Positions 1-32,759 of a stretch of DNA of 32,759 bases are shown here, one piece after another; the stretch's first letter is position 1; every line of letters starts with the position of its first letter. The DNA lies in IMG/VR virus record IMGVR_UViG_3300029787_000195, positions 1 through 32,759 of that record; one strand, given 5' to 3'. Both the position numbers and the translations under genes were made by a program. Below the pieces are notes generated by a model that saw nothing but the letters and a program-made list of their open reading frames with translations, did no database searches and had not been told where the DNA came from. Source of the DNA: a virus.

Positions 1-99
1 GAGGGCATCGCTGGCTTAACCGTTGAAAATTAAATTTCGTGCTTTTTGAAAAGCTCAGCAAGGTCGGCAGCAAACGCGTCGGCCTTTTCTTTGTTCTTA
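1..99. repeat. Left copy of 99-bp terminal direct repeat
   Basis: Bases 1-99 are identical to 32661-32759. This copy holds the last ten codons and stop of the plus-strand 69-aa gene (ends at 33) and the 3' end of the minus-strand 52-aa gene (ends at 30). A repeat that cuts through two genes and has the odd length of an assembler k-mer is best read as contig circularity, giving a genome of 32,660 bp. A genuine T7-like terminal repeat is the alternative and is less likely in an integrase-coding phage. Confidence 0.97.
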
Positions 100-188
100 A
101 ATGCGTACCCCATTTCTTGACTGTAGTCTGACACTACAACGTCCACCTCTTCCTCTAACACAGTGTCAATGATAACTTTAATTAACAT
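30..188 (-). CDS. Small acidic hypothetical protein, 52 aa
   Basis: I do not recognise the family. The ORF starts with ATG at 188 behind a good ribosome site (GGGAGAGAG, about 5 nt upstream) and ends with TAA at 30. The protein begins MLIKVIIDTVLEEEVDVVVS, has an aromatic/Lys middle (EMGYAFKNKEKADAFAADL) and ends KKHEI; it looks like a small alpha/beta fold with a C-terminal amphipathic helix. It is too short for ordinary ORF cut-offs, but its start site and its own promoter-like sequence at 215-243 support it. Its stop overlaps by 4 bp the stop of the convergent plus-strand 69-aa gene across the circle junction, so two opposing operons meet here with no visible terminator. Confidence 0.75.
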   Translation of the reverse strand: MLIKVIIDTVLEEEVDVVVSDYSQEMGYAFKNKEKADAFAADLAELFKKHEI

Positions 189-200
189 TAACTCTCTCCC

Positions 201-243
201 AATTACCTAACGTAATTATGCGAGAGCTATTTTTAAAAAGCAA
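201..243 (-). promoter_or_regulatory. Promoter and 17-bp dyad upstream of the 52-aa gene
   Basis: On the minus strand, TTGCTT (243-238) and CATAAT (220-215) are separated by 17 bp. Just downstream lies a perfect 6-5-6 inverted repeat AATTAC-N5-GTAATT (201-217), overlapping the -10 element. The dyad shares size and TTAC/GTAA half-sites with those at 2638, 23580, 30077 and 30817. An 11-mer GCATAATTACG here (reverse strand, 211-221) recurs at 30093-30103. Repression by the same regulator is inferred. Confidence 0.5.
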
Positions 244-269
244 AAACTGTGTGCGTCTGCTTTCTGACG

Positions 270-926
270 TTAAGCGTCCACAATCGGTCGCCCGCCGTCT
301 GGGAAAATATCATCATCATAGTGGCCCGCAAACACAGTCTCGCTAAATGATTGAAAGTTGCCAGTGCCTAATTTGCCAGTTTCTTGCAGTCCTGATGTCT
401 GTTTTGAAATCTTTCTCATGTTGTTTGCCATCACAACGTATTCGCAGAATTCGATTATTTGTGGTGTGAGAAGTTTGAAAAGGCAACGATCAAACGCTTC
501 ATCAAGACATAACTGTGTAAGAGAATAAGCACTACCGCTGCATTGTTTAATCAAACCAAGCTCGACGCCGGTTCTAATGACAGTTTTTATCGCTGTTGCC
601 TTCGCACCATTACCAACCGCTACCTCAATCTCCGCGCGGGTAAATGTTTTTTGTTGGGCTCCTATTGCGACAATATTGCGCGTCACAACCGTTCCGACTT
701 TCGGGTTGCTACGCCGCCATTCTTTAATGGTCGCGCCATACTTTGGACTGACCGGATGCTCTGATAACCAAAGTGCCACCATCGAAAATAAATAAATGGC
801 TCTATATCTGGTTTTCCAAATAAAAACGGCGGCGTTAACACAAAATTTTACATCGCAAATTGCATGAATGTCTTCATACCTCTGTAGTGTTTTCCTAGCT
901 AAAACCGCATGCTCTAAAAAGTTCAT
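270..926 (-). CDS. Hypothetical protein with winged-helix-like segment, 218 aa
   Basis: Family not recognised. ATG at 926 follows a strong ribosome site (GGGAGAGAGCA), the same initiation cassette seen at 30866. The segment around residues 95-140 (FTRAEIEVAVGNGAKATAIK, then VIRTGVELGLIKQ and SAYSLT) has the spacing of a winged helix-turn-helix of the kind that separates strains or monitors ploidy/growth state, but this is pattern judgement only. The N-terminal third is rich in aromatic and hydrophobic residues without a clear membrane helix. It begins 11 nt after the integrase stop, so it is the last gene of the integrase operon. After integration it would stay attached to the integrase promoter, making it a candidate lysogeny-expressed accessory gene. 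Confidence 0.75.
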   Translation of the reverse strand: MNFLEHAVLARKTLQRYEDIHAICDVKFCVNAAVFIWKTRYRAIYLFSMVALWLSEHPVSPKYGATIKEWRRSNPKVGTVVTRNIVAIGAQQKTFTRAEIEVAVGNGAKATAIKTVIRTGVELGLIKQCSGSAYSLTQLCLDEAFDRCLFKLLTPQIIEFCEYVVMANNMRKISKQTSGLQETGKLGTGNFQSFSETVFAGHYDDDIFPDGGRPIVDA

Positions 927-937
927 TGCTCTCTCCC

Positions 938-2116
938 TTAATTTGTTAACACGTTTTGCAGTTTGGCACCCATGCCGGTCGTCGGGCGTATATCATCGAG
1001 CCAATGCCCATACTGTTTGCGGGTGAATGCAGCGTCCTTGTGACCCATAGCCGCCGACACAGTGACCTCGCTCTCTTTTAAATCGTAGATTAAAAGCGAG
1101 GCAAAAAAATGCCGCATGTCGTGCCACCGGATGCGGGCTACGCCCGCCCGGTCGCATGCAGGGTGCAAAATGCGGTTGCGCCATGCGCTGTTATCCACTT
1201 GCACATGACCCGCGCCGGTTGGAAAAACCAAGTTGCAGCCGCGCTGCGCTAGGGGTTGCATCTCACGCCACTCAGCTAAGCCGCCCGCGATCTCTTCCGT
1301 AAGCTCGAGGCGCCGGATGCCTGCCTTGGTTTTTGGCGGGCCAACGATGCCGCCGGTTTTGCGCGCCTGCCTTATGCTTATGACACGGTCGTGGAGGTCT
1401 ACGTGATCCCATGTCAGTGCCGCTTGCTCACCCGCGCGCATGCCCGTGTAGGCCGCCGTTGAGACAAGCAAGTGCGCCCAGCTATTGTCGTTGCGGCCCG
1501 GCGTCTGCACGTTTTGCAAAATCTTTGTAATGATGCGCTTGCTGATGCGCGCACCGATGGGATCAACCGCCTCGTCCTCGTCGGGCAAGGGTAGCTCAAT
1601 GCCGGTCTTGCCGTTGGCTGGATTGATCATTAGCGGGTCGTGCGCCAAGTATCCGTTTACAAGCGCATATTTAATCACCTGTCCAAATACCGCATATATG
1701 TTGCGGTTGGTTTTGTTTGCGCGCTGGGCAAACAAAGCTGGCACAAGCGTGTTTTGCACGGCGCCCATGCGTATGTCCGCCATCTTGGTTTTAGCAAGCG
1801 GCACGCCATTGTCATGCGGTACTGCGTTGAGGTGCTTGATCGCGGTTATCTTGTTTGCGATCTCGCCCTCACCCAAGCGCCTGCCTTGCAAGCGCACGGT
1901 GCGCTGATGCTCAATAAACTCGTCGGCAACCTTGGCAAAAGTTGGCGTGTCGCTGCGCACCAAATACGAGCCTGTTATGCGGAACTCTTCAGCGGCGGCG
2001 AAGTGACAGGCCTCGGCCTCAGCCTTGGTGGCAAAACGTACTGTCTTGCCACCAAAGCGCCGTAAATCTGCGACCCAACCTTTGCGGTTTTTTTCGGTAT
2101 CGGGGCGGACGCTCAT
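938..2116 (-). CDS. int: Tyrosine-family site-specific integrase, 392 aa
   Basis: Catalyses recombination between attP and a host tRNA-Met gene. The C-terminal half carries the tyrosine recombinase signature in order: Arg in AYTGMRAGEQAALTW, a Lys in the beta-hairpin (PPKTKAGIRRLEL), HDMRHFFASLL (HxxR), GHKDAAFTRKQYGHW with the nucleophilic Tyr. The N-terminal 60 residues (KGWVADLRRFGGKTVRFATK) resemble an arm-type DNA-binding domain; a SAM-like core-binding domain follows (FIEHQ... through LVNGYLAHDP). I start at ATG 2116 rather than 2179 because GGGTGGA precedes it and the upstream gene stops one base before it. The longer start would overlap that gene by 60 bp. It is third in an operon driven from 2633-2661. 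Confidence 0.97.
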   Translation of the reverse strand: MSVRPDTEKNRKGWVADLRRFGGKTVRFATKAEAEACHFAAAEEFRITGSYLVRSDTPTFAKVADEFIEHQRTVRLQGRRLGEGEIANKITAIKHLNAVPHDNGVPLAKTKMADIRMGAVQNTLVPALFAQRANKTNRNIYAVFGQVIKYALVNGYLAHDPLMINPANGKTGIELPLPDEDEAVDPIGARISKRIITKILQNVQTPGRNDNSWAHLLVSTAAYTGMRAGEQAALTWDHVDLHDRVISIRQARKTGGIVGPPKTKAGIRRLELTEEIAGGLAEWREMQPLAQRGCNLVFPTGAGHVQVDNSAWRNRILHPACDRAGVARIRWHDMRHFFASLLIYDLKESEVTVSAAMGHKDAAFTRKQYGHWLDDIRPTTGMGAKLQNVLTN

Positions 2117-2117
2117 T

Positions 2118-2327
2118 TTATTCCACCCGCATTTCCAAGCGATCTTTGCTGGATTGTATGCAAGACGATTCTTGACCATTCACTCGGTATTTTATCTCGA
2201 ACGCTAACCCGTCACTGACCTGAATCCAGTGCGCGCGCTCGCAACTTAAAATAGTCGCCACGCCGATGTCAGAATTGACAACATCGCCGGGCATCAGATT
2301 TTTGACTAATTTAGATTTGCCCTTCAT
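2118..2327 (-). CDS. Small hypothetical protein, 69 aa
   Basis: Family not recognised. ATG at 2327 sits behind GGAGAG, and that ribosome site overlaps the stop of the 89-aa gene upstream; its own stop is 1 nt before the integrase start. The sequence begins MKGKSKLVKNLMPGDVVNSD and continues with short beta-like stretches (VATILSCERAHWIQ, AFEIKYRVNGQ), suggesting a small SH3-like or KOW-like barrel. Position immediately before int in the same transcript suggests a role connected with lysogeny or simply co-expression. A longer in-frame start at 2486 would run through the upstream gene and is rejected. Confidence 0.75.
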   Translation of the reverse strand: MKGKSKLVKNLMPGDVVNSDIGVATILSCERAHWIQVSDGLAFEIKYRVNGQESSCIQSSKDRLEMRVE

Positions 2328-2337
2328 GACTGCTCTC

Positions 2338-2607
2338 CTATCGAGTGCGGATAATTTTAAATTCGTAATCGCCGCGACCCTCGACGCCGAGTTCTTTGAT
2401 CTCAGGCATGTCGTTGAACAGGCGACGAGCCGCTCTAACGGCGTGAGATTTCTTTTCAAACCAGTGTGTTTCGACTTCCTCTTCATGAATGATGACGGCG
2501 ACGTCCCAGGTATCTCCGGTGCTGCAAACCAGAATCTGATTCGGTTCCGTAACGTCGTTCAGCGAGTTGCTCTTCTCGCTTGCATAAAATGCGTTGACAC
2601 TATCCAT
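2338..2607 (-). CDS. Small acidic hypothetical protein, 89 aa
   Basis: First gene of the integrase operon. ATG at 2607 follows AGGAGAG and lies about 20 nt from the predicted transcription start. It begins MDSVNAFYASEKSNSLNDVT, contains a central hydrophobic beta pair (TWDVAVIIHEEE) and an amphipathic helix (KSHAVRAARRLFNDMPEI). No family recognised. It is not an obvious excisionase; the better excisionase candidate is in the rightward operon at 30993. The operon order (89 aa, 69 aa, int, 218 aa) is kept tight, with gaps of 10, 1 and 11 nt. Confidence 0.75.
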   Translation of the reverse strand: MDSVNAFYASEKSNSLNDVTEPNQILVCSTGDTWDVAVIIHEEEVETHWFEKKSHAVRAARRLFNDMPEIKELGVEGRGDYEFKIIRTR

Positions 2608-2632
2608 GTTTGCTCTCCTCTGTTGATAATTA

Positions 2633-2661
2633 CTTATAGTAAGTTTTTCTTACTATGTAAA
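2633..2661 (-). promoter_or_regulatory. Integrase operon promoter with operator in the spacer
   Basis: Minus strand: -35 TTTACA (2661-2656), 17-bp spacer, -10 TATAAG (2638-2633); each hexamer matches the sigma-70 consensus at five of six positions. A perfect 8-5-8 inverted repeat ATAGTAAG-N5-CTTACTAT (2636-2656) fills the spacer and overlaps both elements, so a bound repressor would block polymerase. Its centre GTAAGTTTTTCTTAC differs at one base from the operator centre at 30078-30092, linking int expression to the early switch. Confidence 0.82.
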
Positions 2662-2669
2662 CATAAAAG

Positions 2670-2731
2670 TGACCTTCAGGTTATTTTGCTCCAAATTAAA
2701 TTTTGAGGCTGAATGCTCCACACATGCTCCA
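2670..2731. repeat. attP arm cluster A: core-like word plus three TGCTCCA sites
   Basis: TGACCTTCAGGTTAT (2670-2684) copies 15 bp of the tRNA-derived core at 2807-2821. It is followed by TGCTCCA at 2687, 2714 and 2725. The last two form a direct pair with start-to-start distance 11 bp, one helical turn. Such short direct repeats flanking a core are typical integrase arm sites; the assignment is inferred from layout. Confidence 0.7.
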
Positions 2732-2737
2732 ACCAAC

Positions 2738-2770
2738 AAAAAAAGGCCTAGCCTGTTAGGGCTAAGCCTT
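2738..2770 (-). terminator. Intrinsic terminator behind the tRNA fragment
   Basis: On the minus strand, AAGGCTTAGCC (2770-2760) pairs with GGCTAGGCCTT (2753-2743) around a 6-nt loop, 11 bp with one G-T pair, followed by seven T (2744-2738). It ends leftward late transcription before the integrase operon. It lies just after the tRNA 3' end, so on integration it would also supply a terminator for the reconstituted host tRNA gene. Confidence 0.85.
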
Positions 2771-2779
2771 TGATTTCAT

Positions 2780-2829
2780 TGGTTGCGGGGAGAGGATTTG
2801 AACCTCTGACCTTCAGGTTATGAGCCTAA
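2780..2829 (-). other. attP: attP core: 3' half of a tRNA-Met (CAU) gene
   Basis: Read on the minus strand this is a tRNA from the 5' anticodon stem to CCA: stem TTAGG, loop CTCATAA with anticodon CAT, stem CCTGA, variable AGGTC, T-arm AGAGG-TTCAAAT-CCTCT, acceptor CCCCGCA, then A and CCA. No matching 5' half (D-arm, 5' acceptor strand) is present, so it is not a working tRNA gene. This is the usual structure of a phage attP whose crossover falls in the anticodon loop and which rebuilds the host tRNA on integration. A 7-bp inverted repeat ATGAGCC/GGCTCAT (2820-2826, 2836-2842) overlaps it and may mark core binding sites. Confidence 0.9.
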
Positions 2830-2841
2830 ACAACGGGCTCA

Positions 2842-2996
2842 TGCTCCACCAATAAAAACAAAGGCTTATGGCCTATGCCCCTAAAAATACACAATTATTG
2901 GCGGGAGTAAAGGGGACCGTGTGGGACTAGATGGAATAGGGCGGGAAGGCAAAATGCTCCAAATTTGCTCCAAACCGGGCACAACCTGAAGGTCAA
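2842..2996. repeat. attP arm cluster B: TGCTCCA sites plus inverted core-like word
   Basis: TGCTCCA occurs at 2842, 2955 and 2966; the last two are again spaced exactly 11 bp. CAACCTGAAGGTCAA (2982-2996), the core word in inverted orientation, follows. The rest of 2608-2992 holds no ORF with a ribosome site; apart from the listed terminator, core and repeats I see nothing in it. Confidence 0.7.
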
Positions 2997-3307
2997 TCTT
3001 TGGCCGCGCGTATCTTATCGCGCAGGGTGCCATAGTCCATAATGAGACGAGCCGCCGCTGAGCAATCAGCGACTATTGTGTCACGCGCGCATGGCGGCCC
3101 TAATTGCTCAAACTCGTCAGCGGCACGCGCCATAATCTCTGGCGCGTAATCTGTGAGAGGCGGCGTGACAACAACCGCCTCGCCTTTTTCAGATGTGAGG
3201 TAATCAAAATAGGCGCCTGTTACCGATGCCGCTGCACCCACGCCGCTAGAAACTGCTGTCACGCAACCTGTTACGAGTATGGTGAGGCACATGATCGCTA
3301 ACAGCAT
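2993..3307 (-). CDS. Small lipoprotein, probable outer-membrane spanin (Rz1-like), 104 aa
   Basis: The N-terminus MLLAIMCLTILVTGC is a lipoprotein signal peptide with lipobox LVTGC (Cys at about residue 15). The mature part has an Ala/Gly-rich stretch, VVTPPLTDYAPEIMARAADE, two Cys (GPPCARDTIVADC) and ends in a basic helix. Its start lies inside the preceding inner-membrane gene in another frame, the embedded/overlapping layout typical of Rz/Rz1 spanin pairs, and it closes the holin-endolysin cassette. I use ATG 3307; the longer reading frame from 3427 would put 40 Arg/Pro-rich residues before the signal peptide. The ribosome site is weak, consistent with coupled translation. Its stop overlaps the inverted core-like word at 2982-2996. 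Function by layout only. Confidence 0.7.
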   Translation of the reverse strand: MLLAIMCLTILVTGCVTAVSSGVGAAASVTGAYFDYLTSEKGEAVVVTPPLTDYAPEIMARAADEFEQLGPPCARDTIVADCSAAARLIMDYGTLRDKIRAAKD

Positions 3308-3431
3308 CCATGCGCTGCCGCGCCTCTTCCACGGCTTTGCGTTGCCTTGCCTTAACGAGTGCCCGCGCCACGAGGAAGGCGGCAACGGCGGCAACCGCTG
3401 CGCATCCCCCCACAATAGCCCAAACATTCAC
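3246..3431 (-). CDS. Single-pass membrane protein, probable inner-membrane spanin, 61 aa
   Basis: Starts with GTG at 3431 overlapping the holin stop (GTGA). Residues 3-23 form one membrane helix (VWAIVGGCAAVAAVAAFLVA), followed by a charged helix (KARQRKAVEEARQRMD) and a polar tail. This is the topology of an i-spanin, though 61 aa is short for the family. The lipoprotein gene begins within its 3' part in another frame. Alternative: an accessory holin-like peptide. Confidence 0.6.
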   Translation of the reverse strand: MNVWAIVGGCAAVAAVAAFLVARALVKARQRKAVEEARQRMDAVSDHVPHHTRNRLRDSSF

Positions 3432-3610
3432 TCGCCGCCCTTCTCTTTAATGAGCGTTGCGGCGATCCCAGCTAGGGCGCCAACAATGACGGTTATCTGG
3501 GTAAGCATTTCGCCAGGGAGCGAAATTCCTATGGCGGCCATCACCGAACCAAGCCCGGCCATCGTTGAGGGCTCACGCAAGCGAGCCAAGAGCATTTGCA
3601 CAAGTATCAT
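3428..3610 (-). CDS. Putative holin, 60 aa
   Basis: Starts at ATG 3610 behind GGAGACGAAA. After a basic N-terminal segment with the common phage-holin phrase LREPSTMAGLGSVMAA come two hydrophobic helices (about residues 16-31 and 36-53, ITVIVGALAGIAATLI) and a charged tail KEKGGE. Small size, two membrane helices and a place between the endolysin and the spanin-like genes fit a holin that makes the timed inner-membrane lesion. The exact holin class is not resolved. The start cassette GGAGACGAAAATGAT is also used by the endolysin gene. Confidence 0.72.
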   Translation of the reverse strand: MILVQMLLARLREPSTMAGLGSVMAAIGISLPGEMLTQITVIVGALAGIAATLIKEKGGE

Positions 3611-3619
3611 TTTCGTCTC

Positions 3620-3994
3620 CTAGTATGACCAAATCATTGGTCTGTGGGTGGTGGTTGAGTCGATGTGGATGAAACGTCCAGCACCTTTTTGTTGAATTCC
3701 AAATCCGGTAAAACGCCCGTCCATCATGGCTAGGCGCAAAAGCTTCACGGCATCGCCACGGCTAACGGAAATGTCCGCCGCTTTGCCCGTTGAGTGCGTG
3801 CCGGGTTTTGCTTTACGCGCTTCAATTGGATGGCTTGGGGCGCGGTAGCCACTTGATATTTGCATGGGACCAAACTGGTTGCGCAGAGCTTGCAGCGCGC
3901 TCATAAACTCTGGGTCCATATCGCACTCCCCGGTATGGCTGCACACAAACTCAATGCGTGAGAAGTTTGGATATTTGCTCCAATCTTCGATCAT
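3620..3994 (-). CDS. M15-family peptidase endolysin, 124 aa
   Basis: Peptidoglycan endopeptidase/carboxypeptidase of the M15 (VanY/L5-like) type. Zinc-site motifs are visible: SSGYRAPSHP, then GTHSTGKAADI (His and Asp ligands), and RFIHID near the C-terminus (third His). Length about 124 aa fits a single-domain phage M15 endolysin without cell-wall-binding domain, usual for Gram-negative hosts. No signal peptide, so it needs the holin. I choose ATG 3994 (GGAGACGAAAATG) over 4099 because the longer form adds a non-family N-terminus and lacks a ribosome site. A 9-bp inverted repeat lies in its leader. Confidence 0.92.
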   Translation of the reverse strand: MIEDWSKYPNFSRIEFVCSHTGECDMDPEFMSALQALRNQFGPMQISSGYRAPSHPIEARKAKPGTHSTGKAADISVSRGDAVKLLRLAMMDGRFTGFGIQQKGAGRFIHIDSTTTHRPMIWSY

Positions 3995-4012
3995 TTTCGT
4001 CTCCAAAACGCG

Positions 4013-4052
4013 AAACGCACATAACAGCGTTTTAAGGGCCGTCTGTGCGTTT
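4013..4052 (-). promoter_or_regulatory. Inverted repeat in the endolysin leader
   Basis: AAACGCACA (4013-4021) and TGTGCGTTT (4044-4052) are perfect 9-bp complements separated by 22 nt, in the 149-bp gap between the coiled-coil gene and the endolysin gene. It could fold in the mRNA and affect endolysin translation or stability, or mark a local promoter. No T-run follows, so it is not an intrinsic terminator. A small CCCC/GGGG dyad lies nearby. Confidence 0.4.
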
Positions 4053-4143
4053 AGGGTTGTTTTTGGGGTATGCCTACCAAGCGCGCGGCTTAACCCCAAC
4101 GTCGGGGCGGCTCAGGGGCTCGTTTTTTCCAAAATGCCAAAAA

Positions 4144-4443
4144 TTAGTGCTTGCCGTGGCCGTTCAGGCGATCTCGCAAGCTGTTCATAAACTCCCACAT
4201 GCTTGTGATTTGTTTATTCACAACGTCCATTTCGGCGCGGAGTTTTACGATGTCCGCATTGTTTCCAAGCTTCACAATGTCCTCGGCTTGGTGCTGCGTC
4301 CATTTCGTATAACGAAGTAACTCGTCTTGCATTTGCTTGATGTCCTTCTGAGCCTCGCTCAAAAGCGCATAGCTCCGCGCGGCGTGAAAAACGATAGCTC
4401 CTAAAAGTAGAATCTGGTCCCAGTGGGCACTAATCATGTCCAT
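4144..4443 (-). CDS. Membrane-anchored coiled-coil protein, 99 aa
   Basis: Family not recognised. One moderately hydrophobic N-terminal segment (WDQILLLGAIVFHAARSYAL, about residues 8-27) is followed by a long heptad-like helix (LLSEAQKDIKQMQDELLRY and DIVKLRAEMDVVNKQI). The shape resembles small lysis-cassette membrane proteins, including some holin partners and i-spanins. ATG 4443 is chosen because GGGAGG lies 10 nt upstream; ATG 4437, which overlaps the upstream stop as ATGA, is an alternative. It overlaps the nuclease gene, so the two are co-translated. Confidence 0.65.
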   Translation of the reverse strand: MDMISAHWDQILLLGAIVFHAARSYALLSEAQKDIKQMQDELLRYTKWTQHQAEDIVKLGNNADIVKLRAEMDVVNKQITSMWEFMNSLRDRLNGHGKH

Positions 4444-4823
4444 GCGATTGCTGCCTCCCAAGTCTTGCGCTCACACCCCTCTACAAATTGACTGACCGGC
4501 ACGCGCACGTTTAACGCTCTAACCTGGTTGACGTGTCGGAAAATTGTGCGGCGAAGCGGCAACGCGCAAAGCGCAATGATGTCACACTTAGCAGAGGTCA
4601 CGCGGCGCTTCTTACGAGAGCCCTGCGTTGTGCTGAATCGGTAGTATTTAGGTTTTTGTTTTTCTGGAGTAGACGATGTTTTGACTTCGACGCGCCAATA
4701 TTTGTCGGCGCTATAAGCAAGCAAGTCAGCGCCTTCAGTCGGCGAAACCATAACTTGCAAACCTATGTTTATGAGAAAGCCCGCTGTAAGGTACTCACCA
4801 GCTTGCCCGAGTCGAATACTCAC
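4434..4823 (-). CDS. PD-(D/E)XK-superfamily nuclease-like protein, 129 aa
   Basis: The layout GQAGEYLTAGFLINIGLQV - GADLLAY - WRVEVKTSS gives an early Glu, a GxD-type Asp and the E-x-K motif of the PD-(D/E)XK fold, as in small stand-alone endonucleases of the PDDEXK_5/archaeal-resolvase type. A basic loop (SRKKRRVTSAK) may bind DNA. GTG start at 4823 overlaps the lipoprotein stop. It sits in the lysis region rather than with replication genes, and the phage has two further PD-(D/E)XK proteins in the early operon. So it may be a late accessory gene, for example acting on competing DNA or in packaging. Function is inferred from motif spacing only. Confidence 0.65.
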   Translation of the reverse strand: MSIRLGQAGEYLTAGFLINIGLQVMVSPTEGADLLAYSADKYWRVEVKTSSTPEKQKPKYYRFSTTQGSRKKRRVTSAKCDIIALCALPLRRTIFRHVNQVRALNVRVPVSQFVEGCERKTWEAAIAWT

Positions 4824-5164
4824 TCAAGATGATCGCCGACGAGGATGGCGCACATGACTGCTGATTTTGGATAAACGGCGATAATCGCAAAGTTGGTTTC
4901 GTTCGACCACCACTCCGTCAACGGCGCATTTGCATCAATGTCAAAATGCATGACGCCTCGGGCGCGCGGTTTCATGCCGCTCTCAATTAGGGCTTGAGCA
5001 AGCTTCATGCCGCGCCAGCAAGGGTACGCCGCTTTGCGCATGATCTCCGGTGGCGGGAATGCCGGGGCCGCGCGAACCGTGGCGTCGGCTTCAACCTGGC
5101 TGGAGGTACAGCCTGCGAGCATAAAAAAAGCCGCTGTTAAAGCGGCTGTGATTACGGTTTTCAT
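4820..5164 (-). CDS. Small lipoprotein, 114 aa
   Basis: Signal peptide MKTVITAALTAAFFMLAGC with lipobox MLAGC (Cys about residue 19). The mature part has paired Cys-containing segments (AAYPCWRGMKLAQAL, SAVMCAILVGD) and no recognised domain. The gene lies between a tail-chaperone-like gene and the nuclease, overlapping the latter by 4 bp. Possible roles are a second outer-membrane spanin component or superinfection exclusion from the outer membrane; neither is shown by sequence. There is no clear ribosome site before ATG 5164. Confidence 0.7.
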   Translation of the reverse strand: MKTVITAALTAAFFMLAGCTSSQVEADATVRAAPAFPPPEIMRKAAYPCWRGMKLAQALIESGMKPRARGVMHFDIDANAPLTEWWSNETNFAIIAVYPKSAVMCAILVGDHLE

Positions 5165-5182
5165 TCTAACGGGTGATATCCA

Positions 5183-5455
5183 TTATTCACCATCCTTCGG
5201 ATGGGCATCTTTGATTGCTTTGATGCTGGCTTTCCACGCATCGATGTCATGGTAGATGGCATCTAATTGGGCGCGAACTGGTGGGTACGCATCGACCCTC
5301 GCTAACCACCAATCCGGTCTTGTTGGATCGAGTTTTTCCTCAAACGCAACAATGTCTGCATGTCCTGCTTCGAGTTCTTCCTCGGCAAGCCCTGCAACCG
5401 GATGGCTAAAAACGGCTTCGACGTTTCCTTGGGTGTCACGTTTTACATAAGGCAT
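5183..5455 (-). CDS. Tail-assembly-chaperone-like protein, 90 aa
   Basis: Begins MPYVKRDTQGNVEAVFSHP and ends with a helical segment YPPVRAQLDAIYHDIDAW then KDAHPKDGE. This pair of features is common in small phage proteins coded next to tail fibres (Phage_tail_APC-like, XkdW-like). ATG 5455 shares one base with the tail fibre stop (TAATG), showing translational coupling, so I reject the longer start at 5485. Likely assists fibre folding or attachment; family assignment by eye. Confidence 0.65.
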   Translation of the reverse strand: MPYVKRDTQGNVEAVFSHPVAGLAEEELEAGHADIVAFEEKLDPTRPDWWLARVDAYPPVRAQLDAIYHDIDAWKASIKAIKDAHPKDGE

Positions 5456-7461
5456 TAGTCGTCTCTCCCGCGTGTGTCGAACCAACCGCGTGTGATGATT
5501 TTAAAATTCTGGTCGCTTGTTGAACTGGTAAGTCGGTATTTTACTTGACTGCTTGTATTGGTAAGAATGGTTGTCTGATAGTTGGAAATCTCGCCATCAG
5601 TTTCCGTCGAGACCTGTGCGCTTTCAGCGGGGTGTGTCGAAAGATGGGGGCTAAAAACCACAGCATGTGTACCAAGACTGGGCGATGTGTCTCGCATTGA
5701 ACCAAATAAATCGGCACGTACTTTAAGCCCTAACGGCGTTGTAATCGTTGCAGTGACGGCAGAGGTGCCGGGGTTAGATGCATTTACATCTTGTAAATAG
5801 ACATCCCATTCAAACTGATCGCCGTTTTGATGAAACGCCAGAATATTTGCTGATCCGTCTGTTTTAATGCAACCGATACGGCGTACTGCCGTTGCGCTAT
5901 GTGCGCTAACTAGCGTGCTGCCTGTGACTGAAGTGTCGAAGCCAACGTCCGCTGCGCCACCGACTACGATGGCAAAGACATGATACCAAGTATTGTTAGC
6001 AAGTGAGACGCCGGACGCTAGGCCACCCGCGTTTGTGCCAGCGGCCCAGCTTGCATCGAGCTGCTTTGTAAACGCAGCTAACGTAATGTCTTCATCATCG
6101 TCTATACCCCGACACTCACCTGCCGAAATGTTGATATCGTGATCTGCGTCAGTGCCGTTTGATAGTTCAAGTCCGCTTAAATATCCTCGCGGCAATCCGC
6201 TTGCAATTCCAGTTAATGCTGATCCGTCAACAGCGGGCAGCTTTGAGCTTCCGTCCAGTTGCACCAGATTGTTTGCGCTTGTGCCGACTGTGTACCCCCA
6301 TGACGGATCGTTGCCGTCGCTTTTGAGGACCGTATTGGCACTGCCAACTGCAAGCCGCGCCGTCGCGTTCGAGCTATCGCGCACGATGATGTCGCCGCGT
6401 GTCGTCATCGGATCGGCAAGACTGCCCGCGTTGCCGGTTCTAACGAACGACACAAGGACAGCGTCGGAGTTACTGAATGACCCGTTGCTTACAACGTGGG
6501 TGACAGCGAGCTTAACATACCCGCTCGCGTCTGTGCTGGCACCGCTGATCTTGTACGTTGCAAAATTTTGTTGCGCCGATTTTTTGGTGATCGTGACTTG
6601 CCCGCGATCAGACGTTTGCGTCGAATCATCCCAAGTAAGAATGAACGCAGACACATCAGGATTACCCGACGCGGCAGTCGAGTCATCGATATAAATCTGA
6701 GACACGCTGCCAAGCGTCCCGTTGTTCAAACGGATTTGCCCGGCACCTGGATCAGCGTCGCTCGTCGTCGTGCTAAACGTGTAGAGCAAGCCGCCAGCGC
6801 CATCGGTGCCATCGCTACCGGCTGCGCCAGTGCTGCCAGTCGATCCTGTTGCCCCGGTATTTCCCGTAACCACGCCCAACGCGAGCGCGCCTGTCGTGGT
6901 GTTAAAGCTGGCTGTCGGTGTGCCGCCAGCACTGACAGCCGACACGCTGACTGTGTTGACGCGGCCGGTGGTTGCCTCCAGGGAATTCCCGTCGCTGCTA
7001 AATCCTAGCAGCTTCGACGCGCGCGTGCTGGCGTCGTCTGTAAACTCAGGCGTGGTGATGCTGTTCGTTTTGGAAACCTTAAACGAGCGGTCAAGTTCTT
7101 CCTGTATGCCTTGGGCAATAAAGGTTAGCCGGTCGAGCCCGTCCTCGTGGCTGTTTGCCGGAAAGGGGTCGTTTTCAACGTAATCCGTTCCTTGGGTCAA
7201 GGTCAGCTTGCGCCGAATGACAACCGTCTCGCCAGATGCAGGCGTGTTGCCGGTCGTAAACGTCACCGTGCCACCGGAGTCAATGCCAGCGCCGCTCACG
7301 GTGTAATGTGTCGTGAGCGTTTTGGTTGTCTCCGTGCCTGCACTATCGCGAATAATTACCTCAAGATCAGCATCGGCAAAAATCTTGAACGCATATGCAA
7401 AGGCAGTTGTAGAGCCGTTGCCTGAATACGAGTTTTTGGTTGTTGTACTACTTACGCTCAA
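5455..7461 (-). CDS. Tail fibre protein with T7-type N-terminus and collagen-like segment, 668 aa
   Basis: Residues 1-130 match the T7 gp17 N-terminal attachment domain in pattern: SYSGNGSTTAFAYAFKIF, TLTTHYTVSGAGIDSGGTVT, PASGETVVIRRKLTLTQGTD, then NSHEDGLDRLTFIAQGIQEE. This part docks to the tail. A short Gly-X-Thr collagen-like stretch (about 198-225, NTGATGSTGSTGAAG) follows, then a long Ser/Thr/Asp-rich beta region that should form the trimeric receptor-binding shaft and tip. The start is an unusual TTG (7461) overlapping the upstream stop (TTGA), but it has the strongest Shine-Dalgarno in the window, AAGGAGGTG, 6 nt upstream. No in-frame ATG lies near. Confidence 0.9.
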   Translation of the reverse strand: MSVSSTTTKNSYSGNGSTTAFAYAFKIFADADLEVIIRDSAGTETTKTLTTHYTVSGAGIDSGGTVTFTTGNTPASGETVVIRRKLTLTQGTDYVENDPFPANSHEDGLDRLTFIAQGIQEELDRSFKVSKTNSITTPEFTDDASTRASKLLGFSSDGNSLEATTGRVNTVSVSAVSAGGTPTASFNTTTGALALGVVTGNTGATGSTGSTGAAGSDGTDGAGGLLYTFSTTTSDADPGAGQIRLNNGTLGSVSQIYIDDSTAASGNPDVSAFILTWDDSTQTSDRGQVTITKKSAQQNFATYKISGASTDASGYVKLAVTHVVSNGSFSNSDAVLVSFVRTGNAGSLADPMTTRGDIIVRDSSNATARLAVGSANTVLKSDGNDPSWGYTVGTSANNLVQLDGSSKLPAVDGSALTGIASGLPRGYLSGLELSNGTDADHDINISAGECRGIDDDEDITLAAFTKQLDASWAAGTNAGGLASGVSLANNTWYHVFAIVVGGAADVGFDTSVTGSTLVSAHSATAVRRIGCIKTDGSANILAFHQNGDQFEWDVYLQDVNASNPGTSAVTATITTPLGLKVRADLFGSMRDTSPSLGTHAVVFSPHLSTHPAESAQVSTETDGEISNYQTTILTNTSSQVKYRLTSSTSDQNFKIITRGWFDTRGRDD

Positions 7462-9593
7462 TTTCCACCTCCTTGTGGCTCATCCGGCGATCCGAGTGCC
7501 TTTACAAACTCTTCAATTGGCTCACGCAAACTTGGGTCTGCTGCCGTAATCGCCGTGAGCCTACCCATGTGTCCAGCTATGGCATCGGCGTTTGTAATTG
7601 GGGTTGTAAGCCAGTTGATGAATTTGGGGCTTGTAATAAGTTTGGCGGCGAGCCTTGGAGCTAAAACGCCCGCAAAAGCACCCGCAACGCCGCCCGTTTG
7701 TAGATCACCACCCGCCGCCATACTTAATAAACCGCCACCCAAGGCTTGCAACGACATAAACGTCACCATCAGCTTGCCGCTGTTGCTTGTGTTGGCAAAT
7801 CTCTCAACGCCTTTAAAAGACGATGCTATTTCTACAAGATTATCTAAACCTTTTCGCATTTCGGCATAACGCTTCCCGCCAAACAATGCGTCTTTTGCCT
7901 CGTCTGACATGCCCGACCAATTACTCATAAATTCTTTAACAGAAAACACCTCACCGGTAGCATCTTGCCCGCCCTTTCTGGCGAGGCCCATGTTGTTCAA
8001 AACACTAGCGCCGATAACGTCCCACTCTTCTGGCTCAAATTGCTGACGCATTCGGCGTAGTTGTGACCCGCCGTCACCAATTCGCGACATGGCAAACGTG
8101 AAGGCACGTTCATCGCTGTCAAGTTTTCCAATCTTGTTGAGAGTAACGCCCGCTGTTGACATAAATTTTCTATAATAACGGTCGGCACGAGCCATAGCTT
8201 TCTCCGCTTGTGGCCCTGCATATTTGGCTGCCGCCACCATGTCCAAAGTCATGGCCGAATACACTTGTTTGAAGACTTCATTTTCTGCGCTTGTTGAGCC
8301 CGCAAGTATTGGGTTATCCAAATCTTTTCCCAAAGCGGTGCGCAAGGCGCGCAAATCCTCAAAGCGCACCGTGTTCAAAATTTCTTCACCTGTGCTGTCT
8401 AGTTCAACCTGTCGCAGATATCGAAGGGCTTTTCCAAGCGACTGATCCAATGCTGCTGGCGCATTGGCTAAGCGCGACTCAAGATCAAGGCGTAACGCTT
8501 TAACATTATCAATAGCGACTGGCGCGTCTTTGCCAATCAAGTCCATAACTTTGTCGTATTCAATTCCCGCCTTGCCATCAAACCGCTCCGCCGCTCGTTC
8601 AGCGGCTTCTCGTACTAACTGACCGACGCCTTCTTTTGTTCGTGGCGTTCCGATTTCTTTCACTAAATCATCTGAAGCCGATTTGATTTGCGTTAAAATA
8701 CGTTCCGCCTGCTCTTGCACAATTGAGGCGCTAAACGGACTGCCTTCCGCTACCTTTTCCAAAAGGGCAACAGTGTTGCTGTTTGAGATGGTTGCTGCCG
8801 TGGGATCAATACGGAGACTGCGAAACTTTTCCGCAAGCAGACGGCCTCTTGGCGTAACGCCGACAATAGCCTTTTTGATTCCCTTTTCAATTAGCTCTAC
8901 AGGCTTTCCTAAGACCACCTCGCCCAATCGTTGGCCGACCGCGCCTAATCCAAACTCAAATACCGGCTGAGAAGCGCGATCAATTATGCTGCGCGTATCT
9001 ACACGACCACCAATCAACCCGGCCGATATATCAAACAACTCCGCGCCGACAGCGCCCCCAAATCCAGCGCCAATTGCTGCGCCGCCGGGTACAGTGACAG
9101 GAGCGGCAGGGCCACCGCCTAGACCCATCAATCCGCCTCCCGCCGCACCAAGTCCCGATGCCACGGCAACTGTTGCCTCCTTTGCCACACTGGCAACATC
9201 GCCAAGGTCTAACCCTTCTGGGTTGTATAAAGTTATGCGCCCGGTTTGTGGCTCAGTGTAGATAAAGTTGTCGTCGCCGTATGGTATGGCGTCGGGGTAA
9301 TAGCGTTGGATATTTGCCAAGCGGTCTTGCGGGGCAGCCGATCCAACAATTGCGCGCACCGTTGCGGGCGATCCTGACTCCCCATCAATTACCGATTTGA
9401 ACCTGTCTGATTGTAAAAAGGTGCGAACAACATTTTGCCGTTTTTCATCTGTATCCGCTACACTCATGGGAATATCGAGGGCAATGGGTCCGTATTCAAT
9501 CCGCACAAGCTCATCGGCAGGCGCGGGCGGTGCTTGTGGCTCAACAACGCCCTCAGCGTCGTCGGCTACTGTGGCGCCTTGCAGTTCTGACAT
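7458..9593 (-). CDS. Large internal virion / DNA-ejection protein, 711 aa
   Basis: By position (between a 696-aa protein and the tail fibre) and length this is a T7-like internal core protein ejected with DNA. The N-terminal 130 residues are acidic and contain YGPIALDIPMSVADTDEKRQ. Residues about 140-200 are a Gly/Ala-rich hydrophobic stretch (AVASGLGAAGGGLMGLGGGP, AAIGAGFGGAVGAELF) suited to membrane insertion. The remainder is mostly helical with charged heptads. No transglycosylase motif is evident. ATG 9593 shares a base with the previous stop (TAATG). Confidence 0.78.
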   Translation of the reverse strand: MSELQGATVADDAEGVVEPQAPPAPADELVRIEYGPIALDIPMSVADTDEKRQNVVRTFLQSDRFKSVIDGESGSPATVRAIVGSAAPQDRLANIQRYYPDAIPYGDDNFIYTEPQTGRITLYNPEGLDLGDVASVAKEATVAVASGLGAAGGGLMGLGGGPAAPVTVPGGAAIGAGFGGAVGAELFDISAGLIGGRVDTRSIIDRASQPVFEFGLGAVGQRLGEVVLGKPVELIEKGIKKAIVGVTPRGRLLAEKFRSLRIDPTAATISNSNTVALLEKVAEGSPFSASIVQEQAERILTQIKSASDDLVKEIGTPRTKEGVGQLVREAAERAAERFDGKAGIEYDKVMDLIGKDAPVAIDNVKALRLDLESRLANAPAALDQSLGKALRYLRQVELDSTGEEILNTVRFEDLRALRTALGKDLDNPILAGSTSAENEVFKQVYSAMTLDMVAAAKYAGPQAEKAMARADRYYRKFMSTAGVTLNKIGKLDSDERAFTFAMSRIGDGGSQLRRMRQQFEPEEWDVIGASVLNNMGLARKGGQDATGEVFSVKEFMSNWSGMSDEAKDALFGGKRYAEMRKGLDNLVEIASSFKGVERFANTSNSGKLMVTFMSLQALGGGLLSMAAGGDLQTGGVAGAFAGVLAPRLAAKLITSPKFINWLTTPITNADAIAGHMGRLTAITAADPSLREPIEEFVKALGSPDEPQGGGN

Positions 9594-11683
9594 TATTGAC
9601 TCGGCGTTTCTTGGCCCAGCGCGTCAAGCCTGAAGAGTTTTTTAGGCGGCGCTACGGGGGCGTCTGGCAACGTGCCGTCTGTGGTCGTTGGCTCTGCGCC
9701 TGTCGTTGATGTTCGTTGTTCCTGTTGGGGAGCGCCTAATTGAATTTGACTCAATACAACATTGGCGGGCTCGAAGCCGTATGTGGTTGCAAGCTCTGTA
9801 TATTGCTGCTCCCGTCCCCGTTGTGTTTTTGTTTGCGCCTCTAATATTCTGCCCGCCTCCGCAACAAACTCTTGGCGGGCTTCCGGGCCTAACGTCGTGC
9901 CTTTTACAACGCGATTGTAAGATGCCTTGAAACGCTCAGGAATTGAGGCGGCAAAAGCCGCAGTCCTAAACTCGCTCTCGCGAACCACTGAACCAGGGTC
10001 CAGCATTTTCATAAAGTTAAAAATTAAGGCTAGGTCGCCCGGTGCGCTTACATTTTGCCCAGCAATTTGCACCTTGTTAAATGCATCGCGAACCGCAACA
10101 AAATCTTCTGAGCCTTTCATAAATTCTTTGCGCAACGAGGATTCATCTTTAAATGCGCCGCCCCTTTGCCCGAATTTAAAGCCTAAAGCTTCAGCTTTCT
10201 CGCTCATCGTAAGTGGGCGACCAAAAATTATCTCCGCATTCCGAATTTTTCTTTGATCCTCTAGCAGGCTTTTATTTTGATCCTCATCATATTTGATGAA
10301 TTGACGCCGATAGTTTTCTTGCGCACTTGGATCAAGCGCCACTGCTATGCCAGGAGTATTAAACAACTCGCGCGCATCTTTGATTTGTGCATTTGCAATA
10401 TACCCATCGAGCGCGGCCTCAATCAGGTCTTGTCTCCCGCCCTCTCGCGCAAGTTCCTCTTGATCCGTGTTTAAAAACTTTGAACCGGACTCGCTTATTG
10501 TTTGGTCTAACAAATCTAAACCTTGCGGTAAAAAGGTTGGATTTTTTGTCACATCCACAACAAGTCCACGTAAATCCGAGCCAATCTGCCTTTGCGCATT
10601 TTGCAATTGAGCTTTTCGACGCAAGTCGCCAATTTTTAGAGAATGCTTGGTCCGGAGTTTTTGCAAGTTCATGCTCAACTCTGCTTTGCTATCGTCAGTG
10701 CCTTCATAAGCGTCTAACGTGTTTTGCATCATCTCATCAGTTTGCAACATAAATTTTGTTGATGTCTCTTCTGAGGCCATGTTTTCCTCGAGGTTGAATT
10801 GTTGCACTAAGCCTTGCAGGTTTGCGTCAAAGTTTGTTTGCGCCAACTCCCGTAGCCGCTTCTCTTCTTTGTCTTGGATGCTGCGCTGGCTTTTGGCAGT
10901 CGACACAGTTTCCTTGACCAGCTTATTGACTTGCTCTTGCGTAAGGTTGTCTCTCGCCGCGTTTAAGATGGGGTCTTGAGAGTTGCCGCTTTGGAAGCCC
11001 TCAATTGTGTCATTGATGTCAGCGCCCTTTTGCACTGTATTGGCAAGCGTAGAGCGCGCTAAACGCTCAAAAAATTTGTTGCGCTTTTTTTCTATTTTTG
11101 CAGGACCAAAGTCAGCCTCCGCCTCGGTCAAGGCGTCCAATTGATTTTGCACCGCGACTGCGCGCCCGCTGACTGAAAGCAACGGGTTGCTTGCAATCTC
11201 AATAAATGTTGTGGTGTCGCGGTCTAGCAAAACCTCTCGCTGCTGTACGACGCGCTCGTTGTTGCGGCGACTGAAGTCCACTCTGTTGTTGAACTCAATT
11301 TGACGCGCGCGGCGGGTAAAGGCATCACGCGCCATGCTGCCAGACAGACCAGACTTAAATTTATCAACAAGCAACCGACTTTTTTCAGCGTACACTTTGT
11401 CAGCATTCGCCATGTTGGGCGTCTGCAACAACTCAGACGAAAGTTGTTGCAACTCTACGCCCAGCATTGCGCTTGCTTCCGCTGCCTCGTTATCAGCTCC
11501 AACCTGTATCTTTTTAAGGCCAAACCTGGTGATCTCTTGACCAAATTGTGAGAGCGCCTGCCCTCGTTCCGCTAAGGCACGAGCGGGCGCGCCAAGCGCC
11601 GCACCACTAATCTGCGCCGTTGAGAACTGGCGCCCGCCACTCCTTGGGATTGCGCGTTGGGCTTCGTAAGTTGGGACTCTCAT
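9593..11683 (-). CDS. Internal virion protein, helical, 696 aa
   Basis: Begins MRVPTYEAQRAIPRSGGRQF, a typical start of podovirus internal core proteins, followed by predominantly alpha-helical, Gln/Glu/Lys-rich sequence with no membrane helix. Its place after the gp14-like protein and before the large ejection protein matches T7 gp15. It likely forms part of the inner core stack and the periplasmic ejection tube. Start and stop overlap both neighbours by one base (TAATG), so it is tightly coupled. No enzymatic motif seen. Confidence 0.78.
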   Translation of the reverse strand: MRVPTYEAQRAIPRSGGRQFSTAQISGAALGAPARALAERGQALSQFGQEITRFGLKKIQVGADNEAAEASAMLGVELQQLSSELLQTPNMANADKVYAEKSRLLVDKFKSGLSGSMARDAFTRRARQIEFNNRVDFSRRNNERVVQQREVLLDRDTTTFIEIASNPLLSVSGRAVAVQNQLDALTEAEADFGPAKIEKKRNKFFERLARSTLANTVQKGADINDTIEGFQSGNSQDPILNAARDNLTQEQVNKLVKETVSTAKSQRSIQDKEEKRLRELAQTNFDANLQGLVQQFNLEENMASEETSTKFMLQTDEMMQNTLDAYEGTDDSKAELSMNLQKLRTKHSLKIGDLRRKAQLQNAQRQIGSDLRGLVVDVTKNPTFLPQGLDLLDQTISESGSKFLNTDQEELAREGGRQDLIEAALDGYIANAQIKDARELFNTPGIAVALDPSAQENYRRQFIKYDEDQNKSLLEDQRKIRNAEIIFGRPLTMSEKAEALGFKFGQRGGAFKDESSLRKEFMKGSEDFVAVRDAFNKVQIAGQNVSAPGDLALIFNFMKMLDPGSVVRESEFRTAAFAASIPERFKASYNRVVKGTTLGPEARQEFVAEAGRILEAQTKTQRGREQQYTELATTYGFEPANVVLSQIQLGAPQQEQRTSTTGAEPTTTDGTLPDAPVAPPKKLFRLDALGQETPSQ

Positions 11684-12246
11684 TAAACTAACTGCGCACC
11701 CGCGCTAAAGATATCTGACAACGCTTGCAATCGTGCAGTACCAGCGCGAATGTTTGAAGCCATGCGTTGCTGTCCGCCTTCAAGCAAGGCAACCGTACCG
11801 GCAAGGCGTTGATTGGTAGCCTGCTCACGCAAGCGTGTGGCGTCACCAGCGGTCTCAAGTTTAATCAATTGCACCTCTTCCTCGCCCTCGCTCGCGTTTT
11901 CCATCAACACTTGCAACGGTGTGCCAGTGGTTGCCACGACGCCGCCCTTGCGAAATGCGGTTTCTGTTTGTGCTTGCAGTTTTGCAAACTTTTTGCGGAA
12001 TCGAACTTCCTCACGACCGCCAACACGCTCTCGCAAATCTGCCTCGCGCTCTGCCACACGCGCGTTGCGGTTTCGTATTGATTGATTGAACTCTGCCGAG
12101 CGCATCTGGGCTTCGCCCATTGCCTCAAAGCCTTTGGCCGACTGCATTTGGCCATAAACGCTAAGCGCAGTTCCCGCCGCTGTTAAGGCTGCCCCAACCG
12201 GGTGAATCTGTATTGGTGCCGTAATGGGTGAAAATTCAAAACTCAT
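11683..12246 (-). CDS. Internal virion protein, gp14-like, 187 aa
   Basis: N-terminal Ala/Gly-rich segment (AALTAAGTALSVYGQMQSAK) that can enter membranes, then long helices rich in Arg, Glu and Gln (NRNARVAEREADLRERVGG), a GTPLQVLMENASEGEEEV motif common in podovirus gp14-like proteins, and a hydrophobic C-terminus. Small size and position directly after the GNAT/gp13-like gene fit the outer-membrane pore component of the T7-type ejection apparatus. I start at ATG 12246 (ATGA overlap with the upstream stop), five codons inside the longest frame. Confidence 0.8.
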   Translation of the reverse strand: MSFEFSPITAPIQIHPVGAALTAAGTALSVYGQMQSAKGFEAMGEAQMRSAEFNQSIRNRNARVAEREADLRERVGGREEVRFRKKFAKLQAQTETAFRKGGVVATTGTPLQVLMENASEGEEEVQLIKLETAGDATRLREQATNQRLAGTVALLEGGQQRMASNIRAGTARLQALSDIFSAGAQLV

Positions 12247-12683
12247 AGTATCAAAGCCCACCTTTCATAATCTTCACGATTTGAGCCGTACTGTTTCATT
12301 GTGCCCTCGCTCTCCATACCCATAAAACGAGCCAAACGCGCCGCATCGTTCCAGCCGGTTTGCGTCACCGCCTGCAACCGCCAAAAGCCATGCTCCTTAG
12401 CGATCCTCAACAAATCTCTTTTTATGTGACTAAACAGCGAAACGCTTGGCTTGCTTACTTTGTCACTTGCCAAGAACCACACCTCGGCAACTCCATGCCA
12501 AAGCTCAAAAACGCCAGCCGATAAAATCAAGTGGCCGTTGTCAATGGCGGTGAACGCCAACTCTTCATTAACAAGACCGTCAATAAACTCGGCAACCCAA
12601 GGCGATGGACGGTTACGTTCATCGTTTAAGTTTCCCTCAAGAAGCGCCCGCCCGTGGGCCGCCTCAAAGGGTACAATTCTCAC
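12243..12683 (-). CDS. GNAT-fold, T7 gp13-like virion assembly protein, 146 aa
   Basis: Opens MRIVPFEAAHGRALLEGNLN, has the beta-strand-rich middle of a GNAT acyltransferase (AFTAIDNGHLILSAGVFELW, VAEVWFLAS) and a helix near the CoA site (HIKRDLLRIAKEHGFWRLQA), ending with GWNDAARLARFMGMESEGTM. In T7-like podoviruses such a protein (gp13) is encoded between the nozzle and internal core genes and is needed for core assembly rather than known acetylation. GTG start at 12683 overlaps the nozzle stop (GTGA). Confidence 0.8.
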   Translation of the reverse strand: MRIVPFEAAHGRALLEGNLNDERNRPSPWVAEFIDGLVNEELAFTAIDNGHLILSAGVFELWHGVAEVWFLASDKVSKPSVSLFSHIKRDLLRIAKEHGFWRLQAVTQTGWNDAARLARFMGMESEGTMKQYGSNREDYERWALIL

Positions 12684-15154
12684 TGATCAAACGTACTCAA
12701 TGTTGCAAAAACAGATAACACCGTCATCGGCAACGGTTGGTCTTGACGGATTGTTATCTTGCCGTCTGTGTCAAAGGTACTGTTGAACTCAATCTCTTTG
12801 TCACCACTAAATAGCGCAATGGGCGCGTCCATTGAATCGGCACTTGAGCGAAACGGCACAATATCGAGGTTGCTGGTATCGCGTCCGACCTTGAGCCCAA
12901 CCGTGCGGTCCATACGCACCGTGATCTCATTGATGCGCTTTATCTTGCCTTGCGAGGTTCCCATCGCACTGCCCGCATCAACGCGCAGCGTCTCTAGGGT
13001 TGAGTTATACCCCAAGCCCGCGTGCGCTTTTGTTACGTGACGGTCCAATGTTACGGCACCAGATGAAACGGTTTTGTCTGGATGCACCGAGCCATCGGCC
13101 AGTATTGAAACGCTTTGCCCCTCGAGGTGGGTCAAGCCTGAAAGCGTTGTTGCCGCTTGCGTCACAGTTGCGCCAGCCGCATGCACGGCGGCAGCGCCAG
13201 AAACCGCACGGGTGCAGCCGGTCAACTGGTTCGTGCTGTTGCCCGTATACGATATGATCTCGGTGCCAATCTTTACCGATCCCGATGAGGGAAACGATGT
13301 GCTATCGGCAAGCGCAATGGTTGTGGCGGTTGCACTGATCTCAGATGAGAGCGTGCTGGTTACGCCTGTGAATGTCAGCGCGCTATCCACAAAAATTGCG
13401 TTGATGACGTCGGTGCCGAACTCAAAGTTTTTTATGTACTCAATATAGCGTTTCGTGCCGCTGTTGATGGTGCGCTTAACGACCAGATAAATCTCATCCT
13501 CATCAAGATCGCCGGGAATCACCGCTATGCGTTCAACGACCGCATTGCCCGTGCCAAACACCCCACCAACAATTTGGCGCGACCAACCAATCACCTTCTC
13601 CTCTGGCTTGTAGGTCATGCAAGCCAGTTGCCCGTCACCTCGCACACTCCACACAATTGAGAACGGCTCTTGCTGGTACACAATCTCATCGAGTCCGTTT
13701 TCGGTAATGTGTTCGCTGATCAGTGTGACGTCTGGCGCAATAAAACCATCAACGTCAAAATTAAACTGCAACTCCAAAACTTTTCTTTTAGCGCGTTGCA
13801 CAAACAAGATTGAGTTGCCCGCTTGGACCGGCGATTGGTCCGCTGCGCCGTGCGAGGTTTGCTGTTTGATTTGTATGTTGGTCGGCGTTATGGCCTCGTC
13901 GCTGGCGCCAGCGCGCACCACAAACTCGCCGCCACTTGTACCCACAATCAAGTTTCTTGTACTGGCGAGGAACCGAATAACATTGACCACGTTAGAGCCA
14001 ATCGTAACAACAATGCCATCGTCTGCCTCGGTGCCAGACTCAAAGTTTTCAAAGTCATCGCCCTGGCTAAAAAACAGCGTTTGCGGCTGAGTCGATGTAC
14101 CCGCGAAAACGAGGCGTTGCTCATAAAACGTAACCGCACGGGGAAAGCCCGTGGTGTTGCTGAAAGCGCCCAACGCCCACTTGGTTGTGGCCTCAAGTTT
14201 GCCTTGCAACGTAAAGCTCGAACCGGCGCTTTCGTTTGCCAAGTCGGCGCCCGGTGCCAGCGTTAGAACCGTGTCCGTCACATCAACAATCAGGTGACCG
14301 CTGGTGGTGGTGTTGCTGCTCGTGCCACTGATGACAATGGTCTGGCCGTTTGCAAAGCCCTGGTCGATAAACTCACCCGCCGTGTCCTCGATGCGGTCGT
14401 TATGCTCAAGGCCGGTTCCATCGGGGTCACCTTCATGGAAACTAATCGTTGAGGCGGCGTAGCTGGGTAATATCTCAGATCGCCCGTCCTCCAACTCTTG
14501 CGCCGCGCCATCCACGACCGTTGCCGATGTAAAGGCGGTAATCTTCACGAACCCGCTTGCGATCTTTACCAAACGCCCGACGTCGGTAGCTGCAAACGTG
14601 CTGCCACTTGCGGTCAATCGTATCGTGCCATCGCGCGAGTCTGGCGTGATGGTGGTCGTGGTTGTGTTTTGGTCGAGCATCGGACCACGCTGCGTGGTGA
14701 CTTCAGTGAAAGTCCACGCCGTGTGGCTTGTGCGGGTTATCTTGTAGATTGGGTGAGATGGACTGCAAATGTACATAACATCGGCAGTCTGCGCGAACTT
14801 CAGCCCATCCAAATCCGATGCGGTATAAACGGTCGTTACCTCAACCGCTGAGCCACCAGATGTTACCTGTCCACCGTCTTTGTAAATCCTGAAATATGTT
14901 GGGCCGAATTCGAGAACGTAGGCCTGCTCAACATTGAATTCGAACGGCACTAAGCGCACGGCGTTTGAACTGTTTTTGACCTCTGCGATAAATTGCGTGC
15001 CAGGGCGCCGGGTGACTCCGCCGTGCGGCTGCACCAAAAAATTCTCAAGCGTTGCAGCGCCAGAATCATATTTACCGAGATCGGTACGCCCGAACAATTT
15101 GGGCGTGATCTCGCCAGCGGCAAAGGTCGAGAATGCTTTACTGACTTTTGGCAC
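12680..15154 (-). CDS. Tail tubular protein B (nozzle), 824 aa
   Basis: The start MPKVSKAFSTFAAGEITPKL followed by GRTDLGKYDSGAATLENFLV and GGVTRRPGTQFIAE is characteristic of podovirus tail nozzle proteins (T7 gp12 type). Further family phrases include RLVPFEFNVEQAYVLEFGPT and TGFPRAVTFYEQRLVFAGTS. It forms the distal hexameric tube through which DNA passes and to which fibres attach. The start is GTG (15154), overlapping the preceding TAG (TAGTG). Length 824 aa is normal for the family. A short Ser/Thr-Ala-rich insertion around residues 610-660 looks like a flexible linker or a small added beta domain. Confidence 0.92.
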   Translation of the reverse strand: MPKVSKAFSTFAAGEITPKLFGRTDLGKYDSGAATLENFLVQPHGGVTRRPGTQFIAEVKNSSNAVRLVPFEFNVEQAYVLEFGPTYFRIYKDGGQVTSGGSAVEVTTVYTASDLDGLKFAQTADVMYICSPSHPIYKITRTSHTAWTFTEVTTQRGPMLDQNTTTTTITPDSRDGTIRLTASGSTFAATDVGRLVKIASGFVKITAFTSATVVDGAAQELEDGRSEILPSYAASTISFHEGDPDGTGLEHNDRIEDTAGEFIDQGFANGQTIVISGTSSNTTTSGHLIVDVTDTVLTLAPGADLANESAGSSFTLQGKLEATTKWALGAFSNTTGFPRAVTFYEQRLVFAGTSTQPQTLFFSQGDDFENFESGTEADDGIVVTIGSNVVNVIRFLASTRNLIVGTSGGEFVVRAGASDEAITPTNIQIKQQTSHGAADQSPVQAGNSILFVQRAKRKVLELQFNFDVDGFIAPDVTLISEHITENGLDEIVYQQEPFSIVWSVRGDGQLACMTYKPEEKVIGWSRQIVGGVFGTGNAVVERIAVIPGDLDEDEIYLVVKRTINSGTKRYIEYIKNFEFGTDVINAIFVDSALTFTGVTSTLSSEISATATTIALADSTSFPSSGSVKIGTEIISYTGNSTNQLTGCTRAVSGAAAVHAAGATVTQAATTLSGLTHLEGQSVSILADGSVHPDKTVSSGAVTLDRHVTKAHAGLGYNSTLETLRVDAGSAMGTSQGKIKRINEITVRMDRTVGLKVGRDTSNLDIVPFRSSADSMDAPIALFSGDKEIEFNSTFDTDGKITIRQDQPLPMTVLSVFATLSTFDQ

Positions 15155-15744
15155 TAAAGCCTCGCGCTGATAAAGATGTCGCTCTCGCTGTAACTTGCGC
15201 GGTCGATGTTGGTCACGTTGTCGGGCGTGCCTTCTGTCGCGTCCACAAAACGCGCCTCGCTTAGTTTGCTTTCATACAAGCCAAAAAGCGTTTGCGTGAG
15301 CGCCGCACTATTGACCAAGGCATAAGAGATGTCGGCGGCCAAGCGAGCGGACAGCGTCTCAATAAGGAGTTGGTCGTACTCGTTGGGGTCGGTCACGCGC
15401 GCAACGTAAATCATTTTGAAGGGCGTGGTGCTTGAAACAATTTTGCGGCCCTCAACTCTGAACACGGTGTCCAAATCTTGGGCGCGCAGCACCCGCAAGC
15501 AATACGGGTCTGTCGGCAATGTGTGCTGATGCTCAAACTCAAATGCCGGTGTCTCGGTATCTGCCGCCAAACTGGTTCTCCGGATGAGGCAGTTCCATGG
15601 ATGGGCGCGGAATACAGAGTCGCGAACAAACTCAAAGCGTTGATTGCATACACGCGCGGCGCGGCTGTCTTCCGTCAATGCAATAATGTTACTTGCGCCA
15701 ATCATGTTGAGCGCGCTGTTACAAATGTCGACGTCAGATGCCAT
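15154..15744 (-). CDS. Tail tubular protein A (adaptor), 196 aa
   Basis: MASDVDICNSALNMIGASNI, followed by RVCNQRFEFVRDSVFRAHPW and NCLIRRTSLA, is the classic N-terminus of gp11-like head-to-tail adaptor proteins. The C-terminal half (DQLLIETLSARLAADISYAL, LYESKLSEARFVDATEGTPD) also fits. It forms the dodecameric ring between portal and nozzle. ATG 15744 follows GAGG. A hairpin terminator lies just upstream at 15754-15785, so its expression probably depends on partial read-through from the capsid genes. Confidence 0.93.
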   Translation of the reverse strand: MASDVDICNSALNMIGASNIIALTEDSRAARVCNQRFEFVRDSVFRAHPWNCLIRRTSLAADTETPAFEFEHQHTLPTDPYCLRVLRAQDLDTVFRVEGRKIVSSTTPFKMIYVARVTDPNEYDQLLIETLSARLAADISYALVNSAALTQTLFGLYESKLSEARFVDATEGTPDNVTNIDRASYSESDIFISARL

Positions 15745-15753
15745 TGTGATTCC

Positions 15754-15785
15754 TCAAAAGAAGCGGGGGGCTCGCGCCCCCCGTT
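15754..15785 (-). terminator. GC-rich hairpin between capsid and tail genes
   Basis: CGGGGGGC (15764-15771) pairs with GCCCCCCG (15776-15783) around loop TCGC, eight perfect base pairs. On the minus strand it is followed by CTTCTTTT, a broken U-run. It probably acts as a leaky terminator or 3'-end stabiliser, raising head relative to tail transcripts. Confidence 0.75.
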
Positions 15786-15789
15786 TCAA

Positions 15790-16293
15790 TCAGTCAACGA
15801 TGTAGGTAATCAAGAACGACAAGTCGCCAGCGGTATCGCCAGCGGCGTCAAACTTGAGTCCCACAAAGTAATGGGTGTTGGGGTCGGTGCTGTCGCCAGC
15901 ATCTTCAAAAACCTTTTGACCCATTAGGTTGATGTTTCTCGCTTCAAAAGCAACTTCCGTGCCGGTCGTAACAGCACCGCGAAGGTCGGTGATGGCGCTT
16001 GCGTAGCAATCGTCATCCTTGGCCGTCACGTTTCCGTCGCTCGTGTACAGCCCAACATCACAAGTATTGGTCGTGCCACTGTCGAGGTCGTCGTTGTATA
16101 GCTTGATGCTAACAACGGCGGCTCCGGTTGGGATCGGTGCCAACATTACGGTGTCCGTGGCCGACAGATCACCGGCAGCCAAAGCAATGGTGCCAGCGGC
16201 AACGCGCATGGAACCGTGCAATTGGCTGGCCGGGGAAAATACCGGCGGGTCTGCAACGAAATTCGAAGCAAGAGTCTGATTCACATTAGCCAT
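15790..16293 (-). CDS. Putative head decoration or minor capsid protein, 167 aa
   Basis: Directly follows the major capsid gene with only 13 bp between and has one of the best ribosome sites in the late region (AAGGAGGACTGAATA-ATG), implying high output. It begins MANVNQTLASNFVADPPVFS and is rich in Ala, Thr, Asp and Gly with alternating beta-type stretches (SMRVAAGTIALAAGDLSATD, AVVSIKLYNDDLDSGTTNTC) and no charged clusters. This composition suits a trimeric capsid decoration protein; homology not recognised beyond that. Its own terminator hairpin follows. Confidence 0.65.
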   Translation of the reverse strand: MANVNQTLASNFVADPPVFSPASQLHGSMRVAAGTIALAAGDLSATDTVMLAPIPTGAAVVSIKLYNDDLDSGTTNTCDVGLYTSDGNVTAKDDDCYASAITDLRGAVTTGTEVAFEARNINLMGQKVFEDAGDSTDPNTHYFVGLKFDAAGDTAGDLSFLITYIVD

Positions 16294-16306
16294 TATTCAG
16301 TCCTCC

Positions 16307-17167
16307 TTACTCGGAACACGCGATTTCAACTACTTTATTTTCCTCCATCCGAGTCGAACCGAATGTCGCACAGTAGTAAATCTGAGTTGAAAATGACTTG
16401 TCTGCACGCTCTTCGATGCGCGCCATGACATCCTTACCAATGGCAAGTTTCATGCCGTCCTGCGCAAACGCATAGCACAGGCGATCCGAACTGCCGTCGA
16501 CCTTTAGCCGGTTGGAAACGATAAACTCGAAACCGACAAAAGTATTTATGTCACCTTGGACGAGAGCCTTCACAGTGTTGAAATCTGAACTTGTGACAGT
16601 CGTTGAATTCAACAGGTCTTCAATTTGCTCAGGCGAGACAACGATGAATCGCTTGATGCTGGGGTCGACCGAGTTGGCATCGAGCAGTTTTTTCGCGCTA
16701 ACGAGTTTTGCAATCGTTAGGCCTGCACCGCCAACGGCGATCTTTTGACCAGATGGGAACGACGTTGTCGTGCTGCCGTCTTTTCCGGTCTTTGCGTCAC
16801 CACCAAGAGCGTCAATGATCGTGTCGTCCATCGCACGCCCGATCCCAGCGGCTGCCGCGCGGGCATAGCTGGAGGTCGGGTCGATCAACATGCGAACCTT
16901 ATCCGCATCGTCAACCAAATCCGCCCATTCAAACGTGGTCAAAGAAACCTGACGCCTGCTATGGGGGGTCGTAACAAGTGGAGTGTCAGAATGTCTCGAC
17001 GTTCTGGCTACCGCCGCTGCCTCTCCGACCTGATCGAAGAAAGCCTTTTCACCGACAACGCTTTCAACGTCGACGGCTGGCCGCAACAAACTTCCCATCT
17101 GTTGCGACAACATTGAGACGTTTGATGAAAACTGGTTCACAAACGCCGTAGTGATTTGGGTACTCAT
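16307..17167 (-). CDS. Major capsid protein, 286 aa
   Basis: The order scaffold - small gene - this gene - tail adaptor and the sequence support a HK97-fold capsid protein: N-terminal arm MSTQITTAFVNQFSSNVSML, then RRQVSLTTFEWADLVDDADK and VRMLIDPTSSYARAAAAGIG, and VSAKKLLDANSVDPSIKRFI followed by VVSPEQIEDLL. These resemble the Phage_capsid_2-type group of podovirus capsids. A single long coding region of 286 aa without protease gene suggests no processing by a dedicated protease. ATG 17167 has AGGAGC. An 84-bp noncoding gap with a small hairpin precedes it. Confidence 0.9.
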   Translation of the reverse strand: MSTQITTAFVNQFSSNVSMLSQQMGSLLRPAVDVESVVGEKAFFDQVGEAAAVARTSRHSDTPLVTTPHSRRQVSLTTFEWADLVDDADKVRMLIDPTSSYARAAAAGIGRAMDDTIIDALGGDAKTGKDGSTTTSFPSGQKIAVGGAGLTIAKLVSAKKLLDANSVDPSIKRFIVVSPEQIEDLLNSTTVTSSDFNTVKALVQGDINTFVGFEFIVSNRLKVDGSSDRLCYAFAQDGMKLAIGKDVMARIEERADKSFSTQIYYCATFGSTRMEENKVVEIACSE

Positions 17168-17205
17168 ATGCCCAAGCTCCTACAGTTGAGTTGTTAAGAC
17201 GTTTG

Positions 17206-17229
17206 CGTAAGTTACCGGGCAAAAGCCCG
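17206..17229. other. Short hairpin in the capsid gene leader
   Basis: CGGGC (17216-17220) and GCCCG (17225-17229) form a 5-bp stem with an AAAA loop in the 84-bp gap before the capsid gene, an unusual gap in an otherwise overlapping operon. No U-run follows. A lone CGTAAGT (17206-17212) is next to it but lacks a partner. mRNA processing or stabilisation is possible. Confidence 0.3.
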
Positions 17230-17251
17230 ACTCACTTGCTGCTTGGGGCAG

Positions 17252-17422
17252 CTACTCCGCGTCACTCACACGCTTGCGCCGGGGGGCTTTTGCAGGCTTG
17301 TCCTCGGATTTTAAAAACTCCATGTACTTTTTTGCCAAGTCCACGGGATCGTTTACGGTGCGCGCACTGCCAAACTCAACGGCAAGGCGCAGACATTCCA
17401 AACGCAACTCCACGCTATCCAT
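17252..17422 (-). CDS. Small conserved-type phage protein between scaffold and capsid, 56 aa
   Basis: Too short for usual ORF cut-offs but well supported. ATG 17422 overlaps the scaffold stop by 8 nt (ATGGATAG), a GAGAGAG ribosome site precedes it, and the frame is open to TAG at 17252. The product begins MDSVELRLECLRLAVEFGS, continues with VDLAKKYMEFLK and ends in a basic tail (KAPRRKRVSDAE). Small helical proteins with this opening are common beside podovirus scaffold/capsid genes; function unknown, perhaps assembly. Confidence 0.8.
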   Translation of the reverse strand: MDSVELRLECLRLAVEFGSARTVNDPVDLAKKYMEFLKSEDKPAKAPRRKRVSDAE

Positions 17423-18215
17423 GAAGCTGCTCTCTCAAGCGCAACACCTCGCCAACCACACGGTCGTGATCGGGGTGCATTTTTTCCCAATAAGGAGAGT
17501 TCTTTGCCGTCATCTCACTGATGCGCGCCTGCAAGTCTGTCTCGCTAATGCCCGGTCTGCTATCGCGCCCGGCAAGCTCATCCTCGGCAAACTGGTCAGC
17601 AACGTAATCGCTGAGCTTAACCATAAACCGAACCAACTCAGGATTGTCGCCAAGCAAACTACCGTCTGCCAATTGTATCTCTGTTAAGTCAGGCGCTTCA
17701 AACTCGCGCAATAATTCGTTGGCGCGTTCCATTTTTGCGTCAAACTCGCCGCCAAATTCTTGCCGCAATTCTGTTTCGATCTCGCCGCGTTGCGTCTCAA
17801 TCGCTTCCTCAGACATTGTGCCGAACTGGCTGGCAAACTCATCGTATGCTTGCGCCAGTTGCGTGGCCTGCCGTCCGGTCAAGCCACTGTTGTGCGCGGC
17901 ATCGCGGAACCAGTCGGCCATATCGCCAGACAACTCGCCAAGCTCATAGTCACCGGACTCAGCCGGTCGACCGAGCTTGTTATATACTAAGTCCCAATCT
18001 TCATCGGTTGCCCAGTTGCCAGGGATGGCAACCTTTTCCGCGCCAACCATTTTTTGCGCGTTGATGAAACTTTTGGCCATCGCCTCAACGCTGCCAATCT
18101 GTTGCAACGATGGGTCGGCACTTAGCTCAGGGGGTAATGTTGAAAGCCAATCTCCTTCGCCAGACGGTGCCTGCCCGGTCTCGACCGGAGCCGCCGCTAC
18201 CTGTTCCTCGGACAC
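17415..18215 (-). CDS. Capsid assembly scaffolding protein, 266 aa
   Basis: Acidic, Gln/Glu/Ala-rich and largely helical, with the podovirus scaffold phrases WLSTLPPELSADPSLQQIGS, EAMAKSFINAQKMVG and VAIPGNWATDEDWDLVYNKL followed by GRP. The C-terminal helix (PYWEKMHPDHDRVVGEVLRL) would contact the capsid protein. Starts with GTG at 18215 behind AGAGAGG. Lies between the portal/Bbp19-like genes and the capsid, as expected. It builds the procapsid and leaves before DNA filling. Confidence 0.9.
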   Translation of the reverse strand: MSEEQVAAAPVETGQAPSGEGDWLSTLPPELSADPSLQQIGSVEAMAKSFINAQKMVGAEKVAIPGNWATDEDWDLVYNKLGRPAESGDYELGELSGDMADWFRDAAHNSGLTGRQATQLAQAYDEFASQFGTMSEEAIETQRGEIETELRQEFGGEFDAKMERANELLREFEAPDLTEIQLADGSLLGDNPELVRFMVKLSDYVADQFAEDELAGRDSRPGISETDLQARISEMTAKNSPYWEKMHPDHDRVVGEVLRLREQLHG

Positions 18216-18218
18216 TGC

Positions 18219-18419
18219 TTACCTCTCTTTCTGTTTGATGATGTTATACAAAAACAACACGACATCGCGTTGCCCTTCTCTAAACGCCGTCTCATCTGAG
18301 TTTGGCGTATAACTCGTTTTCCACAGACCAAAGCGGGCGCCCAAGTCCTCAAGAACTTTTTGGCCGTCTTCGCTGTTTAGGACCGACCGATAAGTCGCTT
18401 TCAAATCTTTTGGCGTCAT
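18219..18419 (-). CDS. Bbp19-like small structural protein, 66 aa
   Basis: The pattern NSEDGQKVLEDLGARFGLWK followed by ETAFREGQRDVVLFLYNII matches the Bbp19-like family found between portal and scaffold genes in podoviruses (named after Bordetella phage BPP-1). ATG 18419 overlaps the portal stop (ATGA); the scaffold begins 3 nt after its stop. Role in the virion is not established. Confidence 0.82.
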   Translation of the reverse strand: MTPKDLKATYRSVLNSEDGQKVLEDLGARFGLWKTSYTPNSDETAFREGQRDVVLFLYNIIKQKER

Positions 18420-20056
18420 GCCACCGCGCTAATCGCTTGTTGCGCCTCGGGGCTTACCTCATCCACCGCCCGCATGGCGGGTGCCGCGTTGCCAGCCGCT
18501 TCAGCCATTTGCTGAGCCGCTTGCAGTTGCGCCTCCGCTTGCATCGCTTGCGCGCGCTGTTGCCTCAAGCCCAATACCTCGCCGTCGCCACGCACCACAG
18601 TGGCGGGCGTGCCGGTGACCTTGATGATGTGCTTGGCTAAGCCATCGGTGTCGAGGTAATCGCCAACCGATTGGTCAAGATTCATAAGCGGCATCAGGAA
18701 CTCAATCATCTGCAAGATGCCTTGTATGTCACCGCTGCGCTGCGCTTTCGCCAGCGGGCTCACGTACTCAATATCTATGTTGCCATCGCGCAGTGCGGCG
18801 GGTGCTGGGGCAAATGCCTTTTGCGCGCTAAGTATCTCAAAGCAACGACCGATAAGCGGTTGAAGCAACTCAGCTTGGAGCCTGCCGAGAACTGGCCCGA
18901 GCAGACGCATTTTTTCCTCGGTCCTTTGAATCACCTCGGTCGCCGTCATTTGCGGACCTTGGCCAAGAATTAGTTGGTCAACGTAAAACGCGGCGCGGAT
19001 CGCTTGGCGGCGCTGCTCCAACTGCAACTCGCCCAAGGGATTGTTGGCGCCGATGTTTAGCGGCTCAATGCGGTCGCGGGTGCCGCTTCTATAAAAGTTT
19101 AGACCGCCGGGGGTGGTACGCACGGGAGCCATGAAACCGTCATCAGGCACCATAAGAGGCGGGTGAATTTGCAACTGCGCTGCCCGTATGACCACCTCGG
19201 ACATCTTATTAATCATGCGCGTGTCTGCTAATGCAGTCATCGCAGGGGATCGCCCGTACCCCATCTCAAACGAGGCCTTTAGAAACCTCGGTACACAATA
19301 TGGGAAAGAGTCAAAACCCGACTCCCCGATGATCATCTTGTCATCGGGGTCAAGGTGTATCGAGGCAAACGGCTTATTGGCTGAGTTGCGCTTGCGCGGG
19401 TTCCGCACATCACGGGGTGCAACAATGTGCAACAATTCGATTTCTGCGTAAGGGTCTTGTTCGTTAAGTTTTGCAATTCGTTGTGTAACCTCTTGCTCAC
19501 CGAATTGCCGCACCGCTGCGCGCGCTGTGGTTTTGTATTTCCTGAATACAGTATCAACGCGCCCTTGTTCGTTCTCGCTTACATAACACTCTGCAATATG
19601 CCGAGTGGAAAACCTGAAACCGTCGTCGTTGTCGTTCTCAATGAAAATGACAGCGGTGCCAAACGTGACCAAATCGCTGTAAAGCTCATGGATTTGCTCT
19701 TGGAAGTTTGAGCGCGCCAAGTGCTGGTACATGACATCGGTCGCGCCTTCGAGCCACTCCTTTGCCTCATCGTCGCCGTTAAGCTCGTCGTTCTCATAAC
19801 GCAACGAAAACCAAGGCGTGGCGGCGTTGGTCAGCATGCCGTGCAGGCTGGCAGACATTAACTCAGCGGCGTGGATTGCCGTGCCATCATAAATAAGCTC
19901 CGTGCGCTTGTCGCCGGATGTGCGCTTTTTTGTGATGTCGGCTTTCCTGGGAACAATGTAATCAGCAATCTCTTGCCAATGGCTTTCCCAGTTCTGGCGC
20001 TGCGTTTGCAATGTGCCGTAACGCTTCAACAGCATTGCGGCGCGAGGGTCATCCAT
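18416..20056 (-). CDS. Portal protein (head-tail connector), 546 aa
   Basis: T7 gp8-type connector: N-terminal YGTLQTQRQNWESHWQEIAD and YIVPRKADIT, then IHAAELMSASLHGMLTNAAT followed by PWFSLR, and the C-terminal QLILGQGPQMTATEVIQRTE and RLLGPVLGRLQAELLQPLIG are family hallmarks. It forms the dodecameric ring at the packaging vertex. Length about 546 aa is normal. The C-terminus has an extended Gln/Ala-rich helix (QRAQAMQAEAQLQAAQQMAE), the barrel helix of P22-like portals in shorter form. ATG 20056 lies 1 nt after the preceding stop. Confidence 0.95.
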   Translation of the reverse strand: MDDPRAAMLLKRYGTLQTQRQNWESHWQEIADYIVPRKADITKKRTSGDKRTELIYDGTAIHAAELMSASLHGMLTNAATPWFSLRYENDELNGDDEAKEWLEGATDVMYQHLARSNFQEQIHELYSDLVTFGTAVIFIENDNDDGFRFSTRHIAECYVSENEQGRVDTVFRKYKTTARAAVRQFGEQEVTQRIAKLNEQDPYAEIELLHIVAPRDVRNPRKRNSANKPFASIHLDPDDKMIIGESGFDSFPYCVPRFLKASFEMGYGRSPAMTALADTRMINKMSEVVIRAAQLQIHPPLMVPDDGFMAPVRTTPGGLNFYRSGTRDRIEPLNIGANNPLGELQLEQRRQAIRAAFYVDQLILGQGPQMTATEVIQRTEEKMRLLGPVLGRLQAELLQPLIGRCFEILSAQKAFAPAPAALRDGNIDIEYVSPLAKAQRSGDIQGILQMIEFLMPLMNLDQSVGDYLDTDGLAKHIIKVTGTPATVVRGDGEVLGLRQQRAQAMQAEAQLQAAQQMAEAAGNAAPAMRAVDEVSPEAQQAISAVA

Positions 20057-20057
20057 T

Positions 20058-20276
20058 CTATTGGCCTAGCAAAGTTTTCTTTGTGGTGGGCGCTTCAGTC
20101 GTGAGACCCATGCCACCCGTGACACGCGCGGCCTGAGTGCCACGGCGGCGGGCTGCCCGCTTTTCCACGCGCTCCGGTTCCTTCGTGTCCTTGGGCTTTA
20201 TAGGCGGGTCGGGAGATATCGGAGGGGGCGGAGGTGGAGGAGGCGGGCTGGGAACTTTGGGACTAAGGAAACCCAT
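20058..20276 (-). CDS. Small proline-rich basic protein, 72 aa
   Basis: Starts with ATG 20276, overlapping the terminase stop (TGATG); the codon before it is TTG, not ATG. After MGFLSPKVPS comes an uninterrupted run of nine prolines, then DPPIKPKDTKEPERVEKRAA and a basic RRR stretch. Disordered throughout. Such proline-rich short proteins between terminase and portal are common in podoviruses, with unknown function. Confidence 0.75.
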   Translation of the reverse strand: MGFLSPKVPSPPPPPPPPPISPDPPIKPKDTKEPERVEKRAARRRGTQAARVTGGMGLTTEAPTTKKTLLGQ

Positions 20277-21580
20277 CAAACTGCTCCTTGATGCTCAAAC
20301 GGGTTGTAATTCATTTCAGCAACCCGTTGCGGGGGCTTGCCGTCAAAAGTGGTCATGCGCTCCATACCGACACTCAGGTATCGAAAGCTATCGGCGGCAT
20401 GTGATGCCCAATCGTGGACGGGCTGGTCTCTGAATTTGCGGGTGCGCTCGTTATAGGCGCGGTGATAATGGCGCAGGGCTTCAAGCCCCTTGCGAGTGTT
20501 GTCTCGGTCAAACCAACAACGCGGGATCGTCATGCGTGCGGCGTGTATGCCGTCCTCGACCGGCAGCCGTGGCACAACCCGAAAGTTTAAGCCCAGGCTA
20601 TACGCTGCCTCGCGGCGGCTTTTGCCTGTGCCTAGCTCTTTGACCTCAAGGTCATGCGGGCCGTAGTGGTTGCCGTAGGTGTAACCCTTGCTGTTAAGCT
20701 CCGCGATATAATGCGGCAGCCCTTCGCCACGGTTCTCGTAGTAATCGATCACATGAATTTGGCCGCGCCCAATGTTTTGGGTCATCCAAATCGATGTGTA
20801 ATCGTGCATGCCGATGTCCCACCACGTGTCGACCTTAATCTGTGGTTGGTGCGGCACGCTGGTTATGCGCCCCTTGTCGTCAGCGTCTTGCAACTCTTTT
20901 CCAAAGATGGCGCCCGGTACGTTCGCAACCCAACTGCACTCGAATTCTTGATTGTACTGGTCGTCGGTCATGGTCGCCTTGGCGGCGGCCAGTTCTTCCT
21001 CATCCAACAAGTGGGTTTCGCTGGCCTTGTACATCTTGCGCGCCCAGCCTTTGGTGCTGGCCGCCGTCTCCCACAAATCGTGAAAGTAATTATGGCCGTG
21101 CGGCGTGCCTAAAAACGCACAACTGCCTTTGCGCTCCGCCATAGCGGGGCGCAATATCTCAGGAAACAAACTCTCGGGGCAGTCTGCCGTCTCATCGATG
21201 ACCGCCATGTCCAAATAAATGCCCCTGAGACTTGAGGGGTTTTCCGATCCCAAAAGGGAGATGCGGGCGCCGTTTGCCAAGTCGCAGCGCAGTTCTGTCT
21301 CGTGATACTTGGTGCCGGGTATGCGCTCGCTGAATTGTTTTAAGTAGTCCCAAGCCACGTTTTTGGCTTGCCTGTACGTGGGCGCCACATATGCCAAGCG
21401 CGGGTTTGGTTTCTTTTCCTCAATGGCGCGTTTCAATAGGTGGTTTATGGCGCACACGGTTTTTCCAAAACGGCGATGCATCACCAAAACACAAAAGCGA
21501 TTGGCATCAAGTAGCTTATGGACCTCGCGCTGCAACGGGCGCGGCGTGTAACCGATGTCGATCTCGTTCTTTTTTGCCAT
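20276..21580 (-). CDS. terL: Terminase large subunit, 434 aa
   Basis: Packaging motor ATPase and headful/site nuclease. N-terminal ATPase: adenine motif YTPRPLQREVHKLLD, variant Walker A HRRFGKTVCA, Walker B LDMAVIDETAD, and coupling motif CAFLGTPHG. C-terminal RNase H-like nuclease: first Asp in DTWWDIGMHDYTSIWM, then HVIDYYENRGEGLPHYIAEL, and the last acidic pair in WASHAADSFRYL. Length 434 aa is slightly short but normal for this clade. ATG 21580 shares a base with the preceding stop (TAATG). The small subunit gene is separated from it by six tiny genes and a 300-bp gap, which is unusual. Confidence 0.96.
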   Translation of the reverse strand: MAKKNEIDIGYTPRPLQREVHKLLDANRFCVLVMHRRFGKTVCAINHLLKRAIEEKKPNPRLAYVAPTYRQAKNVAWDYLKQFSERIPGTKYHETELRCDLANGARISLLGSENPSSLRGIYLDMAVIDETADCPESLFPEILRPAMAERKGSCAFLGTPHGHNYFHDLWETAASTKGWARKMYKASETHLLDEEELAAAKATMTDDQYNQEFECSWVANVPGAIFGKELQDADDKGRITSVPHQPQIKVDTWWDIGMHDYTSIWMTQNIGRGQIHVIDYYENRGEGLPHYIAELNSKGYTYGNHYGPHDLEVKELGTGKSRREAAYSLGLNFRVVPRLPVEDGIHAARMTIPRCWFDRDNTRKGLEALRHYHRAYNERTRKFRDQPVHDWASHAADSFRYLSVGMERMTTFDGKPPQRVAEMNYNPFEHQGAV

Positions 21581-21741
21581 TAGTGCATGGTTTCGCTTGG
21601 CGCGATGTAGTGCGGGCTTTCCATAGGCGCCATCAGGAGTCTCAAAAAAAACTCGGCGTCCTCTTGGTCGGCAAAGCCATCAAAAAACAATGCAAGGCGC
21701 ACCGTGCCATCGGGCGCGTTTACGCAATAGGCGCTATACAT
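21580..21741 (-). CDS. Tiny hypothetical protein, 53 aa
   Basis: Below usual ORF limits but linked by overlaps on both sides: ATG 21741 shares a base with the upstream stop (TGATG), and its TAA shares a base with the terminase ATG (TAATG). Sequence MYSAYCVNAPDGTVRLALFF then DGFADQEDAEFFLRLLMA and a short tail. It looks like a compact alpha/beta protein with a beta hairpin and a helix, unlike the basic neighbours. Function unknown. Confidence 0.72.
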   Translation of the reverse strand: MYSAYCVNAPDGTVRLALFFDGFADQEDAEFFLRLLMAPMESPHYIAPSETMH

Positions 21742-21974
21742 CAGCGGAACCGCCGGGTTCTTCTCATAATGCTTTTGGGTTGCTGGCTGAATTGCTTGCC
21801 AGCGGCCTTGTCCTTGCGCTTCTTCGCGGTTGTGGCGGCATACTGTGCCGGGCTCAGGCTTTTAATGGCGGCCTCGGGTAAGTAACGCTCGCCGGTCTCG
21901 CTGCTTTTCTTGCCGCTTTTCGTGCGCCACTTCTGGTCGCTCCAGTTTTTAAGGCTGCGCTGCGAGGATTTCAT
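21741..21974 (-). CDS. Small basic protein, DUF5872-like, 77 aa
   Basis: The phrase DQKWRTKSGKKSSETGERYL followed by PEAAIKSLSPAQYAATTAKK matches a small phage/virus domain I know as DUF5872-like (function unknown). Very Lys/Arg/Ser-rich, probably nucleic-acid binding. ATG 21974 is chosen because it overlaps the upstream TGA (TGATG); the longer start at 22043 would run deep into the previous gene. Confidence 0.72.
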   Translation of the reverse strand: MKSSQRSLKNWSDQKWRTKSGKKSSETGERYLPEAAIKSLSPAQYAATTAKKRKDKAAGKQFSQQPKSIMRRTRRFR

Positions 21975-22156
21975 CAGTTGCGATAGCCTCCACCGCGCGC
22001 CTTGTATTGTTTGGCCAGCAATTGCGCTTTGCGCGCCGACCATTGGCCAGCGGCGGTGCCTTGTACGGCGCGACCCATGATGCTCTTAAACAGGCGCTTG
22101 CGCATGCCGGGCTGGGTGTAGTTCCCGGCTTTGTTTACGCTACTTTTTTTTGCCAT
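21974..22156 (-). CDS. Small basic conserved phage protein, 60 aa
   Basis: MAKKSSVNKAGNYTQPGMRK and RLFKSIMGRAV then GQWSARKAQLLAKQYKARGG form a pattern seen in small basic proteins of podoviruses and cyanophages, encoded near terminase genes. ATG 22156 lies inside the 3' end of the 28-aa gene, whose stop is in another frame across an A8 run. Function unknown; high Lys/Arg content suggests DNA contact. Confidence 0.78.
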   Translation of the reverse strand: MAKKSSVNKAGNYTQPGMRKRLFKSIMGRAVQGTAAGQWSARKAQLLAKQYKARGGGYRN

Positions 22157-22226
22157 ATTTCTTTGAGTTGCGGCGCATCATGGAAGCGTTCTTCTTCTTT
22201 GGTTTGCCGTAGTGGGTGCCGGGCAT
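22140..22226 (-). CDS. Tiny Lys/Arg-rich peptide, 28 aa
   Basis: ATG 22226 shares a base with the upstream TGA (TGATG). The frame reads MPGTHYGKPKKKNASMMRRN SKKYGKKK in two blocks and stops at 22140. Peptides starting MPGTHYGKPKKK occur beside terminase clusters in other podoviruses, which supports it despite its size. Its last codons overlap the next gene start by 17 nt, and an A8 tract (22143-22150 on the minus strand) lies in the overlap. Confidence 0.65.
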   Translation of the reverse strand: MPGTHYGKPKKKNASMMRRNSKKYGKKK

Positions 22227-22438
22227 CAGAACTCTCCTGGGCGCTTAACCGAATTTGGGTCTTTTTTGCGGCGGCGCAGGGCTTTAATGAAATTTTGACC
22301 CGCCGCCGACATCATAAACTCACTCGGGCGCACGACGCTGCTTGGGTCGCTTTCTTTCATAAAGCGTTTCATTAACGACATCTCAGATTTCGTGATGTCT
22401 GTAATTTTTTTGGCGCCTTTGCCTTTGGTTTCAGGCAT
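22226..22438 (-). CDS. Small basic hypothetical protein, 70 aa
   Basis: ATG 22438 overlaps the upstream stop; its own TGA shares a base with the next ATG. Contains a duplicated short motif: DPSSVVRPSEF near residue 31 and DPNSVKRPGEF at the C-terminus, separated by a Lys/Arg helix (FIKALRRRKK). That internal repeat suggests a two-armed protein binding two copies of the same target. Function unknown. Confidence 0.72.
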   Translation of the reverse strand: MPETKGKGAKKITDITKSEMSLMKRFMKESDPSSVVRPSEFMMSAAGQNFIKALRRRKKDPNSVKRPGEF

Positions 22439-22737
22439 TACGATTTATTCCTTTTGCTTATGGCGGCGGCCTTGCGTTTTGCATCCGCCTTTGAACTCGC
22501 GCCCCACGCCTTGAGAGAGAGCAGCAAGCGCGTGGGGCGCCCCTTTTCGTCGCGCTCAGGGCCACGCATGTTGCCCATGCGCGCCAAAAAGGATGCACGG
22601 CGCGGGTTGTCGCCGCTTTTTACCGGGCGCTTGAGATCGCTGCCGGGGTTGGCGCGCTCGTAGCTGCGGCGGCCCGCCTCGTTGAGGCCGCCTTTTTTGT
22701 TTTTGCCCGCTTTGCGAGTCCATGCAGGGCTGGCCAT
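22438..22737 (-). CDS. Basic protein, DUF6321-like, 99 aa
   Basis: MASPAWTRKAGKNKKGGLNE then AGRRSYERANPGSDLKRPVK, SGDNPRRASFLARMGNMRG and GRPTRLLLSLKAWGASS match a phage family I recognise as DUF6321-like, function unknown. Strongly basic. ATG 22737 has AGGAG upstream, better than the longer start at 22755. First gene after the 300-bp noncoding island that follows the small terminase gene. Confidence 0.78.
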   Translation of the reverse strand: MASPAWTRKAGKNKKGGLNEAGRRSYERANPGSDLKRPVKSGDNPRRASFLARMGNMRGPERDEKGRPTRLLLSLKAWGASSKADAKRKAAAISKRNKS

Positions 22738-23036
22738 GCTTTCTCCTGTACACAAAGGGGCTTAGGCAAAGGGCAACGGTGCCACTGTCGGCAACGTATT
22801 ATGCCGCTGGCAGCGGCGCCCCCGGCTGGCGGGGGGTGGGGGGCCGCCGTCAGAAAATGGAGACCCCCCTCCCTAGGTCCGCAACCTGAAGGTCAACCCA
22901 ATGTTATCAATGGCTTAGCCCCTAAGTGGAGCAAGGGTGGAGCATTGCCGATCCCGCCCAGCTTTGGGGGGTCGCGAAAAGGTCAGCCTTGCTGCCATGT
23001 TTCGCGCGTGCTGCTATGCCTACAAAAGATGTGGCG
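22738..23036. other. 299-bp noncoding island after terS, candidate packaging site
   Basis: The only long gap inside the late operon. It contains two adjacent dyads (GCCGCT-GGC-AGCGGC at 22803-22817 and CCCCCG-N5-CGGGGG at 22819-22835), a G-run GGGGGGTGGGGGG (22831-22843), and repeat cluster C. No ORF with a ribosome site is present on the minus strand. A pac or cos site is plausible next to terS, but nothing in the sequence proves it. Confidence 0.45.
22882..22944. repeat. Orphan attP-like cluster C: core-like word plus TGCTCCA pair
   Basis: CAACCTGAAGGTCAA (22882-22896) is identical to 2982-2996. Thirty bp further, TGGAGCA occurs at 22927 and 22938 (reverse complement TGCTCCA), again exactly 11 bp apart. 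The same two words and the same spacing flank attP. On the minus strand the pair reads ATGCTCCA-CCC-TTGCTCCA. Confidence 0.72.
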
Positions 23037-23507
23037 TCAACGTGTTGTTTCGGGATCATTGTCTGTTACGAGTTTAACCACTTCGCCCCTTGGCTTCTCC
23101 TCAACGGGCTCTTCGTCCGCACCCCACATCAGCACAACACTGCCGCCAGTATCCACATCCTCTTTCTTGTGGCGAACGCCGCGCGGTTGCATGCGGGCAA
23201 ATGTCCACTTGAGCGTATCTACCTCGAGCCGCCTACGCTGCACCTCAGCGTTGGCAAACTTGTTGTCCATGTTTTCAGGCAACGGCTGCCTAGCCAGGTC
23301 GTGCATCTCATCGGCAAGCACCTCAGCCCCTATGGCTCTCGCCCGCGAATACATCTCAAAAAGCTCTTCGTCACGCTGCACAGCTTGCAACACTGTTACC
23401 CAATGCGGCATTGCTGCGTCACCATCACAAATGGATCGCAACGACTTGCCTGTAGCCAGCGCATCGCAAATTGGCCGCATCTTTGTTTTCGTTAATTTAC
23501 CAGCCAT
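23037..23507 (-). CDS. terS: Terminase small subunit, 156 aa
   Basis: DNA-recognition subunit of the packaging motor. MAGKLTKTKMRPICDALATG and SLRSICDGDAAMPHWVTVLQ then AVQRDEELFEMYSRARAIGA match Sf6 gp1/terminase-small families: an N-terminal helix-turn-helix (about 5-40), a helical oligomerisation core (AEVLADEMHDLARQPLPENM) and a flexible C-terminus. ATG 23507 is used; the GTG at 23513 lies within the terminator U-run. Only 6 nt separate the T-run of an intrinsic terminator from this start codon and there is no good ribosome site, so expression seems conditional. Confidence 0.9.
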   Translation of the reverse strand: MAGKLTKTKMRPICDALATGKSLRSICDGDAAMPHWVTVLQAVQRDEELFEMYSRARAIGAEVLADEMHDLARQPLPENMDNKFANAEVQRRRLEVDTLKWTFARMQPRGVRHKKEDVDTGGSVVLMWGADEEPVEEKPRGEVVKLVTDNDPETTR

Positions 23508-23513
23508 GCCCAC

Positions 23514-23540
23514 AAAAAAACCGGCCCCAAGAGACCGGCC
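23514..23540 (-). terminator. Intrinsic terminator at the early/late boundary
   Basis: Minus strand CCGGTC (23538-23533) pairs with GGCCGG (23526-23521; one T-G pair) around a 6-nt loop and is followed at once by seven T (23520-23514). It ends 6 nt before the terS start codon. Early transcripts would stop here unless antiterminated. Confidence 0.82.
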
Positions 23541-23579
23541 TTTGTCATATACGAAATTCGCAGTGGCACCGCGCCAAAG

Positions 23580-23596
23580 CGTAATAAAAAATTACG
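23580..23596. promoter_or_regulatory. Operator-like 17-bp dyad at the early/late junction
   Basis: Perfect 6-5-6 inverted repeat CGTAAT-AAAAA-ATTACG overlapping the stop of the 124-aa early gene, 73 bp before terS. Same size and GTAA/TTAC half-sites as the dyad at 30077-30093 (CGTAAG-N5-CTTACG). A TTGACG lies about 30 bp upstream on the minus strand, but no convincing -10 is paired with it. Confidence 0.5.
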
Positions 23597-23966
23597 TTAT
23601 TTCGCGTGTATCGTCAACATCTACCGGGCTTTTTTCTTTTGCGCTAAATCTCAACCTCGGCGCTTTATATGGCTGTGGCCGTTGTATTTCATAATCTTGC
23701 TCACAAGCACTACAGATGAGCCACCAGCGTTTGTCCTTTAAGCAAGCGAGTCCATCCTCAATACCGACAAAAACACAGCACTCCTCACAAGCCCCAGACC
23801 TTTTGTTAGGCATAATAAACTCAAAACCATAGTCAGCACCCCAATCCTGCCAATGCCACTCCCAATCACCGCGATTGACCCGCTCTGGCACCCATTGCCC
23901 ACGCCTGTTGATAGGGTAATCCGGTTCTTCATTAGTTTTTAAAAACTCCTCATACCTTGTTGCCAT
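23592..23966 (-). CDS. Hypothetical protein with Cys-rich zinc-finger-like region, 124 aa
   Basis: Last gene of the early operon. ATG 23966 overlaps the end of the DUF6362-like gene by 17 nt. Acidic/aromatic N-terminal half (MATRYEEFLKTNEEPDYPIN, RGDWEWHWQDWGADYGFEF), then four-Cys pattern CEECC ... CLKDKRWWLICSAC, likely one zinc ribbon, and a basic tail. I do not recognise the family. Its place just before the terminator and terS leaves open a role in the early-to-late switch, for example an antiterminator; this is a guess from position. Confidence 0.68.
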   Translation of the reverse strand: MATRYEEFLKTNEEPDYPINRRGQWVPERVNRGDWEWHWQDWGADYGFEFIMPNKRSGACEECCVFVGIEDGLACLKDKRWWLICSACEQDYEIQRPQPYKAPRLRFSAKEKSPVDVDDTREIT

Positions 23967-24411
23967 CACCGTTACCCTCAGCAAAAAAACCCAACTTATA
24001 CCACAACTCTAACAACGCCCGCTCAAACCGCCGCTTGACCGTTTGCGCATGCAATCCACGCATCCGACCGATCCTCGCCCACTTTGGCCCTCGGTTGCTT
24101 CTCACCGCACTATGCGCGCACGCCCACACCAATCGCGCGTCATCCGCATCCATCGCCTGCGTAATTCTCAAAGCCCAATCGTAATTACGCACCTCAATGC
24201 TATTAGCCGACCCCCACCCCTCTTCCTCCTCATTGTACCCGTAAGCCAGTTGCGGCTCCGGTAACATCTCAGGCCACGCGCACCGCACATCCAATCCCAA
24301 CCCACCGGGCAGCTTCCGCTCCGTAATAGCCGCCTCCATAAACAAACCCGCCAACCCATCCACCCCACCGCAATGCTCAATCACAACTACCGCAATTTGC
24401 TTTTCAATCAT
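23950..24411 (-). CDS. DUF6362-like helix-turn-helix protein, 153 aa
   Basis: The C-terminal half (DARLVWACAHSAVRSNRGPK then WARIGRMRGLHAQTVKRRFE and RALLELWYKLGF) looks like a sigma-region-4-like helix-turn-helix as in the DUF6362 family of alphaproteobacterial prophages. The N-terminal part has an acidic patch (YGYNEEEEGWGS). ATG 24411 has an excellent ribosome site (GGAGGTG) and overlaps the stop of the 82-aa gene (ATGA). Placed before terS, it is the best candidate for a late-gene activator or for a terminase-associated regulator; family naming by eye. Confidence 0.7.
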   Translation of the reverse strand: MIEKQIAVVVIEHCGGVDGLAGLFMEAAITERKLPGGLGLDVRCAWPEMLPEPQLAYGYNEEEEGWGSANSIEVRNYDWALRITQAMDADDARLVWACAHSAVRSNRGPKWARIGRMRGLHAQTVKRRFERALLELWYKLGFFAEGNGDGNKV

Positions 24412-24656
24412 TTCCACCTCCAAGCGGACTCAATCCCATACCGCATACCGCATTCCCTAGGGAAATGCGGTAAATGCGGTAGTTGATGGGCTTTTGCACT
24501 ACCGCAATTGCGGTAGAATGCGGTAGAATGCGGTAGTTCAAAGCCCCAAATTACCCCCTTTTCACCCCCATTTTTTGTGACTCTTACCGAGAATGCGGTA
24601 GTTTGCGGTATTGCAAAAATGTCACACATCGCGTTTTCGCTATTTGTCGTAATCAT
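24408..24656 (-). CDS. 82-aa protein whose gene contains the iteron array
   Basis: ATG 24656 overlaps the stop of the TOPRIM-helicase (ATGA) and its TGA overlaps the ATG of the next gene (ATGA). This double coupling makes a real gene likely even though the product matches nothing I know. It begins MITTNSENAMCDIFAIPQTT; His/Pro/Arg-rich segments (LPHSTAFYRNCGSAKA, QLPHLPHFPRECG) are the read-through of TACCGCA repeats in different frames. So the DNA words rather than the peptide appear to be under selection. The arrangement recalls lambdoid origins, where iterons lie inside the O gene. It may bind its own repeats, or be mere continuity coding through an origin. Confidence 0.6.
   Translation of the reverse strand: MITTNSENAMCDIFAIPQTTAFSVRVTKNGGEKGVIWGFELPHSTAFYRNCGSAKAHQLPHLPHFPRECGMRYGIESAWRWK
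24439..24610. repeat. Iteron-like array, candidate replication origin
   Basis: Ten TACCGCA/TGCGGTA words in 172 bp. TACCGCA at 24439 and 24446; AATGCGGTA at 24464 and 24473 (tandem, 9 bp); palindrome TACCGCAATTGCGGTA at 24500-24515; AATGCGGTA at 24517, 24527 and 24592; TTGCGGTA at 24603. A larger dyad (24446-24472) surrounds CCCTAGGG. A T-rich stretch lies at 24571-24576. Placement next to the primase/helicase gene supports an origin; an autorepressor target is the alternative. Confidence 0.72.
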
Positions 24657-26395
24657 TCCAGCACCCATGCAACGCCATTTTCAAACCCAACAAACTCATC
24701 ACCAACAAGACTGTCGGCAGCCCGCCGAAAGTTTGTCCATTTGTGCTTTGGCTCACCCGTCATGAGTTTAAAGGCTGCCGCGCGCCATAGCTCCTCATCA
24801 ACTACAAAGCTCCGCGCATCTGACACCGCATAACCTGAGTCAACCAACGCATTGCGCAGCGCCTTCATTACTGTTTTTTGCATGGCACCCCGTGGACGTT
24901 TTGGCTTTTTACGCACGGCACCGCCGCCCGCATCCATCACCACGCATGACGACACCTCTTTGCCCCGCGTGTTTACGCCCAACGGGATCACATGCAACGA
25001 GAAGCCAAACGTGCCATCGATCTCAAGATCACGCTGCTTTGTAACCGTAGCCACTGACCCATTGAGTCCACCGGCCACCTCAATCTCTGTGTCTGTGGCG
25101 GCACGCAGCGACGAATGCCCACGCGCACCTCGAGCTTCATCCTTGCCCGTATGGTGTATGAGCATCACATGGGCGCGCGTCTCCGCCCGTATGCGGTCAC
25201 AATTGCCAATCAGCGCGCCCATATCTTCCGACGAGTTCTCATTGCCGCCAGCGATCACACGCGCCAGGGTATCCAGCACAACCATGCTGGCACCCTTGAC
25301 CCTTGCCGTGTTTATCAACCGCTCGACCGCCTCATCATCATTGAGCAAATTGACCGACACCGGAATCACATGAAACGGCACCTTGCCCTCAATCTCATAA
25401 TGAGACCTGAATGCCGCCACACGGTTGCGAATGCCATAGCTCCCCTCAGCCGCCACATACAGCACTGGCCCGGCCTCAACCTCGCGGCCACGCCATTGCC
25501 AGCCAAGCGCCACATGCAGCGCCAAGTCTGCCGCAAAAAAGGTTTTGCCCACATTGCTGGCCCCGTACACAACACTCATGCCACCAGCAATCAGCACGCC
25601 CTCAACAAAGTCATCGGCACTGAGAACCGGCGTGATCTCATCGGCGTCCAGCGTGTTGTAAACAAAACTTGCGTCCAACTCCGCCGCATTAAACTCTGGG
25701 AACGTGCGAACGGCTGCCAGTAAGTCGCCCTTGTCTGCGTCCAACCAATCGGAAACGTCGCTTTTTGCTGGCATGCCGTCGCACACGGGCGCCAGCACCA
25801 CCGACCGGGCTATGCCCTCAAGCGCCGCACACGTTTTCTCGGCACCACGGCGCCCCGCGTCATCGTTGTCCGGTATAACAAACACATCTTTGTCGCGGAA
25901 CCAGCGCAGCGCGCTTGGCTCCCACGATGACTGCGCGCCACCGCTTTTTGTTGTGGCAACCAGCCCCACATCAGAAAGGCGATCCACATCCTTTTCGCCT
26001 TCAACCACAATGACATAATCACTTGCTAACATGGCGGGCAGCCGGTACGGCAATCGCTCAATCCCATCCATGCAACCTTTGCCACGCCGCCATTGACCGT
26101 CAACCCAGGCGCGCGGCTCAAAAAACTTGGGCATATAGCGCATTACCTCGTAACGCACCTCGCCATGCTCATCGCAATATGTGTATCTGTTCACCACCAT
26201 GCGCGCGACGTTGGGCGCCAGTTCTACCTTTGCATTCTCAAAGTGGCCGCCTTTCCACTCCTCAAAGTCAAACCACTCACCGGTTTCAAGGTTGACCGAC
26301 TTGCTGCCCTGGCGCCCAAAGCGCATCTCAACGCCAGACGACAGCGCCACATTTGGCTCGCCAAACAACTCACGGGCTTGGGCTTCGATTGTCAT
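24653..26395 (-). CDS. TOPRIM - RecA-like helicase replication protein, 580 aa
   Basis: Probable primase-helicase. Residues about 120-200 carry a TOPRIM domain: VIVVEGEKDVDRLSDVG (Glu motif) and VFVIPDNDDAGRRGAEKT (DxD). A RepA/AAA_25-type ATPase follows: Walker A GASNVGKTFFAADLAL (about 280), Walker B MVVLDTLARVIAG, then AHVMLIHHTGKDEARGARG. The C-terminal 80 residues (RPRGAMQKTVMKALRNALVD) resemble a winged-helix DNA-binding end. An N-terminal zinc motif is absent, so priming activity is uncertain. It overlaps both neighbours by 4 bp and directly precedes the iteron array. Confidence 0.88.
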   Translation of the reverse strand: MTIEAQARELFGEPNVALSSGVEMRFGRQGSKSVNLETGEWFDFEEWKGGHFENAKVELAPNVARMVVNRYTYCDEHGEVRYEVMRYMPKFFEPRAWVDGQWRRGKGCMDGIERLPYRLPAMLASDYVIVVEGEKDVDRLSDVGLVATTKSGGAQSSWEPSALRWFRDKDVFVIPDNDDAGRRGAEKTCAALEGIARSVVLAPVCDGMPAKSDVSDWLDADKGDLLAAVRTFPEFNAAELDASFVYNTLDADEITPVLSADDFVEGVLIAGGMSVVYGASNVGKTFFAADLALHVALGWQWRGREVEAGPVLYVAAEGSYGIRNRVAAFRSHYEIEGKVPFHVIPVSVNLLNDDEAVERLINTARVKGASMVVLDTLARVIAGGNENSSEDMGALIGNCDRIRAETRAHVMLIHHTGKDEARGARGHSSLRAATDTEIEVAGGLNGSVATVTKQRDLEIDGTFGFSLHVIPLGVNTRGKEVSSCVVMDAGGGAVRKKPKRPRGAMQKTVMKALRNALVDSGYAVSDARSFVVDEELWRAAAFKLMTGEPKHKWTNFRRAADSLVGDEFVGFENGVAWVLE

Positions 26396-26775
26396 TTCAG
26401 CGGCGGCAATCCAAACGGGTCTTCCATACTTTGCTCAAACTCCGCTTCGATCTTGCGGTCAAAGTCTGGCCGCACTTCATGCAGCCGCCCGACAATGGCT
26501 TGTAAAAACGTAAGCCACTCCTCCTTGCTCATCGCAGCCAAGTCCGACTTGCCCAAGCTGTCCAAGTATTCACCGCCCGCACTGCCGCATTGCAGGAGCA
26601 TTTCATTTTCTAAAGGCAACCAATCCGTCATGTTATGTGTCTCCCAATAATCACGGCAACGCCGTGAGCAAAACCAAACATCGTCACCAACGCGCCCAAT
26701 GAGCCGCCTGCTAAACCCCCAACCACGGGTGCGCCGAAAGCACACCGGGCAAAGCCGCGCGCTACTCGGGGTCAA
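26392..26775 (-). CDS. Zinc-finger protein, DUF6511-like, about 127 aa
   Basis: LCPVCFRRTRGWGFSRRLIG and RVGDDVWFCSRRCRDYWE give a CxxC...CxxxC zinc site and a phrase I associate with DUF6511-like proteins of alphaproteobacterial phages; the rest is acidic and helical (NEMLLQCG through FDRKIEAEFEQSMED). No ATG is available: the longest frame opens with TTG at 26826, deep inside the neighbour. I choose TTG 26775, so the start is uncertain. It ends overlapping the helicase ATG (ATGA) and may be a helicase partner. Confidence 0.62.
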   Translation of the reverse strand: MTPSSARLCPVCFRRTRGWGFSRRLIGRVGDDVWFCSRRCRDYWETHNMTDWLPLENEMLLQCGSAGGEYLDSLGKSDLAAMSKEEWLTFLQAIVGRLHEVRPDFDRKIEAEFEQSMEDPFGLPPLK

Positions 26776-27049
26776 TGTCCCGCAGCAAAACTTTTGTGAC
26801 CTCGCCGTAATTGTAAAAATTATCAAGCCGGTCAGCGAGTTCCGCCTTTACCTTTTCTGTGTCCAAACGCTTTTGCGGGTCGGTTTTTACCTCGGCCTCA
26901 ACAAAGGCGCCGCGTACTAGTCCACCAATGCTTTTGATTTCAGCCGCAATCTCTTTCTCACGCGCCTTCAAAACTTTTATTTTGTCCCGCACCTCGTCCA
27001 ACTGATCGGGCAGCGGCAAGTTTGTGCCCTTTGATTCCTCAAAAATCAT
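26762..27049 (-). CDS. Coiled-coil phage protein, 95 aa
   Basis: Two-part structure: an N-terminal coiled coil (LDEVRDKIKVLKAREKEIAA EIKSI in two blocks) and a C-terminal part beginning AFVEAEVKTDPQKRLDTEKV with FYNYGEVTKVLLRD. This pattern recurs in small proteins beside exonuclease and recombination genes of temperate phages, function unknown. ATG 27049 has GGAGGTG upstream. The start overlaps the XRE gene stop by 11 nt. Confidence 0.75.
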   Translation of the reverse strand: MIFEESKGTNLPLPDQLDEVRDKIKVLKAREKEIAAEIKSIGGLVRGAFVEAEVKTDPQKRLDTEKVKAELADRLDNFYNYGEVTKVLLRDIDPE

Positions 27050-27266
27050 ATTCCACCTCCTTTATGACTAACTCACACCCAAGCTCCCGCAGCACGACCT
27101 CCAAAGTATCGACCGCAGGCATGCAATTGCCGTGTTCAATGTTGAGAATTGTGCCCTCAGCCACGCCGCTCCTCTCAGCTAACTCACGCCGAGACCAACG
27201 CTTTTGCGACCGCCGTTGCCACACCCCCTTACTCACCCAACTGCCACGCTGTACTTTACGCGCCAT
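27039..27266 (-). CDS. XRE-family helix-turn-helix protein, 75 aa
   Basis: RWSRRELAERSGVAEGTILN followed by IEHGNCMPAVDTLEVVLREL is a canonical Cro/CI-type helix-turn-helix (about residues 24-65), preceded by a basic N-terminus (MARKVQRGSWVSKGVWQRRS). ATG 27266 lies in the upstream gene's last codons (ATGGCGCGTAA). It is expressed mid-operon, well away from the switch region, and may tune early transcription or act on host promoters. No cofactor domain. Confidence 0.85.
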   Translation of the reverse strand: MARKVQRGSWVSKGVWQRRSQKRWSRRELAERSGVAEGTILNIEHGNCMPAVDTLEVVLRELGCELVIKEVEYDF

Positions 27267-28212
27267 TGTCCACCCACTCCTCATCACCATGCCGGTAGCT
27301 CACGGTATTGGTGGCGTCATCCACGCCCACTACCTCACCCGTCACAAAAGCCGGTCGATAGCGTTGCTGCTCACAACCTGCTTGCTGTTCTGAAAAGCTC
27401 AAAAGCCTATCGTAAAAACGACACCGCCACGCGCCATCATCGACCGGCTCACTCCACACACACGTGCGGCAATTGCGTACCGGCGCGGCGCCCATATGGC
27501 ACACCTCGCGGAACTCGCAGAAGCGGCAAAGCCAATAGTCACGATTTTCGCTGATGCGGTCGGGCAGTCGGTCCCGCTCAAAAATAATTTGGCGCGCCCG
27601 CTCTACATAAAACTCGGCAGCCTCACGGCTAAACTCTGTGCGGCAGCTTGCCCACCGTCGACCGCCTGCACTCGCGACCACCATGTAGCCGCGCGTCCGC
27701 CCTCTGTAGAGCATATAAATTTGATGCTGCGCATAATACATTTCATTCCACTGGCGCAGCGTCGATTTTTCGCCAACCTTGGCCTTGAGCTTTAAAAACT
27801 CAGCAAACTTTTTGTCGCCTGTGCATTTAATCTCAAGCACATGGGGCGTTTTTGGTGCTTGATACAGCCCAAAAACCTCGCCATCTAAATGCCCAAGAAA
27901 ATGTCCCTTGTGATCGCTCACCTCGATCTGGCGCCCTGTGTCGGGATCGCGGTCGATCACCGTGACGCCCTGCGCCATACGCAACCGCTCAACAATCAAA
28001 TCCTCAGTGCGGTGGCCATCGGCAAACATTTTTAGCGTGTTTGCATTAAAAGGCTCGCCGCCAACAATCGAGTGCCGGTACGCCGCTTTGCGCGGGCAGT
28101 CACCAATGTATGAGACACCCAAATATTGCCGCGCTTCCCGCGCGTTTTCCCTTTCCTCAAGCGCCTTGTCAGCGGCCTCAAGCGTCGGGTCTGTAACTGT
28201 TAAATCAACCAT
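27256..28212 (-). CDS. Cas4/RecB-like PD-(D/E)XK nuclease with Fe-S-type cysteines, 318 aa
   Basis: Probable recombination exonuclease. VSYIGDCPRKAAYRHS gives the first Cys of a Cas4/AddB-like cluster and the C-terminal WLCRFCEFREVC the other three. Between them lie the nuclease motifs: a His region (ADGHRTEDLIVERL), HLDGEVFG (Asp) and HVLEIKCTGDKKF (E-x-K), with QWNEMYYAQHQIYML as the RecB-type QhxxY motif. A second Cys set (NCRTCVWSEPVDDGAWRC) follows. ATG 28212 has a near-perfect AGGAGGG, placed right after the U-run of a terminator. With the Sak4-like and SSB genes it forms a phage recombination module. Confidence 0.85.
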   Translation of the reverse strand: MVDLTVTDPTLEAADKALEERENAREARQYLGVSYIGDCPRKAAYRHSIVGGEPFNANTLKMFADGHRTEDLIVERLRMAQGVTVIDRDPDTGRQIEVSDHKGHFLGHLDGEVFGLYQAPKTPHVLEIKCTGDKKFAEFLKLKAKVGEKSTLRQWNEMYYAQHQIYMLYRGRTRGYMVVASAGGRRWASCRTEFSREAAEFYVERARQIIFERDRLPDRISENRDYWLCRFCEFREVCHMGAAPVRNCRTCVWSEPVDDGAWRCRFYDRLLSFSEQQAGCEQQRYRPAFVTGEVVGVDDATNTVSYRHGDEEWVDNGA

Positions 28213-28223
28213 TATCCCTCCTT

Positions 28224-28262
28224 AAAAAAGAGGGGGCGGGTCCAGCAACGTAACCCGCCCCC
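28224..28262 (-). terminator. Strong intrinsic terminator within the early operon
   Basis: Minus strand GGGGGCGGGT (28262-28253) pairs perfectly over 10 bp with ACCCGCCCCC (28241-28232), with an 11-nt loop, followed by TCTTTTTT. The ribosome site AGGAGGG of the nuclease gene starts immediately after. Genes beyond it need read-through or antitermination. Confidence 0.88.
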
Positions 28263-28266
28263 AGTT

Positions 28267-28785
28267 TTAAGCCCGCCAGGGAGGGGAAGCGGGCTGCGGG
28301 GAAACTGGCGCCGTTGGCATTTGGCCGCTTTGCTCAAGCACTTGCCCAACCGTGGGCGGCAAGGGAGCTTGTGCGGCTTGCGCGGTTGCTGGCGCAGCAA
28401 TTGCACCAAGCGGCATATAGCGGGTGATTGCGTTTTTGTCGGAGTAGCCGTTTGAGCCTGCCTCAATCTCAACGCGCACCATCAACGGATGCAAAAGCAT
28501 CTCCGTGCTGTCGGCGATGTTGGGCTTGCCAAGTGCGCGGGCAATCTCAGCCAACGTGCCATTGGCAATCTCAACGGCTTTAGGGTTGCTATTCCACAGG
28601 TTAAGGCGATCCCAAACCGATCCGGCGCCTTCAATTTTGACCTGTAACTCAAGGTAACTGTTGCCGGGTGTAGACTTAGACTCCTTCACCTCTTCCGCAA
28701 CAATCTCAGCCCTGTACTCACCGGGCTGTATGAGATCAAAGCCACCCGTATTCGCATTCATATCAATCTGTGGTAACGCCACCAT
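28267..28785 (-). CDS. DUF669-type single-stranded DNA-binding protein, 172 aa
   Basis: GGFDLIQPGEYRAEIVAEEV then STPGNSYLELQVKI, WDRLNLWNSNPKAVEIANGT and EIARALGK are the DUF669 pattern, an OB-fold phage SSB. The last 40 residues are Pro/Ala/Gln-rich and disordered, as in SSB tails, though ending PPWRA rather than in acidic residues. ATG 28785 shares a base with the upstream stop (TGATG). It likely coats single strands for the Sak4-like annealing protein. Confidence 0.86.
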   Translation of the reverse strand: MVALPQIDMNANTGGFDLIQPGEYRAEIVAEEVKESKSTPGNSYLELQVKIEGAGSVWDRLNLWNSNPKAVEIANGTLAEIARALGKPNIADSTEMLLHPLMVRVEIEAGSNGYSDKNAITRYMPLGAIAAPATAQAAQAPLPPTVGQVLEQSGQMPTAPVSPQPASPPWRA

Positions 28786-29537
28786 CAGGCTGCCTCCTCT
28801 TTGCTATAGATTTCTGTAACAAGTGCATCCCAACTAAGCGGTAACTCGTCAGGAATTGGGTATCGGCTTTTCGCCACGTATGAAGGTCTTTCAGCGGTGC
28901 GCAACACGCGCTCACCTGAGCCAACGGCGCGAGTTATCTTGCGCCCAAAACCGCCGTCGATTTGCTTTGTGGAGGTTCTGTAAGTTGCGAAACCAATTAA
29001 ATCGCTGGCCTCCATGCACACGTCTGCCGCGCTGGCATGCAACTTAATCTGATAACGGTCATAGGGTTCCGCGCTTGGGTCTTCAAACTTTTTGACCTGC
29101 GAGTGAGCCAACATGACCACCGCCATGTTTTTGTGTTTGCGCAAGTGGTTGAGGCCATCCAAAAACGACCGCCAAAAGTCCTTTGCAAATTTGTACCCTT
29201 TGGCGAACGGTATCTCCTCAATGCTGTTGACTTTCTGCGTTGCGCAAACCCGCTGCCATATCAGCGGCTCCAGCCAATCAAGAGAGTCAATAACGACCGT
29301 TTCATACTCATGCTGCTCGTTAGCGAGCGCGCCAATCGCGCTCTCAACCTCGTCGTAGCTGGCCGCTAGTGGGAAACGCGCAGCCCCCACAACGTCGGCG
29401 CCATCCTCGGTTTGTATAAAAATTGGGCTTGGCGCACTGGCGCCAAAAGTTGACTTGCCGACTCCCGCCGGTCCATACAGCAGAACTCTAGGCGGTGCTG
29501 TTGAGGCACCCGTAATGATCGATGACAAACTGCTCAT
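28785..29537 (-). CDS. Sak4-like RecA-fold ATPase / annealing protein, 250 aa
   Basis: AAA_24-type P-loop ATPase: Walker A LLYGPAGVGKSTFGA near the N-terminus, Walker B YETVVIDSLDWLEPLIW, and a later sensor-like KNMAVVMLAHSQVKKFEDP. Length about 250 aa, single domain, next to an SSB and an exonuclease: the arrangement of phage Sak4 recombinases that anneal single strands with SSB help. I start at ATG 29537, which overlaps the upstream TGA (ATGA), rather than 29591. Confidence 0.85.
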   Translation of the reverse strand: MSSLSSIITGASTAPPRVLLYGPAGVGKSTFGASAPSPIFIQTEDGADVVGAARFPLAASYDEVESAIGALANEQHEYETVVIDSLDWLEPLIWQRVCATQKVNSIEEIPFAKGYKFAKDFWRSFLDGLNHLRKHKNMAVVMLAHSQVKKFEDPSAEPYDRYQIKLHASAADVCMEASDLIGFATYRTSTKQIDGGFGRKITRAVGSGERVLRTAERPSYVAKSRYPIPDELPLSWDALVTEIYSKEEAA

Positions 29538-29860
29538 CGTTGAAGCTCTCCCTTCATAAGTTGGGCAAAGAGTTGATCTTTCAGTATCCAAAGCCGCTCT
29601 TTGCGGTCGGCCCTTACGACAACGACGTCGCTGTCGTCCTGTTCAAACGCTGCGTAAATTACGGAGAAGCCGTTCTTCCGGCGCTTGGCCTCTACCTTGA
29701 GACCGTTGAGTACAATGTCGCCGCTGAACTCATCTCCAAGTTGTTCTTTGTAGGCGCCAGACCCAAAGATACGGCGGCAGTCAAAGCCCTGCTCTACAGC
29801 CCACACCACCACCTCGCGCTCAAGTTCGTAGCCGCGCTGTTTGTTGCGCCGCCCCGTCAC
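29534..29860 (-). CDS. Holliday-junction-resolvase-like PD-(D/E)XK nuclease, 108 aa
   Basis: NKQRGYELEREVVVWAVEQG (early Glu), then RRIFGSGAYKEQLGDEFSGD (Asp) and LKVEAKRRKNG (E-x-K) match archaeal-type Hjc/phage resolvase-like nucleases of about 110 aa. It probably resolves branched DNA from replication and recombination before packaging. GTG start 29860 overlaps the Cro-like gene stop (GTGA). Confidence 0.78.
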   Translation of the reverse strand: MTGRRNKQRGYELEREVVVWAVEQGFDCRRIFGSGAYKEQLGDEFSGDIVLNGLKVEAKRRKNGFSVIYAAFEQDDSDVVVVRADRKERLWILKDQLFAQLMKGELQR

Positions 29861-30096
29861 GTTGCCCTCGCCATTTCATAGGCGCGCTGTAAATCGGTGA
29901 CGGTCACCATGCCCTCGGTCAATTGAAAGATGCGCTGCGTCATTCGCGCGCTAGGTCGATGCCGACCGTGATACCAAAGCGTGATTGTGGTTGCGCTTGT
30001 ATCTAGGAGCGCGGCGGCTTCCGCTCGCGTCATGCCCCTTTTATCTAACCATTCGTTAAACAGCATAATTGCGTCACGTAAGTTTATCTTACGCAT
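29857..30096 (-). CDS. Cro-like helix-turn-helix regulator, 79 aa
   Basis: First gene of the leftward early operon and divergent from the repressor. LFNEWLDKRGMTRAEAAALL followed by DTSATTITLWYHGRHRP is a Cro/YdaS-type helix-turn-helix. Two starts are possible: ATG 30096 (79 aa) or ATG 30066 (69 aa, MLFNEWLDK); neither has a ribosome site. With the upper start, codons 2-7 coincide with the 17-bp dyad 30077-30093, so the protein may bind its own coding start. A leaderless mRNA is possible. Expected role: early switch toward lytic growth. Confidence 0.82.
   Translation of the reverse strand: MRKINLRDAIMLFNEWLDKRGMTRAEAAALLDTSATTITLWYHGRHRPSARMTQRIFQLTEGMVTVTDLQRAYEMARAT
30077..30093. promoter_or_regulatory. 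Early operator, 17-bp dyad
   Basis: Perfect 6-5-6 inverted repeat CGTAAG-TTTAT-CTTACG at the 5' end of the Cro-like gene. Its centre differs from the integrase operator centre (2640-2654) by one base, and it resembles the dyads at 201, 23580 and 30817. Likely target of the repressor or the Cro-like protein. Confidence 0.72.
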
Positions 30097-30198
30097 AATT
30101 ACGCTGAATAAGTTTTACTTGTCAACCCGTCAAAAAACGTGCCTAATCATCATTACGGCAAGACGCATAAAGCGCACCGTATACATAAGGGAGATCAC
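30097..30198. promoter_or_regulatory. Divergent control region between Cro-like and repressor genes
   Basis: 102 bp. On the minus strand TTGACA and an overlapping TTGACG (about 30124-30138) are usable -35 elements, with CGTAAT, AATTAT or TATTCA as weak -10 choices leading into the Cro-like start. On the plus strand the repressor ribosome site GGGAGA precedes ATG 30199. I see no convincing repressor promoter; TATACA at about 30181 lacks a good -35. Confidence 0.55.
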
Positions 30199-30807
30199 AT
30201 GAGGCGAAATCGCATTAAAATTCTGTGCGCCGAACATAATCTACCCGTCGCACAGTTGGCAGAGAGAATCGGAATGCAGCCCGCCGCTCTGCGCCGTTAT
30301 ACAAGGCAAGAGGCACAACCCAAACTCGAACTTGCCCAGCTTATTGCGGAAACGCTGAGCGTTTCTGTAGACGACGTTTTAGGAGTTAAGATTGGCACGG
30401 AGCCAACGCAAGCTCCCACCCGCCAGCTACCACTATATGGAGCGGTGCAGGGTGGTGTCGGCCACGAAATAACCGACGTCACCGATCCTATTGACTCAAT
30501 AGACACGCCGTCTTGGCTCGCAAGCGTGCCAGATTCTTACGCCGTATTTGTAACGGGCAACTCAATGGAGCCCCGTTTTAGGGCTCGTGAAATTATCTAT
30601 GTGCATCCATATCGCCCATATCGAGAGGGCGACTATGTAGTCGTGCAACTGCAAGCCAATGGCCGCGTCCACGCCATTGTGAAGCAGTTTGTTGAGATGA
30701 CTGACAATGAGGTTATCTTGAAACAACACAATCCAGACAAAGAATTACGGCACCCGCGCAGCACAGTCGCCGCAATACATTTGGTCGTTGGAAGTTATTT
30801 TTCGTAA
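30199..30807 (+). CDS. LexA/CI-like phage repressor with S24 domain, 202 aa
   Basis: N-terminal helix-turn-helix (IKILCAEHNLPVAQLAERIG then MQPAALRRYTRQEAQPKLEL) followed by a S24 peptidase/dimerisation domain: VFVTGNSMEPRFRAREIIYV with the catalytic Ser and VHAIVKQFVE with the catalytic Lys. Start ATG 30199 with GGGAGA is preferred to 30139, which has no ribosome site. The hinge before the Ser contains PLYGAVQGGVGHEI, without an Ala-Gly pair at the usual cleavage place, so RecA-induced self-cleavage may be altered. It maintains lysogeny by binding the dyad operators (inferred). Confidence 0.92.
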   Translation: MRRNRIKILCAEHNLPVAQLAERIGMQPAALRRYTRQEAQPKLELAQLIAETLSVSVDDVLGVKIGTEPTQAPTRQLPLYGAVQGGVGHEITDVTDPIDSIDTPSWLASVPDSYAVFVTGNSMEPRFRAREIIYVHPYRPYREGDYVVVQLQANGRVHAIVKQFVEMTDNEVILKQHNPDKELRHPRSTVAAIHLVVGSYFS

Positions 30808-30813
30808 TTATTA

Positions 30814-30843
30814 TTGACTTACGTTTCGTAAGTCCCGTATGGT
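30814..30843 (+). promoter_or_regulatory. Rightward promoter with embedded operator
   Basis: TTGACT (30814-30819), 18-bp spacer, TATGGT (30838-30843). A perfect 8-3-8 palindrome GACTTACG-TTT-CGTAAGTC (30816-30834) spans the -35 and spacer; its central part also fits 6-5-6 (ACTTAC-N5-GTAAGT). It drives the rightward operon beginning at 30877 and should be shut off by the repressor. Confidence 0.75.
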
Positions 30844-30876
30844 CCCCTCCAGTGCCTTACAACACTGGAGAGAGCA

Positions 30877-30996
30877 ATGTTACGGACAATTTTTGAAGCT
30901 GTTACCTTTGGTGCAGTTCTTGTTCTTATCTACATCAGTTTTTTATTTTTAGCTGCCACCAACGACAGCATGTGGCAATCGTGGGTAATGCAATGA
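30877..30996 (+). CDS. Small single-pass membrane peptide, 39 aa
   Basis: ATG 30877 behind GGAGAGAGCA, an initiation cassette identical to that of the 218-aa gene. One membrane helix (FGAVLVLIYISFLFLAA, about residues 11-27) with short polar ends. Stop overlaps the next ATG (ATGA). First gene of the repressible rightward operon. Possible host-membrane effector or superinfection factor; no family recognised. Confidence 0.7.
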   Translation: MLRTIFEAVTFGAVLVLIYISFLFLAATNDSMWQSWVMQ

Positions 30997-31163
30997 CGCC
31001 CGCGCTCATGGACGCCCATGAGGCAGCAGAGCGTCTCTTTGGCTCAAGATCGCGCGCAAACTATAAGCGCGTCTTGCGTCTCATCCACGCCAATCAATTA
31101 GAATATGTGCAACTCAAAAAACGGTATTGGGTGTGGCGCAAGCCGCTCGAGGCTTTGTTGTGA
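30993..31163 (+). CDS. Excisionase-like MerR/HTH_17 protein, 56 aa
   Basis: The pattern DAHEAAERLFG - VLRLIHANQLEYVQLKKRYW - VWRKPLEALL is the winged helix-turn-helix of Xis/HTH_17 excisionase proteins: helix, turn, recognition helix, then a wing with K/R and aromatic residues. At 56 aa it is the normal size for a recombination directionality factor. ATG 30993 overlaps the previous stop. The integrase operon lacks a xis-like gene, so this is the best candidate; being under lytic control would make excision follow induction. A general regulator is the alternative. Confidence 0.68.
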   Translation: MTPALMDAHEAAERLFGSRSRANYKRVLRLIHANQLEYVQLKKRYWVWRKPLEALL

Positions 31164-31483
31164 GTTGTGCGAAGTGTAACGACAAAGGGCTAATCAAAGA
31201 GGGTGTTGTAACAATTACATGCGAAAATTGTGATTGCCCCGATGTTGATCAGATAAACCCGCCGCATTACCAAAAAGCTAACGGCGACATTGACGATTAT
31301 ATTTGCGATATCGTTCGCGACCTACCGGGCATTGAGGCATATCGCGTCAGTCAGGTTGTAAAATACCTCAGCCGATATCGGCAGAAGCACGACGATCCGC
31401 GCACCGATATAGAAAAGGCAAAGTGGCACCTTAACCGGCTGCGCAACTTGCTTTTCGCCAAAGAGGTGGCGGGCAATGAGTAA
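31160..31483 (+). CDS. DUF3310 protein with N-terminal zinc ribbon, 107 aa
   Basis: GTG 31160 overlaps the previous TGA (GTGA). N-terminal CAKCNDKG ... CENCDCPD is a four-Cys ribbon. The rest is DUF3310-type: INPPHYQKANGDIDDYICDI, then RVSQVVKYLSRYRQKH and DIEKAKWHLNRLRNLL. DUF3310 proteins are frequent in phages and sometimes annotated as nucleotide kinase-like, without proof. The first TGT-rich codons favour the GTG start because a longer frame would have no ribosome site. Confidence 0.85.
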   Translation: MSCAKCNDKGLIKEGVVTITCENCDCPDVDQINPPHYQKANGDIDDYICDIVRDLPGIEAYRVSQVVKYLSRYRQKHDDPRTDIEKAKWHLNRLRNLLFAKEVAGNE

Positions 31484-31817
31484 GCGTCTGGTCGTGCTTG
31501 AAAGCCCGTATCGCAGTCGCGTTGAAGGGCAAATCAAAAGGAACATTCGTTACGCGCGGGACTGTGTGCGTGATTGTTTAGCACGCCACGAGGCGCCGAT
31601 TGCATCTCACCTACTGTATACACAAGACGGAATCCTTAACGACGACGAACCCAATGAGCGCAACCGTGGCATAAGGGCTGGGCTATCGTGGACAAAAGTG
31701 GCCGACGCAACCGTCGTTTACATCGATCACGGCATCAGCGAGGGCATGTTGCTGGGCATCTTTGAAGCCCAAGAGCATGGCGTGCCGGTCGAGTTCAGGC
31801 GCTTGTTTAATGATTAG
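31476..31817 (+). CDS. DUF7768-like (nucleoside deoxyribosyltransferase-like) protein, 113 aa
   Basis: VVLESPYRSRVEGQIKRNIR with YARDCVRDCLARHEAPIASH and LLYTQDGILNDDEPNERNRG, then GIRAGLSWTKVADATVVYID and GISEGMLLGIFEAQEHGVPV match a common phage domain (DUF7768-like) with a Rossmann-like fold related to nucleoside 2-deoxyribosyltransferases. The substrate is unknown; it may act in nucleotide salvage or on nucleotide signals. ATG 31476 overlaps the DUF3310 end by 8 nt. Confidence 0.8.
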   Translation: MSKRLVVLESPYRSRVEGQIKRNIRYARDCVRDCLARHEAPIASHLLYTQDGILNDDEPNERNRGIRAGLSWTKVADATVVYIDHGISEGMLLGIFEAQEHGVPVEFRRLFND

Positions 31818-32487
31818 CCCGGTCGTTATTGGCGATTGCACGCTATACAGCGGCGATTGCCTTGAGATTATTCCGATGCTCTATGGCTACGATGCGGTGG
31901 TGACAGACCCGCCTTATGGCACGGCGGCGGTTGGAAGTTACAACCGCGCGGGCGACCTTATTCTCAACGATGACGATCTATCGGTGGTTTCCGCTGCACT
32001 CGCTGCAATCAACTGTAACGACATGATCGTCTTTTACTCACCACGCAAGGCGGCGGAGTTTTACACAGAACTCAGTTTTGTGCCGTGGTACGGCGAGATC
32101 GTTTGGGACAAAAAAGCCCCAGGCATGGGTGGCGGATTACGTTATCAGCACGAAAACATTGCATGCGCTGGAGACCCCAGCCGTTGGTCTGGTGCGTTCA
32201 GCATTATTTCAATCTACCGTGACGCGCAAAAACACCCGCACCAAAAGCCGATCCAGCTTATGGAAATGCTGTTGCGCAACTTTAACGCCGAACACATTCT
32301 TGACCCATTTATGGGTAGCGGCAGCACGGGGGTGGCGTGCGCCAAGCTGGGCAAAAAGTTTATCGGGATTGAATTAGACCCAAAGCACTTTGACACGGCG
32401 TGCAGTCGTATAGAGGAGGCATACAAACAACGCGACCTTTTTGTGGCGCCGCCTGCTGCGCCCGTGCAAGAGGGGCTGGCGTTATGA
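31810..32487 (+). CDS. Beta-class DNA methyltransferase (N6-adenine or N4-cytosine), 225 aa
   Basis: Motif order is IV then I, as in beta-class enzymes: TDPPYG (catalytic DPPY) near residue 34, and the SAM motif ILDPFMGSGSTGVACAKLGK with FIGIELDPKHF near 175-200. A target-recognition part lies between (WYGEIVWDKKAPGMGGGLRY). Length 225 aa is compact, without CcrM-type C-terminal extension. ATG 31810 overlaps the previous stop by 8 nt (ATGATTAG). No cognate restriction gene is adjacent, so it likely protects phage DNA or alters regulation. Base specificity cannot be read. Confidence 0.92.
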   Translation: MISPVVIGDCTLYSGDCLEIIPMLYGYDAVVTDPPYGTAAVGSYNRAGDLILNDDDLSVVSAALAAINCNDMIVFYSPRKAAEFYTELSFVPWYGEIVWDKKAPGMGGGLRYQHENIACAGDPSRWSGAFSIISIYRDAQKHPHQKPIQLMEMLLRNFNAEHILDPFMGSGSTGVACAKLGKKFIGIELDPKHFDTACSRIEEAYKQRDLFVAPPAAPVQEGLAL

Positions 32488-32693
32488 GCCGAAAAAACAC
32501 CTCAACCGTAAAAGTCAAAACGCAGTTTGGCTCGTTTTTTGTTCATGTGGAAAGCAATGACGCGCTAACTGGAGCAAGCGGTGTTTGGATATCAAAGCAA
32601 CAAAAACTCGAAGATTCAGAGATTGATAAATTGGTCAGTCAAATTATTGAGGGTGTACACGAGGGCATCGCTGGCTTAACCGTTGAAAATTAA
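32484..32693 (+). CDS. Small hypothetical protein, 69 aa
   Basis: ATG 32484 overlaps the methyltransferase stop (ATGA). Sequence MSRKNTSTVKVKTQFGSFFV then HVESNDALTGASGVWISKQQ and a helical end (EIDKLVSQIIEGVHEGIAGL). Looks like a small beta-hairpin plus helix fold; family not recognised. Last gene of the rightward operon; it crosses the contig junction (its last codons are repeated at 1-33) and its stop overlaps the convergent 52-aa gene. Confidence 0.75.
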   Translation: MSRKNTSTVKVKTQFGSFFVHVESNDALTGASGVWISKQQKLEDSEIDKLVSQIIEGVHEGIAGLTVEN

Positions 32694-32759
32694 ATTTCGT
32701 GCTTTTTGAAAAGCTCAGCAAGGTCGGCAGCAAACGCGTCGGCCTTTTCTTTGTTCTTA
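32661..32759. repeat. Right copy of 99-bp terminal direct repeat
   Basis: Identical to 1-99. Joining the copies restores both the 69-aa plus-strand gene and the 52-aa minus-strand gene without frameshift, which supports a true circular (or circularly permuted) genome. Confidence 0.97.

Follow-up and report, generated by a model that had tools for sequence, protein, structure and literature searches.

Replication initiators that are linked to their own cognate iterons are already known. The O protein of phage lambda is not a helicase and recruits one, while RSF1010 RepA does not read iterons, this being done by the separate protein RepC. Helicases resembling T7 gp4 and Twinkle form a class that, to our knowledge, is not usually credited with origin recognition. 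In lambda, the iterons bound by O are located inside the O gene (PMC7466680). T7 gp4 and Twinkle have been reviewed as loading without specialised loaders, and the accessible part of that review describes neither an adjacent iteron array nor an origin-reading tail for them; it also reports that SV40 T antigen assembles head to head on pentanucleotides (PMC3401641). Self-loading initiator helicases are exemplified by SaPI Rep and SCCmec Cch2, whose C-terminal domain recognises short repeats directly downstream of their own gene; the accessible part of their description assigns them to the DUF927 or D5/Primase_Cterm helicases, accompanied by AEP primases (PMC7581432).

Here we describe an iteron array that adjoins the gene of a TOPRIM and AAA_25 primase-helicase in a 32,759-bp virus record from IMG/VR (the window, i.e. 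the whole stretch of DNA analysed; Table 1). Comparison with related loci makes it very probable that this array is the replication origin of the phage and that its reader is the winged-helix tail of the adjoining helicase. The gene content of the window is that of a temperate-type phage and includes a CI-like S24 repressor and a Cro-like gene, a Sak4-like annealing protein, a Cas4-like nuclease, the primase-helicase, a DUF6362 protein (Pfam) and a terminase. Pfam gives only AAA_25 in the helicase (2.1e-42), with no D5/DUF927 (SF3-type) domain, and TOPRIM motifs were seen in the sequence. By profile, the protein belongs to the same family as RSF1010 RepA (PDB 1G8Y, E=1.9e-11), the match being limited to the helicase core; its closest overall folds in a fold search are T7 gp4 and Twinkle. 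As in the systems of Rep and Cch2, the array lies 3' of the helicase gene, and both this layout and the covariation described below would agree with a C-terminal reader; the helicase itself differs from theirs, as portrayed in the accessible text of PMC7581432, in being a RecA-fold (RepA/gp4/Twinkle-like) AAA_25 enzyme joined to TOPRIM. The best reading by analogy is that the window helicase may work like Rep and Cch2 while belonging to a different helicase superfamily.

Table 1. Features of the array and its surroundings in the window
Feature	Position	Strand	Basis or remark
DUF6362 gene, after array	23950..24411	-	Pfam; judged not to be the word reader
Iteron array, 11 exact TACCGCA/TGCGGTA words	24388..24610		Word scan
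82-aa ORF around array	24408..24656	-	Judged not to be a real gene
Central dyad, TTCCCTAGGGAAA palindrome between two words and two inverted words	24439..24481		CTWWAG-type arrangement
Perfect 18-bp palindrome CTACCGCAATTGCGGTAG, two words head to head	24499..24516		Palindrome search
Three tandem words, 10-bp period (TGCGGTAGAA)	24509..24535	-	Word scan
TOPRIM + AAA_25 primase-helicase, proposed initiator	24653..26395	-	Pfam, profile, fold
Helicase C-terminal tail, residues 491-580, proposed iteron reader	24656..24925	-	AlphaFold, fold search, covariation
Predicted recognition helix (helix 3), residues 549-565, PKHKWTNFRRAADSLVG	24701..24751	-	AlphaFold, word-linked divergence

The exact words of the array span 223 bp. 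Ten of them, in 172 bp and in both orientations, had been listed in the original prediction and were found again at 24439-24610; an eleventh lies beyond them at 24388-24394. The perfect 16-bp palindrome named there (TACCGCAATTGCGGTA) is likewise present and extends to 18 bp, whereas the tandem units, given as 9 bp, have a period of 10 bp. Several copies are 7-10 bp apart, and the array combines what is expected of an iteron origin: several copies of a short word, regular spacing and proximity to the gene of a proposed initiator. The whole window contains 15 matches to the word or its complement where 3.75 are expected, a number reached by none of 100 dinucleotide shuffles. The array matches no Rfam family and no tRNA, and an RNA or tRNA element was rejected as a candidate. 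In the direction of the helicase gene, the first word is directly preceded by a T-rich stretch, GTGTGACATTTTTGCAAT (24611-24640), which is nearly the same in the relative L242 and similar in L254, and which may serve as an unwinding element or as a promoter. GC skew proved uninformative on the position of an origin, both in the window, where gene strand dominates the profile, and near the arrays of the Roseobacter phages CRP-811 and CRP-831, where the extrema lie elsewhere. Over the replication genes of the window (23001-27500) the skew is strongly negative, about -0.2 to -0.37, and more pronounced than over the other minus-strand genes.

The array had been proposed to lie inside a coupled 82-aa gene, in a layout recalling lambda O. 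The ATGA overlaps of this ORF with both neighbours do exist, and the words, noted as falling in different reading frames, occupy all three frames of the minus-strand ORF. The product, however, has no Pfam and no PHROG match, and in five relatives that carry an array (L003, L242, L254, L252 and L246) the corresponding stretch has stops and no equivalent ORF. Elsewhere (L004, L005/L006 and L243), the helicase is separated by other DNA from its array, which is found 0.5 to 2.3 kb further on. Sequence comparison thus suggests that the ORF is probably a chance reading frame rather than a gene. The comparison of relatives that had been proposed as a check shows the iterons kept while the peptide diverges; since the repeats persist where the peptide is lost, the array appears to be constrained as DNA, and the idea of a candidate iteron origin is supported. 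Of the two binders suggested, the helicase is favoured by the covariation of its tail with the word, and the 82-aa product is disfavoured by its lack of conservation. The likeness to lambda O survives in its logic, an initiator gene linked to its iterons, and fails in its layout, because the array follows the helicase gene instead of lying inside an initiator gene. A non-helicase initiator with iterons inside its own gene was not found at this locus: the 82-aa ORF is not conserved, the word tracks the helicase tail, and it is the helicase that would carry the reader.

Relatives were gathered through the helicase from IMG/VR, GTDB genomes and phage records, giving 247 distinct loci. Arrays were scored by the most over-represented 7-mer (as -log10 P) in a stretch running from 250 bp upstream to 650 bp downstream of the stop codon of the helicase. 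Scores of at least 7 were reached at 147 of the 247 loci, versus 2 of 246 equal stretches just upstream. By the threshold, 85 of the 247 relatives have no array; some of these calls are wrong (L003 was missed by the exact-word test, and the arrays of L004 and L243 lie further away), and others may truly be without one. About 70 distinct 7-mer words were called, for example CTACAAA, GTATAAA, CGTAACA and CGGGACA, and their direct copies are mostly 9 or 10 bp apart. Judged by this comparison, arrays keep their place and layout while their word varies. Such a large set of words with matched tails is a further difference from Rep and Cch2, none being reported in the accessible part of PMC7581432. 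Some arrays depart from this layout: L164, for instance, has 14 CCGGACA in a row, all in the same direction, without the usual alternating orientations.

Arrays are present in the Roseobacter phages CRP-811, 821, 823 and 831, in the Rhizobium phages 16-3, RHph_X2_25 and RHph_Y3_1, and in Alteromonas phage XX1924. In CRP-811, all 11 genomic copies of CTACAAA fall within the array, as do 10 of the 11 copies of GTATAAA in CRP-831. An extension to all AAA_25 phage helicases was rejected, since arrays are missing from BFK20, Caulobacter GB2A, Vibrio 1.210.O and ctyzp037. A search of plasmids for the helicase returned only partial relatives, with less than 60% identity. The 16-3 protein has a Prim-Pol front part where the window protein has TOPRIM, so that the common part is helicase, tail and array. 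Phages 16-3 and RHph_X2_25 carry 13-14 copies of GCGTGACA in the gap after the helicase, together with a CTTTAG-centred palindrome (L318:3039-3396, L319:3072-3508). The array of 16-3, a classic laboratory phage, is a candidate origin by its sequence, and no description of it as such was found in the literature.

A palindrome centred on CTWWAG occurs in 33 of 67 distinct-word arrays and in none of the 67 members of either of two control sets; other palindromes of equal make-up are rare in the arrays. It is often flanked, a few bases off, by words pointing in opposite directions. The array of the window contains a shortened form, CCCTAGGG.

The evidence bearing on the reader comes from close relatives. 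Among pairs of loci with 97-100% identical helicase cores, tail identity is 94.6% for those sharing a word (n=74) and 71.1% for those with different words (n=25). For pairs with a core score above 0.85, the tail predicts a shared word with an AUC of 0.976, versus 0.697 for the core; over the whole dataset the tail has only a slight edge (0.89 versus 0.87), as expected if both share ancestry, and the contrast is one seen among close relatives. In Mantel tests on six clusters with cores at least 92% identical, array-word similarity correlates with the tail (C-terminal 90 residues; r=0.78, p=0.0005), whereas the core (r=-0.02) and the N-terminal 150 residues (r=0.02) show no such correlation. At the DNA level, the correlation with the word is 0.74 for the tail, -0.05 for the core and 0.22 for the segment behind the array (p=0.034). 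The clusters consist of related sequences, and by our count represent some six to eight independent word changes. Exact 7-mer calling misfires on mixed arrays (L129 and L130 were called different although their arrays are nearly identical), and such miscalls work against the reported correlation, not for it. Comparison within this collection thus indicates that changes of the word accompany changes in the helicase tail but not changes elsewhere in the protein.

Sliding DNA identity illustrates the pattern. Between the window and L003 it stays at or above about 90% until 350 bp ahead of the helicase stop codon, drops to 58-72% within the tail and to 22-39% within the array, and exceeds 90% again by about +350. 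The same dip at tail and array separates L083 from L084 (CTACAAA and GTATAAA), and is lacking between L083 and L085, which share CTACAAA. Part of the covariation may reflect joint recombination, since tail and array are neighbours and the downstream segment is also weakly correlated. Taken further, this would mean that the word is read by something else, be it a host factor, a small HTH protein, DUF6362 or the 82-aa peptide, and that the tail just hitchhikes on recombination tracts, as its position next to the array and the identity dip spanning both would allow. We regard this as very unlikely: conservation is lacking for the 82-aa ORF, DUF6362 shows 88.9% identity between the window and L003 despite their different words and was found only near window-like and L020-like arrays, the helicase is the sole gene common to all arrays examined (these having been found through the helicase), and the tail changes cluster in one predicted helix. 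The same tracking of the tail by the word speaks against a packaging (pac/cos) or partition site. Repeats with palindromes mark such sites too, and the gene of the terminase large subunit lies about 3 kb from the array in the window; however, relatives, collected by their helicase, have the array beside the helicase gene, and in CRP-811 and CRP-831 the terminase genes are several kb off, across the record ends, which makes a packaging or partition role extremely improbable.

The helicase tail is predicted by AlphaFold to form a winged helix (residues 504-580), both in the whole protein and alone, with pLDDT mostly above 90 and the topology helix-strand-helix-helix-strand-strand. A fold search with the tail returned many winged-helix matches (Z up to 9.3), the best of which include the winged helices of Orc1/Cdc6 and CRP. 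The winged helix is a common fold and likeness to it is in itself no proof of function; the model makes the tail a plausible iteron reader. Word-linked changes peak in helix 3 (e.g. positions 550, 554, 557, 561, 562 and 564-565), where divergence among close relatives is 0.48 for different-word and 0.06 for same-word pairs, and the variable positions lie mostly on one side of the helix. The window, L006 and L242 have in common the word TACCGCA and the helix HKWT(N/A)FRRAAD, although L006 and L242 are only 73% and 68% identical to the window protein, whereas L003, with 92% identity, has the word [CA]ACCGCA and the helix HKSTAFRRAAD.

A tail that binds the array might also do so as a repressor: the array would then be an operator through which the helicase represses, or sets the timing of, transcription of its own operon and of the genes that follow, replication starting elsewhere. 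The array does sit within an operon, between the helicase and downstream genes, and winged helices of the CRP type are common in transcription factors. Nevertheless, at least ten phased words in both orientations around a central palindrome are origin-like and exceed the needs of an operator, the proposed reader belongs to the replicative helicases, and SaPI Rep origins, in the accessible part of PMC7581432, are laid out in the same way; we consider the operator quite unlikely.

We favour an origin read by the tail, at which initiation might proceed as follows. Helicase subunits would bind the words through their tails, and the word pairs of opposite orientation flanking the central palindrome would set two helicase assemblies head to head. 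The rings would load at the palindrome without a separate loader and then unwind the DNA, and the fused primase part would begin synthesis. Related phages would exchange tail and array, or evolve them anew, as a single cassette of specificity. A wider proposition, about as likely as not, is that RecA-fold phage primase-helicases are self-loading initiators of a large class, in which a hypervariable winged helix and its cognate array can be swapped as one unit around a CTWWAG start element that hardly varies. Divergence of the word would then prevent co-resident related phages or satellites from sharing replication machinery, and the natural tail-word pairs would constitute a readable recognition code.

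In the literature searched, mostly outside subscription journals, we found no report of arrays beside this AAA_25 helicase family, of an origin-reading tail on it, of a word repertoire of this size, of the exchange of a tail and array cassette or of the CTWWAG element; a paper on CRP-822-type roseophages (PMC12629253) and the AP-16-3 paper do not mention iterons. If correct, our reading would predict an origin, and what reads it, across a broad range of phages and prophages that have none named in the literature found, among them these roseophages and the relatives of Rhizobium phage 16-3; it would also tie the recognition of an origin to a gp4/Twinkle-like helicase. Many helicases are nearly identical to one another but differ in tail and word, and these are natural swaps with which the recognition code and the evolution of specificity could be tested, as could replication incompatibility between isolated, cultured phages.

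The gap that separates helicase from array has the look of a hot spot for insertions. In L004 (5725-7051) two genes are inserted there, the second with an iron-sulfur match (Fer4_12), and both resemble, by eye only, 7-deazaguanine (DpdA/QueE-type) modification genes; the gap of L006 holds an ORF that appears, also by eye, methyltransferase-like.
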